DNA from: Clostridiales bacterium COT073_COT-073
Lineage (GTDB): Bacteria; Bacillota; Clostridia; Lachnospirales; Vallitaleaceae
Assembly (NCBI GenBank): GCA_003858485.1
Contig: RQYD01000003.1
Span: forward strand, 1 to 64,000
DNA: 64,000 bases
Reading direction: 5' to 3'
Both the position numbers and the translations under genes were made by a program. The first letter of the stretch is position 1, and every line of letters begins with the position of its first letter. This document shows positions 1 through 64,000 of the stretch, piece after piece. The notes under the pieces were generated by a model. The model made no database searches. It was given only the letters and a program-made list of their open reading frames with translations, and was not told the origin of the DNA.

Positions 1-98
1 TAGAAGGTTTTGAATACGGAAGATGGCATATGAGAGCCCTCGCGACCAAAAATTACGAAGTAATTTTTGGCTTACTCGTGCTTTTTATGATATAATAT
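1..98 (+). repeat. Promoter-bearing interspersed repeat, copy 1
   Basis: This stretch matches the reverse complement of roughly 2888-2985 almost base for base. Both copies share a palindrome (about 46-70 here, 11-bp arms around GAA) and end in TGATATAAT, an extended -10 promoter element. In both places the repeat points straight at the next gene (ppa here, araC at the other copy). The left end may lie outside the window. Confidence 0.75.
67..96 (+). promoter_or_regulatory. Predicted sigma-A promoter of ppa, supplied by the repeat
   Basis: An extended -10 (TGATATAAT, hexamer about 91-96) with a weak -35-like TTGGCT about 18 bases upstream lies at the downstream edge of the repeat. The gene start at 163 follows after a leader containing a small hairpin (AAAGAG/CTCTTT arms) just before the ribosome binding site. 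Predicted from motif only. Confidence 0.55.
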
Positions 99-162
99 AG
101 AAAAGCATTTTAAGACAGGAAAAGAGAGTTTGCAAAGCTGCTCTTTTCAGAAAGGAAAAAAG

Positions 163-705
163 ATGAATATTTGGCATGATATGAAACCGGAACGGATTAC
201 ACCTGAGCGTTTTATGGCGGTTATTGAAATCAGCAGGGACAGTAAAGTGAAATATGAATTGGATAAGGCAACAGGGGTTTTGATGATGGACAGGGTGCTT
301 TATACAGCTACTCACTACCCGGCTAATTATGGTTTTATTCCATTGACATATGCTAATGATAAAGACCCGCTGGATGTGTTAGTGTTGGCTTCAGTGGAAT
401 TTGTGCCAATGTCAATGGTCGAATGCTATCCGATTGGGGTAGTGATTATGGAAGATGAAGGGTACCGGGATGAGAAAATTGTGGCCATTCCCTTTAATGA
501 TCCAACTTACAGCAGTTTTAAAAAAATTGAGGATTTGCCGGCTCATGTTACTAAAGAATTATCTCATTTTTTTGAGGTATATAAAAATTTAGAAGGCAAA
601 TCAACTGCTATTGGTAGTGTCGAGGGTAAGGAAACAGCAATTGAGATTATCCGGACGGCATCGGCGGAATATTGGCAGCTGCGGGCAGGCGGAAAACTGG
701 TTTAG
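163..705 (+). CDS. ppa: Inorganic pyrophosphatase, family I
   Basis: Soluble cytoplasmic enzyme that hydrolyses pyrophosphate to two phosphates and pulls biosynthetic reactions forward. The 180-residue length is normal for bacterial family I enzymes. The family signature with its metal-binding aspartates is present as DKDPLDVLVL, preceded by the conserved YPANYGFIP stretch that lines the active site. The start at 163 was chosen over the in-frame TTG at 130 because it has a purine-rich ribosome binding site (AAAGGAAAAAAG) and gives the usual N terminus. The gene appears monocistronic, driven by a promoter inside the upstream interspersed repeat. Identification is secure. Confidence 0.95.
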   Translation: MNIWHDMKPERITPERFMAVIEISRDSKVKYELDKATGVLMMDRVLYTATHYPANYGFIPLTYANDKDPLDVLVLASVEFVPMSMVECYPIGVVIMEDEGYRDEKIVAIPFNDPTYSSFKKIEDLPAHVTKELSHFFEVYKNLEGKSTAIGSVEGKETAIEIIRTASAEYWQLRAGGKLV

Positions 706-930
706 TTTTGATAGAGACAGACTCCGGATTATTTCTGAGTTTATAAAGTGCGCAAATAATTGATTTTCTTGTAAAATCGGCGGTCGTGAGTAATTGCTGT
801 AGCCAGTTACCAGGTGATGAAAGGGAAGCTGTGAAGCAGATATTTACGTTTTATGGTGTTTCACGATCAGAAAGAGAGCCCGAAGTACGACAATAAGCCG
901 ACGAAGGAAATGTTTAGAGTAGGAGAACAT

Positions 931-1419
931 ATGAAAATAGCGTTAGTCAGTGATACACATGGACATTGTAAAGGGCTCGCTGACAGTATAAAAAAGCATC
1001 AGGCAGAGTATATTTTACATATGGGGGATGGGGTTACAGAAGCATATCAGCTAAAGAAAGAAACTGGTTTACCAACTTTGGTGGTGGCAGGGAATAATGA
1101 CTTTAGTACCAAGGAAAAAGCGGAGCTGTTTTTGGTGCTGGAAGGAATTGCGATTTGGATGACACATGGCCATCGCTATGGTGTCCATTATGGCCGGGAA
1201 CAGCTCCTGGAAGCAGCCATGCAAAAAGAGGCCAAGATAGCCCTATATGGGCATACTCATATTTTTCGGGATGAATGTATGGAAGGAATTCGCATGATTA
1301 ATCCCGGCTCTCCGACTCTTCCCAGAGATGGGGAAGCCAGTTATGCGATTTTAGATCTTTCAAGTGGAAAGCTGGATAGGATTAAGGTAGAAAAACCCAA
1401 ATTATTTCACTGGTTTTAA
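931..1419 (+). CDS. YfcE/MJ0936-type metallophosphoesterase
   Basis: Predicted cytoplasmic phosphodiesterase of the calcineurin-like superfamily, 162 residues. The metal-binding motifs appear in the expected order: SDTHG near the N terminus (D-x-H), MGDG, GNND, the histidine in MTHGHRYG, and the final GHTH. The start at 931 has AGGAG five bases upstream. The longer reading frame from 853 lacks a ribosome binding site and adds residues not found in the family. The 225-base gap from ppa shows no gene. Physiological substrate is not known for this family; E. coli YfcE acts on phosphodiester model substrates. Confidence 0.88.
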   Translation: MKIALVSDTHGHCKGLADSIKKHQAEYILHMGDGVTEAYQLKKETGLPTLVVAGNNDFSTKEKAELFLVLEGIAIWMTHGHRYGVHYGREQLLEAAMQKEAKIALYGHTHIFRDECMEGIRMINPGSPTLPRDGEASYAILDLSSGKLDRIKVEKPKLFHWF

Positions 1420-1489
1420 AGAAAGTTGTTTTTTATAAGTAAATAGATTTTTTGCCAAGTGGTATTGATAGAGAATAAAAGCAAGTAAC

Positions 1490-1595
1490 AAAAGGGCTGT
1501 TGCAAAATATAGACTTCACACAAGATGTGGTGGTTAATCACCAAAATTTTATCTTATATCTTGTATGAAAATCTTAAAATGCAACAGCCTCTTTA
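1490..1595. repeat. Family-1 hairpin repeat (terminator-like / MITE-like)
   Basis: An imperfect inverted repeat of about 105 bases whose ends are AAAAGGGCTGTTGCA and TGCAACAGCCTCTTT. Very similar elements lie at 10293-10398, 39931-40033, 44029-44118 and 46055-46135. The T- and A-rich flanks let it act as a transcription terminator for the phosphodiesterase gene. The GGCTGTTGC-type ends resemble IS terminal inverted repeats, so a non-autonomous mobile origin is possible. Confidence 0.7.
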
Positions 1596-1935
1596 TTATG
1601 TGCTCGGGAAAATAAAATTTGAGTGGTAAAGATTCTTTTTTTTAAATGAAAGAAACTTCAATGTCCAAAAGTGATTTTCTACAACATTATGCAGCTTGTT
1701 GGTTGTAGTATCACAGATAATAAATCATAGTACTCAAGACTATATAACTGGCAAAATATAGAATCAGTCTATTGCTTTTGGAGGACAGGATTTATCTAAA
1801 AATAAAAAAAGAAATATCCGAATAATAATTAGAAAAAATAAACATTAGTCTATATATTGATAACAATAAAGTATTTTTCAAAAGCGGAGAATGTATTATG
1901 ATAAATAAAGAAAAAACAGAAAAAAGAAAAAAATA
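1596..1935. other. AT-rich intergenic stretch without a recognised gene
   Basis: About 340 AT-rich bases between the family-1 repeat and the convergent end of the araC gene. Only short, unsupported open frames are visible. No RNA gene or clear promoter is recognised. Confidence 0.5.
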
Positions 1936-2841
1936 TCATGTATTTTTGTTGGATTTTTCTTTTGTATCTGATAAGATTAATTTTTCTTTGTTAAGCCGAT
2001 AAAATTTCGGGCTTTCACCAAAATAGGATTTAAAAATTTTGGAAAAAGTTAAAGGATTAGTGTAACCAATTTGTTCAGCTATCTGATTAATAGAAATATG
2101 AGTTGTTCGTAACAATAAAGCAGCATGATTCATTCTTAAATTTAATAAGAATTCTTGTGGCGAAATTCCCATGATTTTAGTGAAATGCGAGGTCAGATAA
2201 CTACGATTAATCCCTATTTCAGAAGCGATTGCGCTGATTTTGATATCTTTTTGATAGTTGTTTTCAATATAATGGACAGTATATTCCACATAGATATGTT
2301 GAGGTGATCGGAAGTTGAAATTTGTAACTTCGGAGGATTGATTTTGTTCAATCATATTGGCAAAAAGCAGCATAAGGTTACTCTGACGAATTAAATCATG
2401 GGCATAAGTTAAATGATGTGCATTAAGGATATTATCAATGCATTGAACGATTTGGCTGCCATCAGAAAAATGGTTAATTCGTTTTTCTTCAGATAACCCT
2501 GCATAACGCAGACATGATTTGGCTTTAGCGCCATTAAAGCCGACCCAGACATAGGACCATGGATTATCGGCAGAAGCGGTATAAATGGTCGTTTCATTTG
2601 GAATAATCAGGAAACAATCACCAGTGGATAATTGATGGGTATGGTTATTAAATGTGAAGTTTCCCTTGCCATTAATGATATAATGCAGAACATATTCATG
2701 ACGCTGTGCCGGACCGAATTGGTGATTGGGTTCACATTGCTCTTTGCCACAATAATTGAGGTATAAATCGCTGGAGTTGCATCTTAAGTATTCCAAACAG
2801 CGGTATTTTGGTGAGTTTGTATAAAGTATATTTTTGTTCAT
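1936..2841 (-). CDS. AraC-family transcriptional regulator with N-terminal cupin domain
   Basis: DNA-binding regulator of 301 residues. The N-terminal part (about 40-140) has the AraC sugar-binding cupin pattern (HEYVLHYIINGKGNFTF, then LSTGDCFLIIP). The C-terminal ~100 residues contain two helix-turn-helix motifs (ISAIASEIGINRSYLTSHF and ISINQIAEQIGYTNPLTFSKIF) and end in the family hallmark FGESPKFYR. The start has GGAG 11 bases upstream. It is transcribed away from the giant glycosidase at 3504. AraC proteins of this layout commonly control carbohydrate genes, so regulating that neighbour is plausible but unproven. Its promoter is the -10 at the edge of a repeat. Confidence 0.9.
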   Translation of the reverse strand: MNKNILYTNSPKYRCLEYLRCNSSDLYLNYCGKEQCEPNHQFGPAQRHEYVLHYIINGKGNFTFNNHTHQLSTGDCFLIIPNETTIYTASADNPWSYVWVGFNGAKAKSCLRYAGLSEEKRINHFSDGSQIVQCIDNILNAHHLTYAHDLIRQSNLMLLFANMIEQNQSSEVTNFNFRSPQHIYVEYTVHYIENNYQKDIKISAIASEIGINRSYLTSHFTKIMGISPQEFLLNLRMNHAALLLRTTHISINQIAEQIGYTNPLTFSKIFKSYFGESPKFYRLNKEKLILSDTKEKSNKNT

Positions 2842-2887
2842 GGTATTTCATTCTCCGTTTTTATGAAAAGATGAAGGAGTGATATAA

Positions 2888-3060
2888 AGATTATATCATA
2901 AAAAGCACGAATGAGCCAAAAATTACTTCATAATTTTTGGTTGCAAGGGTTCTCATATACCGTCTTCCATATCCAAACTCCTCTATGCAAGCATGGTAGT
3001 TTTGATATGGAAAACGGCGCACTCGTGCTTTTTTCGCGAATATTATAACATAAATTTTGC
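2888..3060 (-). repeat. Promoter-bearing interspersed repeat, copy 2 (inverted)
   Basis: Reverse-complement match to 1-98, including the palindrome (2916-2940) and the terminal extended -10 (TATAAT at 2890-2895 on the minus strand), which points at araC 50 bases away. An open frame of 74 codons crosses it (2891-3115, minus). This is repeat sequence rather than a real gene: the same peptide string would be encoded by copy 1. Confidence 0.75.
2890..2922 (-). promoter_or_regulatory. Predicted promoter of araC inside the repeat
   Basis: On the minus strand TGATATAAT forms an extended -10, with the same TTGGCT-like -35 region as the ppa copy. The araC start codon follows about 50 bases downstream. 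Identical placement in the two repeat copies supports a functional role. Confidence 0.5.
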
Positions 3061-3239
3061 GAGTACAACCAAAAAATATAGCTATTTTTTGATTTGCATT
3101 ACCGCTCATCCACAAACCGGCTTATGGAGTGTCCTGGGCAGGCTTTTTTTGTGACTGAATCAGAATAACCACGGAAATATTTCTTACCTATATATTCATT
3201 GGATTGGCCTTGGTTCAGTGAAAAGTCTGCATATGGGGG

Positions 3240-3422
3240 CTGTACCACATTCTCTGGAACAGTCTTAAATGGGTGAGAACGAAGACCAGGTCACATGCCT
3301 GAATAAGAAGCATGAAGCACTTCGACCAGAGAAGCCTTACATAGTAAGTGGCGAAAGCGGAGAGTGCCTGCTTTCTGAAGCGGGATAGGGCAAAAAGGGC
3401 TGTGGGAAAGTTGAATAATTCA
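3240..3422. repeat. Family-2 interspersed repeat, copy 1
   Basis: A ~180-base element. It has CACATTCTCTGGAACAGTCTT near its left side and AAAAAGGGCTGTGGGAAAGTTGAA at its right end, with TAGTAAGTGGCGAAAGC and GAAGCGGGATAG in between. The same blocks recur at 15765-15912, 18461-18705 and 61633-61783. This copy is the most diverged. It sits about 80 bases upstream of the giant glycosidase gene. The rest of 3060-3503 holds no recognisable gene. Confidence 0.65.
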
Positions 3423-3503
3423 AATATAAAAAGTTAGGAGGGATAGAAAATAAGGTATTTTAATTGGGTGGAACATTAAACTGAATTTTATCAGGAGGTA
3501 AAC

Positions 3504-6500
3504 ATGAAAAGCATAAGAGAAAAAATACTGGCAATTATTTTAACCCTAACCATTTTATTTTCCAGTGGTGCATCATTTCAAATTTGGGCAAATGAAGATG
3601 AAAATTTGGAAAACGGAAAAACTCCGGTTGAAAATCTAAAGAAAACAGAGAATGTTTTATTGGGGAAAATTCCAACCACCAACAATGAATATGATGAAGT
3701 TTTAAATTTGGCGGCAGCGACAGATGGTGTTAAAGATCAACCGATGGATAATAGCAAATGTATGGAGATTAAAGTAGGTCAAGAAACCGGAAATCCGGAA
3801 GAATTAAATGGCTATGAAAATTGGAATCATTCCTATATTCAATATGATATTGAAGAAATCATGCCAATCAAAGAAATTCGGATTTATCGTAATGCATATG
3901 AAAACGCAATTTCGACCTTTAAAAAAGTTAAAGTAGAAATTTCTACCCTTGAAGATTTTTCAGAGTCAGAAATTATTTATGATTTGAATGACTATAAAGA
4001 AAAAGAAGAAGCTAAGGGAGAACCGCAAGTATTGGTATTGGATGAAACCAAAGAAGCTCAATATGTTCGAATTTGGGGTCAGGGACATTATATTGAAAAT
4101 ACAAATAGTTCCTGGAAAGGTTATAGTAATGCCTTGCGTTTTCATGAAATTGAGGTTATTACCGAAACCGAAGAATATCCGCAAGCTCCGGAAGAACCAA
4201 ACGATCCAGAAGAACCAAAAGATCCGGAAGAGATGGTAGATATTAATATTTTAAAAGGGAAATTACCAACCACCAATGCTATCCATAACAATGGAACAAT
4301 TAAAAATCCAAAAGCAGCGACAGACGGTATTTCGCAAAATTCAGCAGATGATAGTCAAAATACAGAAATTACAGTTGGAGAGGAAACGGGGAATGAGGCT
4401 GGCGACCAAAATGGATATGCAAATTGGCAGCATGCTTATCTTCAATATGATTTTGGCAAGCTTGTACCGGTAAAAGAAGTGAAAATTTATCGTAACTCTT
4501 TTCCGAATGCCTTTTCCCAGTATAAAAAAGTAAAAGTAGAATTATCAGAAACAGCTGATTTTACTAAAGTAGAAACAATATTTGCGGAAAAGGATGTGGA
4601 AGAAACCGCAGAAAGCAAAGGGCAACCACAGATAATTAAAGTAAATGATATTAAAGCCCAATATATTCGGATTTGGGGGCAAGGACATTACATTCAAAAT
4701 ATTAGTGGAAACTGGAAAGGTCATAGTAATGCCTTGCGTTTTCATGAAATCGAAGTCACGGCTTCCGTGCCGAAATCAGAGGCACCGGAAGAACCACAAC
4801 AACCACAAGAAGAGTTGAAAAATATTGCAGCAGGTAAATTGCCATATGTTTATGGGCTTGAACCGACAGATATCGCTCATATCAGTGATGGAAACTGGAC
4901 AAATTTAGCAACCCATAATAGTAAGGGAGAACATTGGTTGCAATTTGAATACAAAAATGCATATCCAATTAAAAAAATTAATTTTAAATTGGCAGAAGGT
5001 AGATATGACTCTGTTAAAATAACTGTTTCTCATAACCCACAAAGAAATCAACATCATCAAGGGGCAAAAATGGTATTTAACCGAAATAATTTTGCTCAGG
5101 GTTCGGATATGACTTCAATTGTTTTACCGGAGCCGGTAAATGGAAGATGTATTCGCTTCTTGGTGAAAAAGAGTAATGATGAACCAACACAATATTCGGA
5201 AATTGAGATTTGGTCAACTAATGATTTGCATGGAGAAGAACGTCCTATTTATAAAGAACCTGTTTCCAAATATAATAAATTGGTTTGGCAAGATGACTTT
5301 AATGAAATTGATGAGCAGAAATGGAATATCATTGAAGGAATGGCAAATCATGGAGCCATTTATAATCGAAAAGCGGTATCTATTTTGGAAGAAAATGGAA
5401 ATAAATACTTAGCAATTAACTCTAAAAATTATGAAACCAAAGAAAGATTAATTGATGAAGTAGGATTGGATGATTATGGTGACAGAGAGATTCCTGATCA
5501 TGTTACTTGGTCATCAGGTCGTTTGGAATCAAAAAATAAATTTGCTTTTCAATTTGGTAGAATGGCAACCAGAGCAAAGGTCAATGACTCACAGGGAGTT
5601 TGGCCGGCGATATGGATGCTTTGCCAGGATGAAACCGGACATGACGAAATTGATGTTTTAGAATATCTGGGTCAAGATGCTCATGGAGCATGGACAACAA
5701 ATCACTATGGAATTTGGGGAAAAAATAAAGCCTCACATGGACATGAAACATTTAATTATGAAGCATGGTGTCAGGATTTTCATGTGTATGAAGTGGAATG
5801 GGATCCGGAATATATTAAATGGTTTATTGACGGTGTAGAAATATTCCGTACGACCAAAGGACAAGAGTTAGACAGTATGCATACCCGACCAATGTTCCCA
5901 ATTTTAGAAACACAGGTAGGAGATGGCTGGGTAGGTAAAGTTGATTTTGATAAACAGAAAACAAAACAAGATAGCAATTTCCTGATTGACTGGATTAGAG
6001 TATATCAACAAGAAGATCAACCGGTGGTTCGGTTTGATGATTTGGAAACCTTAACCAATGCTAAAAATAACGAATATCGGATTGCTGCTAAACAATCCAG
6101 TGATGGCTTTATTTTCCTTACCAGGGGCAGTGAAGACTATGAAAATAAGAATAATTTCTTTTATGGCGGTCAACCACGCTATGAAGATAGTAGAGTTGCT
6201 GTCAAAGAGGATGCAGAAGGTGAACAATATATTGTTTATGAAGTAAAAAATGTAAAAGATGTTCATTTAACAGCATATTATCAAACGATTAAAGATAAAA
6301 AAACATGGAAACATGAAAATAATGCCGGTTATAGCGGCCATTCAATTCGAGAAGAATTGGTTGGAAATGCTGATATTGACTTTAAGATTATGACTTCTAA
6401 AGATGGCGTAAAATTTAAAGAATTTACCGGTGTTAAGGTTGTAAACAACTTTATTGAAGTTCATCCGGCTTATGCTCGTACAACCTTTGATGCCTATGAT

Positions 6501-9500
6501 TTACCGGCGGAAACTCAATATGTTAAGATTGTATTTCCACAATACAAAGGAGTTCAATATCGCCTGAAAGGTCAAAATACAGATGTTAAAAACACAGATA
6601 TTCAATTGGCAAAAGTTACCTTTTTACAAAAGCAAAAAGAAGTAGCTGAAGAAAAAGGAGAAGCGAATTTAAGAGTGTTCCCAAGCTTACGGAAATACGA
6701 AACAGTAGCAGGTGAATTTACACCCACAACATCAATGAAGATGGTAATTGAAACCAATCAGTGGGCAGATCAAAATGCCAGACTGCAAGAAGTGGCTCAA
6801 TTAGTTGGTCAGGAATTTGCTGCATATGAAATTCCGCAAGCCACAGCCATGCCAATTATTTATGGTACGCCGGCATTAGCTCAAAAAGGGGATATTCTGA
6901 TTACGTTAAAAGATAAAGTGGATAATATTACTATGGCAGAGGGCTTTGCAATCGAAGTTGGTGATAAGATTAAGATTGAAGCAACAACAGCAAATGGTGT
7001 GATGTATGCCTTACGCTCAGTAATGCAATATTTATATCTGCATAAAACTATGCCTTTTGGTCAAATCATTGACTACCCGGAAACAGAAGAAAGAGCATTG
7101 CATCTGGATATGGGTAGAAAATATTTTACAGCTGATTGGATTAAGAATTTAATTAAGGAATTGTCGTTTAGCAGAATAAATACTTTACAATTGCATTTTT
7201 CAGAACATGAAGGATTTCGTTTGGAATGTGAAACCTATCCTGATGTGATGTCGGAGAAGTACATTACCAAAGCGGAAATGAGGGGAATTATCGCTGAGGC
7301 GAAAAAGTATGGCGTTGAAATCATACCATCTTTTGATAATCCGGGACATCTTCGTCAAGCATTGCGGAATTATCCGGAACTGTGGTTAGAGCATGTAAAT
7401 GGCTTTAAAGAAAGAGGTTCGCTGGATATTAATAAAGCAGAAGCAAGAGAATTTGTAAAAAATATTATCAAGGAGTATGCGGAACTTTTTGTGGATAGTC
7501 GGTATTTCCATATCGGTGGAGATGAATTTATTAATTTTGACGAGTTCCATCTATATCCAAGTTTAAAAGAATTTGGTCAAAAACATGTGAAAGACGGTGT
7601 TATTGCCAATGAGCAGGATGGATATATGGCGTATATTAATGAAATTGCAGAATATACCAAAGATTTAGGTTTTATTCCCCGAATTTGGAATGATGGCATC
7701 TATCGTGCCAATATGGAAGCACATATTAAATTACATGATTATATTCAAATTTGTTATTGGACACGCTGGAGTCATAACATGGCATCAACAGATGCTTTAT
7801 TGAAAAAAGGTTTCGATTTGGTTAATGTTAATGATTTGATGTATTATGTGTTAACAACCAAAGGGCGTGCATACTTTAAAAAACCGGATGCCAGTGTGAT
7901 TTATAATGCTTGGCATGTTGGTCTGTTTTCAGGAAGAAATAATGGCAGACTGCAAGAGTATACTCTGCCACATGATAAGATAAAGGGTGCAACTTATGCT
8001 ATTTGGTGTGATGTACCGGAAGTGGAAACCGAAAAAGAAGTAAGTGAGGGTATTTTCTATTCATTGAGAGCAATGGCGGAAAAAAGCTGGGCAGGTAAAC
8101 AAGAAAAAGGCAATTATGCCGGCTTTAAAACTTTACTTACCACTTTAGGTAAAGCACCGGGAATTAGTACTAAATTACCGGATGAAGCAGATGTGAATGT
8201 AAAAGATTTGATAGCGGTAAAATTAGTTGCCAAGACAACGAATGGACAAATTCTGGGCACAACAGAAGTATGTTTAGGTAAAGCCGGAGAAAGCTACCGC
8301 TTCGCTAAACCTGAGTTTAAGGGCTTTATGATGAAAAGCAGTGAAGATGAACTCAGCGGTACTTTTAGCGAAAATAAAACAATTACCGTATTGTTTAAAC
8401 GTGAAGTATCCTTTGAAGAATTAAAAGCGGCATTGGCTAAACCATTAGCGGAAGCAGATTATATTGCTGAAACATTTGTTGAATATAAAAAGCAATTGGA
8501 AAAAGCGAAGCAATTAATTGATAATGAGAATGCGACGGCAATTCAAGTAACCAAAGCAGTAGCAGCTATTCGAATAGCTGCCGCTAAAGTGGTGAAAAAG
8601 GAATGGCAACCATTATATGAACGTTTGCAGGAAGCGAAACCTAAAGAAAAATATACCAAAAAAAGTTATGAACCATATTTGCGTATATTTAATAATTTGA
8701 AACTGTTGATTCAAGGTCCGACCAGTGATACCGGAAAAATAAATGAATACATAAACCGGTTAACAGAAGCGGAAAATGCTCTACAGTTACTGGGCGATAA
8801 TGTGGAAATCAGCATTAATGTACCAAATTTAAAGGCATATCAAACATATACCTTTGATAAAATCATTGATGGAGATCGAAATAGTTTTGCTTGGGTAGAA
8901 GCAATACAAGAAGCTGGGCAGGAGTTTATTTTTGAATTCAGCAGTCCGGTTGTATTATCACAAGTTAATTTAGTCTATCCATCTGTTTTAAAAGAAGATT
9001 ACATCGGCAAAGGAGAATTACAGATTAAAGATGATGGAGAATGGCAAAAAGTAGCAGATATTTCCGGAAATCGTTTGGTTCGGGAAATGAAGATTGACAA
9101 TAAAAAAGTTAAAATGGCTCGGATTTTGATTACCGGTCATAAGGATAAGTGGACGCAAATTGCAGAAGTAGAGTTTAGCTATAAGAAATGGCAGGCTACA
9201 CCGCCAACTCCAAAACCGATAGACAAAACAGCATTAAGAGCAATGATTGTCAATGCAGAACAAGCGATGACTACAGATCGGTATCGCAATGCTACTGCTG
9301 AGATAAAGGTAGCATTTGAGATGGCGTTTAAGACAGCTAAAGAAGTGGAAGAAAAAGAACAAGTTGATCAGGATAAAGTGGATGCTGTAACTAAGGATTT
9401 GGCAGAAAAACTGGCAAAATTGGATGGAAAACCACAACCGAATCCGGATCCACAGCCGAAACCACAACCGGATCCAAAGCCACAACCGAATCCACAAGCA

Positions 9501-10268
9501 CAACCACAACCATTTGTGCCTTATGAGCCCAAAAATGATACATCGGTTACTTCATCAGTAAAACCGGATATTGTCATTGAAGATGAGGCTACACCACTAT
9601 CGTCAGCAGAAAAAGAACGAATAAAATCAATTAATGAACGATTGACCAATCAGGCAGATAAAAATGCAGTGCAAAAATTAATCGAGAAGAAGATTGGTTA
9701 TCGTGAGTTTACACAAATGATTAGTTCACAGGCACTGGAAGAATATGCCAAAGAAGTTGCTGATAGTTTTGTAGATGAAAAATCGGACAACTGGTATGCT
9801 AAAGAATTAAGTGCTATTAGAATTATGGGATTATTCAAAGGCTATCCGGATGGTACTTTTGGTGGAAACAGAGAGATTACAGGTAAAGAATTGGTAACTG
9901 TATTAGTTAGAGCAGGACAATGGAAGTTAGAAAAAATGGATGGAGATTGGTTTGCTCCCTATCAGCAAGCGGCTGATAAAAATGGATTGTTGAAGGAAAT
10001 AGATTTTGACTTATCCAAAGCGATCAATCGACAAGAAGTAGCAGCATTGGCATATAACTTTATCCAACAAATTACCAAAGAAAGTAAGGCAAGTGAAGCA
10101 TTAAAGTTTAGTGACAATGAAAAAATTGATAGTAAATACCAAAATGCAGTTGCATATTTAATGGGCAATGGTATTCTAAAAGGTTATGAGGATGGAACTT
10201 TTAGACCGCAAGATTTGGTAAAACGTCAAGAAGTTGTAGCAATTTTATATCGTTTGCTAAAGAAGTAG
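3504..10268 (+). CDS. Giant SLH-anchored surface glycosidase with GH16 and GH20 domains
   Basis: Secreted multidomain enzyme of 2254 residues. In order: signal peptide (1-30); two closely related discoidin-like binding domains (about 49-220 and 246-418, both ending in ALRFHEIEV) and a third F5/8-like one (438-575); a GH16 domain (588-835) with catalytic HDEIDVLEY; a beta-rich region (840-1050); a GH20 domain (1056-1530) with catalytic HIGGDE; a MucBP-like domain (1567-1632); FIVAR-like helical modules; another discoidin-like domain (1768-1893); a Pro/Gln linker (1976-2009); and three SLH repeats (2088-2254). GH20 enzymes release terminal hexosamines or lacto-N-biose, and GH16 cuts internal beta-linkages including keratan-type chains. 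A host glycan target is inferred. AGGAGG precedes the start. Confidence 0.92.
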   Translation: MKSIREKILAIILTLTILFSSGASFQIWANEDENLENGKTPVENLKKTENVLLGKIPTTNNEYDEVLNLAAATDGVKDQPMDNSKCMEIKVGQETGNPEELNGYENWNHSYIQYDIEEIMPIKEIRIYRNAYENAISTFKKVKVEISTLEDFSESEIIYDLNDYKEKEEAKGEPQVLVLDETKEAQYVRIWGQGHYIENTNSSWKGYSNALRFHEIEVITETEEYPQAPEEPNDPEEPKDPEEMVDINILKGKLPTTNAIHNNGTIKNPKAATDGISQNSADDSQNTEITVGEETGNEAGDQNGYANWQHAYLQYDFGKLVPVKEVKIYRNSFPNAFSQYKKVKVELSETADFTKVETIFAEKDVEETAESKGQPQIIKVNDIKAQYIRIWGQGHYIQNISGNWKGHSNALRFHEIEVTASVPKSEAPEEPQQPQEELKNIAAGKLPYVYGLEPTDIAHISDGNWTNLATHNSKGEHWLQFEYKNAYPIKKINFKLAEGRYDSVKITVSHNPQRNQHHQGAKMVFNRNNFAQGSDMTSIVLPEPVNGRCIRFLVKKSNDEPTQYSEIEIWSTNDLHGEERPIYKEPVSKYNKLVWQDDFNEIDEQKWNIIEGMANHGAIYNRKAVSILEENGNKYLAINSKNYETKERLIDEVGLDDYGDREIPDHVTWSSGRLESKNKFAFQFGRMATRAKVNDSQGVWPAIWMLCQDETGHDEIDVLEYLGQDAHGAWTTNHYGIWGKNKASHGHETFNYEAWCQDFHVYEVEWDPEYIKWFIDGVEIFRTTKGQELDSMHTRPMFPILETQVGDGWVGKVDFDKQKTKQDSNFLIDWIRVYQQEDQPVVRFDDLETLTNAKNNEYRIAAKQSSDGFIFLTRGSEDYENKNNFFYGGQPRYEDSRVAVKEDAEGEQYIVYEVKNVKDVHLTAYYQTIKDKKTWKHENNAGYSGHSIREELVGNADIDFKIMTSKDGVKFKEFTGVKVVNNFIEVHPAYARTTFDAYDLPAETQYVKIVFPQYKGVQYRLKGQNTDVKNTDIQLAKVTFLQKQKEVAEEKGEANLRVFPSLRKYETVAGEFTPTTSMKMVIETNQWADQNARLQEVAQLVGQEFAAYEIPQATAMPIIYGTPALAQKGDILITLKDKVDNITMAEGFAIEVGDKIKIEATTANGVMYALRSVMQYLYLHKTMPFGQIIDYPETEERALHLDMGRKYFTADWIKNLIKELSFSRINTLQLHFSEHEGFRLECETYPDVMSEKYITKAEMRGIIAEAKKYGVEIIPSFDNPGHLRQALRNYPELWLEHVNGFKERGSLDINKAEAREFVKNIIKEYAELFVDSRYFHIGGDEFINFDEFHLYPSLKEFGQKHVKDGVIANEQDGYMAYINEIAEYTKDLGFIPRIWNDGIYRANMEAHIKLHDYIQICYWTRWSHNMASTDALLKKGFDLVNVNDLMYYVLTTKGRAYFKKPDASVIYNAWHVGLFSGRNNGRLQEYTLPHDKIKGATYAIWCDVPEVETEKEVSEGIFYSLRAMAEKSWAGKQEKGNYAGFKTLLTTLGKAPGISTKLPDEADVNVKDLIAVKLVAKTTNGQILGTTEVCLGKAGESYRFAKPEFKGFMMKSSEDELSGTFSENKTITVLFKREVSFEELKAALAKPLAEADYIAETFVEYKKQLEKAKQLIDNENATAIQVTKAVAAIRIAAAKVVKKEWQPLYERLQEAKPKEKYTKKSYEPYLRIFNNLKLLIQGPTSDTGKINEYINRLTEAENALQLLGDNVEISINVPNLKAYQTYTFDKIIDGDRNSFAWVEAIQEAGQEFIFEFSSPVVLSQVNLVYPSVLKEDYIGKGELQIKDDGEWQKVADISGNRLVREMKIDNKKVKMARILITGHKDKWTQIAEVEFSYKKWQATPPTPKPIDKTALRAMIVNAEQAMTTDRYRNATAEIKVAFEMAFKTAKEVEEKEQVDQDKVDAVTKDLAEKLAKLDGKPQPNPDPQPKPQPDPKPQPNPQAQPQPFVPYEPKNDTSVTSSVKPDIVIEDEATPLSSAEKERIKSINERLTNQADKNAVQKLIEKKIGYREFTQMISSQALEEYAKEVADSFVDEKSDNWYAKELSAIRIMGLFKGYPDGTFGGNREITGKELVTVLVRAGQWKLEKMDGDWFAPYQQAADKNGLLKEIDFDLSKAINRQEVAALAYNFIQQITKESKASEALKFSDNEKIDSKYQNAVAYLMGNGILKGYEDGTFRPQDLVKRQEVVAILYRLLKK

Positions 10269-10292
10269 TTTTTTTGGTATCGATACTTAAAC

Positions 10293-10398
10293 AAAGGGGC
10301 TGTTGCAAAGTACAGAATTTACACAATATATTGTGATAAAACACAGAAATTTTATCCTATATCTTGTGTAAAAATCTTAAAATGCAACAGCTCCTTTG
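10293..10398. repeat. Family-1 hairpin repeat at a convergent gene end
   Basis: Inverted-repeat element with ends AAAGGGGCTGTTGCA and TGCAACAGCTCCTTT, about 80% like the copy at 1490. It lies between the converging ends of the giant glycosidase and oppA, so it can terminate transcription from both sides. Confidence 0.72.
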
Positions 10399-10460
10399 TT
10401 ACTCTCTACAATGCTATCAAAAATTAAATAGATAAATAGATGTTCCCGATTGCTAAAGCC

Positions 10461-12182
10461 TTATTTCACAACTTTAGCATATTTAAAGCAGAAATTGCCG
10501 GTTGGAGAAAGGGTCCAGCCCTGAACATAATCCCGCATCAGTAAACTGCTGGAACGATGATACAGTGGCAGGAATGGATAATCTTCCATTAAAATATCTT
10601 CTGCTTCCCGGATTAAGTTTAACATTTTTTCCGGATCCAGTTCTTTTTTAGCGGCAATAATTTTTTCATCATAGAATTTACTGCCATAACCGGTATCATT
10701 GGTAGGTTCGGTTGAAATAAAGACAGGTGCAAAGCTCATAGGATGTAAGTAATCGGCACCAACACCCATGGCTGCCACTTCATATTTTCCGGCTTGTACT
10801 TCGGCATAATAAACAGCCCATTCGGAATTCGTGATTTCCACATTGATATTCAGGTTTTCCTTAAACATTTGCGCCAATGCTTCAGCAATTAATTTGACCT
10901 GAGGACTGGTATAATAGGAAAGTTTCATAGTCGGAAAGCCTTCGCCATTTGGATAACCGGCTTCGGCCAAAGCTTTTTTAGCTTCCTCAACATTGGCATT
11001 TGCTGATAGTCCATAATTGGATCGGCCTTCGGTGAAATCCTTACCATTGAAAATATAACCGGGTGCAAATAAACTATAGGCCGGAATGGCATTGCCCTGC
11101 AGGACGTTTTCAATCAGGGAATTCCGGTCAACCGCAAGATTAAGTGCTTTTCTGACCAGAACATTATCATATGGCGGCTGAGCATTATTTAACAAGTAAT
11201 AGCTGGTAGCATAGGATGGTACAATATGCAGATCATTGCTTTCGGCTTTCAGTCTGGCAAAATCAGCCATCGGCACAGAGCGCATACCATCAATTTCCTT
11301 GCTGTCAAAGGCCAGCAAAGCAGTAGCCTGGTCTTTAATCATCCGGAAGGTGATTTCTTCCAAAGTTACATTGGCAGCATCCCAGTAGTGCTCGTTCTTG
11401 GTTAACACAATGGCTTCATTCATATTCATTTTAGTGATTTTAAATGGTCCGTTGACAACATAAGTATCAGCCGATAAGGTCCATTTATCACCATTGGCTT
11501 CTACTGTTGCCTTTTGTACCGGACAATAAATAAACAGTGAAAGGATATCAATGTAAAAAGAGGCCGGGTCCATTAATTCGATCACAAATGTTTTTTCATC
11601 CGGTGCTTTAAAGCCAACCTGATCAAATGGTACTTTGCCCTCATAACAGGCCAGGGCGTTGACCACATAGTCAGTTAACATAGTCACGTTTTGGCAAGTT
11701 GTCTCCGGCTTTAGGATCCGTTCCATGGTATACATGAAATCAGCAGAAGTCAAAGGACTGCCATCACTCCATTTAAGATTATCCCTTAAAGTGAAAGTAT
11801 AGGTTTTACCATCTTCAGAAATTGTCCATTTTTCTGCTAATGCCGGTGCCAATTCGTTTTTCTCATTGATTGAAACCAATCCTTCAAAGCAATTGCTTAA
11901 AAATGGAGTGGCAAAGGAGTTATTGGTGACATTTGGATCAATGCCGTCAGGTACATCGTGCAGGGCGAAAATGATTTTTTGCTCAGCCGTGGTCGTTTCA
12001 GTAGTTGGCGTTTGCGTGGTCTGCTCTTTTTCCGGAGTTTTTTCTTTGGCTTCCGTAGTTTCAGTGGTGTTTGATTTTGGAGTGTCTTCTTCCGTTTGAC
12101 TGGTGCCCTGTTTTGGCCCGCAGCCAGCTAACAATGTGGTTATCAGGACTAAGCTGATAAATAGGGATAAAAACTTCTTCAT
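10461..12182 (-). CDS. oppA: Oligopeptide ABC transporter substrate-binding lipoprotein
   Basis: Extracellular solute-binding protein, family 5 (SBP_bac_5), 573 residues. It has a lipoprotein signal ending in LLAGC, so the cysteine is lipidated and tethers it to the membrane. A Thr/Glu/Lys-rich linker of about 50 residues follows, then the peptide-binding fold with typical stretches such as FTLRDNLKWSDGSPLTSADF. The chosen start (12182) has a GAGAGG ribosome binding site and gives a normal signal peptide; the longer frame to 12260 reads into a repeat. It is the last gene of the opp cluster, separated from oppF by a family-3 repeat, which may allow separate expression. Confidence 0.92.
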   Translation of the reverse strand: MKKFLSLFISLVLITTLLAGCGPKQGTSQTEEDTPKSNTTETTEAKEKTPEKEQTTQTPTTETTTAEQKIIFALHDVPDGIDPNVTNNSFATPFLSNCFEGLVSINEKNELAPALAEKWTISEDGKTYTFTLRDNLKWSDGSPLTSADFMYTMERILKPETTCQNVTMLTDYVVNALACYEGKVPFDQVGFKAPDEKTFVIELMDPASFYIDILSLFIYCPVQKATVEANGDKWTLSADTYVVNGPFKITKMNMNEAIVLTKNEHYWDAANVTLEEITFRMIKDQATALLAFDSKEIDGMRSVPMADFARLKAESNDLHIVPSYATSYYLLNNAQPPYDNVLVRKALNLAVDRNSLIENVLQGNAIPAYSLFAPGYIFNGKDFTEGRSNYGLSANANVEEAKKALAEAGYPNGEGFPTMKLSYYTSPQVKLIAEALAQMFKENLNINVEITNSEWAVYYAEVQAGKYEVAAMGVGADYLHPMSFAPVFISTEPTNDTGYGSKFYDEKIIAAKKELDPEKMLNLIREAEDILMEDYPFLPLYHRSSSLLMRDYVQGWTLSPTGNFCFKYAKVVK

Positions 12183-12220
12183 AAAATTAACCTCTCTTTC
12201 TTTTGAATTTATAATTTGAA

Positions 12221-12322
12221 GTGCGCAAGCATGTGCCCCGAAAGCAATTTTGCGAAGCATGTTGCGAAAGGGGAAAATGGAAGCGGCTACGAAGCAGACA
12301 TTTACATTTTCCGGCGCTTCAT
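12221..12322 (+). repeat. Family-3 interspersed repeat, copy 1 (between oppF and oppA)
   Basis: About 100 bases that match the reverse complement of 18799-18905 and 19047-19154. Shared blocks include GCCCCGAAAGCAAT, GCGAAGCATGTTGCGAAAGG, and TACATTTTCCGGCGCTTCA. It lies within the opp operon, in the gap just upstream of oppA. Confidence 0.7.
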
Positions 12323-12373
12323 TATTTTTCCAGGATCTATCATGGCCACCGAAATTAATTAAACAGCCAGACG

Positions 12374-13333
12374 CTAACTATATAGATAACAAGCAACCAT
12401 ATGACCGGGAGCAGCTTCTTTCATTGGCGGCTCTGCTTCTGCACATATTTTTTTAGCATAAGGGCAACGGCCACAAAAGCGACAGCCGGATGGCAGGGAG
12501 ATTGGGCTGGGTAAGTCACCGCTCATTTCTGCCTTGTCGGTGATCTTGCCGGCATGAATATCCAGAGCCGGAATACTGGCTAATAAACCTTGCGTATAAG
12601 GGTGTAATGGATTTTTATATAATTCTTTCGATTCGCTTAACTCAACCAGTTTTCCTAAATACATCACACCGACATGGTCAGAAATATATTCCACGACAGA
12701 TAGGTCATGAGCAATAAACAAATAGGTAAGTTTTTCTTTTTGCTGAAATTCGGTCAGTAAATTGATAATTTGGGCCTGAATCGATACATCCAGTGCGGAA
12801 ATGGGTTCATCACAGATAACCAGCTTTGGCTTTAAGATTAAAGCACGGGCAATACCGATCCGCTGCCTTTGTCCGCCGGAAAACTCATGAGCATAACGGG
12901 TGCCATGTTCGGTATTGAGGCCAACCTGCTTCAGCATTTGGGCGACCATTTCATGTCGCTCTTTTTGGCTATTACCGATCTTATGAGCGATCAGCGGTTC
13001 AGCAATAATATCCCGAACTGTCATTCGACCGTTCAAGGAGGTATATGGATCTTGAAAAATCATTTGCATATTTTTGCGAATTGGTTTTAATTCGCGCTGC
13101 GAGAGAGTAGCCAGATTTTGACCATCAAAAATAATTTCTCCGCCGGTTGGGTCATAAATCCGGATAATTGTCCGGGCGCAAGTCGATTTGCCGCATCCTG
13201 ATTCACCAACCAGTCCCAAAGTTTCGCCTTCATTGATATGGAAACTGACATCATCAACAGCATGAACAACTTGACCTTTATGATTTTTTACTGGAAAATG
13301 TTTGATTAAATTTTTGACTTCAAGTAATTTCAA
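12374..13333 (-). CDS. oppF: Oligopeptide ABC transporter ATP-binding protein OppF
   Basis: Cytoplasmic ATPase subunit, 319 residues, energising peptide uptake with OppD. It has Walker [10 protein letters not shown] (about residues 42-50), the ABC signature EFSGGQRQR, Walker [13 protein letters not shown] and the switch histidine in [10 protein letters not shown]. The C-terminal oligopeptide-transporter extension has the cysteine-rich pattern ([15 protein letters not shown]) that in this family can hold an iron-sulfur cluster. It is transcribed after oppD with a gap of 98 bases. Confidence 0.94.
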
Positions 13334-13431
13334 GGCTTTATCACCCCAATCTTATTTTATTATCTATGTTTGATGAAAATTGATATTTCACTCAACTTTT
13401 TTGGCTAAAGCAATATCCTGACCGAAATACA

Positions 13432-14457
13432 TTAAGCGGTTGTCGAGCTTTGAGCAAATGGATTATTGGTAGCCGGAGCATCTTCGGTTACCAGCCAGCA
13501 GGCCGAAAAATGATGGTTTTTAATGGCCGTATAAGGCGGAACCTGACTGGCACATATTTTTCTGGCATAAGGACAACGTGGAGCAAAGGGGCAACCGGCC
13601 GGAGGATTGAGCATATCCGGTGGTGAACCTAAAATTGGCTGTAAAGGTACGGATTTATCCTGGCCGATTTTAGGAATTGAACGAATCAGCCCCATGGTAT
13701 AGGGATGCCGGGAATGCAAAAACAAATCTTCCATTGAACCTTCTTCCATTTTCATCCCGCCATACATCACAATTGCCCGGCTGCAAAGCTGCATGACCAC
13801 TCCCAGATCATGGGTGATAAATAAAATGCTCATGCCTAATTCTTTTTGCAAATTGGCCAATAGTTTTAAAATCTGAGCTTGAATTGTAACATCAAGAGCA
13901 GTGGTTGGCTCATCAGCAATTAAAATATCAGGCTTACAGGCAAGCGCCAGGGCGATCATTACTCTTTGCCGCATGCCGCCGGAAAATTCATGAGGCAGGT
14001 TTTTATATCGTTTTTCCGGCTCCGGAATTTTTACCAAATGAAATAGTTCCAGTACCCGGGACCGCATTTCTGTTTTGCCGGTCTTCGGATAATGAATCCG
14101 AATCATTTCGGCTACTTGTTCACCCACAGAAATTAAGGGATTTAAGGATGACATCGGGTCTTGAAAAACCATGGCAATATCTTTACCCCGGATCACCCGA
14201 ATTTCTTTTTTGGATAAAACCGAGATGACCTTGCCATTAAAAGAAATTTTACCTTCCTTGATTTTGGCATTATCCGGTAAAAGCCGTAATACCGACATAC
14301 TCATCACACTCTTACCACTGCCGGATTCCCCGACAATGCCCAGAGCTTCACCGGCCCGAAGTTCCAGATTGATACCGCGAACGGCCTGAACTTCTCCGTT
14401 TTGGGTATAAAAAGAAGTTTTTAAATTTTCAATCTGCAATAATGCTTTGCTCATCAT
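13432..14457 (-). CDS. oppD: Oligopeptide ABC transporter ATP-binding protein OppD
   Basis: Second ATPase of the peptide importer, 341 residues. Motifs: Walker A GESGSGKSV, signature EFSGGMRQR, Walker B ILIADEPTTALD, and switch histidine in LFITHDLGVV. The C-terminal extension has GCPFAPRCPYARKIC, as in OppF. The start has GGAG about six bases upstream of the ATGATG pair. Its partner genes oppC (upstream) and oppF (downstream) are on the same strand. Confidence 0.94.
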   Translation of the reverse strand: MMSKALLQIENLKTSFYTQNGEVQAVRGINLELRAGEALGIVGESGSGKSVMSMSVLRLLPDNAKIKEGKISFNGKVISVLSKKEIRVIRGKDIAMVFQDPMSSLNPLISVGEQVAEMIRIHYPKTGKTEMRSRVLELFHLVKIPEPEKRYKNLPHEFSGGMRQRVMIALALACKPDILIADEPTTALDVTIQAQILKLLANLQKELGMSILFITHDLGVVMQLCSRAIVMYGGMKMEEGSMEDLFLHSRHPYTMGLIRSIPKIGQDKSVPLQPILGSPPDMLNPPAGCPFAPRCPYARKICASQVPPYTAIKNHHFSACWLVTEDAPATNNPFAQSSTTA

Positions 14458-14507
14458 AAGCTCCTTTCCGGATTAACGGCGGCTGGTTCTGCCATTGAGT
14501 TTTCATC

Positions 14508-15674
14508 CTATTTCTTTAGTTTTGGGTCAAGGGCATCTCTTAGTCCATCTCCTACATAGTTAAAGGCAAACATAATAATACATATCATCAGGGATGGGAA
14601 AAAAAGCTGATAGGGATTGCTGCGCAGAGCCTGGATCGAGTCATTGCACATGGTGCCAAGGCTGGCCATGGGAGCAGCAATACCAATGCCGATAAAACCT
14701 AAAAATGCTTCCATAAAAATGGCAGATGGTATCATCATAGTAGCAGTTACTAAGATCGGGCCCATGGCATTAGGCAGCAAATGCCGGAATAAAATGGTGC
14801 TTTGGCTGGAACCAATTGTTTTAGCAGCATAGACAAATTCATTTTCCTTCAATGAATAGATTTGTCCCCGCACCACCCGGGCCATGGTGACCCAATAGAC
14901 ACTGGATAAAGCAATAATAATACTTAAAAAGCCATCTGTCATAATAACCATAATTAATATGACATATAGGGTCAGAGGGACGGTGCTGATAATATCGACA
15001 ATCCGCATCATCACAGTATCGACGCTACCACCGGCAAAGGCAGAGATACCGCCGTAAATCATACCAATGGTCATATTGACAAAGGTGGCGATCAGTGCCA
15101 CAATCAATGAAATTTTAGTGCCATACATCAATCGGGTCAGTAAATCCCGACCCAGGCCATCTGTACCCAGCCAATAAGAAGTATTCCAAACCTTATTGTC
15201 CCGGCGCAGGCGTTTGCCTTCATGATTGAGGATGGCGGCTGGCTTTTTCTGATAACTAAGGGGAAGTTCCCTTCCGTTAAAATCATAATAAATGATCTTT
15301 TGAGCAGTATCTTCCTTTAACTTGGGTAAGGCTGCCAGCAGCTTGCCATTATTACCAACATGAATGACTTTTAAATTAGCAGTAATATAAAAGAGATTAT
15401 CATCAACATTGGTCACTTCCATGAGTGGTGGAATATTTGAAAAATCAAGAGTTTGTGTATCAAAAGAGTAAGGAGTCAAATACGGACCAACAAAAGCAAA
15501 GAGCATGAGCAGAAGGATGATTAATAAACCGGCAAAAGCTGATTTTTTATGAGAAAAACGAAACCACACATCTTCGGCAAAGGTTCGCTGAGTACTCCAA
15601 ATTTTTTCGCGCAAATCATTTTCTATATCCAATGGCTCCCAATCAGCAGGAGAAACTATTATTTCTTTACTCAT
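14508..15674 (-). CDS. oppC: Oligopeptide ABC transporter permease OppC, with an enlarged extracytoplasmic segment
   Basis: Inner-membrane permease, 388 residues, longer than the usual ~300. After the cytoplasmic N terminus and first membrane helix (about 50-72) comes an unusually long polar segment of about 115 residues (75-190). The LGTDGLGRD motif and the transmembrane core follow. The EAA-type loop that contacts the ATPases is near IGSSQSTILFRHLLPNAMGPI. The start at 15674 follows AAAGGAGG. Upstream lies a family-2 repeat that separates it from oppB. The role of the insertion is not known; it may contact the binding protein. Confidence 0.9.
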   Translation of the reverse strand: MSKEIIVSPADWEPLDIENDLREKIWSTQRTFAEDVWFRFSHKKSAFAGLLIILLLMLFAFVGPYLTPYSFDTQTLDFSNIPPLMEVTNVDDNLFYITANLKVIHVGNNGKLLAALPKLKEDTAQKIIYYDFNGRELPLSYQKKPAAILNHEGKRLRRDNKVWNTSYWLGTDGLGRDLLTRLMYGTKISLIVALIATFVNMTIGMIYGGISAFAGGSVDTVMMRIVDIISTVPLTLYVILIMVIMTDGFLSIIIALSSVYWVTMARVVRGQIYSLKENEFVYAAKTIGSSQSTILFRHLLPNAMGPILVTATMMIPSAIFMEAFLGFIGIGIAAPMASLGTMCNDSIQALRSNPYQLFFPSLMICIIMFAFNYVGDGLRDALDPKLKK

Positions 15675-15764
15675 TTTGCCTCCTTTCAGTTTGCCTGCTG
15701 CCATTTTTGAAATTTTCCAATATTTAAAGGAAAAGTGGCAGCCGGTCGGCATTCATCTTATTCA

Positions 15765-15912
15765 CTCAGCTTTCCCACATTCCCAAGAACAGCCTTTTTT
15801 ATGGTATGTGCCGCGATAGCATTTACAGAGTAAATCGCGAAAGCGACGGAACCCATGTGCCCGCCCCCTAGAACGGGATAGAGCCAAAAAAGACGGTGGG
15901 AAAATTGAGTTA
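15765..15912. repeat. Family-2 interspersed repeat, copy 2 (between oppB and oppC)
   Basis: About 148 bases with terminal inverted repeats (CAGCTTTCCCAC and GGTGGGAAAATTGAG). It shares internal blocks (ATGTGCCGCGA.AGC, GGAACCCATGTGCCCGC, ACGGGATAGAGCC) with the copy at 61633-61783. Its right edge coincides with the stop codon of oppB (15910-15912), so it lies inside the operon and may attenuate oppCDFA relative to oppB. Confidence 0.75.
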
Positions 15913-16827
15913 TTCATATTTAATGCGTGGATCAATTAATAAATAAAACATATCAACCACAAAGATCATGACAATTAAAAAAGTAGCATAAAAAATGGTC
16001 ATGCCCATAATTGCTGTATAATCCCGTTGAGCCACACTTTCCACAAAGTGAACTCCCATGCCGGGAATGGCAAAAATCTTTTCGATTACAAAAGAGCCGG
16101 TCAAAAGCCCAGCCACAGTTGGACCTAAAATGGTAATCACCGGGATTAAGGCATTGCGCAGGGCATGATAGGTCACAATTTTGAATTCAGTTTGACCTTT
16201 CATCCTTGCAGTTCGGATATAATCCTGCTTCATTACTTCCAGTAAGCTGGAACGCATTAACCGGGCAATAAAGGAAATCGAATATCCACCAAGGGCAATC
16301 ACTGGCAGGATATAGCCCTTCCAGGAGTCAAGTCCAAAAGTGGGGAGAAGTTCCAAGCGGTAACTGAAAAAATAAATTAACATGGTGGCAATGACAAAGG
16401 AGGGAATGGTAACTCCCAAGGTCGCTAAGGTCATAACAAAAGCATCCTGCCATTTGCCATTTTTCAGAGCTGCCAAAATTCCCAGCGGCAAAGCTGCCAA
16501 AAGAATAAAAACCAAAGTGATTAATCCAAGTTTGGCAGAAACCGGAAATCCATCAATAATGAAGTCATTGACATCTTTACCAATATATTTAAAGGATGGA
16601 CCCAGATCCAACTGCACCAAACCTTTTAAATAATCAAAAAATTGTTTGGGATAAGGATCATCCAAATGATATTTCTTATTCAGGGCTTCCACTACTTTGG
16701 GAGGCAATTCTTTTTCTCTGGTAAATGGGCCGCCCGGAACAGAATGCATGAAAATAAAAGTTAATAATATAATGATAAACAGGGTCAGAAAAGTCATGAC
16801 AATTCTCTTTAAAATATAGCGATACAC
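15910..16827 (-). CDS. oppB: Oligopeptide ABC transporter permease OppB
   Basis: First gene of the opp operon; 305-residue inner-membrane permease with six predicted helices. The N terminus MYRYILKRIVMTFLTLF and the stretch HSVPGGPF are typical of OppB/DppB, and the ATPase-contacting loop is near ARMKGQTEFKIVTYHALRNALIPV. A GGAG-like ribosome binding site (AAAGGAG) lies upstream. The last codon abuts a family-2 repeat. With OppC it forms the transmembrane pore for peptide import. Confidence 0.93.
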   Translation of the reverse strand: MYRYILKRIVMTFLTLFIIILLTFIFMHSVPGGPFTREKELPPKVVEALNKKYHLDDPYPKQFFDYLKGLVQLDLGPSFKYIGKDVNDFIIDGFPVSAKLGLITLVFILLAALPLGILAALKNGKWQDAFVMTLATLGVTIPSFVIATMLIYFFSYRLELLPTFGLDSWKGYILPVIALGGYSISFIARLMRSSLLEVMKQDYIRTARMKGQTEFKIVTYHALRNALIPVITILGPTVAGLLTGSFVIEKIFAIPGMGVHFVESVAQRDYTAIMGMTIFYATFLIVMIFVVDMFYLLIDPRIKYE

Positions 16828-17388
16828 TCCAAATCACTCCTTTCCGCTCAGTGATTTCAGAAAACAAAAACCAAGTCCTTGCCGGATATCAGTGCAACCA
16901 GTTAGCGAAGGATTCGTTCAAAGATGATGGGTATGTTTTTAGCCAGTGCAATGATGTATTATTTTGGCTTGAGTTGAAACCGGATATGAGTAGAGAGCCA
17001 AAATTATCGGTTAAATAAATAACAAAAAAAGAATGAATAAAATATTTTTAAGATTATAGCATAGAAGTCAAACAATTGCAATTTGCAAAGTGAAAAAAAT
17101 AAAAATATATGAAAAGTAAATGAAAAAATGAATAAAAAATATAGGTTTATTATATAAAGGAAATAAAATATGCAGGAATCAAAAGAATAAATTTCACAAA
17201 TTTAAGTAAGGTGGTTAAATTATGTGTGGATTTTTATGTGGAAGGGCAGATTCAGGGATAGATTCAGTACAATAGATCAGAAGGGGAAGCATGTCAGCAT
17301 AAATACCTGTGATCGAAAGCTATTTAAAAAGTAAGTTGCGAAAGAGGAATGTGATTGGACAGCGGGCTCATTAAGTCAGATATAAAAA
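16828..17388. other. AT-rich regulatory gap upstream of oppB
   Basis: A long AT-rich intergenic stretch, with TATAAA-like and TATAGC-like hexamers on both strands between about 17030 and 17170, that should contain the opp promoter. No gene, riboswitch or RNA is recognised. A 17-codon frame at 17222 with a weak ribosome binding site is not supported. Confidence 0.4.
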
Positions 17389-17422
17389 TACCAACCTCCA
17401 ATCGGGGTGTTGGAGGTTGGTA
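17389..17422. terminator. Perfect 13-bp hairpin
   Basis: The arms TACCAACCTCCAA and TTGGAGGTTGGTA flank an 8-base loop. The stem is perfect. A T-run follows only about 12 bases later, so it may be a terminator or a protein-binding palindrome. It lies between mscS and opp, whose genes are both on the minus strand. Confidence 0.5.
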
Positions 17423-17499
17423 CTTGGCCATATGTTTTTTTATAAAAAAGCGGGTGAAGAAGGAGTGCAAATACGATTTCACATGGATGAGGCTTTGAG

Positions 17500-17545
17500 C
17501 AGATCTTTTACGTGAAAATCTTAAAATGTGGCAGATTCTTTATTT
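17500..17545. repeat. Right-end remnant of a family-1 repeat
   Basis: GTGAAAATCTTAAAATG followed by GGCAGATTCTTTATT matches the right half of the family-1 element at 1565-1596. The left half is missing. It overlaps the end of mscS. Confidence 0.45.
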
Positions 17546-18394
17546 TTCGCTTTTTTTATCAAAGACGTTGATATCCAGTTTATTATACGGAATTTCAATG
17601 CCGGCCTGATCTAAGATTTTCTTCGATTCTTCCATTAAATCAAAATAAACTTCCCAGTAATCATCGGCATTGACCCATGAGCGGGAGGTAAAAGTCAGAG
17701 AGCTGGCTGCTTGCGCCGTCAAACGCAGGAATGGCTCGGGATCTTTTAAAATTTTGGGATGAGCATTAATCATCCTGGTCAGCAGCTGTTTCACTTTTTC
17801 AATATCCGAATCATAAGACACATTAAAGGCTAAATCAACCCGGCGTTGAGATTTGGCTGAATAATTAATGACTATTGAATTGGCCAGAGTGCCATTGGGG
17901 ATGGTAATGGCCTTGTTATCGGGAGTGAGCAGGCGTGAATTAAAAACCTGAATTTTATCAACTTTACCGGAAAAATTTTGAACTTCAATAAAATCACCAA
18001 CTTTAAAGGGTTTTAGAACAAGGATCAAAACCCCGCCGGCAAAATTAGAGAGGGAGCCTTGCAGAGCCATACCAATGGCTAAGCCAATGGTACCAAGCAA
18101 AGTAATGATCGAGCTTTCTTTTACGCCCAGCTGTAAGACAACGGTAATCAGCAGCAGCCCTTTTAAGGCAATGTTGGTAAAGGATTCTAAAAAAGTGGCA
18201 GCTGTGGGCTCAATATGTGAGCGCTTAAAGGCAGCTTTAATCAGCCGGGAAGTCCAGGAAATGAAAAACCAGCCAATCACTAAAATAGCCAGGGCGCCCA
18301 GAAGTTTAAACCCAAAATTGATTATGTTATCTAAAAAAAGTTGTTGGTTAAACCCATCAATATTTAACCAGTTCATGGCTTGTAATTGTATCAT
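17540..18394 (-). CDS. mscS: Small-conductance mechanosensitive channel MscS
   Basis: Membrane channel of 284 residues that opens under membrane tension to release solutes during osmotic downshock. There are three predicted transmembrane helices (about 27-50, 70-90, 95-125). The third is the glycine/alanine-rich pore helix (GTIGLAIGMALQGSLSNFAGG). The beta domain follows with FKVGDFIEV and the PNG turn, then the C-terminal alpha/beta cage. A GGAG ribosome binding site lies just upstream. It is a single gene flanked by repeats. Length and motifs match the compact E. coli-type MscS. Confidence 0.94.
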   Translation of the reverse strand: MIQLQAMNWLNIDGFNQQLFLDNIINFGFKLLGALAILVIGWFFISWTSRLIKAAFKRSHIEPTAATFLESFTNIALKGLLLITVVLQLGVKESSIITLLGTIGLAIGMALQGSLSNFAGGVLILVLKPFKVGDFIEVQNFSGKVDKIQVFNSRLLTPDNKAITIPNGTLANSIVINYSAKSQRRVDLAFNVSYDSDIEKVKQLLTRMINAHPKILKDPEPFLRLTAQAASSLTFTSRSWVNADDYWEVYFDLMEESKKILDQAGIEIPYNKLDINVFDKKSEK

Positions 18395-18460
18395 AGATTT
18401 CTCCTTTTTTATTGTTTAAAATAACTGCATCTTTATCAAAAATTCCGGTTCTAATCGATA

Positions 18461-18705
18461 ATTCAACTCTCTTCCGTTCCTAAAAACAACCTTTTTTTAG
18501 GCATGTGCTGCAAAAGCAATCTTACGAAGCAAGTTGCGAAAGCAGGGGGTAACCGCAAGCCGTCTTACGAAGTAAGTGGCGAAAGGCAGGTTGCCCACCC
18601 GGGCAGAAAAACGAAGTTTTTCGACAGGTTGTGTTAAATAGGTGATATGTTTCCGCTCTTCGGAGCGGGATAGAGCCCCAAAAAGACAGTGGGAAAGTTG
18701 AGTTA
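18461..18705. repeat. Family-2 interspersed repeat, copy 3 (expanded)
   Basis: This copy is about 245 bases, some 90 longer than the others. It has the same ends (TTCAACTCTCTTCC and CAGTGGGAAAGTTGAG) and the GAGCGGGATAGAGCCC block. The extra length comes from a second CTTACGAAGTAAGTGGCGAAAG-like unit and a small hairpin (AAAACGAAGTTTTTCG). Internal unit duplication is the simplest explanation. Confidence 0.72.
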
Positions 18706-18798
18706 ATTATAGTCAACCGATTTAAAAATGTCAAGAAAAGGAATGGTTTGTGATCGATGGGACAAAATTAAGAGTGATAGAGTTAAAATTATCTGTCC

Positions 18799-18905
18799 GC
18801 TGGTGAAGCGCCGGAAAATGTAAATGGGCGTTTTGCGATTGTTTCTATTTTCCCCTTTCGCAACATACTTCGCAAGATTGCTTTCGGGGCATATGCTTGT
18901 GTGCT
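18799..18905 (-). repeat. Family-3 interspersed repeat, copy 2
   Basis: It starts GCTGGTGAAGCGCCGGAAAA and ends GGGGCATATGCTTGTGTGC. It is in direct orientation with the next copy 248 bases downstream and inverted relative to the copy at 12221. Confidence 0.72.
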
Positions 18906-19046
18906 TTATATTTTTTAAGAAAACCTTTTGGTCTGCCGGCTTTACATTTTACAGGAAATACATTACAATATAAAATAAAAAGTTGTTGGGCCACCCACCA
19001 GCAGACCTTATACTTCGCACCAGCCGTGCCTTCAGTGCTTTTGTTC

Positions 19047-19154
19047 GCTGGTGAAGCGCCGGAAAATATAAATGTCCGTTTTGTGGTTGCTTCCATTTTC
19101 CCCTTTCGCGACATGCTTCGCAAGATTGCTTTTGGGGCATATGCTTGTGTGCTT
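19047..19154 (-). repeat. Family-3 interspersed repeat, copy 3
   Basis: It is nearly identical to the copy at 18799 (same start and end blocks), in direct orientation. The 140 bases between the copies hold no gene. The citrate synthase gene begins about 60 bases after it. Confidence 0.72.
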
Positions 19155-19212
19155 CAACTTAAAATAGATGATCAAAAAGTGATAAAATAAAATCAGTAGG
19201 GAGGTGCCGCCA

Positions 19213-20571
19213 GTGGAAAAAGAGAAGAGAATAGAAAATATGAAAAAATGGACAGCCATGATTACCAATAGTACCAGGATACCTAATGAATTCTATAGCC
19301 GCTTTGATGTCAAGCGCGGACTGAGGGACAGCAATGGCAGGGGAGTATTGGCGGGACTGACGAATATTGGCGGTATTCATTCCTATTTTGTGGATGAGGG
19401 CGAAACCGTACCAGTGCATGGCGAACTGTTTTATCGGGGGTATGAGATTAAAAATCTGGTTGATGGCTTTGCCGCAGAAAATCGTTTTGGTTTTGAGGAG
19501 ATTGTTTATTTGCTGCTAATGGGTGAATTGCCTGGTCAGGAAGAATTGAGAGCCTTTTATCAGGAACTTGCGCAGGCGCGTTTGAGTTTTCCGGAGGATT
19601 TTACCCGCAGCATGATCTTAAATATGCCCAGTAAATCAATTATGAATAGTTTTGCCAGAAGTGTGCTGTCGATGTATAGTCTGGATGAATATGCTGAAAG
19701 CACTGATACCGAAAAAGTGCTGGAGCAGTGTATCCGGTTGATTGCCGTTTTTCCAATGTTGGCGGTATATAGTTATTATGCGATCCAGCATTATCACCGT
19801 GGTAAAAGTTTGGTTATCCATGCACCACAGGAGCAATTTTCGACAGCTGAGAATTTTTTGTATATGCTGCGCAAAGATAATCAGTTTACCGACACTGAGG
19901 CTAAGCTCCTGGATATTTTACTGGTTCTGCATGCTGAACATGGCGGTGGTAATAACTCGACCTTTACCTCACATGTGGTGTCTTCTGCCGGGACTGACAC
20001 CTATTCGGTAGTAGCGGCAGCCTTGGGGGCACTAAAAGGAACCAGGCATGGCGGAGCAAATAGTAAGACTGCGCAAATGATGGCTGATTTAAAGGCACAG
20101 GTAAGTGATTTGGAAAAAGAAGAGGCCTTGATTTCCTATTTAAGTAATGTTTTGGATAAAAAGGCATTCGATGGCCAGGGCTTAATCTACGGAGTGGGCC
20201 ATGCAGTATATACCTTATCAGACCCAAGGGCAATTCTGCTTAAAAAATATGCGGAGAAATTAGCGGAAGAAAAGGGCCGAATGAAGGATTTTCAGCTCTA
20301 TCAAACGATTGAGCGAATTGCTCCGGAGTTGGTGATGGAGAAAAAAGGACTGCGGCTTCCGGTGGCGGTTAATGTTGACTTTTACAGCGGCTTTATTTAT
20401 GAAATGCTGGACATTCCGGAAGAGCTTTTGACACCATTGTTTGCGATGGCCAGAATTGCCGGCTGGTGTGCCCATCGGCTGGAGGAACAGGTTAATCAGA
20501 ATAAAATTATTCGTCCGGCCTATAAGAGTGTGGCGGAGCGTAAAGAGTATATTGCCATCAGTCAAAGATAA
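19213..20571 (+). CDS. gltA: Citrate synthase
   Basis: Condenses oxaloacetate and acetyl-CoA to citrate. 452 residues from a GTG start eight bases after GGGAGG; the in-frame GTG at 19204 overlaps that ribosome binding site, and an ATG at 19240 is an alternative. Active-site regions are visible: HAEHGGGNNSTFTSH (substrate histidine), GVGHAVYTLSDPRA (catalytic histidine) and NVDFYSGF with the catalytic aspartate. Aconitase follows on the same strand, so this pair makes isocitrate; no isocitrate dehydrogenase is in the window. In anaerobic Firmicutes this half-cycle usually supplies 2-oxoglutarate for glutamate. Confidence 0.95.
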   Translation: MEKEKRIENMKKWTAMITNSTRIPNEFYSRFDVKRGLRDSNGRGVLAGLTNIGGIHSYFVDEGETVPVHGELFYRGYEIKNLVDGFAAENRFGFEEIVYLLLMGELPGQEELRAFYQELAQARLSFPEDFTRSMILNMPSKSIMNSFARSVLSMYSLDEYAESTDTEKVLEQCIRLIAVFPMLAVYSYYAIQHYHRGKSLVIHAPQEQFSTAENFLYMLRKDNQFTDTEAKLLDILLVLHAEHGGGNNSTFTSHVVSSAGTDTYSVVAAALGALKGTRHGGANSKTAQMMADLKAQVSDLEKEEALISYLSNVLDKKAFDGQGLIYGVGHAVYTLSDPRAILLKKYAEKLAEEKGRMKDFQLYQTIERIAPELVMEKKGLRLPVAVNVDFYSGFIYEMLDIPEELLTPLFAMARIAGWCAHRLEEQVNQNKIIRPAYKSVAERKEYIAISQR

Positions 20572-20748
20572 AAAGAAATGGGAAAGCTTGGGATATACAT
20601 CCGGACAAAAATGGACAGCTTTTAATGGAAGAAATTACCAATACTTTTAATGCTCATAAAAGCAGAGGATTTGATTTTCAGGTCAGGAGGCAGGAGAGAG
20701 CAAAAAAGATGGAAATGGATTAAGGAAAAGATATTTAAAAGAACAGGA

Positions 20749-23469
20749 ATGATCGAAAACAGCAAATTAAATGGGAAGCTTTATCAAACAGGAAGGTTGG
20801 GTCAGGCAAAAATGAATCAGAATTATCAAGCGAAAATTGAAAATTACACTTATTTTGATATTGTGGCATGGTGCCGGGAAAATCAGGTGGAACTGGCAGA
20901 ATTACCATTTTCCATTCGGCTGTTGCTGGAAAATAATTTGCGCCATTTTGACGGCAAATACTTTACCGAAGAATATATAGGGCGCCTTGGCAATTGGGCA
21001 AAAGATTATGAGGCCAAAGAGATTCCGTTTTTGCCGGGCAGAATTTTATTGCAGGATTTAACCGGCGTACCGGCAGTTGTAGATATTGCCGCCATGCGTC
21101 AGGCTATGCTGGAGATGGGAGCAGCGCCGGAAAAAATCAATCCGCAGATTCCGGTTGATTTGGTGATCGATCATTCGGTGTCGATGGATTATGCCGGTCA
21201 GCCAGGTGCTCTGGAAAAAAATGTGGCTTTGGAATTTCAAAGAAATGCTGAGCGCTACCGCTTTTTGAAATGGGCAGAAAATAATTTAAGTAATTTCCGG
21301 GTTTTTGAACCGGGACAAGGAATTTGTCATCAGGTCAACTTGGAAAAAATCGCAACCGTAGTCAGTCAGGAAAATGAGTTATGTTACCCCGATACGGTGG
21401 TTGGTACGGATAGTCATACCACTATGATTAATGGCTTGGGCGTGTTAGGCTGGGGTGTTGGCGGGATTGAAGCGGAGGCCGCCATGCTGGGGCAGCCGAT
21501 TTATATGCTGAATCCGGAAGTGGTTGGCGTCAAAATGTCCGGCCGGGTATCAGGCAGTGTTACCGCTACCGATATTGTTTTGCATTTAACGCATTTACTG
21601 AGAAAAGTAGGGGTGGTTGGGAAATTTGTTGAGTATTTTGGCGAGGGGGCTGATCATCTGCCGGTGACAGACCGGGCGACAATTGCCAATATGGCGCCGG
21701 AATATGGAGCGACTATGGGTTATTTTCCGGTGGATAATAAGACTCTTGATTATTTACGGCTGACCGGCCGGAGTGAGGAAAATGTTTGGCTGGTTGAAAA
21801 GTATTGTCAGCAAAATGGATTATTCCGTCAGAAAAATAGCCCGGTGCCTAAGTATACCAAGGTGCTTGAAGTTGATTTAAGTGAAATTCGGCCCGCCCTG
21901 GCCGGACCGAAGCGGCCGCAGGATCTGGTATTGTTACCACAGCTTAAAGAAAATTTTATGGCCAGTTATGGAGTAGCAGAAGAGGAAGTAGCGGCTACAA
22001 TTCATAACCAGCAAGAGCCAGGACAGGATTTTACTTTAAATCATGGAACTATTGTATTGGCTGCCATTACCAGCTGTACCAATACTTCTAATCCACAAGT
22101 AATTTTGGGAGCAGGTTTATTAGCCAGGAAAGCGGTTGAAGCCGGATTAAAGGTACCGGCTTATGTTAAGACCAGTTTTGCCCCCGGCTCTTTGGCGGTG
22201 ACCAGATATCTGGAACAGGCGGGATTATTATCCGATTTAGAAAAATTAGGTTTTGGTATAGCCGGATATGGCTGTGCTACCTGTATCGGCAACAGTGGGC
22301 CTTTGGCTGAGGAAGTCAGCCGGCAAATTCAAGAAAGAAATTTACAGGTGGCCGGTATTTTAAGTGGTAATCGTAATTTTGAAGGCCGTATCCATCCCTT
22401 GATTCCGGCCAACTATTTGGCATCTCCGATTTTGGTGGTGGCTTTTGCACTGGCCGGCCGGATGACCATTGATTTGGAGAAAGAACCACTGGGCATAAAT
22501 CAGCAGGGGAAAAGCATTTATTTCCGGGATATTTGTCCCAGCCAGGAAGAAATGGAAACACTCATCCGGGCAGTGGTTAAACCGGAAGTTTTCCGCGGCA
22601 ACCAAAGCGCTTTCAGAAAAGAGTGGAATGCCTTGTCCGGAGAGAAAAGTGCTGTCTACCAATGGGAGGAAAGTTCCACTTATGTTCGGCTACCTAATTA
22701 TTTTGACAGTTTAATCAAAGCATATCATTTAAATAAGGAAGAAACCCATCCCATGACTGGAGATTTGCTGGTGGAAAAAGCAAAAGTACTGGCGATTTTA
22801 GGTGATTCAGTAACGACTGATCATATTTCACCGGCCGGTAGTATTGCGGCGGCAAGTCCGGCTGCCCGGTATTTACATGAGCATGGCATTGACAGAGCGG
22901 ATTTTAATTCCTATGGTTCCCGCCGGGGGAATCATGAAGTGATGGCGCGGGGAACTTTTGCCAATATTCGCCTGAAAAATCAAATGGCGGATGGTAAAAT
23001 CGGCGGTTATACCAAAAAAGAGGGGCAGCTCCTTAGTATTTATGAGGCGGCAATGGCTTATCAAGCTGAAAATACGCCATTGATTATATTGGCCGGTAAA
23101 GAATATGGAACCGGCAGCAGCCGGGACTGGGCGGCCAAGGGGCCATTGCTTTTGGGAGTGAAGGCAGTGGTGGCGGAAAGTTTTGAGCGGATTCATCGCA
23201 GCAATCTTTTAGGTATGGGTATTTTACCGCTACAATTTATGCCTGGAGAGTCGGCCGGCTACTATCATTTTAGCGGAGAAGAAAGTTTTTCGATCAGGCT
23301 GACTGAGGGCTGGAAAGCAAAGGCAATGGTTGAGGTTACGGCGCTTACTTCTGATGGCCGGGAATTGCGGTTTATGACTCAAAGCCGGCTGGATAATGAG
23401 GTAGAAATTGAATATTTTTTAAATGGTGGAATCTTAAATACGGTTTTAAAAGAAAAATGCTTATACTAA
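20749..23469 (+). CDS. acnA: Aconitate hydratase, AcnA/IRP1 type
   Basis: Iron-sulfur enzyme isomerising citrate to isocitrate, 906 residues from this start. The three cluster cysteines are in TSCTNTSNPQV and GYGCATCIGNSGPL. Other family blocks include DLVIDHSVSMDYAG, GTDSHTTMINGLGVLGWGVGGIEAE, SYGSRRGNHEVMARGTFANIR and GKEYGTGSSRDWAAKGP. The true start is uncertain. ATG 20812 also aligns with the family. The frame is open back to 20650, and a strong AGGAGG at 20685 is out of range for either start. It follows citrate synthase, probably in one operon. Confidence 0.94.
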   Translation: MIENSKLNGKLYQTGRLGQAKMNQNYQAKIENYTYFDIVAWCRENQVELAELPFSIRLLLENNLRHFDGKYFTEEYIGRLGNWAKDYEAKEIPFLPGRILLQDLTGVPAVVDIAAMRQAMLEMGAAPEKINPQIPVDLVIDHSVSMDYAGQPGALEKNVALEFQRNAERYRFLKWAENNLSNFRVFEPGQGICHQVNLEKIATVVSQENELCYPDTVVGTDSHTTMINGLGVLGWGVGGIEAEAAMLGQPIYMLNPEVVGVKMSGRVSGSVTATDIVLHLTHLLRKVGVVGKFVEYFGEGADHLPVTDRATIANMAPEYGATMGYFPVDNKTLDYLRLTGRSEENVWLVEKYCQQNGLFRQKNSPVPKYTKVLEVDLSEIRPALAGPKRPQDLVLLPQLKENFMASYGVAEEEVAATIHNQQEPGQDFTLNHGTIVLAAITSCTNTSNPQVILGAGLLARKAVEAGLKVPAYVKTSFAPGSLAVTRYLEQAGLLSDLEKLGFGIAGYGCATCIGNSGPLAEEVSRQIQERNLQVAGILSGNRNFEGRIHPLIPANYLASPILVVAFALAGRMTIDLEKEPLGINQQGKSIYFRDICPSQEEMETLIRAVVKPEVFRGNQSAFRKEWNALSGEKSAVYQWEESSTYVRLPNYFDSLIKAYHLNKEETHPMTGDLLVEKAKVLAILGDSVTTDHISPAGSIAAASPAARYLHEHGIDRADFNSYGSRRGNHEVMARGTFANIRLKNQMADGKIGGYTKKEGQLLSIYEAAMAYQAENTPLIILAGKEYGTGSSRDWAAKGPLLLGVKAVVAESFERIHRSNLLGMGILPLQFMPGESAGYYHFSGEESFSIRLTEGWKAKAMVEVTALTSDGRELRFMTQSRLDNEVEIEYFLNGGILNTVLKEKCLY

Positions 23470-23674
23470 AACCGATGTCAGTGATGGGAATCGTATAAGT
23501 CCTGAAAGCATTTTAAGTGCTTACGGAATCGGTAAAACAGACAATTTAAACGGGTAATACGATTAGCAATCGATTGAGTCAGCCGAATCAGTGGAATTTG
23601 ACAAGAATAAAAGATACCGGATGGGCGGTTTAAGAGTTCGGATGGAGTGAAATGAATAAAATGGAAAGGATGTT

Positions 23675-24772
23675 ATGCAAGTAAAATATAAAAAAGAACC
23701 GGAATATGATATTGTGATTGTGGGGGCGGGGCCGGCTGGAGCAACTTTAGCCCGGCTGCTGTCGCCAGTGTACCGGATTTTAATTTTAGATAAAAAGCCA
23801 ATTGAAAAAGAAATTTCAATGCAGGAAATGAAATGCTGTGGCGGTCTGCTGTCAGAAAGTGCACAAAAAGTGATGGCAGAAATGGGCTTAAATTTGCCGA
23901 CGGACATTTTGATTGCCCCGCAAACCTTTGCATTAAAGGTAATGGATTTGGGCTATCCGGTTGAAAGAAGTTACCAGAAGCATTATTTTAATATGGATCG
24001 GGCTAAATTTGAAAGCTGGCTGATTGGCCAGATCCCGGATCATGTGGAAAAACGGGAAAGACGATATGTCAAGGAATTTCATCGCTGCCAGGATGGCGTG
24101 GAGTTGATCGTCAAGAATCGCCAAACCGGTCAGGAAGAAAGGATTACCACTCATATGGCAGTAGCAGCTGATGGAGCTAATTCGATTTTCCGGAAAAAAT
24201 TATATCCACGTATGGCCTGGCCGGGATATGTGGCCTTACAGGAGTGGTATGAAAATGATGGCGGAATTGATTATTATGCGGCCATTACTGACGAAAGTAT
24301 TACCGACTTTTATTCTTGGTTGATTCCTAAGGGGAATGCCTTGATTTTAGGCAGTGCTCTTAATTTAGATGATGAAAATTTAAGTCCCAGTGAGCGGTTT
24401 CGGATGCTGAAAAGTAAATTAGAAGAACGGGGGTTAATTTTTGGTAAAAAAATATTGCGCGAAGGCTGTGAAATTATTCGCCCAATTAATAATCATTTAA
24501 CTACCGGAAATCGTAAAATTGCTTTGATTGGTGAAGCCGGCGGTTTTATCAGTCCGAGCTCGGCAGAGGGCTTTAGCTATGCTTTCCGGACGGCCCGGGC
24601 GCTGGCCGAGGCCATCAATGAAAAGGGAATTGATCAGTTTGCTACAAGCTATGCCAGGAACTGTCAAAATATCAAGCTAAATGTTTTAGCCAGAAATATC
24701 AAAGCGATTGGCATGTATCAGCCATTAAGCCGGAGATTGGCCTTAAAAACGGGATTTGGGGCAGTGAGATGA
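23675..24772 (+). CDS. FAD-dependent oxidoreductase, geranylgeranyl-reductase-like
   Basis: Predicted flavoprotein of 365 residues. The N-terminal dinucleotide-binding motif is IVGAGPAGATLARLL. A CCGGL motif follows where geranylgeranyl-reductase-family enzymes have a conserved cysteine. The second FAD contact (ALIGEAGGFISPSSAEGFSYAF) is near residue 290. Members reduce isoprenoid double bonds or act as lipid reductases such as E. coli CbrA. The substrate here is unknown. It is separated from aconitase by 205 bases and ends at a strong bidirectional terminator that forms the left edge of the defence-like island. Confidence 0.82.
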   Translation: MQVKYKKEPEYDIVIVGAGPAGATLARLLSPVYRILILDKKPIEKEISMQEMKCCGGLLSESAQKVMAEMGLNLPTDILIAPQTFALKVMDLGYPVERSYQKHYFNMDRAKFESWLIGQIPDHVEKRERRYVKEFHRCQDGVELIVKNRQTGQEERITTHMAVAADGANSIFRKKLYPRMAWPGYVALQEWYENDGGIDYYAAITDESITDFYSWLIPKGNALILGSALNLDDENLSPSERFRMLKSKLEERGLIFGKKILREGCEIIRPINNHLTTGNRKIALIGEAGGFISPSSAEGFSYAFRTARALAEAINEKGIDQFATSYARNCQNIKLNVLARNIKAIGMYQPLSRRLALKTGFGAVR

Positions 24773-24813
24773 TCATCATTCTATGGCCTTAAACCTGATC
24801 ATGAACAACATAT

Positions 24814-24860
24814 AAAAAAGAGTAAAGCTGACTTTGGATGGTCACTTTACTCTTTTTCTT
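24814..24860. terminator. Bidirectional terminator at the left edge of the island
   Basis: AAAAAGAGTAAAG pairs with CTTTACTCTTTTT around a GACTTTGGATGGTC apex. The same hairpin arms recur near 27105-27150 and 28485-28571, each time at the end of an XRE gene or fragment, so the hairpin is part of the duplicated unit. Confidence 0.8.
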
Positions 24861-25062
24861 TTGGGAAGGATACTTCCACCACTTCTTCAATCGCGCATTC
24901 CTGGAGTAGTTGGCAGATTTGCTCAAGGGTTTGCAGATTGATGTTTAGGTTAGGTTTTAATTTATGAATGGTTCGGGGATTGACCCTGTTTTTCATCAGA
25001 TAATAGGTGCTGAGATTTAGTTTTTTCATGGTATTCCACAGGGGATTATAATTATAGGGCAT
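24847..25062 (-). CDS. Small XRE/Cro-type HTH protein, copy A
   Basis: A 71-residue predicted DNA-binding protein. The pattern LWNTMKKLNLSTYYLMK, then NPRTIHKLKPN and LQTLEQICQLL, is a compact Cro/C1 helix-turn-helix. It is about 90% identical to copy C at 28560-28775, and a third copy at 27149 is truncated. The ATG at 25062 was preferred to the TTG two codons upstream. It ends inside a terminator hairpin. Upstream, in the opposite direction, is a WYL-gene remnant. In copy C the neighbour is an intact WYL gene, so the pair probably works as a regulatory unit. Confidence 0.78.
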   Translation of the reverse strand: MPYNYNPLWNTMKKLNLSTYYLMKNRVNPRTIHKLKPNLNINLQTLEQICQLLQECAIEEVVEVSFPKEKE

Positions 25063-25089
25063 AGGCAATTAAATGCTCTATTCCTAATG

Positions 25090-25238
25090 CTGAAGCGGTA
25101 ATGGACCAGCTGCCGACGGCTGAAATTTTGGAAGAAAAAGACGGAGCATATACCACCAAAGTCGAAACCTTTGGCAGAGAGATTGATATGTGGCTAAGAA
25201 GCCAGAGGGAATATGCGAGGGTGGTATGTAAAACATAG
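25090..25238 (+). pseudogene. 3' remnant of a duplicated WYL regulator gene
   Basis: This stretch encodes AEAVMDQLPTAEILEEKDG and continues to an RSQREYARVV-like end and a stop. It matches the last ~45 codons of the intact WYL gene (about 29857-29991) at roughly 85% of bases. It starts 28 bases from XRE copy A, whereas the intact locus has about 260 bases plus 270 codons between the same points. The simplest reading is a duplicated XRE-WYL unit from which most of WYL was deleted. Confidence 0.85.
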
Positions 25239-25269
25239 AAATAGATACTTTAGAAATAAACAAGATTGA

Positions 25270-25298
25270 TTGACAAAAAGTGAATTGAGAGATATAAT
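25270..25298 (+). promoter_or_regulatory. Consensus sigma-A promoter of the ATPase-TOPRIM pair
   Basis: TTGACA (25270-25275), a 17-base spacer and TATAAT (25293-25298) form a perfect consensus promoter 44 bases upstream of the ATPase start. It begins about 30 bases after the WYL remnant. Strong constitutive transcription is predicted. Confidence 0.85.
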
Positions 25299-25341
25299 TT
25301 TATTAGTTCTAAAAAGAAGAAGTAATGAAGGGGGCGATATT

Positions 25342-26448
25342 ATGATTGTGATGGATTTAAGAATTAATAATCTGTTTGGTTTTGAGGATTTTAAGGTTAA
25401 TTTTTCATATCCAAAGAAAATTGTAAATTCATTAATTGAAAATGAATTCCTTACCAGTAAACCAAGTTTTCGCTTTAAAAAACTGAATATTTTAATAGGG
25501 GCAAATGCATCAGGAAAGACATCTATGGGAAAAGCACTGATGAAAATTTTTAATTTTATTTCACGAAAAGACATTAGTGGTATCCTGGAAGTGATAAAAG
25601 ACAAAAGTAAGTCAGCAAGTTTTTCTATAGATTTCTTATGTGATGAAGAAGTGATGTATCGGGTAAGATGTTTATGCCGGGAAAATGCTGATAACACAGA
25701 AGAAAGCGTAGATTTAGAGGTTTATTCAACTAAAATACTAAAAAAAGATAGTTATGAATCATGTGTCAAAAAGTTACAATTGATGTATTCAGCAGAAGAG
25801 CAAAGTCGGTTATCCTATGCTGAAAAATTAAAATTAATCAAAAGTTTTGGTTGGCTGTTTACTTTTCCGGATAGTGGCTCCAAATTGCTTTTAGATGAAA
25901 ATGAAGTGGTTGATTTAAAGATTTTAAAGGCAATTTTACAAACTTTAGATAGTCATATCACAAATGTAAATAAAAGCAAGGAAGTAAAAAATGGCTATGT
26001 TATCCGGAGTAAAAATGGTGATGTGTTTATTCAAAATGGAGAAGTTGTGGATAAAAATATTTTATCCAGCGGAACGCAAATGGGAATTGACATTGCTTAT
26101 GTGTTAAGTTCAATTCAAAAAAATTCACATGGCTTTTATTTTTGCGATGAAAAGTTTTCCTTTATTCAGACAGATGTTGAGCAAGCAATTTTAAGTTTGA
26201 TGGTGTCATTGCTAAAGCCGAACAGTCAATTGTTTTTCACTTCACATAATATAGATTTATTAGAAATGGGATTTCCCAGACATTCTTTTACATTTTTGAG
26301 AAAAAATTCAATTATTGAAGCAGTTTACCCGGATAAATTAATCAAGAAAAATGATGTTTCCCTGCGCAATGTATTTAAAAATGATTTATTCGGAACAGCT
26401 CCGGACATTAGCAAACTATTTGCGATTGAAGAAGGTGTAGACGAATGA
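25342..26448 (+). CDS. AAA ATPase of an Abi-like two-gene defence system
   Basis: Predicted SMC/OLD-like ATPase of 368 residues (AAA_15/AAA_21 type). Walker A is GANASGKTS (about 51-59). A signature-like SSGTQMGIDIAYV comes late. The Walker B-like strand is GFYFCDEKF, and a switch histidine is in FFTSHNIDLLE. The start at 25342 has GGGGG upstream. The earlier in-frame TTG is the -35 hexamer itself and cannot be a start. It overlaps the TOPRIM gene by four bases (ATGA), so the pair is translationally coupled. AbiL (with RloB-like partner) and PARIS are known ATPase plus TOPRIM-like pairs; exact assignment needs a profile search. Confidence 0.82.
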   Translation: MIVMDLRINNLFGFEDFKVNFSYPKKIVNSLIENEFLTSKPSFRFKKLNILIGANASGKTSMGKALMKIFNFISRKDISGILEVIKDKSKSASFSIDFLCDEEVMYRVRCLCRENADNTEESVDLEVYSTKILKKDSYESCVKKLQLMYSAEEQSRLSYAEKLKLIKSFGWLFTFPDSGSKLLLDENEVVDLKILKAILQTLDSHITNVNKSKEVKNGYVIRSKNGDVFIQNGEVVDKNILSSGTQMGIDIAYVLSSIQKNSHGFYFCDEKFSFIQTDVEQAILSLMVSLLKPNSQLFFTSHNIDLLEMGFPRHSFTFLRKNSIIEAVYPDKLIKKNDVSLRNVFKNDLFGTAPDISKLFAIEEGVDE

Positions 26449-26981
26449 AAGGAGAAAATATTTTATATATTGTAGAAGGGGAAACAGAAAAGAGGTTTAT
26501 TGATGTTTTAAAACAGCATTATATCATTTCGGGTAAGGTTATTGTCTATGATTTGATAAAGAAACAACTGACCTTAAATAATTTATTTTTAAGAACCATA
26601 TCATCAAATACAACAGTGATCATTGTATTTGATACAGATGTTGATCAAGAGCAAAGTGTTCAGAGATTAAGTCAGAATTTATTGCTTTTAAAAACCAAAA
26701 TAAAACATATTAAAGATGTGATTTTGATTCCGCAAATAGCTAATTTAGAAGGTGAATTAATTTATTCCACTAATATAAAGAAAATTCAAGATTTGATTGG
26801 TTGTAAATCAGAAAAAGACTTCAAAAAGAAATTTTTAAAAATACAAGATCACTATTTGATGAACCGGCTTAAAGAAGTTAATTTTCAGCTATCAAAAATA
26901 TGGAGTAGAGCCCCCAAAAATAAGTATAAAATTTTTCAAAACCAATCATCCAAAATTAAAAATAAGAAATTGTCCAATTGA
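26445..26981 (+). CDS. Small TOPRIM-domain protein, partner of the ATPase
   Basis: Predicted nuclease-type effector of 178 residues. The TOPRIM pattern is clear: hydrophobic strand ILYIVEGETEKRF with the catalytic glutamate at about residue 11, then VIIVFDTDVD with the paired aspartates near residue 60. The C terminus is very lysine-rich, suggesting nucleic-acid contact. It is shorter than PARIS AriB and resembles RloB/AbiLii-like proteins in layout. It is coupled to the upstream ATPase by overlapping stop and start codons. The effector role (cleavage of DNA or RNA upon ATPase triggering) is inferred from family context. Confidence 0.75.
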   Translation: MKGENILYIVEGETEKRFIDVLKQHYIISGKVIVYDLIKKQLTLNNLFLRTISSNTTVIIVFDTDVDQEQSVQRLSQNLLLLKTKIKHIKDVILIPQIANLEGELIYSTNIKKIQDLIGCKSEKDFKKKFLKIQDHYLMNRLKEVNFQLSKIWSRAPKNKYKIFQNQSSKIKNKKLSN

Positions 26982-27104
26982 GATTTCGGAATTAGAGTTA
27001 ATGTAGAAAAAATTTTAAAATAAAAAGTTAAAAGAAATTGTGTCAGACAATCATTTGGTAGGTTGGTAAGATAATGCTAAAGTAGCAATAAATGTGAAAA
27101 GTAA

Positions 27105-27150
27105 AAAAAGAGTAAAGCAGACTTTATATCATTGCTTTACTCTTTTTCTT
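27105..27150. terminator. Second copy of the island terminator hairpin
   Basis: AAAAAGAGTAAAGCA pairs with TGCTTTACTCTTTTT around GACTTTATATCAT. It is the same element as at 24814, placed downstream of the TOPRIM gene and at the end of a truncated XRE copy. Confidence 0.75.
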
Positions 27151-27240
27151 TTGGGAAATTTATTTCTACTACTTCTTCAATTGCACGTTCCTGTAATAAC
27201 CGGCAGATTTGCTCAAGGGCTTGCAGATTGACGCTTAGGC
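27149..27240 (-). pseudogene. Truncated XRE-type HTH gene, copy B
   Basis: The last ~30 codons (ending EEVVEINFPKEKE-like) match copies A and C, including the run ...ALEQICRLLQE. Similarity stops abruptly near 27240, where a T-rich sequence begins. No start codon remains. It marks a third insertion or recombination of the same unit. Confidence 0.75.
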
Positions 27241-27390
27241 CATGTTTTTCTTTGTGAAATTTTTATGTATTTTTCTACAAAATTTTATGAAATTCCGCAA
27301 CCAGCGGACGACTTTTAAATTTTTTCTTGCTATAATATTTTTAGGCTGGAAAAAAGAAAGAAAATATTCTATAATGAAAGGGGAAAAAGC
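27241..27390 (+). promoter_or_regulatory. AT-rich leader of the first Rpn gene
   Basis: This short gap contains a TATAAT near 27332-27337 with T-rich sequence upstream and a GAAAGGGG ribosome binding site just before the Rpn start. A -35 hexamer is not convincing. Confidence 0.45.
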
Positions 27391-28377
27391 ATGGATAGGA
27401 GCAGTAAAAAAGAAAACTCAAAATTTAAAAAAAAGGAAGAATTAAATCAACCGCATGACCTCTTTTTTAAAGCGAATATGGGACAAAAAGAAATTTTGAC
27501 AGATTTTCTGCAAAACTATCTACCAAATGAATTAAGGGAAATTATTCAATATTCTTCATTTGTTCAAGTAGAGCCGAAAAATATTAGCTCAAACTTAAAA
27601 CCAGGAGAAGCGGATTTGCTTTTTCGTTTTCAACTTCCGAATATAAACGGTTACCTGCTCCTATTAATGGAGCACAAAAGTTACGAAGATAAATATACAC
27701 CTATTCAAATCATGCGCTATATTACGGAAATTTGGCAGCATGATTTAGCTCAAAAGCAGAGCCTTTCACCAATTTTGCCCCTGGTCTTCCATCAAGGCAA
27801 GAAATGCTGGCAATACCCACAACTTAAAGATTATTTGCCATTAGACATGCCCATTGCGCTTTTACCGTATATGCCGCTATATCAGGCATTATATTATGAC
27901 TTTTCTTGGGAAAATGCTGAAATACTTAAAGGTGGTAATTTGAGCTTTGAGTTATATATATACTTAAAAACGATTATATCTATTTATGAACCAAAACTGT
28001 CAGAATTTCAAGAGCAAACCTTAGAGTTATTTCGAGTAATCAGTCAGTTTGAAGTTGATACTTTAGTGGAAATTGCCACCAAAACCATTACTTATTTAGG
28101 AACTGCGCGAAAAGATTTTAGTGAGGAAAAAATCATTGAATTGGTCAAACAATCAGGAGGTGAAAAGACTATGGAAACCATTTTTGATAGAATAGAACAA
28201 CAGGGCATTGTAATTGGCGAAAAACGTGGAGAGATTAGAGGTATTTCTATTGGCGAACAGCGAGGGAAACAGCAGGAGAAACTGGCTTTTGCAGTCAAAC
28301 TGAAAAGGGACTTGTTTCCAATAGAAAAGATTATGGAATACACCGGACTTAGTCGGGAAGAGATTTTAGATTTGTAG
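27391..28377 (+). CDS. Rpn-family PD-(D/E)XK nuclease, copy 1
   Basis: 328 residues; often labelled a 'transposase' (PDDEXK_2 / transposase_31) but not an IS transposase. The catalytic core is visible: HDLFFKANM at the start, EADLLFRF (catalytic aspartate) and LLLMEHKSY (E-x-K) near residues 70-95. The C terminus has the linker rich in G, E and R (GEKRGEIRGISIGEQRGKQQE) followed by a short helical tail with YTGLSREEILDL. E. coli Rpn proteins stimulate recA-independent recombination and recent work links them to phage defence. It has only moderate similarity to the second copy at 59088. The role inside this island is inferred. Confidence 0.85.
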   Translation: MDRSSKKENSKFKKKEELNQPHDLFFKANMGQKEILTDFLQNYLPNELREIIQYSSFVQVEPKNISSNLKPGEADLLFRFQLPNINGYLLLLMEHKSYEDKYTPIQIMRYITEIWQHDLAQKQSLSPILPLVFHQGKKCWQYPQLKDYLPLDMPIALLPYMPLYQALYYDFSWENAEILKGGNLSFELYIYLKTIISIYEPKLSEFQEQTLELFRVISQFEVDTLVEIATKTITYLGTARKDFSEEKIIELVKQSGGEKTMETIFDRIEQQGIVIGEKRGEIRGISIGEQRGKQQEKLAFAVKLKRDLFPIEKIMEYTGLSREEILDL

Positions 28378-28484
28378 AAATTATGGATTGGGATTGATTT
28401 TAGTGTATTTTAATGGACAGTGATTTGACTTTAAAAATTAGACTTTGTTTTGATTTTGATAGAAGTACAAGTAGGGAAATAAAA

Positions 28485-28571
28485 AAGAGCAAAGCATTTG
28501 CACTGATTGCCAATTGTTAGATTCTGATCTGACCTTTGGATGGCGATACAGTTGTTGCTTTACTCTTTTTC
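28485..28571. terminator. Third, expanded copy of the island terminator hairpin
   Basis: AAAAAGAGCAAAGCA and TGCTTTACTCTTTTT are the pairing arms, here with a loop of about 55 bases. It serves the end of XRE copy C on the minus strand and possibly the Rpn gene on the plus strand. Confidence 0.65.
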
Positions 28572-28775
28572 TTTTGGGAAGGATATTTCCACCACTTCTT
28601 CAATCGCACATTCCTCAAGTAATTGGCAGATTTGTTCAAGGGTTTGCAGATTGACATTCAGGTTGTGTTTTAATTTATAAATGGTTCGGGGATTAACCCC
28701 ATTTTTAATCAGGTAATAGGTGCTGAGATTTAGTTTTTTCATGGTTTTCCACAGGGGATTATAATTATATGGCAT
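28560..28775 (-). CDS. Small XRE/Cro-type HTH protein, copy C
   Basis: A 71-residue protein nearly identical to copy A at 24847-25062, with the same compact helix-turn-helix (LWKTMKKLNLSTYYLIK, NPRTIYKLKHN, LQTLEQICQLL). It is divergent from the intact WYL gene across about 260 bases. That gap should hold both promoters and so could be co-regulated by the two DNA-binding proteins. Autoregulation is an inference. Confidence 0.78.
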   Translation of the reverse strand: MPYNYNPLWKTMKKLNLSTYYLIKNGVNPRTIYKLKHNLNVNLQTLEQICQLLEECAIEEVVEISFPKEKE

Positions 28776-28979
28776 AGGCAAAGTCCTTAAAAGCAGATAG
28801 ATGGTTTCGTAAATATAGTATAGACAAAAACTGTCATAAAGGATATACTTACGATAGTATGCAGAGGTGCCGATAAAGAAAGTGAGGTCCGATAAATGAT
28901 ATAGGGTATATTAGTATAATGAGTGACTTTGATTATATCCCGAAAAACTTTGATCACATAAAATATCATGTTGGATAAA

Positions 28980-29010
28980 GACAGATTATGTCATATAAAA
29001 ATGCTATAAT
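28980..29010 (+). promoter_or_regulatory. Predicted WYL promoter with overlapping inverted repeat
   Basis: A TATAAT (about 29005-29010) lies 28 bases before the WYL start, with AAAGGAGGAG as ribosome binding site. Just upstream, GACA-N5-TGTC (28980-28992) is a small inverted repeat in the -35 region and a candidate operator. No good -35 hexamer is present, which would fit a regulated promoter. Confidence 0.45.
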
Positions 29011-29037
29011 ACTCTTATCAGGTTAAAGGAGGAGTAT

Positions 29038-29991
29038 ATGGAAATCGAAAGAAATGGCAAAATTGATCGAGTGCTGGAGTTGTATACCAAGTTAATTAGT
29101 GGCAATATCATTAATAAAGCCAATGAAGCCCAAAATTATGGAGTGAATGAACGCTCTATTCAAAGAGATATTGAAGATATTCGCAATTTTTTGGAAGTGC
29201 GTTCGATCGAAGATGGCTATGTGGATACCGTTAAATATGATCGTGAGAAAAAGGGCTATTGCCTGGAGCAGAGCCGGGTGATGAAACTGACCAACAGCGA
29301 GATTCTGGCAATTTGCAAAATCCTCTTGGACAGTCGAGCCTTTACTAAAAAAGAAATGGAATCGATGCTAGGGCGATTGATTGACTGCTGCATCCCTAAG
29401 GAAAACGCCAAAATGGTGGATGATTTAATAAAAAATGAAGAATTTCATTATATTGAGCCAAGGCATAAGACGGTTTTTATTGAGCAAATGTGGGAAATTG
29501 GTCAGGCAATTCGTAACTTTAATTATATCGAAATAAAATATTTGCGCAATAAGGATAAGTCAATTGTTAGCCGTAAGGTGAAACCGGTGGCAATTATGTT
29601 TTCGGAATTTTATTTTTACCTGACTGCCTTTATTGATGACAAGGATGAATCCAGAGAACATTTTGATGTGCTGAATGATGCCTTTCCGACGATTTACCGG
29701 ATTGACCGGATTAAGGAATTGAAAGTATTGGATGAGAAATTTCATATTCCCTACAGCAGCCGTTTTGAAGAAGGCGAATTTCGCAAACGCATTCAATTTA
29801 TGTATGGCGGTAAATTGCAAAAAATCAAATTCATTTACTCCGGTCCCAATGTTGAAGCGGTATTGGATCGGTTGCCGACAGCTGAAATTTTGGAAGAAAA
29901 AGATGGAACATATACCATCAAAGCCGAAACCTTTGGCACAGGCATTGATATGTGGCTAAGAAGTCAGGGGGAATATGTGAGAGTGATATAA
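29038..29991 (+). CDS. WYL-domain transcriptional regulator
   Basis: 317-residue HTH-WYL protein. The N-terminal winged helix spans about 10-60 (INKANEAQNYGVNERSIQRD). The WYL domain follows around 155-230, with IEIKYL, SRKVKPVAIMFSEFYFYLTAF and YRIDRI as core strands. The WCX-like C terminus contains the segment duplicated at 25090. WYL regulators such as BrxR and CapW repress phage-defence loci and sense nucleic-acid ligands. The dynamin gene starts 58 bases downstream on the same strand, so control of that cassette is likely. AAAGGAGGAG provides a strong ribosome binding site. Confidence 0.9.
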   Translation: MEIERNGKIDRVLELYTKLISGNIINKANEAQNYGVNERSIQRDIEDIRNFLEVRSIEDGYVDTVKYDREKKGYCLEQSRVMKLTNSEILAICKILLDSRAFTKKEMESMLGRLIDCCIPKENAKMVDDLIKNEEFHYIEPRHKTVFIEQMWEIGQAIRNFNYIEIKYLRNKDKSIVSRKVKPVAIMFSEFYFYLTAFIDDKDESREHFDVLNDAFPTIYRIDRIKELKVLDEKFHIPYSSRFEEGEFRKRIQFMYGGKLQKIKFIYSGPNVEAVLDRLPTAEILEEKDGTYTIKAETFGTGIDMWLRSQGEYVRVI

Positions 29992-30049
29992 GGGATAATA
30001 TATCAACGAAATATCATAAGAATGTGAATGATGGAAAATGGAGATTACT

Positions 30050-32461
30050 ATGAGTAAACGCGTGTTCAAAATAAGTTATAATCCGTATCTGAAAAAAATA
30101 GAATATCAAGTAAAAGAAGAGGGGGAGAGTTGGCAAGACTTAGGGCCTAATTCAAAATTAATCCGTGATAGTAGGTTTTCTGGAAATATTTCTTTGCAGC
30201 ATTGTGCAATGGATATAGTCGAAGAAATTAAGTGCCAGTATCATCCGCAGAAAATTATATTTGAGGGAACAGAAGAAGATTATCAGGATTTAAAAAATGT
30301 GATTGATAATTTTTATGAGGAGGAGATTTTCTGTAAAAAAGGAGATTATTATATCGAATCAGCACAAAATCTACTACCCAAAATTGAAGAAAAATTTAGT
30401 CAATTGGATAGAACTTTTCAAGAGTGTCAATCACCAGAGATTAGTAACATTATAGGAAAGTTTAAGGAGGTTATGGGAGTAGAAATTCCTGTTTTTGTGA
30501 TGGGGACTTACAGTGCCGGAAAAAGTGCATTTATTAACGCAATGATTGGGGCAGAAATTTTGCCAAGTAGTGAGAAAACGACAACAGCAAAAATATATAA
30601 AATTAGCGAATCCAAAGGTAACGATAGGGGAGAAGTTAAATTTTTTAATAATGGCAAAGAAATAAAAATTGAATTTGATAAAAATAAGAAATGTAGTCTC
30701 AGCAAAGAGATGGAACAGGACTTGCAAACCATGATTAGCCAATCCCTTAAAAAAAATAGTAGGGATACAATCACTTCACAATTATTCTATTGTATCTCTG
30801 CCATAAATTCTTATGCCAATGAAAATTCCCATAAAATAGGGGATATTATTGAGGTGCGGATACCATTTAATGGCTTACTTAAAAATGATAAAAATACCTT
30901 TGTAATTTATGATTCACCTGGCTCTAATTCAGAAATCTGTAAAGAACACTTTAAAGTACTAGAAAATGCTTTGGAATCTCAGACGAATGGATTGCCTATT
31001 ATATTAACAGTGCCGGACAATGTAGAAAGTGTTGATGTAGGAGAAATAAGGAAAACACTAAATAAATTCCATAACTTAGATAAAACAAACGCTATGTTGG
31101 TAGTAAACAAAGCAGATAATAGTGGAGAGGAAGGTTTAAAAGAGCGTACATCTGACAATAGAATATTAGTTCAATGGAAATTAAATCGACTCTATTTCCT
31201 ATCTGCGATTATGGGACTTGTCAGTAAACTAGAAGATATTGAGAAAAATGGTTGGCTGAATAAAATCTATAAGGATTCATATCCAGGAGCGAAAGCAAAG
31301 CTTACAGAGGGAAATCTTAAACTTTATCAATATAATATAATGCCTCAAAACCGAAAAGTAGAGTATTGCAGAAATGCAGACGAATTAGGCGTGTCTAATA
31401 CAATATATGTCAATAGTGGATTACATTGTATCGAAACAGAAATTTTGAATTTTGCTCAAAAACAGGCATCTTATCATAAGTGCAAAATGGCTCAGAAATT
31501 TTTAGAGCAAGCAATAGAGTATACAGATAGAGAAATTGCCGAAAAAGAAAAAAAAGTAAAAGAAATGCTAGAGCAGACAAAACAGCGCAAAGAACAGTTC
31601 AGAGAAGAACTGGTACAGTGTCTTAATCATAAAATTGAAACTTTAAAAAATGAATTTATTAAAGAATATCCTAATCATATGCTAAATGTGGTTACTAATA
31701 CAGTAAAAGAGGTGGATGGTTATCTCACTTTGCAAATTGAAGAGGGGATAGAAGAAACAAAAGTTATTAAAGAAAATGGATTGGATCAAACTATAAAGAT
31801 TTTAACCCCGATAGAACATGTAAAAAAGATTTTTTCAAACAAAACAAAAAGTGTTGAAAAAAATAGTGTGGATGAATTTATAAAATTTTTTAAACCAATT
31901 TATTTTTCGGCTTTAGAAGAAGCAAAAAGTCAGATTTTCAAGGTTTCTAAGAAATATTGGGATTCAAAATGTAAATTTCTTAAAGAAGAGTGTTGTGAAA
32001 TTGTAAAAGGAAGTCAGAGTATGACCAAAAAAGATAAACAAATTCTTGAAGATTATATCATGAATTTTTCCATTCCTGTAAGAACGGCAGAAAGTATAAC
32101 GATTAAAAGGGGAGATATCTCCAAAGCTATGTTTGAAACTAGGTGGTTTCGAATTTGGCTAAAGGATGAGGTAGATGCAAAATTAGTTCACAAGAAATCT
32201 TTGGATAAAGCAAAAGATAGTATCAGAGGGAGTAACACAGAAATTATTCAATTACATAAAAATGAATTTGCTTCTTGGAAAGAAGAGTTAAAAAATGGCT
32301 TACAATTTAGGTTAGGGGAGATGAATCCGAAACTTCAGGAATTTGAGCTAGAAATACAAAAACTGGAAAGAGAAATTAAGCAGAGGGAAAGTCAAAAGAA
32401 ATTCCTTAATGATGCAAAGTCAGATCTTAATAAATTATATCAAATGGAGATAAGAAAATGA
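30050..32461 (+). CDS. Dynamin-like GTPase
   Basis: Large GTPase of 803 residues. The G-domain motifs are G1 GTYSAGKSAF (about 151-160), a G2 threonine in EKTTTAK, G3 DSPGSNS (about 287) and G4 NKAD (about 353). Long helical regions follow at about 490-535 and 760-803, as in bacterial dynamins that remodel membranes. The first ~120 residues form an unassigned domain. There is no membrane segment of its own, but the next gene, overlapping by four bases, encodes a tail-anchored protein that could provide one. Bacterial dynamins occur in defence systems such as Eleos (LeoA/LeoBC). The start at 30050 has GGAG; an ATG at 30038 does not. Confidence 0.88.
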   Translation: MSKRVFKISYNPYLKKIEYQVKEEGESWQDLGPNSKLIRDSRFSGNISLQHCAMDIVEEIKCQYHPQKIIFEGTEEDYQDLKNVIDNFYEEEIFCKKGDYYIESAQNLLPKIEEKFSQLDRTFQECQSPEISNIIGKFKEVMGVEIPVFVMGTYSAGKSAFINAMIGAEILPSSEKTTTAKIYKISESKGNDRGEVKFFNNGKEIKIEFDKNKKCSLSKEMEQDLQTMISQSLKKNSRDTITSQLFYCISAINSYANENSHKIGDIIEVRIPFNGLLKNDKNTFVIYDSPGSNSEICKEHFKVLENALESQTNGLPIILTVPDNVESVDVGEIRKTLNKFHNLDKTNAMLVVNKADNSGEEGLKERTSDNRILVQWKLNRLYFLSAIMGLVSKLEDIEKNGWLNKIYKDSYPGAKAKLTEGNLKLYQYNIMPQNRKVEYCRNADELGVSNTIYVNSGLHCIETEILNFAQKQASYHKCKMAQKFLEQAIEYTDREIAEKEKKVKEMLEQTKQRKEQFREELVQCLNHKIETLKNEFIKEYPNHMLNVVTNTVKEVDGYLTLQIEEGIEETKVIKENGLDQTIKILTPIEHVKKIFSNKTKSVEKNSVDEFIKFFKPIYFSALEEAKSQIFKVSKKYWDSKCKFLKEECCEIVKGSQSMTKKDKQILEDYIMNFSIPVRTAESITIKRGDISKAMFETRWFRIWLKDEVDAKLVHKKSLDKAKDSIRGSNTEIIQLHKNEFASWKEELKNGLQFRLGEMNPKLQEFELEIQKLEREIKQRESQKKFLNDAKSDLNKLYQMEIRK

Positions 32462-32823
32462 AGGCATTGGAAGAACGAAAAGCATTAATAAAAAAAGTTT
32501 TTGAAGGCAGCATTTCGCTGGAAGAAGTAAAAAACGAAGTGAAAAGATTAGAACGACAATATGGAGAAGATGTATTTTCTCCGCTCTCTTTTATTCCGCA
32601 GGAAAGACCGTGGACGGTAGAGTATTTAAATCAGTTAGAAAACTTAAGTCTTGCGGGTGCTGGTTCAAAAGAATTTATTCTTCATATTGCAGAAGTAAAA
32701 CAGGAATTGAGCAAAGGAAGAAACAAGAAATCAAGAAACAAGAATATTCTTATGGTTGCAACAGTATTGATTTTCTTGATTGTGGCTTGTTTTCTTATTA
32801 CGACTTTTTTGTTTAAAAAATAA
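32458..32823 (+). CDS. Tail-anchored small membrane protein
   Basis: 121 residues of unknown family. The first ~95 residues are charged and helical. One transmembrane helix lies at the very C terminus (about 97-117, NILMVATVLIFLIVACFLITTF) and ends in two lysines. The protein should face the cytoplasm. The start codon overlaps the dynamin stop, so the two are made together, and recruitment of the GTPase to the membrane is the simplest hypothesis. No homologous family is recognised from the sequence. Confidence 0.78.
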   Translation: MKALEERKALIKKVFEGSISLEEVKNEVKRLERQYGEDVFSPLSFIPQERPWTVEYLNQLENLSLAGAGSKEFILHIAEVKQELSKGRNKKSRNKNILMVATVLIFLIVACFLITTFLFKK

Positions 32824-32896
32824 GTAATGATTTAGAACAATGGGAGTTGATTTATGCTAGCTTACTTATGGGTAAACAGAGCAGATAATTAAGACA

Positions 32897-32955
32897 GTTA
32901 GCTAAGACTTGCCTGTACGAAAGTTTACTTTCGAGATAGGCAAATCCTAGCTAAC
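32897..32955 (+). ncRNA. Candidate structured RNA element inside the dynamin operon
   Basis: Three nested complementary pairs form a long hairpin: GTTAGCT/AGCTAAC outside, TTGCCT/AGGCAA in the middle, CGAAAGT/ACTTTCG at the apex. The helices are separated by small internal loops. No T-run follows, so it does not look like a terminator. It could be an mRNA processing or stability site, or a small RNA. Prediction rests on base pairing only. Confidence 0.45.
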
Positions 32956-32999
32956 CATCAAAGATACAGTTAATACAAATTAGAGATAAGGAGATTGTT

Positions 33000-33197
33000 A
33001 TGGAAAAATTATTGGCTTCAGGTGTTGAAAAACTAGGAAAGTATACAGGGAAGATGATTGCCGTCGGTTTTTGGGCAGGCAAAAAAGCATCAGGTGGTAT
33101 TTCAAGTGGTTTAAAAAAAGTTTTTTTAGATTCTGCGATTTCAGAAATTAAAGAAGTTAGCTTCGAAGAAATTAAAAATAGATTAAAAATAAAATAA
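33000..33197 (+). CDS. Small glycine/lysine-rich protein of unknown function
   Basis: 65 residues with a good ribosome binding site (AAGGAG about eight bases upstream). The first 40 residues are glycine-, alanine- and lysine-rich with a hydrophobic stretch (MIAVGFWAGKKASGGISSGL), possibly an amphipathic membrane-binding helix. The C terminus is acidic and helical. It lies between the tail-anchored protein and the HerA-type ATPase on the same strand. Nothing allows a function to be assigned. The reading frame is short but fits the operon spacing and start signals. Confidence 0.6.
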   Translation: MEKLLASGVEKLGKYTGKMIAVGFWAGKKASGGISSGLKKVFLDSAISEIKEVSFEEIKNRLKIK

Positions 33198-33309
33198 AAT
33201 GTTTATAGAGTGATGAAAGATTGACAGTTATAGGCAGAAATAATTCAGCAATAAAAAGTAAAATTCCCCAAAATATAGGAAATTAAGGGAAAGGAGAAGA
33301 GGGCGATAA

Positions 33310-36300
33310 TTGAAACAATTATCCCTAAATAGTAAAATGGGTATTTTAACAACGATTAGAAATAAAGTAACAGAGGGAATTAATAAAGCGACCGGAGCAG
33401 CAGCCGATGGTGTAGCAGCCTTATCCAAGCTTAGTCCATCTCAAGTGAAAGAGATTGATGAAAAGAGAAGAAAGTATTTATCAGAAAGGCCGAGTGCTAG
33501 TGAAAGTAATACATTTAGAAATTTAGAAGCGGTAGGTATTGAAATTTTTAATGTTTATTTTTCTCAAATTTCCAATTTATATTTACCAATAGAAGAAGAT
33601 GATTTTTTTAAAGAAAATGATCGAATTACTTATTTTGAAATTTGCAAATGGGTAAAAGATCCAAGTGAGGACAATATTGAAAAACTGATGAACATTTATC
33701 ATGTCTTAAGTGCAGAAAAGTGTAATGTTGCTTTGGTTTATCATAGAAAAATGGATGGATGTTTCGTTTATTTGGCAGTGGTCAATAATGGCGATGAGTC
33801 GGACATTAATGAAGTACGATCCTACAAAGAGAGGATTAAAGGTGCATTAAAAGGGAATTTTCCAGGAACAGAAATTGTTGATGATGATAAGTGGGAAAAT
33901 GTTCCGAAGTGCTTACAGTATCAAAATAATTCGGAAGAAGGGGATGAAACATGCAAAACAGTGGCATTGGTATCCAATCTGGCTACAGAAAAATCAGAGA
34001 AGTATAAAAGTCAAACAATTGAAAAATTATTGGATGGAATTGTGCCAACAACTCCAGCAGAAGAATATGTTTTGGTTTTATTAGTAACACCGGTGAAAGA
34101 GATAGTGGAGCGAAAGAATAGATTATTTGAATTGTATAATGCGCTTTTGCCCTATGCCAATTGGCAAACCAACTATACAGTAACTGAAATAGAAGGAGAT
34201 AGTTCATCTGCATCTGCAGGCTTCAATTTAGGACTAAACATCGGAAGTCAATCGGGTGCTACAGCTAGTACGAGTACCGGAATAACTGATTCAGACACAT
34301 CTTCTCTAACGGAAGCAATTAGTGGGCAAGCTGGATTTGGGAAGTATGGAATCGGAGGGAGTGTTTCAAAAGCAGCATCGAAAGCAAAGAGCGTTGCGCA
34401 AACGGCTGGGCGAGCAGTAAGTAATTTATGTAATTTCGGGATTAATACCGGAACTAATTTTGCCAGAACTTCCAGTGTTACAGTTTCATTAGGAAAAAAT
34501 GAAGGAATTACGCAAAACCATGTGAATTATGGTGTAAAACATATGTTGGAATTGTTAGAAAAGCAGTTATTCCGTCTGGAGCAAAGTGCGGCTTTAGGGT
34601 TATGGGATTTTGCAGCTTATGTAATTTCAGAAGATTCTGTGGTGGTAAATAATGTGGCTCATACCTATCTTGCACTTTCGCAGGGAGAGGAATCTTTTCT
34701 GGCACAATCAGCAGTTAATGTGTGGCGTGGCGATTTGCCAAAAGAAAGAGATTCTAAGCGAGAAAAAGAGAAGGCGATGTCAATTTTAAAATCCGTTTCC
34801 AGACTTCAGCATCCGGAATTCTGTTTGAATGTTACAGAAAACAGCGATGCTTATAGAGAAAGACTTGTTTACCCATCTTGGGTAACAGCGACAACAAGTT
34901 TATCAGGAAAAGAACTGGCAAGAGCATTAAACTTTCCGAGTAAATCAATCAATGGATTACCGGTTGTGGAAACAGCCGCTTTTGGGCGGAGTATTTCTTC
35001 CTACAATGAGATAAAAAGAGAGTTGGTACTGGGGAAAGCATACCATATGCATAAAGAAGAAAAGAATTCTAAGGTAGGTTTATCGAAAGAAAATCTAACT
35101 TCCCATGTTTTTGTAACAGGCTCTACCGGCACTGGAAAGACCAATACAGTGATAGGTATGATTCAAAAACTCTGTTTGCAAAAAAATGAATTGCCATCTC
35201 CTAAATTTATGGTGATTGAGCCGGCAAAAGGGGAATATAAAAATGTACTGGGTGGGTATGAATGTGTCAAGGTGTATGGAACGAATCCGCAATACACAAT
35301 GCTTTTAAGATTAAATCCCTTTTCTTTTCCTAAGAACATTTCAGTGAGTGAGCATATTGATCGATTGGTGGAGATATTTAATGTATGTTGGCCGATGTAT
35401 GCGGCCATGCCGGCAATTTTAAAAGATGCGGTCATCAAGGCATATGAAGCGGCTGGCTGGGATATTTGTTTTTCGCAAAATAGATATTCGGATAGAGTAT
35501 TTCCAAGTTTTGTGGATGTTATGGAGCAAGTAAAAGTTATTTTAACAAGCAGCGAATATTCTAATGAAACTAGAGGTGATTATACTGGAGCATTAATCTC
35601 CAGACTTAATTCATTGACGAATGGAATAAATGGTCAAATTTTTTCCAATAATGCTTTATCAGACAAGGAATTATTTGATGAAAATGTAATTGTTGATTTA
35701 AGTCGGGTAGGATCGATAGAAACGAAATCGTTAATTATGGGGATTTTGCTTTTAAAATTGCAGGAGTATCGACTGTCGGAGAAAGAGCCAAATATAGAAA
35801 AATTAGAGCATATTATGGTTTTGGAAGAGGCTCATAATTTGTTACGTAGAACATCGTTAGAGCAAGTAGCCGAGTCTTCAAACTTACTTGGAAAATCGGT
35901 AGAAATGCTGACTAATGCAATTGCAGAACTAAGAGCTTTTGGAGAAAGCTTCATTATTGTAGATCAAGCCCCAGAACTTTTAGATAAGGCAGTTATTCGT
36001 AATACGAATACCAAAATCGTGCATCGGATGCCGGAACAAGTGGATCGTGAAATAGTAGGAAAAGCAATGGCTTTAAAAGAGGATCAAATTATGGAGTTAG
36101 CCAAACTGGAACTTGGAATTGCGGCAGTATATCAAAGCGATTGGATTGAGGCGGTATTATGCAAGGTTGATAAAGTGGAAAAAAACAACGATAAAAGAAA
36201 AAATATTGTAGACACGAATCAGTATTTTATCAATGCGAGGGAAGATTTATTAGATTGGCTGATGACAGGAGAAATTTGGCATAAAGAAAATCAAGTTGAT

Positions 36301-36657
36301 CTTCTTAAATTAAAGGATATAGTGCTTACTTCCAATTTAAGTGCAAGAATCAAGTGTAGTTTTCTGGAGTATCTGCAAACGGATAAAAAGAATGCTTTTG
36401 AAAGATTGGGACACTTTGCCTATGAGTTTTTTGAAGTAGAGAAGGCGGTGAAAGAAGCAAGAGAGATTGATAATATCACGCTATGGGTGAGGACACTAGT
36501 CGATAGATTAACCCCTTCTGTCAAAAACTACTCTGGAGAACAGATTGATTTGCTGTTAGCACATATTATTAATGAGCAGTCCTTGAGAAACCGAGAATAT
36601 ACGAATATTTTTCTTAGATTTACAGAAGTATATAAGCAAGAGGGGAGAGTGTTTTAG
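33310..36657 (+). CDS. HerA/FtsK-like (DUF87-type) ATPase with a Ser/Gly-rich insert
   Basis: 1115 residues from a TTG start preceded by AAGGAGAAGAGGG; ATG 33337 is possible but lacks a ribosome binding site. About 1-290 is an unassigned alpha/beta region. Residues ~297-400 are Ser/Thr/Gly/Ala-rich. The motor domain follows: Walker A TGSTGTGKTN (about 602-611), VIEPAKGEYK typical of DUF87 proteins, and Walker B IMVLEEAHNLL (about 835). The helical C terminus has no family. HerA-type motors translocate DNA and pair with nucleases or Sir2-type effectors in defence systems. Here a nuclease gene starts two bases downstream. Confidence 0.82.
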   Translation: MKQLSLNSKMGILTTIRNKVTEGINKATGAAADGVAALSKLSPSQVKEIDEKRRKYLSERPSASESNTFRNLEAVGIEIFNVYFSQISNLYLPIEEDDFFKENDRITYFEICKWVKDPSEDNIEKLMNIYHVLSAEKCNVALVYHRKMDGCFVYLAVVNNGDESDINEVRSYKERIKGALKGNFPGTEIVDDDKWENVPKCLQYQNNSEEGDETCKTVALVSNLATEKSEKYKSQTIEKLLDGIVPTTPAEEYVLVLLVTPVKEIVERKNRLFELYNALLPYANWQTNYTVTEIEGDSSSASAGFNLGLNIGSQSGATASTSTGITDSDTSSLTEAISGQAGFGKYGIGGSVSKAASKAKSVAQTAGRAVSNLCNFGINTGTNFARTSSVTVSLGKNEGITQNHVNYGVKHMLELLEKQLFRLEQSAALGLWDFAAYVISEDSVVVNNVAHTYLALSQGEESFLAQSAVNVWRGDLPKERDSKREKEKAMSILKSVSRLQHPEFCLNVTENSDAYRERLVYPSWVTATTSLSGKELARALNFPSKSINGLPVVETAAFGRSISSYNEIKRELVLGKAYHMHKEEKNSKVGLSKENLTSHVFVTGSTGTGKTNTVIGMIQKLCLQKNELPSPKFMVIEPAKGEYKNVLGGYECVKVYGTNPQYTMLLRLNPFSFPKNISVSEHIDRLVEIFNVCWPMYAAMPAILKDAVIKAYEAAGWDICFSQNRYSDRVFPSFVDVMEQVKVILTSSEYSNETRGDYTGALISRLNSLTNGINGQIFSNNALSDKELFDENVIVDLSRVGSIETKSLIMGILLLKLQEYRLSEKEPNIEKLEHIMVLEEAHNLLRRTSLEQVAESSNLLGKSVEMLTNAIAELRAFGESFIIVDQAPELLDKAVIRNTNTKIVHRMPEQVDREIVGKAMALKEDQIMELAKLELGIAAVYQSDWIEAVLCKVDKVEKNNDKRKNIVDTNQYFINAREDLLDWLMTGEIWHKENQVDLLKLKDIVLTSNLSARIKCSFLEYLQTDKKNAFERLGHFAYEFFEVEKAVKEAREIDNITLWVRTLVDRLTPSVKNYSGEQIDLLLAHIINEQSLRNREYTNIFLRFTEVYKQEGRVF

Positions 36658-36659
36658 AG

Positions 36660-37514
36660 GTGGATATTAGAAAAACATTGGATATGCCAGAGTCAAGTTT
36701 ATTAAAACCGGAAACAGGCAACTTTAAATCTATAAAGCCTCAAAGTGAGATTACCTTGTTGGAAATTCAAAACTTTTGGAATCATAAATTTATGCCTGAG
36801 GAAAGCATTAATATCTCCCCTCATTCATTGGGGGAGATAAGAAAAGATTTCATTCTGTCAGAAAAACAGGATGAAATCTCTATCAATATGGAGTATGAGA
36901 AAAATGGCAATAAATATTACTTAGATGACAAATCCAGAATTATCAAATGTAAGGCTAAACCACAATACACAGAAGATGGTGTCCGCAATATAAAAGAGCA
37001 AATCGAGGCCGGAGGAAATGAAAGAAGAAACGATGATGATGGTGGGCATATTGTTGGCAGGGTGCTGGGCGGTGCCGAGGGACTTGAAAATCTTGTCCCC
37101 ATGCGTCGAACCATTAATCGTGGTGATTATAAAAAAATGGAGAATGAAATATCACATGGCTTAAAAGAGGGGAAAGAAGTTGAATTGGAGGTTCAGTTGC
37201 AATATAAAGACGATTCTGGCCGGCCATCAAAGATTATGGCAAATTATACAATAGAAGATAAAGTGGTGCAAGTCAAATTTGAAAATGAGCCTAATTCGTT
37301 GGATTTACTAAATGATGCTCAGGATAAAATATCAGAAGAAGATTACCGGGCACTAAAAAAAGAACTTGACGATATGTATGGCGAGGGCAGTACCATGACG
37401 ATTACTTCGATCAAGACCGAGTATGATGATATGGGTAGTCCATATAAGGTAACGATTGGAGTACTGGAAGAAGAAACCTGTGAAAAATCATATAAGGTAT
37501 ATGAAGCAAGATAG
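36660..37514 (+). CDS. DNA/RNA non-specific endonuclease (EndoNS_2-type toxin domain)
   Basis: 284 residues from a GTG start two bases after the HerA stop codon. The nuclease core is at about 118-200, with NERRNDDDGGHIVGRVLGG (catalytic D-x-G-H) and the ENLVPM...N.GDYKKMEN pattern seen in polymorphic-toxin nucleases related to the YeeF C terminus. No LXG or export domain and no signal peptide are present. Either it acts inside the cell as an effector of the upstream ATPase, or it is a toxin tip separated from its trafficking domain. A YezG-like immunity gene follows directly, which argues for toxicity. Confidence 0.82.
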   Translation: MDIRKTLDMPESSLLKPETGNFKSIKPQSEITLLEIQNFWNHKFMPEESINISPHSLGEIRKDFILSEKQDEISINMEYEKNGNKYYLDDKSRIIKCKAKPQYTEDGVRNIKEQIEAGGNERRNDDDGGHIVGRVLGGAEGLENLVPMRRTINRGDYKKMENEISHGLKEGKEVELEVQLQYKDDSGRPSKIMANYTIEDKVVQVKFENEPNSLDLLNDAQDKISEEDYRALKKELDDMYGEGSTMTITSIKTEYDDMGSPYKVTIGVLEEETCEKSYKVYEAR

Positions 37515-37523
37515 GAGGATAGA

Positions 37524-37898
37524 ATGAAGTTAGAAACTAAAATATATGATAAGTTGAAAAAGGCTTTACCACCTGTGTTTGATAAAGTTGTGCTTTATGC
37601 CAATGTGACAGAAAGTAGTTTTGATATTCATTATTATTTGTTTGAAGAGCAATCCCTTATTCCGAAACAATGCTATACATTGGCAGAAGAAGGAGACTTA
37701 GATGCCAATTTGCTTGATCAGATCTTTGCGGAACTGGCTGGCTTTATTCGACAAGAAGATAGATTTCAAAAACAAAAAATAAATATGGTAACAGTGGTAA
37801 TAACAAAGGCTGAGTTAGTGCTGGATTATCAGGAGTTTGAACGCTTGGAGAATATGGCCAAAATAAAAAAAGAATGGAAAACAAAGTATTTAAAATAG
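37524..37898 (+). CDS. YezG/DUF600-like immunity protein
   Basis: 124 residues, starting nine bases after the nuclease gene behind GGAGG. The pattern MKLETKIYDKLKKALPP, KVVLYANVTESSFDIHYYLFE and an acidic middle matches the YezG family of immunity proteins that neutralise YeeF-type nucleases. This is recognised by eye and not by a profile search. Pairing with the EndoNS_2 nuclease gene supports the call. Confidence 0.7.
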   Translation: MKLETKIYDKLKKALPPVFDKVVLYANVTESSFDIHYYLFEEQSLIPKQCYTLAEEGDLDANLLDQIFAELAGFIRQEDRFQKQKINMVTVVITKAELVLDYQEFERLENMAKIKKEWKTKYLK

Positions 37899-37920
37899 AG
37901 ATATTTTAAGGAGAATCATA

Positions 37921-38103
37921 ATGAAAAATAGGTTTACATCCAGGTTAGATCACCAAGTGGCGGACGATAGGCTTGGTATAACGCAGGAATATAATAAGGA
38001 AAATAGAAGTAGGCTTTGGGATTCAGCGGAGGCTAGAAATCAATATAAAGATGAGGTGTTTGATGGTAAGCGATACATAGTCAATTCACAGCAAGAACAG
38101 TGA
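37921..38103 (+). CDS. Short hypothetical protein, possibly a toxin-locus remnant
   Basis: 60 codons with AAGGAGAATC upstream of the ATG at 37921. The sequence is charged and lacks a recognisable domain. It overlaps a further 38-codon frame, which suggests a decayed gene downstream of the toxin-immunity pair. Confidence 0.4.
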   Translation: MKNRFTSRLDHQVADDRLGITQEYNKENRSRLWDSAEARNQYKDEVFDGKRYIVNSQQEQ

Positions 38104-38216
38104 AAAATATAGGTAATGAATTAGGCAAAAGTGGCGACCGAGTAAAGTCAGAAGCAGTAGACAGCTTGGAAAAACTATTAACTAAACTGGATGAAGATAC
38201 AGATGAAACAAAATAG
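38100..38216 (+). pseudogene. 38-codon helical fragment
   Basis: Starting GTG and encoding NIGNELGKSGDRVKSEAVDS and an acidic tail, this frame overlaps the end of the 60-codon gene. It looks like the C-terminal tip of a larger protein. It lies just before a strong terminator. Low certainty. Confidence 0.3.
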
Positions 38217-38222
38217 AATTTT

Positions 38223-38264
38223 AAAAAACTTTTGAACAGCACCCCAATGTTCAAAAGTTTTTTC
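38223..38264 (+). terminator. Strong terminator closing the dynamin-HerA operon
   Basis: AAAAAACTTTTGAACA pairs with TGTTCAAAAGTTTTTT around GCACCCCAA, followed by TCTTTTTC. A 16-bp perfect stem, bidirectional in appearance, marks the right edge of the island. Confidence 0.88.
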
Positions 38265-38388
38265 TTTTTCTCCTAAACCAGACAAAATCTGTCTACATCA
38301 AATTATATAATTAAATCATGTTCAGGAGATACCTTTAATAGAAAGGTATGAAACTATTCATTGATTTTACAAAAGGAGAATAATGATA

Positions 38389-39903
38389 ATGAAAAAATTA
38401 ATTTGTAGTGTAGCCTTGATCGTAATGCTGGCAATATGGGGGCTGATAAATCCGGTATATGCTGCCACCAAAGCCGAATTACAACAGGCATATGAAGAAG
38501 CGGTTAAAGAAAATGAAGCAAGAAAAGCCCAGATCGAGGAGTTGCGGGCGCAGGGGATACAGATCAAAAATAAGTTAGAGAAATATAAGGCGGTTTCGTT
38601 ATCGCTGGCAGATGTTATATCAACCAGTCCCTATATTGTAAAAAGCGGTATTGGGCCCTATGGTATGTTCAAGCATGTGGAAAATTATTATTTGATCTCT
38701 AATCCACGTCAACAACCGATGATGGAGGCGCAACTGGTATTAGATATGGTGGGAAAACATACCGGTGATTATATTCCGGCCGGTCAAACAACCGTCTATG
38801 TATATGGCAGACCGTACACTGCGACAATACTGGAAAGAACTCCTGAAGAGTATGATCGGCTATTAGAGCAGGGAATTGAAATTGTTAATAAGATGAAAGC
38901 ATTGGAAAAAGAGAATAATGCTAATAATGATAGAATTCTTGTGCTATCTGCTATGATTGCCGAAGCTGGAAATTATCCATCCCAATGGGCAGAAACAGAA
39001 ATAGAAAGTGGAAAGCAAATGGGGATAATTCCTGAAGAACTGTTAAATAATTTTCAGGAATACATTACCAGAGAGGAATTTGCCAAGCTGACAGTCAGCA
39101 CGCTGAATGCTTTGGGCAGAACGGATGGAAATATTGATGAATTGTTAAAGCGAGATGGAATTGTGCTGCCGGAAAGCAGTCCTTTTGCCGATACGAATGA
39201 TAAAAATGTAGTAGTTGCTCATGCATATGGGATTGTAACCGGAAGCGGAGATGGGAACTTTAGACCAAATGATTCGATCACCAGAGAAGAAGCAGCCACT
39301 ATGCTGATGAGATTAATTCATAGTCAAAAGATTGCTGGAAAAGATGGAGCAGAAGTAAATTTTGTGGATATCGATCAGGTGTCGGATTGGGCCAAAGAAA
39401 ATGTTAGGCATATTTCGTCTTTACAAGGAGCCGGAAAGGCAATCATGGGGGGAGCAGATGGTTATTTTTCGCCGCAAAAAAATTACACCAGAGAACAAGC
39501 GTTTTTAACAATGAATCGCTTGTATCATTTTGCGAAAGACTATCAAACAAAAGAAAGGGAAAATTTGGACATAGCCTTTAAACAATTTGTGGATAAAACT
39601 TATTTTATAACAGAAGACAACGAAGATGGAATAATGTTTTATTTAGGCTATTCTAATGGAAGATATTGGATGCAAATTACCAAAGGAGAAGAAAAGTTAA
39701 ATATTGATGAGCTGAAATCAGAGGATAATCGTTTATCAGGCGTATTCCAGGATGAAAATGGAAATAAAGGAGAGGTGATCCTGGAGAATTTCTCGTCAAG
39801 TGAAATGGAAGATACAGTTGAGATAACAATTAGTACAAAGGAGCAAAATAGTTCTCTATTGCTGCAATTGGAAAAACAAATGGCATCTACGATTGCCGGT
39901 TAA
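38389..39903 (+). CDS. SLH-domain surface protein
   Basis: 504-residue secreted protein. Signal peptide MKKLICSVALIVMLAIWGL...VYA is followed by a coiled-coil segment (30-65) and an unassigned region containing a Gly/Tyr-rich stretch. Three SLH repeats then occupy about 205-390, with the classic elements TREEFAKL, DGNFRPNDSITREEAATML and DGYFSPQKNYTREQAF. A further C-terminal domain of about 110 residues follows. SLH repeats bind pyruvylated cell-wall polymer. ATG 38389 has better spacing from GGAG than ATG 38383. It could share the anchoring mechanism of the giant glycosidase. Confidence 0.88.
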   Translation: MKKLICSVALIVMLAIWGLINPVYAATKAELQQAYEEAVKENEARKAQIEELRAQGIQIKNKLEKYKAVSLSLADVISTSPYIVKSGIGPYGMFKHVENYYLISNPRQQPMMEAQLVLDMVGKHTGDYIPAGQTTVYVYGRPYTATILERTPEEYDRLLEQGIEIVNKMKALEKENNANNDRILVLSAMIAEAGNYPSQWAETEIESGKQMGIIPEELLNNFQEYITREEFAKLTVSTLNALGRTDGNIDELLKRDGIVLPESSPFADTNDKNVVVAHAYGIVTGSGDGNFRPNDSITREEAATMLMRLIHSQKIAGKDGAEVNFVDIDQVSDWAKENVRHISSLQGAGKAIMGGADGYFSPQKNYTREQAFLTMNRLYHFAKDYQTKERENLDIAFKQFVDKTYFITEDNEDGIMFYLGYSNGRYWMQITKGEEKLNIDELKSEDNRLSGVFQDENGNKGEVILENFSSSEMEDTVEITISTKEQNSSLLLQLEKQMASTIAG

Positions 39904-39930
39904 TAGTTAGTACACATTTATAATTACCTT

Positions 39931-40033
39931 AAAGGGGCTGTTGTTTTAAGATTTTCACACCAGATATCGGATAAAATCTTTGTGATTTGCCACAATATCT
40001 TTTGGGAAATCTGGATTTTATAACGGCCCCTTT
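39931..40033. repeat. Family-1 hairpin repeat at a convergent gene end
   Basis: Ends AAAGGGGCTGTTG and CGGCCCCTTT, with AAGATTTTCACACC inside. It lies between the converging SLH gene and treR, so it can terminate both. Confidence 0.68.
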
Positions 40034-40066
40034 CTCTGATTTTTGATTATTCCTATTCTTTATCTT

Positions 40067-40795
40067 TTATCCTCTCCTTACTGCATTATCCTGAAACCGG
40101 AAATAATTCGGCCGGTGCCGGGACTGAGTATATTCAAACATGATCCCTTCGCTGTTATAGGTATAGCTGCTGACAACGGCCATGCAGTTATAGTCATTGA
40201 CATCCAGATCCAGGTATTTTTCGTCAATTTCCGTTATTTTTTCTACTGTCATGATCCGGCGGCTGTTGACAATTGACATATGCAAGGTATTTTCCAGATA
40301 GTCATAAATGGAGGCTTCGGCAATGGCGACTGTTAGTTCCGGCATACATTGTTTTAAAAAATAATTATGGTTAATAATCAGGGGCTTGCCGTCCAGGTAG
40401 TGTAAGCGTTGAATATAAAAAAGCTCACTGCCAATCGCAAATCCGCTGCGCTCAGCCAGTTTTTTATCGGCGGTGACTTCCACAAAGAGCAGAACTTTGG
40501 TCAGTGGTGTTTTGCCGTTGCGGATGGCTGATTCGCGGAAAGTTTCAATTTCACCCAAAGTAAAGGCCGTTTGCTGGGTGGGCTGATAAATATTACGAAC
40601 GCCCTTTCCCTGCATGGTTTGAACATAACCATCTGTTACCAGTAAGCCGATAGCCCGCCTTAAGGTATTGCGTGAGCAGTCATAACTTTGAATCAAAGTA
40701 TTTTCCGAGGGAAGCAATTCCAGGTATTCAAATTCATTGGATTCAATTTTGCGTTTGATGTCCTTATAAATATCTTCATATTTGCTTTTTGGCAT
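40067..40795 (-). CDS. treR: GntR-family repressor of the trehalose locus
   Basis: 242-residue HutC-type GntR regulator. The N-terminal winged helix (about 10-70) contains LPSENTLIQSYDCSRNTLRRAI. The C-terminal UTRA effector domain runs from about 85 to 235. It is divergent from treP/treC, and family members in this context are repressors that sense trehalose-6-phosphate. The start at 40795 has AGGAAAGGA upstream; the longer frame to 40849 does not. The likely operator palindrome lies at 40905-40916. Confidence 0.9.
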   Translation of the reverse strand: MPKSKYEDIYKDIKRKIESNEFEYLELLPSENTLIQSYDCSRNTLRRAIGLLVTDGYVQTMQGKGVRNIYQPTQQTAFTLGEIETFRESAIRNGKTPLTKVLLFVEVTADKKLAERSGFAIGSELFYIQRLHYLDGKPLIINHNYFLKQCMPELTVAIAEASIYDYLENTLHMSIVNSRRIMTVEKITEIDEKYLDLDVNDYNCMAVVSSYTYNSEGIMFEYTQSRHRPNYFRFQDNAVRRG

Positions 40796-40904
40796 AGAGC
40801 ATTCCTTTCCTGAATTATATAAATCAGACAGTTTTAAGACCATGAGCAATAGTATTATCCTTTATTATAAAGAATTTCAAGGGAATGTCAAGAAAACACA
40901 AAAC

Positions 40905-40916
40905 TTGTTTAAACAA
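40905..40916. promoter_or_regulatory. Candidate TreR operator
   Basis: TTGTTTAAACAA is a perfect 12-base palindrome in the divergent treR-treP region, resembling the TTGTATATACAA-type TreR sites of Bacillus. It lies 16 bases before the first usable ATG of the shortened treP. Confidence 0.55.
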
Positions 40917-40931
40917 ATTTTCAAAAACATA

Positions 40932-42347
40932 ATGAAAACCAATGAAATGCTGGGTATTGTCTTAGGTTTGACCTTGGTTTCCGGCCAATTGTTAAATGCT
41001 TATGGGGTGGCAAGTGCTGCCGCCGGTGCAATTCCCCAATGGGATTTTGGATTTTTCCAAATCAATATGATTGGCTATCAGGCACAAATCATTCCGGCGA
41101 TTATGGCAGCATTTACTTTGGTTTATCTGGAAAGATTCTTCCGCAAGATCACACCGGAAGTGATTTCCATGATCGTAGTGCCATTTTGCAGCTTGCTGTT
41201 AGCGGTGGTGGCTGCTCACTTTGTACTGGGTCCGATCGGCTGGAAAATTGGAGAAGTCGTTTCATCGGTGGTTTACTCCGGGATCACAGGCAGCTTTAAA
41301 ATCGTCTTTGGCGCAATTTTTGGATTTTTCTATGCGCCGCTGGTTATTACCGGACTTCACCATATGTCCAATGCCATTGACCTGCAACTGATTGCAACTT
41401 ATGAAGGGACTATGCTTTGGCCGATGATTGCACTTTCCAATATTGCTCAAGGCTCGGCAGTACTGGGGATGATTTATATGCAAAGAAAAAATGCAGTTGC
41501 CCAGGAAGTAAATATTCCATCCACCATCTCCTGCTATTTGGGAGTAACCGAGCCGGCCATGTTTGGTGTCAATCTGAAATATAAATTCCCTTTCTTAGCG
41601 GGGATGATCGGGTCGGCACTAGCGGCAATCGTCTGTGTGGCGACTGGTACAACGGCACGCTCAGTTGGAATTGGCGGCCTGCCTGGCATTTTATCAATCA
41701 AAACCGAATATATGCTCAGTTTTGCAATTTGTATGTTGATCGCAGTAGTGGTGCCGTTTGTTTTAACCGTCTTTTTGGGCAAACAAAAATTAAGCGATGT
41801 TGACCTGAATGGAGAAGATATCGCTGAAACAGAAGCGAGCTTTGATAAGGAAATGGCGATCAATCCGGAACTGACAGTCAAAGCGGAAGATGGACAAATC
41901 AAAGCTTTTTTATCAGGTCAGGTTATTCCTTTAAAAGAAGTCAATGATGGTGTTTTTTCAGAAGGAATGATGGGCGATGGACTGGCGATTCTGCCCGATA
42001 ATGAAATTCTTTATTCGCCAGTCGATGCCGAAGTAACAGTGGTTATGCCGGATTCCCGGCATGCCTGTGGATTGAAAATGGATAATGGCATGGAGCTGCT
42101 GCTGCATATTGGCCTGGATACAGTCAATATGAAGGGAGATGGCTTTGAGTATATGGTTGCGGCCGGTCAAAGAGTGAAAGCCGGCGAGGCACTGATTCAT
42201 TTTAGCAAAGATAAAATCAAACAGGCAGGTTATCCGGATATGACGATTTTTGTAGTAACTAATGAGGGGAATGCTAAAAATATTGAATTTAAGACCGGCT
42301 TTACCGCACAGGCAGCAGACAGCGTGATTGCAACTTTTAAAGCATAG
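40932..42347 (+). CDS. treP: Trehalose PTS permease lacking EIIB and the N-terminal part of EIIC
   Basis: 471 residues. It aligns with trehalose EIIBC proteins only from the middle of EIIC (LGIVLGLTLVSGQLLNAYG onward). The EIIB domain with its phosphorylated cysteine and the first membrane segments, about 175 residues, are absent. A normal EIIA-glc-like domain is fused at the C terminus, with the active histidine in LLLHIGLDTV. The upstream frame to 40782 only encodes promoter-region sequence. Unless EIIB function comes from elsewhere, transport with phosphorylation should fail. An internal deletion is likely; a sequencing artefact cannot be excluded. Overlap with treC spacing is normal. Confidence 0.85.
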   Translation: MKTNEMLGIVLGLTLVSGQLLNAYGVASAAAGAIPQWDFGFFQINMIGYQAQIIPAIMAAFTLVYLERFFRKITPEVISMIVVPFCSLLLAVVAAHFVLGPIGWKIGEVVSSVVYSGITGSFKIVFGAIFGFFYAPLVITGLHHMSNAIDLQLIATYEGTMLWPMIALSNIAQGSAVLGMIYMQRKNAVAQEVNIPSTISCYLGVTEPAMFGVNLKYKFPFLAGMIGSALAAIVCVATGTTARSVGIGGLPGILSIKTEYMLSFAICMLIAVVVPFVLTVFLGKQKLSDVDLNGEDIAETEASFDKEMAINPELTVKAEDGQIKAFLSGQVIPLKEVNDGVFSEGMMGDGLAILPDNEILYSPVDAEVTVVMPDSRHACGLKMDNGMELLLHIGLDTVNMKGDGFEYMVAAGQRVKAGEALIHFSKDKIKQAGYPDMTIFVVTNEGNAKNIEFKTGFTAQAADSVIATFKA

Positions 42348-42362
42348 GGAAGGAGAGCTGAT

Positions 42363-44012
42363 ATGGCTTATTTCAAAGATAAAGTAGTTTATCAAATCTA
42401 TCCGAAGTCTTTTTATGACAGCAATGGTGACGGGGTTGGCGATATCAGGGGAATTACCTTAAAACTCGATTATTTAGCGGATTTGGGGGTGGATTATCTG
42501 TGGCTGACACCGGTATTCCCCTCTCCGCAAAAAGACAATGGCTATGATGTGGCTGATTATTGTGCGATAGATCCGCTTTTTGGCAGAATGGAAGATTTGC
42601 AGGAATTGATTGCGGCGGCCGAAAATAAGGGAATTGGGATTATGCTGGATATGGTTTTTAATCATACTTCAACCGAGCATATATGGTTTCAAAAAGCCCT
42701 GGCCGGTGACCTTAAATATCAGGATTATTATATTTTCAGAGAGGGAAAGCCTGACCAGCCGCCTACCAACTGGCAGTCTAAATTTGGCGGATCTGCCTGG
42801 GAATATGAGAAAAAACTGGGCAAATGGTATTTGCATTTGTTTGATGTGACCCAGGCTGATTTAAACTGGGATAATCCGGCAGTGCGGGAGGAGCTGAAAA
42901 AGGTGGTCCGTTTTTGGAAGCAAAAAGGGGTGAAAGGCTTTCGCTTTGATGTGGTCAATTTGATCTCCAAGCCAGCCGTTTTTGAAAATGATGATCAAGG
43001 TGATGGCCGGCGGTTTTATACGGATGGACCAAATATTCATGAGTATTTGAAAGAGCTGGTTCGGGATACGCAAATCGAAGATATGGTGACAGTTGGTGAA
43101 ATGTCGTCCACCACTTTGGACAACTGTATTCGTTATTCTGATCCGGCCGAAAAAGAGCTGTCGATGTGTTTTAATTTTCATCATTTAAAAGTGGACTATA
43201 AAAATGGAAATAAGTGGGAGCTGATGCCGGCAGATAGGATGGCCTTAAAACAGTTGTTTGAAACATGGCAGATAGGAATGCAAAATGGAAATGGTTGGAA
43301 TGCGCTGTTTTGGTGTAATCATGATCAGCCCAGAATTGTTTCGCGCCTTGGCTCGGAAGGCGACTATCATAAACAATCAGCCAAAATGCTGGCGGCGATG
43401 ATCCATTTGCTACGGGGAACTCCCTATATCTATCAGGGTGAAGAAATTGGCATGACCAATCCTCATTATACCGATATTGCACAATACCTTGATGTGGAGA
43501 GTTTGAACTATTACCAAATTCTTTTGCAAGAAGGAAAAACAGCTCAGCAGGCATTGCAGGTTTTGGCGGCCCGCTCCAGAGATAACAGCCGGACGCCGAT
43601 GCAGTGGAGTGCTGCTGAATTTGCCGGCTTTTCCGAGGGCGGGGCATGGCTTTCGCTGGCCGATAATTATCAGCAGATCAATGTTGAAGCGGCTCTGGCG
43701 GACGAGGATTCAATTTATGCTTTTTACCGGAAATTAATTAAGCTGCGCAAAGAAAAGCAGATCATTGCTGAAGGTGAAATCCATTTTCTGGAAAAAATGA
43801 ATTCAGAAGTTTTTGCGTATCAAAGAACATGGGGTGACGAGGAACTGGTGGTTTTAAATAATTTGACAGCAGAAGCAATTACAATCCCGGCTCAGCTTAA
43901 ATGGCAGGACTATGAGAAACTTTTAGGAAATTACGCTGGGGATTGGAGTTTAACAGCGGATAAGATGATGCTGAAGCCCTATGAATGCTTAGTGTTATAT
44001 CAAGCGAAATAA
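42363..44012 (+). CDS. treC: Trehalose-6-phosphate hydrolase
   Basis: Cytoplasmic GH13 alpha-glucosidase, 549 residues, cleaving trehalose-6-phosphate to glucose and glucose-6-phosphate. The GH13 regions are present: DMVFNHTS, GFRFDVVN (nucleophile aspartate), TVGEMSS (acid/base glutamate) and FWCNHDQPR. The start has GGAGAG about six bases upstream, 15 bases after treP. Oligo-1,6-glucosidases are close relatives, but the linkage to treR and treP favours this substrate. The gene looks intact, in contrast to its partner permease. Confidence 0.92.
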   Translation: MAYFKDKVVYQIYPKSFYDSNGDGVGDIRGITLKLDYLADLGVDYLWLTPVFPSPQKDNGYDVADYCAIDPLFGRMEDLQELIAAAENKGIGIMLDMVFNHTSTEHIWFQKALAGDLKYQDYYIFREGKPDQPPTNWQSKFGGSAWEYEKKLGKWYLHLFDVTQADLNWDNPAVREELKKVVRFWKQKGVKGFRFDVVNLISKPAVFENDDQGDGRRFYTDGPNIHEYLKELVRDTQIEDMVTVGEMSSTTLDNCIRYSDPAEKELSMCFNFHHLKVDYKNGNKWELMPADRMALKQLFETWQIGMQNGNGWNALFWCNHDQPRIVSRLGSEGDYHKQSAKMLAAMIHLLRGTPYIYQGEEIGMTNPHYTDIAQYLDVESLNYYQILLQEGKTAQQALQVLAARSRDNSRTPMQWSAAEFAGFSEGGAWLSLADNYQQINVEAALADEDSIYAFYRKLIKLRKEKQIIAEGEIHFLEKMNSEVFAYQRTWGDEELVVLNNLTAEAITIPAQLKWQDYEKLLGNYAGDWSLTADKMMLKPYECLVLYQAK

Positions 44013-44028
44013 AAAGCAAAGATAAAAT

Positions 44029-44118
44029 AAAAGCTGTTGTACTCAGATTTTTACTAACATCTTGTATTTGCATATCATGCAGGATATCAGTAAAGGATTG
44101 AGTGACAACAGCTTTTTT
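44029..44118. repeat. Family-1-like hairpin repeat at a convergent gene end
   Basis: AAAAGCTGTTGT and ACAACAGCTTTTTT are the arms. It is shorter and more diverged than other copies, and lies between the converging treC and dctM genes, suitable as a bidirectional terminator. Confidence 0.65.
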
Positions 44119-44209
44119 GAGATTGTGTATTCCCGGAATAACGAGGAGGTGGCCCGGAAAATAAATAGAGCAGGAATTTTTTGCTCCTGTTTTTGAATTA
44201 AGATTTTGC

Positions 44210-45493
44210 CTAATATCCCAATAACTGCGGCAGCCAGGTGGTCAGCTGCGGAATAATGCTGATTAATATAAGCACAATAATATTACACACAATATAAGGA
44301 GCAGCACCTTTGAAAATGTCAATAATCGGCATCCGGTTAATTTTATTGCAGGCATTTAAACACATTCCTACTGGAGGAGTAACTAAACCAATGGCTAAGC
44401 CAACGATCATCATTGCTCCGAATTGCAGCTCAGAAAAGCCATAAGCCTGCATAACCGGCAACAGGATCGGTGTTAAAAGCATAATTGCCGGGCTGACATC
44501 AATAAAAGTACCAATCAGCAGGATCAGCAGATCAAAGATTAAAGCAATTGCCCAGAAAGGCATATTCAGGTCCATAAAAAATCCGGCTACTACTTGCGGA
44601 ACTTTCATCATGGTCAGAATCCAGGTAAAAATAGTGGTAAAACCAATGATGATCATAATGGAAGAAGAGGTGATCAGGGTTTTTTTCAAGGCCTGAAAAA
44701 CAGCTTTCCAGGTCAATTCCCGGTATAGGAGAAAACCCACCAGAACCGCATAAAATACGGCGATACCAGCGCTCTCAGAAGCAGTGCAAATACCGAATGA
44801 AACGCAAAAAATAACAAATACCGGCATCAACAGAGCAGGAATACCAACAAGAATAGCGGAAATAAATTCTTTAAAAATAAATTTGGTTTTTAAGGGATGC
44901 CAGTGTTTTTTGTGAGAGATCCATCCAACTACGATCAGCTGAGTGATGCCAATCAGGATTCCGGGCAGTGCACCGGCCATAAACAGCGCACCAACAGAAG
45001 CGCCTGAAATCATAGCATAAATAATCATCGGAGTTGAAGGCGGAATGATCATCCCCATGGTAGAAGAGGCAACGGTGATACCGGCAGCAGCTTTCGGGGG
45101 ATATCCATTTTCTTCCATCGAAGGAATTAAAATCGAACCAAGCGCCGAAGTATCAGCCACTGAAGAGCCGGAGATTCCGCCGAAGATCATGGAGGCTACA
45201 ATATTCACTTCACCTAAGCCACCATGAAAAGGTTTGACTACCTGGAGGCAAAAATTAATGATGCGTTTGGTAATGCCGCCGGTATTCATTAATTCTCCGG
45301 CCAGGATAAAAAGAGGCATGGCGATCATCAGCTCAGAGTAAGCTCCGCTCCAGACTTTTTGTGGAAACATACTAAATAAATTAGGGGCATTGGTAGCCAG
45401 ATAGGTAACGCAGGAAGCTCCGATGGAAAACGCCAGAGGAATTCCCAAAAAAGCAAATAATAAAAGAAATATCAGTAAGAAAAACATTGCCAT
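44210..45493 (-). CDS. dctM: TRAP transporter large permease subunit DctM
   Basis: 427-residue integral membrane protein with about 11-12 helices. Family stretches include FGGISGSSVADTSALGSILIPSM and GITVASSTMGMIIPPSTPMIIYAM. It catalyses sodium-driven uptake of an organic acid together with DctQ and the binding protein DctP. It follows dctQ by two bases on the minus strand. The substrate is not evident; sugar acids are common for this class with a GntR neighbour. Confidence 0.93.
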   Translation of the reverse strand: MAMFFLLIFLLLFAFLGIPLAFSIGASCVTYLATNAPNLFSMFPQKVWSGAYSELMIAMPLFILAGELMNTGGITKRIINFCLQVVKPFHGGLGEVNIVASMIFGGISGSSVADTSALGSILIPSMEENGYPPKAAAGITVASSTMGMIIPPSTPMIIYAMISGASVGALFMAGALPGILIGITQLIVVGWISHKKHWHPLKTKFIFKEFISAILVGIPALLMPVFVIFCVSFGICTASESAGIAVFYAVLVGFLLYRELTWKAVFQALKKTLITSSSIMIIIGFTTIFTWILTMMKVPQVVAGFFMDLNMPFWAIALIFDLLILLIGTFIDVSPAIMLLTPILLPVMQAYGFSELQFGAMMIVGLAIGLVTPPVGMCLNACNKINRMPIIDIFKGAAPYIVCNIIVLILISIIPQLTTWLPQLLGY

Positions 45494-45495
45494 AA

Positions 45496-46032
45496 CTATT
45501 TACTCCCTCCGGTTTTTTCAGACACTTGATTAGTGAGTACAATATTTTTAGCAGCAAAGAATTCATCCGGGGCCTGGATGCATTCAACGATTTTGTAGAT
45601 AATGCAAATGGCGCAAATAACTCCACTGACCGGCATAATTCCGTACATATATTTCATGGAAATTTCCATGCCCTGACTGATCTGGATTCCGGCCATCATT
45701 GTATATTTATAGGCATATATTGTAAAGATGATATCGACAATCAGAACTACGATATAATTAAAGATGGTCAGCCAGCGTTTGAGATGTGGAGGCACTTTAT
45801 CATAAAAAATGTCGATTATGACATGTTCATTGTTTAAAATACAAAGCCCCATTCCCCAAAAGGTGGTAAAAGCAAAAGTGGTAACATTGAATTCCGTCAG
45901 TTGCTTCCAGCTTAAAGAAAATAAATATCTGGCAATAACTGAAAAGATCATGCTGGCGGTTAAGATTCCCATGGCTGCAATCCCAATGCCAAAATAAATA
46001 TGATATAAAGTTTGGGTAATTTTTTTAATCAT
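45496..46032 (-). CDS. dctQ: TRAP transporter small permease subunit DctQ
   Basis: 178 residues with four predicted membrane helices; contains the typical FWGMGLCILNNEHVIIDIFYDK stretch of DctQ proteins. The start at 46032 has AGAAGG upstream; the longer frame to 46092 reads into a family-1 repeat that separates dctQ from dctP. It forms the membrane complex with DctM. Confidence 0.9.
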   Translation of the reverse strand: MIKKITQTLYHIYFGIGIAAMGILTASMIFSVIARYLFSLSWKQLTEFNVTTFAFTTFWGMGLCILNNEHVIIDIFYDKVPPHLKRWLTIFNYIVVLIVDIIFTIYAYKYTMMAGIQISQGMEISMKYMYGIMPVSGVICAICIIYKIVECIQAPDEFFAAKNIVLTNQVSEKTGGSK

Positions 46033-46054
46033 GTCTACCTTCTTTCTGGCTTTC

Positions 46055-46135
46055 AAAGGGGCTGTTGGCAAATGAAAATTTTTATCCGCCAACCATTTTC
46101 TGATTTGGATAAAAATCTTGAAATGCAGCAGCCCC
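46055..46135. repeat. Family-1 hairpin repeat inside the TRAP operon
   Basis: AAAGGGGCTGTTGGCA and TGCAGCAGCCCC form the arms. It sits between dctP and dctQ, 12 bases after the dctP stop. As a partial terminator it could raise binding protein relative to permease, a common need in such operons. Confidence 0.7.
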
Positions 46136-46147
46136 GGGATTAGATTA

Positions 46148-47245
46148 TTATTTTGCGTTTTCTACGATTTTAAGCATTTCGTCCAGTTCTTCCTGGGTTA
46201 AGATTCCTTCATCAATACATTTTTGATAAACCGGCTTGCAGGCATCCTGAAAAGCCTTTAATTCATCAGCAGTTGGTGTATAGACTTCACATCCTGCTTG
46301 TTTGATGGTATCGAGAGCTTTATCTGAATTTTCATCAATTAATTTATCATTAAAGACAGACATTTCATCTGCGCATTCACTGATAATCTTTTGGAATTCA
46401 GCCGGCAGTGAGTTCCACCAGGCAGCATTGACATAAAATGGATCAGGATGGAATTGATAATTAACAGTGGTAAAATATTTTTGGACTTCGTAAAATTTCA
46501 TGGTTTGAACGTTAACCCATGGATTTTCCTGGCCATCAGCCACTGCAGTTTTTAATCCCATATATAAATCGGAATAAGGAATGGTGGTGGTGGTAGCGCC
46601 TATGGATTGGAAAGTTAAATCAATGGTTTTCATGCCGTTGGTTCTCATTTTTAAGCCAGCCAAATCTTCCGGTTTGGTGATTGGACGCTTGGAATTGGAA
46701 AATTGCCGATAACCACCGGCATCACACAAACTGATAATAATAGTGCCGGTTGTTTTTTCGGCTTCCGCACATACTTTTTTGGCCAAATCGGATTGCAACA
46801 GGGCAGTTACCTGCGAACGGGTGTTGGTCAGAAATGGCAGAGTAAACATTAAAAGTCTGGGGCTGAAATCATATTGGCCACCACGCATACCTTGGATGGT
46901 ACCGGCGACGACTTGCTCAAGCATTTCTTTTTCTGTTCCAAGCTGTCCATTGGCATGTAAATCAATGGTTACATGTCCCTTTGTTCGTTCGGTGACATCT
47001 TTGGCAAATTGTTCCATGGAAATGGTCCGGGGATTTCCTTCCGGCTGCGCATGTCCAACAATCATGGTAAAGTTTCCAAGAGCAGCAAAAGGATCTTCAG
47101 CTGTTGTTTGGGGGGCTGAAGAATTGCTTTCTTTACCAGAGGTGCTTTCTTTGCTGGCAGTGTTCTCGTTTTTGGCAGTGTTGTTACAGGCTGTCATCGA
47201 AATCAGGATGCACAGCGCAGTCAATACAGATAAAATTTTTTTCAT
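46148..47245 (-). CDS. dctP: TRAP transporter substrate-binding lipoprotein DctP
   Basis: 365 residues. Lipoprotein signal MKKILSVLTALCILISMTAC with a lipidated cysteine, then a Ser/Thr/Asn-rich linker and a DctP fold. The RTNG motif in KMRTNGMKTIDLTFQSIGA carries the carboxylate-binding arginine. PYSDLYMGLKTAVADGQENP is a hallmark. First gene of the dctP-dctQ-dctM operon, divergent from a GntR-family regulator. Confidence 0.93.
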   Translation of the reverse strand: MKKILSVLTALCILISMTACNNTAKNENTASKESTSGKESNSSAPQTTAEDPFAALGNFTMIVGHAQPEGNPRTISMEQFAKDVTERTKGHVTIDLHANGQLGTEKEMLEQVVAGTIQGMRGGQYDFSPRLLMFTLPFLTNTRSQVTALLQSDLAKKVCAEAEKTTGTIIISLCDAGGYRQFSNSKRPITKPEDLAGLKMRTNGMKTIDLTFQSIGATTTTIPYSDLYMGLKTAVADGQENPWVNVQTMKFYEVQKYFTTVNYQFHPDPFYVNAAWWNSLPAEFQKIISECADEMSVFNDKLIDENSDKALDTIKQAGCEVYTPTADELKAFQDACKPVYQKCIDEGILTQEELDEMLKIVENAK

Positions 47246-47272
47246 AATTTACTCCTTCCTTTCATTTTGAAA

Positions 47273-47326
47273 ATATACTTGGATACAAGATATTCATACA
47301 AGAAATCTTGTTGGAATTAAGTATAT
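47273..47326. promoter_or_regulatory. Candidate operator region upstream of dctP
   Basis: An outer inverted repeat, ATATACTT (47273-47280) and AAGTATAT (47319-47326), brackets two direct copies of ATACAAGA and an inverted TCTTGT. FCD-type GntR proteins bind short palindromes of this sort, so it is a likely site for the divergent regulator. The remaining sequence to 47777 shows no gene. Confidence 0.5.
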
Positions 47327-47777
47327 CAAAATAAGGAGATTATGAATATCGTATTTTTGAACAAAAAAATGTGAAAAATTTGTTTAAAATTCAGGGCGCT
47401 TTCTAACTTGAGTTTTTAAGGATTATAAAGCGTTTGATAAAAAGATGGAATGATTTTGGCAGAATTGTTTATTGACTCAGACGGCATTTTGGGTCTTTCT
47501 GTAAAAAATAATTTGGATGACCGGGAGAAGAAACAGGCTTTGGTAAAGTAGATGGAAGATGAAAAAATATTTTGGTTGTATACATGTTTTCCTATTGTTT
47601 TTCTGTTATTTTATGATATTCTGTTAATAGAGGTTTCCGTTCTTTCTGGAAAATTTTTTCAAGTATGCGCAGTAACTGGATTTGGAGGGAAGTAGAGAAA
47701 AAAGGAATGCAGGAGTTGAAGCGGGAAATAGTAATGAACTTAAGAAAAGTTGAAAATCCAAAAAGGAGGAAGTTCCG

Positions 47778-48485
47778 ATGCAAGAAAGCATGGAGATATC
47801 GCATCCGGCCTATATTTATGAAACACTAAAACAGGATATTTTGCTTTTTCATATCAAACCGGGGGAATTTATCAGTGAGCATCAGCTTTGTGAGCGCTTT
47901 AAAGTGTCACGAACACCAATCAGAGGAGTGCTGCAAAGGCTGGCACAGGCCGATTTAGTGGAGATCATCCCGAAAAAAGGAACCAGAGTCACCCAGATTG
48001 ATTATCGGATTGTCGATCAGATGATTTATCAGCGTAAAGCCGTAGAAGGTATGGTTTTGCGTGATTTTATCAGAGCTTGTTCTCCGTCTGATGTGGAAAT
48101 TGTCCGGAAGAGCATGGATGATTTGGTTCGTACTTATCAGGATGGAAATGCCAATGGCAATTTTAATCCGGAAGAGTTTCAAAAGAAAGATATTAAAATG
48201 CATGAAATATGGTTTGCCAAAATGCAAAGATTATATCTTTGGGATATGATCCGAATGACTCAGTCCAGTTATACCAGATTTTGCTTTTTAGATATGCTGG
48301 AATGTAAAAATTATCAATATGTCCTGGAAGAACATCAACAAATGCTGAATATTATTGAAGAAAAGAATGAAAGTGCAATTGAAGATATTATGACCAGACA
48401 TCTTTATGGTGGTGTTAAAAGACTGGGATCGATGATTTTCAATGAATTTTATGATTTCTTTTTGCCGGAAAGCATTCAGATTTAA
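47778..48485 (+). CDS. GntR-family regulator of the FadR/FCD class
   Basis: 235 residues. The N-terminal winged helix (about 10-75) contains SEHQLCERFKVSRTPIRGVLQRL. The C-terminal FCD-type domain has the metal- or ligand-binding histidines expected in the all-helical bundle (DIKMHEIWF and a later EHQQML). It is divergent from the TRAP transporter, making local control of sugar-acid or organic-acid uptake plausible. GGAGGAAG precedes the start. The macrodomain gene follows after 24 bases and may be cotranscribed. Confidence 0.9.
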   Translation: MQESMEISHPAYIYETLKQDILLFHIKPGEFISEHQLCERFKVSRTPIRGVLQRLAQADLVEIIPKKGTRVTQIDYRIVDQMIYQRKAVEGMVLRDFIRACSPSDVEIVRKSMDDLVRTYQDGNANGNFNPEEFQKKDIKMHEIWFAKMQRLYLWDMIRMTQSSYTRFCFLDMLECKNYQYVLEEHQQMLNIIEEKNESAIEDIMTRHLYGGVKRLGSMIFNEFYDFFLPESIQI

Positions 48486-48509
48486 GAGAAATCAATATAG
48501 GAGGAAACC

Positions 48510-49640
48510 ATGCCTTTTCAAATAATCAGAAATGATATTGCTAATGTTAAAGCGGATGCGATTGTAAATACTGCCAATCCCAGAGTGGCGTATGGTCAGG
48601 GGGTGGATCGGACAATTTATGAAAAAGCCGGTAAGGAGCAGCTTTTGGCAGCCAGAGAACAAATTGGCGAAATTCGGCCGGGTGAGGTTGCACATACAGT
48701 GGCATTTGGCCTGGCGGCACAATATATTTTTCATGCAGTTGGTCCGGCCTGGAGGGGTGGAAATTATCAGGAAGAAAAAATTTTGCGCCAGTGCTATGAT
48801 AATTGCCTGCAATTGGCCAAAGAACTGAATTGTGCATCACTTGCCTTTCCGTTGATGGCCACCGGCAGTTATGGTTTTCCCAAGGAAAAAGCTTTGCGGA
48901 TTGCGATTGCAGCTATCAGTGAGTTCCTGGAGCGGGAGGAAATGCAGATAATTTTGGTGGTTTTTGATCAGGAAAGTTTAGTAGTTTCCGGCCGTTTTTT
49001 TGCGGAGATCCGTGAATTTATTGACCAAAACTATGTTGATGCAAAGATAAAGTCAGAATATCCAAGGAGGCAGAGCCGGTTTCAACCATCGGTCAAAGAT
49101 AGGGGAAGTGAGTATGGCCAGAGAACTTTGCCGCAGAGGGAAAAGTCCGAATGGAAGAGAGAGGGGAATTTTTCAGAAGAACTGCCAAGTTTTGATGTGG
49201 GAATGGTAAGTGAGCTTAAAATAAGTGAGCCGGTGATACAAGAAGAATTATCACTGGCGGCTAATAGCGAGAAGTTGACCTTGGAAAATATTTTGCAGAC
49301 CAAAAGCGAAAATTTTCAAGCACGACTATTATCTTTAATTGATCAAAAGGAAATGACAGATGTAGAGGTTTATAAAAAGGCCAATTTAGACCGGAAACTG
49401 TTTTCCAAAATCAGATGTAATCCTGATTACAGACCAACTAAAAAAACAGCCATTGCTTTAGCGGTGGCCTTGGAATTAAATCTGGAAGAAACCAAAGACT
49501 TGCTGAGCCGGGCGGAACTGGCACTTTCCCCTGGCAGCATCTTTGATTTAATTATCAGTTATTGTATTCAAAATCATGTTTATGATATTTATTCAATCAA
49601 TATGGCACTTTTTCAATATGAGCAGCCGCTGCTTGGATAA
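48510..49640 (+). CDS. Macrodomain protein with C-terminal HTH-like domain
   Basis: 376 residues. The N-terminal macrodomain (1-175) has the ADP-ribose loops AIVNTANPRVAYGQGVDRTI and PLMATGSYGFPKEKAL. A charged linker (180-260) is followed by a helical domain (270-376). The block KANLDRKLFSKIRCNPDYRPTK then AIALAVALEL resembles an XRE-like fold seen attached to macrodomains in clostridia. Macrodomains bind or remove ADP-ribose. An ADP-ribosylglycohydrolase gene lies two genes downstream, which strengthens an ADP-ribose theme. AGGAGG lies upstream of the start. Confidence 0.86.
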   Translation: MPFQIIRNDIANVKADAIVNTANPRVAYGQGVDRTIYEKAGKEQLLAAREQIGEIRPGEVAHTVAFGLAAQYIFHAVGPAWRGGNYQEEKILRQCYDNCLQLAKELNCASLAFPLMATGSYGFPKEKALRIAIAAISEFLEREEMQIILVVFDQESLVVSGRFFAEIREFIDQNYVDAKIKSEYPRRQSRFQPSVKDRGSEYGQRTLPQREKSEWKREGNFSEELPSFDVGMVSELKISEPVIQEELSLAANSEKLTLENILQTKSENFQARLLSLIDQKEMTDVEVYKKANLDRKLFSKIRCNPDYRPTKKTAIALAVALELNLEETKDLLSRAELALSPGSIFDLIISYCIQNHVYDIYSINMALFQYEQPLLG

Positions 49641-49643
49641 AAT

Positions 49644-49670
49644 GTCGCCTGGCAGGTGACCCTTTTTTTT
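49644..49670 (+). terminator. Terminator after the macrodomain gene
   Basis: GTCGCC and GGTGAC pair around TGGCA and are followed by CCTTTTTTTT. It separates the macrodomain gene from the VWA gene transcriptionally. Confidence 0.82.
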
Positions 49671-49744
49671 CATGATTATGTTACTCTTTGTTTGGCAACA
49701 AAAGGATTTCAATTTTTTCCTGATCCTTGAGCTATTCTTTTTAA

Positions 49745-49791
49745 GACCATATAAGCCGGATGAACTTTCAACAATAAGGTTTTATATGGTC
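49745..49791. promoter_or_regulatory. 10-bp inverted repeat upstream of the VWA gene
   Basis: GACCATATAA (49745-49754) and TTATATGGTC (49782-49791) are perfect inverted arms 27 bases apart. It could be an operator pair or an mRNA leader hairpin. Function unknown. Confidence 0.4.
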
Positions 49792-49879
49792 GTGGACAAG
49801 ATGTAGACTTGCTTTAAAAAGGCAGAGGAAAGAGCGGAGAAAATTAAGCAATTCGTCTGTACAAATGGAGGGCAATAAG

Positions 49880-50527
49880 ATGAAAAAAGATTTTACGGAA
49901 ATTGTGTTTATTCTCGATAAAAGTGGATCGATGGCGGGACTGGAAAGTGATACAATTGGCGGTTATAATGCCATGATGGTTAAGCAAAAAAAGAATGGCA
50001 GTCAGGCTGCGGTGTCTACGGTTTTGTTTGATCAGGAAAGCAAAGTGCTGCATGACCGGCTGCCTTTGGATGAGGTGCCGGAAATGACAGCGCAGGACTA
50101 CCAGGTGGGTGGCTGTACGGCGCTGTTGGATGCCTTTGGCAGCGCCATTCGGCATATCAGCAATATCCATAAATATGCCCGGACAGAAGACCGGCCGGAT
50201 AAGACAATTTTTGTGATTACTACAGATGGAATGGAAAATGCCAGCCGGCAGTATTCTTATCAACGTGTAAAAGAGATGGTCGAGCACCAAAAAGAAAAGT
50301 ATGGCTGGGAATTTATTTTCCTGGGAGCCAATATTGATGCGGTTAGTGAAGCGGCTAAATTTGGTGTTTCAGAGGACAGAGCCGCTAATTATCATAGTGA
50401 CGGAATTGGTACTCAATTAAATTATGAAGTGGTGGGGGAGGCGATCAGCGCCTATCGTTCAGTGGGTTCTTTGGATGAGGAATGCTTAAGTCGAATCAAA
50501 GCAGATTATAAGGAAAGGAGAAAATAA
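49880..50527 (+). CDS. VWA-domain protein
   Basis: 215 residues forming one von Willebrand A domain with a complete MIDAS metal site: DKSGSM near the N terminus, the threonine in GGCTALLDA, and TTDGMENAS. No signal peptide, so cytoplasmic. The start at 49880 has GGAGG eight bases upstream. It is two bases from the ADP-ribosylglycohydrolase gene, so they are cotranscribed. VWA proteins assemble complexes and are found with chaperone-like AAA proteins; none is present here. The partner is unknown. Confidence 0.87.
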   Translation: MKKDFTEIVFILDKSGSMAGLESDTIGGYNAMMVKQKKNGSQAAVSTVLFDQESKVLHDRLPLDEVPEMTAQDYQVGGCTALLDAFGSAIRHISNIHKYARTEDRPDKTIFVITTDGMENASRQYSYQRVKEMVEHQKEKYGWEFIFLGANIDAVSEAAKFGVSEDRAANYHSDGIGTQLNYEVVGEAISAYRSVGSLDEECLSRIKADYKERRK

Positions 50528-50529
50528 TT

Positions 50530-51354
50530 ATGTATGGCGCAATTTTAGGGGATATGATCGGTAGCCCTTATGAATTTGATCGAAATAACATTAAAACCAA
50601 AGACTTTCCATTATTTTGCCCAAAATCAAGGTTTACTGATGATAGTGTGATGACATTGGCAGTAGCCAAGGCATTAATGGATAGCTACGGCGATTCGGAG
50701 GAAAAAATCCGGCAGGAATTGATTCGCTCCATGCAAAAATATGGCAGACTATTTCCGGATGCCGGTTATGGCCAGATGTTTTGGTATTGGCTGAAAGAAA
50801 AAAATCCCAAACCTTATGGCAGCTATGGGAATGGATCGGCCATGCGGGTATCATCAGTGGCCTGGCTATATCCGGAGAAACTTGTAAAAGTGCGCCAAAT
50901 TGCCCGCCTGACTGCGGAAGTATCACATGATCATCCGGAAGGTATTAAGGGGGCGGAAAGTGTGGCGGCAGCTATTTGGATGGCGCAAAAAGGATATTCT
51001 AAAGGGGAGATGAAAAAATATATAGAAAATGAATTTGGCTATGATTTTAGTCGAACAGGTGAACAAATCAGGGAGTATTACCATCATGTGGAAACATGTC
51101 AGGAAACAGTGCCGGAGGCGATTACCGCTTTTTTGGAAGGGCAGGATTTTGAAGATGTCATTCGGACAGCCGTTTCCCTTGGCGGGGATTGCGATACAGT
51201 TACCTGCATTGCCGGCAGTATTGCCGAAGCTTTTTATGGAATTGATGAAGACTTAAAAGTGAAATGCAGAGTCAGACTGGCACCGGAATTGCTGGCAGTG
51301 ATGGAGGAGTTTGAGGGGTTTATAGGAGATGGAATTAAACGCAATAAATTTTAA
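50530..51354 (+). CDS. ADP-ribosylglycohydrolase (DraG/ARH family)
   Basis: 274 residues. Predicted to remove ADP-ribose from modified proteins or nucleic acids with a two-metal site. Motifs are in the expected places: AILGDMIGSPYEF, FTDDSVMT (metal-binding TDDS), SHDHPEGIKGA and GGDCDTVTCIAGSIAEA (metal-binding DxD). It lies directly after the VWA gene and about 0.9 kb after a macrodomain gene. No ADP-ribosyltransferase is seen in the window, so the modified substrate is unknown. Confidence 0.92.
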   Translation: MYGAILGDMIGSPYEFDRNNIKTKDFPLFCPKSRFTDDSVMTLAVAKALMDSYGDSEEKIRQELIRSMQKYGRLFPDAGYGQMFWYWLKEKNPKPYGSYGNGSAMRVSSVAWLYPEKLVKVRQIARLTAEVSHDHPEGIKGAESVAAAIWMAQKGYSKGEMKKYIENEFGYDFSRTGEQIREYYHHVETCQETVPEAITAFLEGQDFEDVIRTAVSLGGDCDTVTCIAGSIAEAFYGIDEDLKVKCRVRLAPELLAVMEEFEGFIGDGIKRNKF

Positions 51355-51381
51355 TTAATAGTGATAGCAAGTATACTATTT

Positions 51382-51408
51382 AAGAGAGCCTTAAAACGGC
51401 TCTTTTTT
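51382..51408 (+). terminator. Terminator after the ADP-ribosylglycohydrolase gene
   Basis: AAGAGAGCC pairs with GGCTCTTTTTT around TTAAAAC; a clear intrinsic terminator with a T-run. Confidence 0.85.
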
Positions 51409-51434
51409 GATTGTATTCAATAACGGAAACAGAA

Positions 51435-51448
51435 ATAAAACGTTTTAT
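51435..51448. promoter_or_regulatory. LacI-type palindrome upstream of the ECF operon
   Basis: ATAAAACGTTTTAT is a perfect 14-base palindrome with a central CG, the usual form of a LacI-family operator. It lies about 120 bases upstream of the predicted ECF promoter. A LacI regulator is encoded at the end of the same gene block. Confidence 0.5.
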
Positions 51449-51563
51449 CATTTTTGCAAAAAGAACAAAAAAATATAAAGAAATTAGTAATAAAATAAAA
51501 ATAATTAATTAAAAAATATAAAAAATAACCAAAAATAAAGAGAAAATTAATGGAATATAGCAG

Positions 51564-51592
51564 TTGAAATCTAAAAAATACGATAGTATAAT
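51564..51592 (+). promoter_or_regulatory. Predicted sigma-A promoter of the ECF operon
   Basis: TTGAAA (51564-51569), a 17-base spacer and TATAAT (51587-51592) lie about 70 bases before the S-component start codon. Confidence 0.78.
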
Positions 51593-51662
51593 TGATATAC
51601 AAAGTGATGGAAAAACGATTTACCAAAGGGGTTTAACTATTTTTATGGAAGGAGGAAGTAAA

Positions 51663-52253
51663 ATGATTAATTCTAAGAATTTCACCAAATTAACGATTTT
51701 TTTAATTCCAATTGGGATCGCTGTAAATGTCGTGGGAGGACAGTTGGCTGTTTTATTGAAACTTCCGGTTTTTCTTGACGCTATTGGAACCTTTGTGGTA
51801 GGAGCTTTATGTGGATGGGCTCCGGGCGTGATTGTAGGATTGGGCTGCGGGCTGATCAATGCAATCTCACTACCGACTTTGCTTCCTTACACAATCATTG
51901 GAATGCTGTTTGGTGTGCTTGGTAATTTTTTAGCGAAAAAAGGAATGTTTTCTGCTTTTTGGAAAGCGATTGTCAATGGCCTGGGAGTGGCTTTTATCAG
52001 TACCTGTATGGCAGTTCCGATTACAGCGATATTATATGGTGGATTTGTAGGAACTGGTGCCAGTGTGATTGTTACGACATTAATGACAGCGGGCTGGGGA
52101 GTTCTTCCAGCTACTTTTGTCAGTGAGCTGAGCACTGAGTTAATGGATAAAATTATTTCAATGATTGTTGTATTTTTGGTGCTAAAGGCGATACCGGCCA
52201 GATTTGTTGTCAAACTTCCAAATGGTAAATACTTTTTAAAAGAAGAAAAATAG
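51663..52253 (+). CDS. ECF transporter S component, substrate unknown
   Basis: 196-residue membrane protein with about six helices that should bind the substrate of an energy-coupling-factor importer. The glycine-rich sequence GALCGWAPGVIVGLGCGLINA and the compact length fit S components. GGAAGGAGG precedes the start; the longer frame to 51564 is promoter DNA. EcfT and two ATPases follow, so this is a dedicated (group I) ECF transporter. Substrate cannot be read from the sequence. The neighbouring M20 hydrolase and amidotransferase-like genes suggest an N-acylated or amide compound. Confidence 0.82.
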   Translation: MINSKNFTKLTIFLIPIGIAVNVVGGQLAVLLKLPVFLDAIGTFVVGALCGWAPGVIVGLGCGLINAISLPTLLPYTIIGMLFGVLGNFLAKKGMFSAFWKAIVNGLGVAFISTCMAVPITAILYGGFVGTGASVIVTTLMTAGWGVLPATFVSELSTELMDKIISMIVVFLVLKAIPARFVVKLPNGKYFLKEEK

Positions 52254-52262
52254 AGAACAGAG

Positions 52263-52293
52263 TGCAGTCATAGTCAAATATGACTGCAAATTT
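52263..52293 (+). terminator. Hairpin between the S component and ecfT
   Basis: TGCAGTCATA and TATGACTGCA form a perfect 10-bp stem around GTCAAA, followed by AATTTTT. It resembles a weak terminator and could lower expression of ecfT and the ATPases relative to the S component. Confidence 0.6.
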
Positions 52294-52312
52294 TTGGCAG
52301 GGAGGAATTTTT

Positions 52313-53107
52313 ATGGACTATGGATTTATTGAGAAATATAACCAGCCATGGACAAGTGGAAATCCGATCAGAGATTTAAATCCGTTAAGCAAATTAAATC
52401 TTATGATTGTATTGGGGCTTTCTCCTTTTGTTGTTCAAAACTATGTCTATGGATTTGGAATGGCTTTACTTTTTATTATTATTTCTATCTTAGCCGGGTG
52501 TTTTCGCTCCTTTTTTTCGTTGTATTGGAAAGTTTTGCTATTGTTTGGATTTTTTTTGTTTTTGGTAAAAGCGGCATTTTCACCAGGAGAACATGTTATT
52601 TTTCAAATTTGGGGAATTCGTGTAACATATGAAAGCATTTTTTCGGGGCTGAATATCGTGTCACTTGTGTTAGCCTTTAGCGGAGCTTTTATTCTTTTTG
52701 TGAAAACCACACCGATGGATGAATTTACTTATATGCTGGAACAAAAAGGGGTTTCTCACGTAGTTTCCTTTATTATTTTATCTTCTTTTCAAACGATAAC
52801 CGACCTGGGACAAAATGCTAAAATTATTATGGAATCGCAAAAGGCAAGAGGAATAGAAACGGAAGGAAATGTTTTTCAAAGAGCAAAAGCATATTTGCCG
52901 GTAATTGGCCCATTGATTTTAAATGCGATTTCAAGTACAGAAGAAAAATCCATTGCCATGGATGCAAGAGCGTTTTCGGCACCGGTTAAACATACATATT
53001 TGATGGAATTGCCAAAGCCGAGTATTAAAGAGAAAATAATTGTTTTAGGATTGGACATCATATTTGTTCTGCTGTTGATAGGGAGGATTGTATTATGGCT
53101 TTTATAA
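52313..53107 (+). CDS. ecfT: ECF transporter transmembrane component EcfT
   Basis: 264 residues with four to five membrane helices and the cytoplasmic coupling helices that contact the ATPases; the characteristic ESQKARGIETEG stretch matches the A-R-G motif of EcfT proteins. The start is behind GGGAGG. The last 13 bases overlap the ecfA1 gene. Confidence 0.9.
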   Translation: MDYGFIEKYNQPWTSGNPIRDLNPLSKLNLMIVLGLSPFVVQNYVYGFGMALLFIIISILAGCFRSFFSLYWKVLLLFGFFLFLVKAAFSPGEHVIFQIWGIRVTYESIFSGLNIVSLVLAFSGAFILFVKTTPMDEFTYMLEQKGVSHVVSFIILSSFQTITDLGQNAKIIMESQKARGIETEGNVFQRAKAYLPVIGPLILNAISSTEEKSIAMDARAFSAPVKHTYLMELPKPSIKEKIIVLGLDIIFVLLLIGRIVLWLL

Positions 53108-53940
53108 AACTTAAAAATATTACATACACCTACCCTTTGGCAAAAGAACCGGCTTTACGAAATATGAGCTGTGAACTGGAAAGAGGGAAGTTCTATGGTG
53201 TGATTGGCGAAAATGCCGGTGGAAAAACTACTTTTTGTAATCTGCTAAGAGGATTGATCCCTCATTTTTATCGTGGCGAATTGGAAGGAGAAATGACCAT
53301 TGATGGTCAGGAGATACGCAATATAGATGTTGATATTCTTTCCACACAGATCGGCTACATATTTCAAAACCCATTTACGCAGATAAGCGGAGTAAAAAAA
53401 ACTGTGTTTGAGGAAATTGCTTTGGGGATGGAAAATTTAGGAGTTCCCAAAGAGGAAATCATTCAACAAGTGATTGAAATTGCAGAATTAGTGAAGATTG
53501 AAGATTTATTACAGAAAGATCCTAATCAATTATCGGGTGGTCAAAGGCAGAAAGTTGCTTTTGCATCAATTATTGCAATGGACACAGATGTATTTGTTAT
53601 TGACGAACCGACATCACAGCTTGATCCACAGGGAACAGAAAGTATTTTTGAGATAATCGATAAACTGAAAAAACAAGCCAAAACAATTATCCTGGTGGAG
53701 CATAAAATAGATTTGGTTGCAGAATATGCGGATGAACTTATTGTAATCGGCCAGGGTGAAATATTGGCAAAGGGTGATGTACACCAGGTTTTAAGTGACT
53801 TTTCCCTGCAAACAAGAGGTGTGATGTTTCCGCAAGCGGCATTGTTAAGTAAAGCTTTGTCAGAAAAAGGATTTGATTTTCCTAATATACCGGTTACTAA
53901 ATCGGAATGTATACAAATGTTAAAGGAAAGGATGCGTTAA
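53095..53940 (+). CDS. ecfA1: ECF transporter ATPase EcfA1
   Basis: 281 residues. Walker A GENAGGKTTF (about 37-46), Q-loop FQNPFTQ, canonical signature LSGGQRQKV, Walker B VFVIDEPTSQLD and the switch histidine in ILVEHKIDL. It pairs with EcfA2 to power substrate uptake through EcfT. It overlaps ecfT and precedes ecfA2 by two bases. Confidence 0.93.
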   Translation: MAFIKLKNITYTYPLAKEPALRNMSCELERGKFYGVIGENAGGKTTFCNLLRGLIPHFYRGELEGEMTIDGQEIRNIDVDILSTQIGYIFQNPFTQISGVKKTVFEEIALGMENLGVPKEEIIQQVIEIAELVKIEDLLQKDPNQLSGGQRQKVAFASIIAMDTDVFVIDEPTSQLDPQGTESIFEIIDKLKKQAKTIILVEHKIDLVAEYADELIVIGQGEILAKGDVHQVLSDFSLQTRGVMFPQAALLSKALSEKGFDFPNIPVTKSECIQMLKERMR

Positions 53941-53942
53941 AT

Positions 53943-54764
53943 ATGGAGCAAATAGAGCTGAAGCATGTATATTTTCAGTATCCAAACGGTTACTTGGCAA
54001 ATGAGGATTTGAATTTAACCGTCAAAAAAGGGGAACAGATCGCAATTGTTGGCCAAAACGGAGCCGGGAAAACAACAGCAGTAAAATTAATGAATGGTTT
54101 ACATAAACCATCAAAGGGAGAGGTAATAGTTGACGGAAAAAATACAAAAAAATTTACAACCGCTCAAATTGCCCGCTATGTAGGCTATGTTTTTCAAAAT
54201 CCCGACGATCAGATTTTTAATCAATCAGTTTATGCGGAAATTGCATATATGCCAAAGTATTACAAGATGTCAGCATCAGAAATTAAAAATCGGGTAGAAG
54301 AGTCAGCGGCATTGCTTAAGATTGAAAGTTTTTTGGATAAAAACCCATTTGAAATACCATATGTTATGAGGAAATTTGTAACAATTGCCGCGATTTTAGC
54401 TACAAAGCCTCAATATATAATTTTAGATGAGCCCACAGCGGGACAAGATTTAAAAGGAATAGAAGTATTGGCTGATTTATTGAAAATATTAAAAAAACAA
54501 AATATTGGAACAGTAACGATTACACATGATATGGATTTTGTGGCAAATAATTTTGAAAGAACAGTGGTAATGGCCAATAAAAGAATTATAGCAGATGGGA
54601 AAACGAGGGATATATTTGGCGAAGATGATATATTAAGAGAAAGTAAGATAAAACGGACATTAGCAGGAGAAGTGGCTGTAGAGTTGGGAATGGGAAAATG
54701 TATCTTGAATATTCCGGATTTTTTACAAGAATGGAGTAAACTGGAGGTAAAAGATGGAAAATAG
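53943..54764 (+). CDS. ecfA2: ECF transporter ATPase EcfA2 with a degenerate signature motif
   Basis: 273 residues. Walker A GQNGAGKTTA, Q-loop FQNPDDQIFNQ, Walker B YIILDEPTAGQD and switch histidine in TITHDMDFV are intact. Where LSGGQ should be, the sequence reads IPYVMRKFVTIAA. Because the signature of one subunit acts on ATP bound to the other, the heterodimer should have one canonical and one degenerate ATP site. Frame and length are normal, so this is not a sequencing frameshift. It overlaps the M20 gene by 11 bases. Confidence 0.9.
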   Translation: MEQIELKHVYFQYPNGYLANEDLNLTVKKGEQIAIVGQNGAGKTTAVKLMNGLHKPSKGEVIVDGKNTKKFTTAQIARYVGYVFQNPDDQIFNQSVYAEIAYMPKYYKMSASEIKNRVEESAALLKIESFLDKNPFEIPYVMRKFVTIAAILATKPQYIILDEPTAGQDLKGIEVLADLLKILKKQNIGTVTITHDMDFVANNFERTVVMANKRIIADGKTRDIFGEDDILRESKIKRTLAGEVAVELGMGKCILNIPDFLQEWSKLEVKDGK

Positions 54765-56025
54765 AAAATTGGAAGAAGTTCTAAATAAAAATAAACAAAA
54801 ATACATTAATTATTTACTTAAATTGGCCAGTATTGATACACATGATATTGGACATGGTATTGATGGGGGACTCGAGGCGGCGGGTCAGGATTATTTGATA
54901 GAGGTATTTAAAGAATTAGGAGCAACAGAGATAATCAAAGATCAATTAAAAGAGGAAAGCATTTTGCAATGCCGTAAATTGTATAACGAAGGCAATACAG
55001 GGCATAATTATGAAAATCGCTATAATGTATATGCTAGCTTTTCCGGGAAAAAAGACAAATCTATTTTATTTAATGGACATATTGATACTTTGCCAGCTGA
55101 AATGCCTCAAAAATGGTCATTTCCTCCGCTGGAGCCTCGAGTTGTTGATAATAAAATAATGGGGGTCGGTGTGGCGGACATGAAAGCTGGTCTGATGGCA
55201 TCAATCATGGCGACGGCATTACTTAGAGATGCAGGAATTGATTTGCCGATCACAGTTAAATATGCGTCAGTGTGTGATGAAGAAGGAGGCGGAAATGGTT
55301 CTCTTTGTGCAGCCATAAGTGGGGTACATGCAGATGCCGTGGTTGTTTGTGAACCAACGAACTATGAATTGATCGCGGCGCATATGGGCTGGGTATTTTT
55401 CCAAGTGGAAGTGGAAGGAATTGCAGTGCATTCGGGATTAAAGTTGTCAGGAGTGAACGCAATAGAAAAAGCTTATAAACTGATGGATGCAATCCATGAG
55501 TTGGAGCACAATTGGCTTTTAAAATACAAACATCCCTTGCTGCCGCCACCATCTAGTAATGTTGGTGTTATCTATGGTGGGGAAGCAGGATCAACGATTC
55601 CGGATTATTGCTGCTTTAAGACTTGCGTCCATTATCTGCCGCGAGTGATGAGCCATGAACAGGTGGTTGAAGAATACATCAATGCAATACTAAGGCGCTG
55701 TGAAGGGGATGACTGGCTAAAAGATCATAAGCCGAAAATCACGATATATCAGACAGGCAATCCCTTTGAGATGGATTTAGAGCATCCATTTACAAAAGCG
55801 TTTCAGACTGCTTATCAAAATGCAAGGGCAAGGCAGATCAAGATCACCGGTTCACCGGCAGGATGTGATTCTAGAACATGGTATAATATTGTGAAATGTC
55901 CGACCTTACAATATGGCCCGGGCTCTCTGGAGCAATGTCATACCGTTGACGAATATGTGACAATTGATCAATATTTGGATGCAATTAAAATATATGCCAA
56001 TTTGATTTTAGAATGGGCAAAATAA
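54754..56025 (+). CDS. M20-family amidohydrolase/deacylase
   Basis: 423-residue cytoplasmic metallohydrolase of the ArgE/DapE/ACY1 group. The di-zinc site is visible: LFNGHIDTLP (H-x-D), GVADMKAGL (bridging aspartate), CDEEGGGNGS (catalytic and ligand glutamates), VVCEPTN and, late, GSLEQCHTVDEYV (final histidine). Family members hydrolyse N-acyl or amide bonds. Overlap with ecfA2 indicates that it acts on the imported substrate or a product of it. YlmB, a thiamine-salvage deformylase, is one M20 relative associated with vitamin uptake, but nothing here proves that substrate. Confidence 0.88.
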   Translation: MENRKLEEVLNKNKQKYINYLLKLASIDTHDIGHGIDGGLEAAGQDYLIEVFKELGATEIIKDQLKEESILQCRKLYNEGNTGHNYENRYNVYASFSGKKDKSILFNGHIDTLPAEMPQKWSFPPLEPRVVDNKIMGVGVADMKAGLMASIMATALLRDAGIDLPITVKYASVCDEEGGGNGSLCAAISGVHADAVVVCEPTNYELIAAHMGWVFFQVEVEGIAVHSGLKLSGVNAIEKAYKLMDAIHELEHNWLLKYKHPLLPPPSSNVGVIYGGEAGSTIPDYCCFKTCVHYLPRVMSHEQVVEEYINAILRRCEGDDWLKDHKPKITIYQTGNPFEMDLEHPFTKAFQTAYQNARARQIKITGSPAGCDSRTWYNIVKCPTLQYGPGSLEQCHTVDEYVTIDQYLDAIKIYANLILEWAK

Positions 56026-56047
56026 TATATCGAAAGGAGCGAAAAGA

Positions 56048-56794
56048 ATGAAAAAGATTTTATTGGCTGGAGAATCATGGATGAGTTATACAACACATGT
56101 GAAAGGTTTTGATAGTTTTTATACTTCGACCTATGAAACCGGAGAAAAATGGATAAAAGAAGCATTAGAGAAGGGAGGCTATGAAGTTGTGTTTTTACCG
56201 AATCATCTTGCGCCTGAGGGATTTCCTTTTGAGATGAAAGACTTGCAAAAATACGATTGTGTGATTTTATCAGATATTGGTGCAAACACACTATTACTTC
56301 CGCTTGCTACTTTTTCTTCCAGCATCAAAAGGCCTAATCGTGCAGATTTGATCAGAGATTATGTTTTAGAAGGTGGAGCGCTTTTGATGATAGGTGGATA
56401 TCTGACATTTTCCGGGATTGATGCCAAAGGAAGATGGCATGAAACAGCAGTACAGGAAGTTTTGCCAGTGGAAATTTTAACGGTCGATGACAGAAAAGAG
56501 CATTGTGAAGGAATTCGTCCGGTAACCATAAAACAACATGAATCTTTAAAAGAGATTGTTTCAGAATGGCCGGAAATATTAGGGTACAATAAAACAGTAA
56601 TAAAGGAAGAAGCCGAATTGGTGGCAACAGTTGATGGCGACCCATTTCTTGCATATGGTAAATATGGAAAAGGAAGAAGTGCAGTATTTACAACCGATTG
56701 TGCCCCTCACTGGGCACCAAAAGAATTTTGTGAGTGGAAAGAGTACAATAAACTATGGCAGGGAATTGTCGGATGGCTTACTCAAAAAGAATAG
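56048..56794 (+). CDS. Glutamine-amidotransferase-like (ThuA/GATase1-like) protein
   Basis: 248 residues with a flavodoxin-like class I amidotransferase fold: KILLAGESWM at the start, YDCVILSDIGANTLLLP, then LEGGALLMIGGYLTFSGIDAKGRWHETAVQEVLPV, where amidotransferases carry their nucleophile. No catalytic cysteine is visible at the expected turn (GGYLTFSG), so it may not be a working glutaminase. It starts 22 bases after the M20 gene with GAAAGGAG. It presumably acts on the ECF-imported compound; role unknown. Confidence 0.75.
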   Translation: MKKILLAGESWMSYTTHVKGFDSFYTSTYETGEKWIKEALEKGGYEVVFLPNHLAPEGFPFEMKDLQKYDCVILSDIGANTLLLPLATFSSSIKRPNRADLIRDYVLEGGALLMIGGYLTFSGIDAKGRWHETAVQEVLPVEILTVDDRKEHCEGIRPVTIKQHESLKEIVSEWPEILGYNKTVIKEEAELVATVDGDPFLAYGKYGKGRSAVFTTDCAPHWAPKEFCEWKEYNKLWQGIVGWLTQKE

Positions 56795-56911
56795 AAAAAA
56801 TTATAGATATTACAGAAGTGCATAGACAAAAATCATCAGTTGAGGTATTATTTTTATATGAGATACTATATAGGAAATAACTGGTTGAAAAGTAAGTAAA
56901 AGAGGAAGAAA

Positions 56912-57934
56912 TTGAGAACTACGATTAAAGATATTGCAAATTACACAGGCGTTTCGGTAACAACGATTTCATTGGTTTTAAATAATAAGGCTACAAAAAT
57001 TTCACAACAAACAAAGGATATGATTTTAAAAGCAGCCCAGGAATTAAACTATCGGCCAAATCAACTGGCGATAGGTCTGGTAAAAAAGAGAACCGAAACG
57101 ATTGGCTTGATTTTATCTGATGTAAGCAATGTCTTTTTTGCAAATTTGGCAAAAGGAGTGGAGGATGAATGTAGAAGGAAAGGATGGAATGTAGTACTGT
57201 GTAATACAAATGATAAACATGAAAGAGATTTATCTTATATACAGGTACTTGCAGATAAAGGGGTAGATGGCATTTTATTTTGTATGTCAAAGGATAGCAA
57301 TAAAAAGAAAGCAATGGAAAGTATTCAGCTGATCGGTAAACTTAAAATTCCGTTTGTAATGATCGACAGATTTTTGGAAGAGGCAGATTGCTGCTCGGTC
57401 ATTGTAAATCATAAGCAAGGTGGATATGAAGCAACAAAACATTTGCTGGCACAGGGACATCGGAGGATTGGCTGTGTTACTGGTCCGATGGAGCTGGAAG
57501 ATTCAAAAGAGAGGTTAAAAGGGTATAAGAAAGCTTTAGAGGAAATGAATCTCTCTTACAAAGAGGATCTGGTTTATAAAGGTGATTATAACCGGGAAAG
57601 CGGCTTCCGGGCAGTGGATCATTTGTTGAAACAAAAAGTGACAGCCATTTTTGCGTTCAATGACATGACGGCATATGGAGTATATAACCGTTTGAAACAG
57701 AAAGGGCTGGATGTTCCCAAAGACCTGTCTTTGATTGGCTATGATGATATCTTCTTTTCTGAAATTTTAGATGTGCCTTTAACTACAGTTAGGCAGCCGA
57801 TTTATGATATGGGCAAAGAAGCGGTAAGACAACTAATTGAAGGGGTTGAAGCGGGAATTGACTTGAAGAAGTGCATTACTTTTGAACCAAAATTAATAGT
57901 AAGAAAAAGTGTGGCTGGTGTACGGAAGAAATAG
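56912..57934 (+). CDS. LacI-family transcriptional regulator
   Basis: 340 residues from a TTG start behind GAGGAAG. The N-terminal HTH is RTTIKDIANYTGVSVTTISLVLNNK, and the periplasmic-binding-like effector domain follows with DGILFCMSK, GYDDIFFSEIL and TTVRQPIYDMG, an RbsR/CcpA-like layout. It lies at the end of the ECF-M20 gene block. A LacI-type palindrome at 51435 lies upstream of that block, so autoregulated control of the operon is likely. Confidence 0.9.
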   Translation: MRTTIKDIANYTGVSVTTISLVLNNKATKISQQTKDMILKAAQELNYRPNQLAIGLVKKRTETIGLILSDVSNVFFANLAKGVEDECRRKGWNVVLCNTNDKHERDLSYIQVLADKGVDGILFCMSKDSNKKKAMESIQLIGKLKIPFVMIDRFLEEADCCSVIVNHKQGGYEATKHLLAQGHRRIGCVTGPMELEDSKERLKGYKKALEEMNLSYKEDLVYKGDYNRESGFRAVDHLLKQKVTAIFAFNDMTAYGVYNRLKQKGLDVPKDLSLIGYDDIFFSEILDVPLTTVRQPIYDMGKEAVRQLIEGVEAGIDLKKCITFEPKLIVRKSVAGVRKK

Positions 57935-57953
57935 TTTACTGAAAGGAGCATCT

Positions 57954-58730
57954 ATGGCATATCAATATTTAAAACTAACAATAGAAAACAAAATCGCAAT
58001 TATAACCTTTCATCGATCGGAGGCATTAAATGCTCTTAATTCGGCAGTTTTAAATGAACTGGATCAAATTATGGATGAATTGACGGAAAATCCGGAAGTG
58101 CGGGTAGTCATCTTTACCGGTGAAGGCAAAAGCTTTATTGCCGGAGCGGATCTTGATGAACTAGGTAAGGCACATGGAGTTGGGGTTATGGAGTACTCCA
58201 GGCGTGGACGTGATGTTTTCCGAAAAGTGGAGCTGATGCCAAAACCAACGATTGCGGCGATTAATGGCTATGCATTTGGTGGTGGCTTTGAATTTTTGCT
58301 ATGTTGTGATATTCGGATCGCTCATAAAAAGGCTTTATTTGCCATGCCGGAAGCAACACTTGGATTGGTACCGGGATTTAATGGTACAGTGCGATTACCC
58401 AAGACGGTTGGTATGGCTAAGGCCAAGGAACTTTTGTTTACCGGCCAAAGAATAAATGCCGAAGAAGCGTTGAAAATAGGTGTCTTAAATCAAGTGACTG
58501 AACTGGAAAATTTTTGGGAAACGGTTATGGAAAAGGCTGAAGTCATGGCTGGCAATTCTCCATTAGCGATTCGGCTGATCAAAGCAGCTGTGATTGCCGG
58601 AGCAGACACATCTTTTGATGTAGCCAAAGAAGTGGAAATGGGTTATATGACAGCCGGTTTTGACAGTCCTGATCAAATTGAGGGAATTGCTGCGTTTAAG
58701 GAAAAAAGAAAACCGATATTTGAAAGCTGA
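57954..58730 (+). CDS. Enoyl-CoA hydratase/isomerase (crotonase) family protein
   Basis: 258 residues. The oxyanion-hole segments are SFIAGADLDEL and GYAFGGGFEFLL. Both crotonase glutamates are conserved (GGGFEFLLCCDI and AMPEATLGLVPG), which favours hydratase activity. AAAGGAG precedes the start, 19 bases after the LacI stop. No other acyl-CoA genes are adjacent, so its pathway (for example butyrate-type fermentation) cannot be stated. It is followed by a repeat region. Confidence 0.9.
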   Translation: MAYQYLKLTIENKIAIITFHRSEALNALNSAVLNELDQIMDELTENPEVRVVIFTGEGKSFIAGADLDELGKAHGVGVMEYSRRGRDVFRKVELMPKPTIAAINGYAFGGGFEFLLCCDIRIAHKKALFAMPEATLGLVPGFNGTVRLPKTVGMAKAKELLFTGQRINAEEALKIGVLNQVTELENFWETVMEKAEVMAGNSPLAIRLIKAAVIAGADTSFDVAKEVEMGYMTAGFDSPDQIEGIAAFKEKRKPIFES

Positions 58731-58837
58731 TTAGAAGAGATGCCACATGATGATACCTTAAATTAAGAGTTGTTTGGTTATTTCCACCGCCAGACCAAAT
58801 GCTTCGCATTTGCCGCACCTGCCGGTGCTCTTTATCT

Positions 58838-58902
58838 GGCGGTGACGCACCGCAAAATGTAAATGTCCGCTGCGCGGCCGCTTCCATTTTGCTTGCGCGC
58901 GT
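58838..58902 (-). repeat. Diverged partial family-3 repeat
   Basis: GGCGGTGACGCACCGCAAAATGTAAATGTCCG and CGGCCGCTTCCATTTT-like blocks match parts of 18799-18905, but the right end differs. It lies just before the direct repeat that brackets the second Rpn gene. Confidence 0.45.
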
Positions 58903-58915
58903 CAAATTAAGATTT

Positions 58916-59009
58916 GGAGCGACTTTCGCCAACTATTTTTCTGTGAGCTGTGGATATAGACAAAAAAGTTAACATGCACGATGGGGCAAGAAAAAATAAA
59001 TTTATTCTT
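58916..59009 (+). repeat. 94-bp direct repeat, left copy, bracketing Rpn copy 2
   Basis: From GGAGCGACTTTCGCCAACTA to the TTTATTCTT end, it matches 60120-60213 at about 92 of 94 positions. The left copy ends about 80 bases before the Rpn start codon; the right copy lies about 80 bases after the stop. The distance between copies is 1204 bases. Confidence 0.9.
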
Positions 59010-59087
59010 CGCTACTGTCAAAAATCAGCTTTTATTGACAAAACCCCGAAACACGATTACAATAAAAGTACCAAAAAGGAGAAGTGC

Positions 59088-60038
59088 ATGGACAAAGAAG
59101 ACATCACCCTCTATCAGGGACATGATAAGTTTTTTAAAGCGGTCATGCAGGATAAGGGGGCTAAAGAAGATTTTTTAAACACCTATTTACCGGAAGAACT
59201 AAAAGCCGACTTGGATGTGGAACAAGTAGAAGCTGTAGACGGCAAACAGATCAGCAGTAAACTGCAGCTCCAAGAATCCGACCTATTGCTCAAAGTCAAA
59301 GGAAAAGACAGCGATGTCTACATCCTGACATTAATGGAGCATAAAAGCTATGCCGATCGCAAAACGAGCTTTCAGATCCTGCGATATATGCTGGCGATCT
59401 GGGAAAGCCAGCTGGAGAGAAAAGAAGAACTTCAGCCAATTGTGCCGATCGTGATCTATGAAGGAAAAAACAAATGGGAATACCCGCAAATCGGAAAACA
59501 CTTTGAAAAAATACCGGAAAAATGGCAGCGTTTCTTGCCGTATTATGAAAGCCTGTTTTATGATTTTTCCATGGAAAGAGCGCTGGAGCGGCTGCCGGAA
59601 AATGTGTATTTAAAAAACTATATTCAAATGATCCGCTTGGTATACGAACCGGACAAAAAGAAATTGATCCAGGAGCTGGTGGAAGCATTTTCGATGATCT
59701 CTGACGATGAAATCTTGATAGAAATCTTTCGCCGTGCGGTGTTATTTGTGGATTATGTTAAGCGGAATGAATGGGAAGAAAGTATTGTAGAAGTTCTGAA
59801 AGGAGAAGAGATCATGCCGAATGTCATTGAACTATGGGAAGAGCAACTTATGGAAAAAGGCAGAGTTGAAGGTAGAGCTGAGGGCAGAGCTGAGGGCGAA
59901 GCGGTGGGAATAGAAAAAGGCAGAGTTGAAGGTAGAGCTGAGGGCAGAGCTGAGGGCAAACGCAGCATTGCCGAAACCATGAAAAACCTGGGGTACTCTT
60001 TGGAGGATATCAAGAAAGTAACGGGCTTGATGTTATAA
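59088..60038 (+). CDS. Rpn-family PD-(D/E)XK nuclease, copy 2
   Basis: 316 residues. Catalytic core: HDKFFKAVMQDKGA, ESDLLLKV (aspartate), and TLMEHKSY (E-x-K) at about 60-90. The C terminus carries tandem GRAEGRAEG units encoded by a 60-base repeat, then NLGYSLEDIKKVTGL. AAAAGGAG precedes the start; the longer frame from 58950 lies inside the direct repeat. The gene is flanked on both sides by 94-bp direct repeats, which suggests that it is moved or duplicated as a unit. Rpn proteins are linked to recombination and phage defence. Confidence 0.87.
   Translation: MDKEDITLYQGHDKFFKAVMQDKGAKEDFLNTYLPEELKADLDVEQVEAVDGKQISSKLQLQESDLLLKVKGKDSDVYILTLMEHKSYADRKTSFQILRYMLAIWESQLERKEELQPIVPIVIYEGKNKWEYPQIGKHFEKIPEKWQRFLPYYESLFYDFSMERALERLPENVYLKNYIQMIRLVYEPDKKKLIQELVEAFSMISDDEILIEIFRRAVLFVDYVKRNEWEESIVEVLKGEEIMPNVIELWEEQLMEKGRVEGRAEGRAEGEAVGIEKGRVEGRAEGRAEGKRSIAETMKNLGYSLEDIKKVTGLML
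59853..59957 (+). repeat. Tandem repeat within the Rpn C-terminal region
   Basis: A 45-base block (GAAAAAGGCAGAGTTGAAGG and onward) occurs twice with a period of 60 bases and no visible mismatch. It encodes EKGRVEGRAEGRAEG. Such identical units allow slippage and length variation without frameshift. Confidence 0.85.
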
Positions 60039-60119
60039 AGTGCAACAGTCCCTTTGTACCGAAGGAATTTACGGAAAAAATGATATAACCGGATATTGGC
60101 AGGAAATAAAAACCTGTAA

Positions 60120-60213
60120 GGAGCGACTTTCGCCAACTATTTTTCTGTGAGTTGTGGATACAGACAAAAAAGTTAACATGCACGATGGGGCAAGAAAAAA
60201 TAAATTTATTCTT
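60120..60213 (+). repeat. 94-bp direct repeat, right copy
   Basis: Matches 58916-59009 with two differences (AGT for AGC and TAC for TAT in the GAGCTGTGGATATAGAC section). It lies downstream of the Rpn gene. Confidence 0.9.
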
Positions 60214-60297
60214 TATTACTGGAATATGAAAGAAATGATTGAAACTTAATTATCATTGTGTTAAAATAATTTTAATCATTCCAGGAAGGAATCAATC

Positions 60298-60465
60298 ATG
60301 AGGAAATCAGATGCTGTTAGGCTACTCAATCATATGGATGACCAATGAATAATAATTTCTTCGCAGGCATTTATCAGCAAAAATTTGAATATGCAGATGA
60401 ATGACGATTTAGACCGGTACAATTTATAAACAGATCAAGAAGATCATAAAAGAAGATTTAGAATA
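60298..60465 (+). pseudogene. Decayed small gene
   Basis: A ribosome binding site (AGGAAGGAATC) precedes ATG at 60298, which encodes MRKSDAVRLLNHMDDQ and then stops. An overlapping frame encodes NNNFFAGIYQQKFEYADE. A third gives YKQIKKIIKEDLE with a stop directly in front of a terminator. Together they look like one short gene broken by frameshifts. No family is recognised. Confidence 0.45.
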
Positions 60466-60491
60466 AATCTGGTTTTGTGATCTTTTTTTTA
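60440..60491 (+). terminator. Terminator after the decayed gene
   Basis: AAGATCA pairs with TGATCTT, with an inner AGATTT/AATCT stem and a T8 run following. Confidence 0.75.
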
Positions 60492-60716
60492 TGGTGTAAT
60501 GCTTGCCAAAAAGCTGGAAAACGGACAATAAAGCTGGAATTTCCTGACCTGCTTTGCAAACAGCTGCGATAAGCACCGGAGACATTAAAATACAAACTGT
60601 TTTTTGATACATATGAATTATAGTGTGACAATTGTACTGACAGTAAGATTGGAAAGCGGGTGAAGTAAAGTGATTCAGGTATTTTTCGTTTCATTATCAA
60701 GCAGGAGGAAAATAAA

Positions 60717-61493
60717 ATGGACAATCAGGCAGCCAAGAAATTATGGGATTCAATGGCGAATAATTTTGCCGAAATGGAGATCCCAACTGACAAAGATAAT
60801 TTTACTTTAAAGATTATTGCCGGGCAAGAAATGTGCCGGACTGGCAGCAAGGTGCTGGATGTTGGCTGTGGTGCCGGCCGTTATGCTATTGCCCTGGCTG
60901 GCAAAGGCGCTGAGGTGTGGGCTACGGATTTTTCAGTGGAAATGATTGAAGCCGCCCGCAAATGTTCAGCAGCACATGGACAGGAAACAATTATTTTTTC
61001 ACAGGATGATTGGGCCAATTTAGATTTAAAGGCAAAAGAGTGGGAAAATAAATTTGATTTGGTGCTATGCAGCATGACACCGGCTATTCGGGATGAGCAA
61101 ACGATCCGGAAAGCGATTTCTGCTTCTAAGAAATGGCTGGTCATTACCAAACCATGTCGCCGGATCAATTCGATATTAGACAAGCTGACAGAAATACTGG
61201 GCTTATCACCGTTTTTTAACAAATCAGATCAGCAAATAAAATGGGCCTTTGACATATTATGGGATATGGGAAAAAATCCGCAAATGCGGATGGAAGAACA
61301 GGTCTGGACTAAAAAAAGGAATTTAAGTGAAGCCATAAAGCATTACTGCTTTTTTATTGAAAGTAATCATGGTACATTAACAGGCGAGCAAAAGCAAATT
61401 ATTAAGCAATATTTAACTGAATTTGCAGTTGAGGGTATGATTGAAGAAATCACCAATACTACAGTTTATGCCTTATATTGTGAAGTAAATTAA
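60717..61493 (+). CDS. Class I SAM-dependent methyltransferase
   Basis: 258 residues. The SAM-binding motif I is VLDVGCGAGRYAIALA (about 46-62), followed by motif II ATDFSVEMIEAA and motif III-like FDLVLCSM. The C-terminal third is not typical of small-molecule methyltransferases with known substrates. AGGAGG precedes the start. It stands alone between the decayed gene and a family-2 repeat. Substrate unknown. Confidence 0.86.
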   Translation: MDNQAAKKLWDSMANNFAEMEIPTDKDNFTLKIIAGQEMCRTGSKVLDVGCGAGRYAIALAGKGAEVWATDFSVEMIEAARKCSAAHGQETIIFSQDDWANLDLKAKEWENKFDLVLCSMTPAIRDEQTIRKAISASKKWLVITKPCRRINSILDKLTEILGLSPFFNKSDQQIKWAFDILWDMGKNPQMRMEEQVWTKKRNLSEAIKHYCFFIESNHGTLTGEQKQIIKQYLTEFAVEGMIEEITNTTVYALYCEVN

Positions 61494-61632
61494 AATAATA
61501 GCAGAGCGCGGCTACTCGGCTGAGCCTTAGACCAATTGACAAAAAGTTATACTTTTTAACAAGCTATGTAAGATCGGTGCGGTTGCCAGAGGTGAGATTC
61601 AGAGCAATACATAAAAGAAAAAATCTAATTTA

Positions 61633-61783
61633 TTCAACTTTCCCACGTTCCCCCGGAACAGTCTTTTTTATGGCGTGTGCCGCGAAAGCCATCTTACGAA
61701 GTATGTGGCGAAAGCGGGGGAACCCATGTGCCCGCTCCCTGGAGCGGGATAGAGCCCAAAAAGACTGTGGGAAAATTGAGTAA
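61633..61783. repeat. Family-2 interspersed repeat, copy 4 (cleanest)
   Basis: Terminal inverted repeats TTCAACTTTCCCAC and GTGGGAAAATTGA are clear. The adjacent ACAGTCTTTTT/AAAAAGACTGT pair would fold the ends together. Between them lie CTTACGAAGTATGTGGCGAAAG and GGAGCGGGATAGAGCCC. It lies 40 bases upstream of the siderophore-binding protein gene. Confidence 0.78.
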
Positions 61784-61820
61784 TTTATATCAACGAAAAG
61801 ACAGGAGAAAAGGAGATACA

Positions 61821-63005
61821 ATGAAAAATAAAATTTGGATATTGATGGTAATGGCAATTTTAATGTTATCAGCTTGCAGTAACCCGAAACCGGAAATGAA
61901 ACCGAAAAATAAAACAGAGCAAACACAAGAGCAGAAAACAACAGTAGAGGGAAATGCAGAGAAAAAAGAGGTGCCAAAAGAGCAAACACAGACAGCAACC
62001 GATTCACAAAACGAAAAGCGTAAAATTATTGATACAGCCGGTCGGGAAGTGGAGATCCCCAAACAAGTCAAATCAATCATTTGTGTTGGAGTAGGAACTC
62101 TGCGCTTTACCAGTTATATGCAGGCGACCGATTTGGTGGTTGGTGTCGAAGAAAATGAAATGAATCCCAAAGTGACCAAGCCCTTCAGTTATGTCAATCA
62201 GGAAATTTTTGCCAAGCTGCCTCACACCGGAAATAATGGCAAAACCTATGATGAAGAAATTATCAAGGTAAATCCGGATGTAATCATGACTTCCGGCAAT
62301 AAAGAAGCAGCTGATCTGTTACAGCAAAAAACCGGTATCCCGGTGGTAGCAGTACCGCTGATTGATAATATGTTTGATGAAAAGATTTTTCAGATGTTTG
62401 CCTTACTGGGTGAAGTTTATGGCAGACCGGAGCGGGCGGAGGAATTGATTGCATATGTTAAAGAATTAAGGGCTGATTTGGAAAGCAGAACCGCTGATAT
62501 AAAAGAAGCCGACAAACCGAAAGTATATGTTGGTGGAGTTTCCTTTAAGGGACATCATGGCTTTGAAGGAACTGAAGCCGATTATTCCCCTTTTACTGCG
62601 ATTAATGCCTTTAATTTGGCGGATCAAACCGGACAAAAAGGGGCATTTAACATTGACTTAGAGCAAGTTTTAGAGTGGGATCCAGATATTATTTTCCTGG
62701 ATTTTAATGGTATGTCCTTGATCAAAGAAGATTATGCCAAAAATGCAGATTATTATAATTCATTAAAAGCAATTGGGCAAGGCCGGGTTTATTCTCAAAT
62801 TTCTTTCCGATTTAATGCAGTTAATGCTGAGTTATCAATGGCGGATGCTTATTATGCCGGTAAGATCATCTATCCCGACAGATTTGCGGATATTGATCCG
62901 GTGCAAAAGGCAGAGGAAATCTTTGAAAAAATGCTGGGTGTGAAATTTTATGATACTCTCAAGGAAAATGGCTATGAATTTCGAGAAATAAAAATTACAG
63001 AGTAA
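61821..63005 (+). CDS. Iron-siderophore ABC transporter substrate-binding lipoprotein
   Basis: 394 residues. Lipoprotein signal MKNKIWILMVMAILMLSAC, then a charged linker rich in Glu/Lys/Thr (20-70) and a BtuF/FepB-type periplasmic-binding fold. Typical elements are IIDTAGREVEIPKQVKSII, VVGVEENE, IKVNPDVIMTSG and EWDPDIIFLD. The start has AAAAGGAGATACA upstream; the longer frame reads into the repeat. The permease gene follows 13 bases downstream. Ligand class (ferric siderophore, haem or cobalamin) cannot be decided from the sequence. Confidence 0.9.
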   Translation: MKNKIWILMVMAILMLSACSNPKPEMKPKNKTEQTQEQKTTVEGNAEKKEVPKEQTQTATDSQNEKRKIIDTAGREVEIPKQVKSIICVGVGTLRFTSYMQATDLVVGVEENEMNPKVTKPFSYVNQEIFAKLPHTGNNGKTYDEEIIKVNPDVIMTSGNKEAADLLQQKTGIPVVAVPLIDNMFDEKIFQMFALLGEVYGRPERAEELIAYVKELRADLESRTADIKEADKPKVYVGGVSFKGHHGFEGTEADYSPFTAINAFNLADQTGQKGAFNIDLEQVLEWDPDIIFLDFNGMSLIKEDYAKNADYYNSLKAIGQGRVYSQISFRFNAVNAELSMADAYYAGKIIYPDRFADIDPVQKAEEIFEKMLGVKFYDTLKENGYEFREIKITE

Positions 63006-63018
63006 AGTGGAGCAGCTA

Positions 63019-64000
63019 ATGACAAAGAAAATAGCGGATTATGAAAAATATAAAAAGAAAAGCCTGATGATTTTAATAGTCCTGGTTTTGGCCTGGTTAG
63101 GGATAGGTTTGTTTTCGCTGGCAGCCGGTTCTTACAATGTTCCGTTGACGGAAATTTTAAAAGCAATTGTTGGCAAGTCGGAGCAGGCCAATGTCAATAC
63201 AATTATCTATAATTTACGGCTGCCCAGAATCTTAACAGCCATGATTGGTGGAACTGGCCTGGGCATAGTTGGCTGTGTTTTACAGGCGATCCTGCGAAAT
63301 CCATTGGCTTCCTCCTCGACCTTGGGAATTTCACAGGGAGCTTCTTTTGGGGCGGCCTTTGCCATTATCGTGTTGGGTGCCGGGGTGCAAGGCAGTGCTG
63401 TTTCAGCTGTTAAATTTGTCAATCCGTTTTTAATCAGTTTTTACGCATTTTTAGGCAGCATTGCGGTTTCCTTTTTGATTTTGGCTTTGTCCAGATTTAA
63501 AAAAATTAGTGCCGAAGGCATGATTTTAGCGGGGGTTGCTTTAAGTGCCATGTTTCAGGGAGCGACTACTTTGCTGCAATTTTTCGCTAATGAAGTTCAG
63601 CTGGCATCGGTGGTTTTTTGGGCATTTGGTGATTTGGGCAGAACGGGTTGGCGTGAGGTCATCATTATGGCGGTGACAGTATTTGTTTCCGGTTGTTACT
63701 TTATGTTTAGCCGCTGGGATTACAATGCGCTGGAGGTAGGAGAACAAACAGCCATTAGTTTAGGGGTTAATGTCAATCGGGTTCGGATCATGAATATGCT
63801 GGTTTGTTCGATCACGGCCGCAGTCATTGTTTCGTATTTGGGGATTATTAATTTTATAGGGCTGGTGGCTCCGCATATTGTACGGCGTTTTATCGGCAAT
63901 AATCATGTGTTTTTATTGCCGACTTCGGCACTAATGGGCGGGATTTTATTGTTAGTCGGAGATTATATTGCCAGAATGGCGATTACACCGGTGATTTTAC
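63019..64000 (+). CDS. FecCD-type ABC transporter permease (partial, runs off the window)
   Basis: At least 327 residues are visible. There are about eight membrane helices. FecCD hallmarks include YNLRLPRILTAMIGGTGLGIVGCVLQ, NPLASSSTLGISQGA, and VAPHIVRRFIG where the permease contacts its ATPase. Translated by eye from the ATG at 63019, weakly preceded by GGAG. The C terminus, and presumably the ATPase gene, lie beyond 64000. It forms the inner-membrane channel for the upstream binding protein. Confidence 0.9.
   Translation, partial: MTKKIADYEKYKKKSLMILIVLVLAWLGIGLFSLAAGSYNVPLTEILKAIVGKSEQANVNTIIYNLRLPRILTAMIGGTGLGIVGCVLQAILRNPLASSSTLGISQGASFGAAFAIIVLGAGVQGSAVSAVKFVNPFLISFYAFLGSIAVSFLILALSRFKKISAEGMILAGVALSAMFQGATTLLQFFANEVQLASVVFWAFGDLGRTGWREVIIMAVTVFVSGCYFMFSRWDYNALEVGEQTAISLGVNVNRVRIMNMLVCSITAAVIVSYLGIINFIGLVAPHIVRRFIGNNHVFLLPTSALMGGILLLVGDYIARMAITPVIL

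Follow-up and report, generated by a model that had tools for sequence, protein, structure and literature searches.

In the window, by which we mean the whole 64,000-nucleotide stretch of DNA analyzed here, a single Rpn nuclease gene lies between two nearly identical copies of a direct repeat, R, that adjoin the two edges of the Rpn unit. Our favored but tentative reading is that R is target DNA that was duplicated when the Rpn unit joined in, by end extension and template switching. It is an unsolved problem how rpn, which lacks transposase-like ends, spreads as a single gene; an excess of locus-specific duplications, together with an edge fit that is near base level, supplies a concrete footprint of either a long target duplication or the remnant of a tandem amplification.

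The Rpn gene and its bracketing repeat

The rpnL-like gene occupies positions 59088 to 60038 of the plus strand (ATG at 59088, Shine-Dalgarno sequence from 59073) and encodes 316 amino acids. It matches PF04754 with an E value of 6.7e-37 (127.5 bits against a curated cutoff of 21) and TIGR01784 with an E value of 7e-22 (78.5 bits against a cutoff of 52.1). The gene is a member of an already known family, in which RpnL cleaves DNA and is blocked by RpnS (PMC10327210, PMC5350276); a toxin/antitoxin function for the window gene is presumed from that family. Nested in it on the plus strand is an rpnS-like frame of 74 amino acids with RxEG repeats (59814 to 60038; Shine-Dalgarno sequence from 59799, ATG at 59814), which also occurs as a stand-alone frame on contig C14. 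Given the layout of RpnL/RpnS genes (PMC10327210), this frame is a putative RpnS-type antitoxin. A sigma-70-like promoter, TTGACA-17-TACAAT, lies on the plus strand between the left copy of R and the gene (59035 to 59063) and is kept in the related sequences on contigs C14 and C58. Homology with these two contigs places the edges of the Rpn unit, which runs on the plus strand from the promoter region to a truncated terminator, at 59018 and 60119.

Window self-comparison and an own-genome search placed the left copy of R at 58916 to 59017, and the right copy lies at 60120 to 60221 in direct orientation, at a spacing of 1,204 bp; both are given on the plus strand. The copies are identical at 97 of 102 positions, with longest perfect runs of 52 and 32 bp. 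The BLAST E value of the pair, window against itself, is 8e-40, and hence the match is not due to chance. An assembly duplicate is also unlikely, since there are five differences between the copies, which sit deep within a 142.8-kb contig. The original prediction described 94-bp repeats, about 98% identical, that lie symmetrically around an Rpn gene. Over that length 92 of 94 positions do agree, although the repeat is slightly longer; only one gene, the PF04754 gene, lies between the copies, and the placement is fairly called symmetrical, with the ATG 70 bp after the left copy and the right copy 82 bp past the stop codon.

Perhaps R is simply a dispersed repeat, the finding that the original prediction had named as fatal to its proposal? 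A search of the genome (3.54 Mb in 166 contigs; E <= 0.001) returned two copies of R, both at this locus, and we rejected this possibility. In 96 related genomes the only match was one of 38 bp in G051 (E = 2.5e-4), which we set aside as a relative of R because it is short and weak. The repeat was likewise absent next to the other Rpn genes of the genome, where it had been suggested to look for it; R is thus not the terminal repeat of an Rpn element.

The Rpn unit sits in an intergenic region, with an enoyl-CoA hydratase gene on one side and a methyltransferase gene on the other. Abutting the left copy of R, and outside the bracket, is a palindromic repeat (58780 to 58915) dispersed in dozens of copies through the genome. 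This REP/BIME-like element is about 130 bp long, sometimes occurs in tandem pairs and folds far better than its shuffles (z = -4.4 and -5.7). We considered whether R is the end of this element and rejected the idea, as the flanks of its other copies are unlike R.

Edges of the Rpn unit and the origin of R

Two relics of the window Rpn unit are present in the same genome. The one on C14 (L013:1450-1772) has the promoter region joined straight to a stand-alone rpnS-like frame that is intact and has fewer RxEG repeats than the one in the window, and the relic on C58 (L019:1457-1607, minus strand) shows the same promoter-rpnS fusion followed by further decay. Both have lost the toxin part, and their promoter runs directly into the internal rpnS start, with the junction at the shared Shine-Dalgarno sequence AAAGGAGAAG. 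Such a toxin-antitoxin gene would become a solo antitoxin by a single deletion from one ribosome-binding site to the other.

These relics define the edges of the unit. Homology with C14 begins at 59018, one base past the end of the left copy of R. Homology with C58 begins 13 bp later, and hence the left edge is set by one relative. On the right, homology with C58 extends to 60119-60127, and the right copy of R begins at 60120, inside a terminator that is intact in the C58 relative. The terminator hairpin is complete in C58 and cut short in the window, where its second half is gone; at the break, AAG[A/G]AGCGAC is common to the window and C58. Neither relative carries R, so that R is not supported as a component of the Rpn unit. 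On both sides the repeats thus directly adjoin the unit, and they are missing from its relatives, as expected of duplicated target DNA.

A route consistent with these junctions can be outlined. A unit of about 1.1 kb, with its own promoter, rpnL with nested rpnS, and terminator, would have joined into an intergenic site, leaving some 102 bp of target, R, on each side. The joining would have been nonhomologous: the right edge of R would have supplied an end for extension on an Rpn template, and this end would then have switched back, at the short common sequence AGCGAC, to where R begins, with loss of the latter half of the Rpn terminator. The Rpn nuclease itself may have taken part. RpnA cleaves with little sequence specificity and leaves 3'-OH ends that a polymerase can extend, and primer-template switching was put forward in the same study (PMC5350276). 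This published work does no more than suggest that the nuclease had a role in the insertion.

The uniqueness of R, the fit of its edges to those of the unit, the truncated terminator, the presence of AGCGAC in both sequences and the enrichment of brackets at Rpn genes all support the reading of R as duplicated target DNA. So do target-type brackets of different sequence elsewhere, of which the best is in genome G098. Several points count against it. The same-genus genomes do not preserve the interval in which an empty site with a single R would be seen, and no such site was found. A duplication of 102 bp is far beyond the lengths made by known transposases. The left edge is drawn from C14, and the repeat at another Rpn locus, on contig C84, is derived from Rpn rather than from a target. 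A published survey of rpn genes reports variable ends and no target-site duplications (PMC10327210), and we found no bracket at the rpnA, rpnB and rpnC loci of K-12.

The same arrangement may instead be what is left of a tandem array, a possibility to which we give appreciable but lesser credence. Here the segment 58916-60119, R plus Rpn, would have been duplicated at AGCGAC and the second copy deleted past its R, to give R-Rpn-R. Published work explains rpn arrays by tandem duplication of rpn regions (PMC10327210), Rpn pairs stand in tandem in G018 and G002, and in E. coli K-12 rpnE is followed by ypaA, a partial copy of the rpnE 3' end. However, two events are required at the window locus, neither relative of the unit carries R, and the start of the deletion must fall within 0-9 bp of a unit edge that C14 sets independently. 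No Rpn sequence was matched beyond either copy of R near the locus. We favor duplication of target DNA because it explains the edges with one event, whereas tandem duplication and loss needs a coincidence.

Could R-Rpn-R still be an active cassette that excises and reinserts, or amplifies, through its repeats? The 52-bp perfect run in R is, in principle, sufficient for homologous recombination between the copies. The end of contig C69 and the start of contig C84 (L121 end; L072:1-85) share an 85-bp repeat that recurs past the Rpn gene; the two contigs probably adjoin, and the break is compatible with structural variation there, but it is equally explained by a repeat that short reads did not resolve. 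Moreover, Rpn loci lack common ends, R is confined to the window locus, the unit contains no recombinase, and published work holds no sign of autonomous rpn transposition (PMC10327210). We found neither an excised junction nor a tandem copy of the window unit nor a recombinase gene, so that excision or duplication through the repeats, as the original prediction suggested, is at most a possibility. Nor was an empty site with a single R found; the same-genus genomes do not preserve the interval. For this search we used G001 and G002 orthologs of the methyltransferase gene, the phosphotransferase-like gene beside C84, thiI and the mannose-6-phosphate isomerase gene, and synteny ended at or before the gene ends. 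We consider an active cassette improbable. Homologous recombination between the R copies could nonetheless remove the gene and leave one R, and either origin of the bracket predicts that rpn genes can be lost by recombination of this kind.

Brackets at other Rpn loci

Direct-repeat brackets, each of a different sequence, flank 5 of the 12 Rpn genes examined in this genome: the R locus, a locus at 27 kb of the window, and those on C84, C94 and C134. Brackets were rare among control open reading frames (ORFs): 1 of 93 had one in the Rpn stretches, and 2 of 189 in a 380-kb sample from other parts of the genome, of which it makes up about a tenth. The own-genome comparison yields p = 2e-6 when pooled (5/12 against 3/282) and p = 5e-5 without a case made of XRE paralogs (4/12), values that are optimistic because the criteria were fixed after the first cases had been seen and varied slightly between the two counts. 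More independent is the count from other genomes of the order, where a bracket was present at 4 of 33 Rpn genes and at 2 of 161 control ORFs (p = 0.008), two of the four cases being weak. Brackets were lacking at the majority of the Rpn genes examined. Of the own-genome brackets, those of R and C84 were checked for genome-wide copy number.

Gene-flanking repeats might merely be common in a repeat-rich genome and unrelated to Rpn. The genome does hold the dispersed palindromic repeat described above, and the bracketed loci in G390 and G018 involve short elements that look dispersed and may be so. The scarcity of brackets among controls and the restriction of R to one locus, however, largely refute such a coincidence, which we regard as the least credible of the explanations considered. 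The proposal that the Rpn gene forms a mobile unit thus survives in one respect, as Rpn loci own brackets of differing sequence more often than other genes do, and fails in another, as R does not represent a mobile-element end.

The brackets differ in kind. Those at C94 (47 bp) and C134 (46 bp) are terminators. The clearest case in another genome is in G098, where an intergenic segment of 84-90 bp, comprising the terminator of the upstream gene and the region before enolase, is duplicated around the Rpn gene, its right copy beginning 3 bp past the Rpn stop codon. Intrinsic terminators in the repeats at C94, C134 and G098 would insulate the gene, and the flanking copies might therefore have been retained for function, for instance as a pair of insulators or operators flanking a toxin gene. 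R itself has no terminator-like site, and we did not retain it as a terminator; it folds no better than shuffles on the plus strand (z = -0.9; other strand, z = -1.9). Near-identical copies also point to duplication rather than convergence, and retention for function seems very unlikely.

The bracket at C84 has 85 bp and 100% identity. Its repeat is homologous to the Rpn terminator on C36, with 39/62 positions identical where the best of 2,000 shuffles reached 29/62, and corresponds to the 3' half of an Rpn terminator; homology of the neighboring gene with its G002 ortholog stops exactly where the repeat starts. Being derived from Rpn, this repeat is what a mostly deleted tandem copy would leave, and tandem duplication with loss of the second copy fits C84 better than it fits the window locus. 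The excess of brackets is probably a mix of target-type duplications and tandem-array remnants. We conclude that Rpn loci are associated with local duplications, which would be scars left either by acquisition or by tandem duplication. A broader proposal, that rpn spreads as single-gene units by nuclease-assisted microhomology or template-switch insertion, with locus-specific target duplications of about 50-150 bp that permit clean gene loss, is speculative, and we think it unlikely to hold as a whole.

The 27-kb bracket of the window is no clean case: it has 83% identity and is made of paralogous small XRE-like genes. It belongs to a defense-like array (24814-30000) comprising an AbiL-like ATPase/partner pair, an Rpn gene and a WYL regulator, whose members are separated by three copies of the small XRE-like gene sequence; the AbiL-like pair is bracketed too. 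The 3' end of the WYL gene is repeated at 25082-25227.

Other observations concern Rpn loci outside these counts or the sequences upstream of them. In G001 (contig C3), a 66-bp, 85% direct repeat flanks a broken Rpn-family gene (L093:1331-1396 and 2279-2344). Downstream of the mannose-6-phosphate isomerase gene of G001 lies a 54-bp segment matching the Rpn upstream block (L145:2755-2807); at the same locus C94 holds a full Rpn gene, and the match is possibly a remnant of an Rpn unit lost in the sister species. The block GAAATTCCGCAACCAGCGGACGACTTTT is conserved in the window, starting at position 27252, and some 250 bp upstream of Rpn genes on seven contigs (C84, C94, C69, C36, C101, C77 and C112). 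It contains the palindrome TCCGC-N5-GCGGA, the arms of which covary (TCCTC/GAGGA in C77), and is likely an operator or a structured upstream element common to one Rpn subfamily.

Comparison with known systems

The window gene resembles E. coli RpnA-E (PMC10327210, PMC5350276) in its N-terminal PF04754 domain, the four-residue repeats near its C terminus, the internal Shine-Dalgarno sequence and ATG for a small C-terminal protein, and its occurrence as multicopy, single-gene units. It differs in being flanked by a direct repeat of about 102 bp, none having been reported in the survey. For E. coli rpnE we found no empty site, the gene being present in nearly all sampled rows. As in tandem rpn arrays and at K-12 rpnE-ypaA, there is local duplication around an rpn gene; at rpnE-ypaA, however, it is the 3' end of the gene itself that has been copied, whereas the window R lies outside the unit as judged by relatives.

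Target-site duplications of insertion sequences are short and of fixed length. Like them, the Rpn brackets place the same sequence on both flanks of an insert and differ from locus to locus, but they vary in length, from about 46 to 150 bp, and the Rpn units have neither terminal inverted repeats nor a known transposase. Transposable elements carry the same terminal sequences at several copies; R is found at one locus. Integrase-borne islands are similar in that attL and attR are direct repeats of tens of base pairs, and the C84 repeat lies at the 3' end of a gene, but the bracketed Rpn units carry no integrase and the C84 repeat comes from the Rpn side rather than from the gene. A literature search on similar single-gene insertions with duplications returned nothing relevant. 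What is added here to a known family is the over-representation of bracketing repeats in the order and the close edge fit at one locus, and not a new kind of system.
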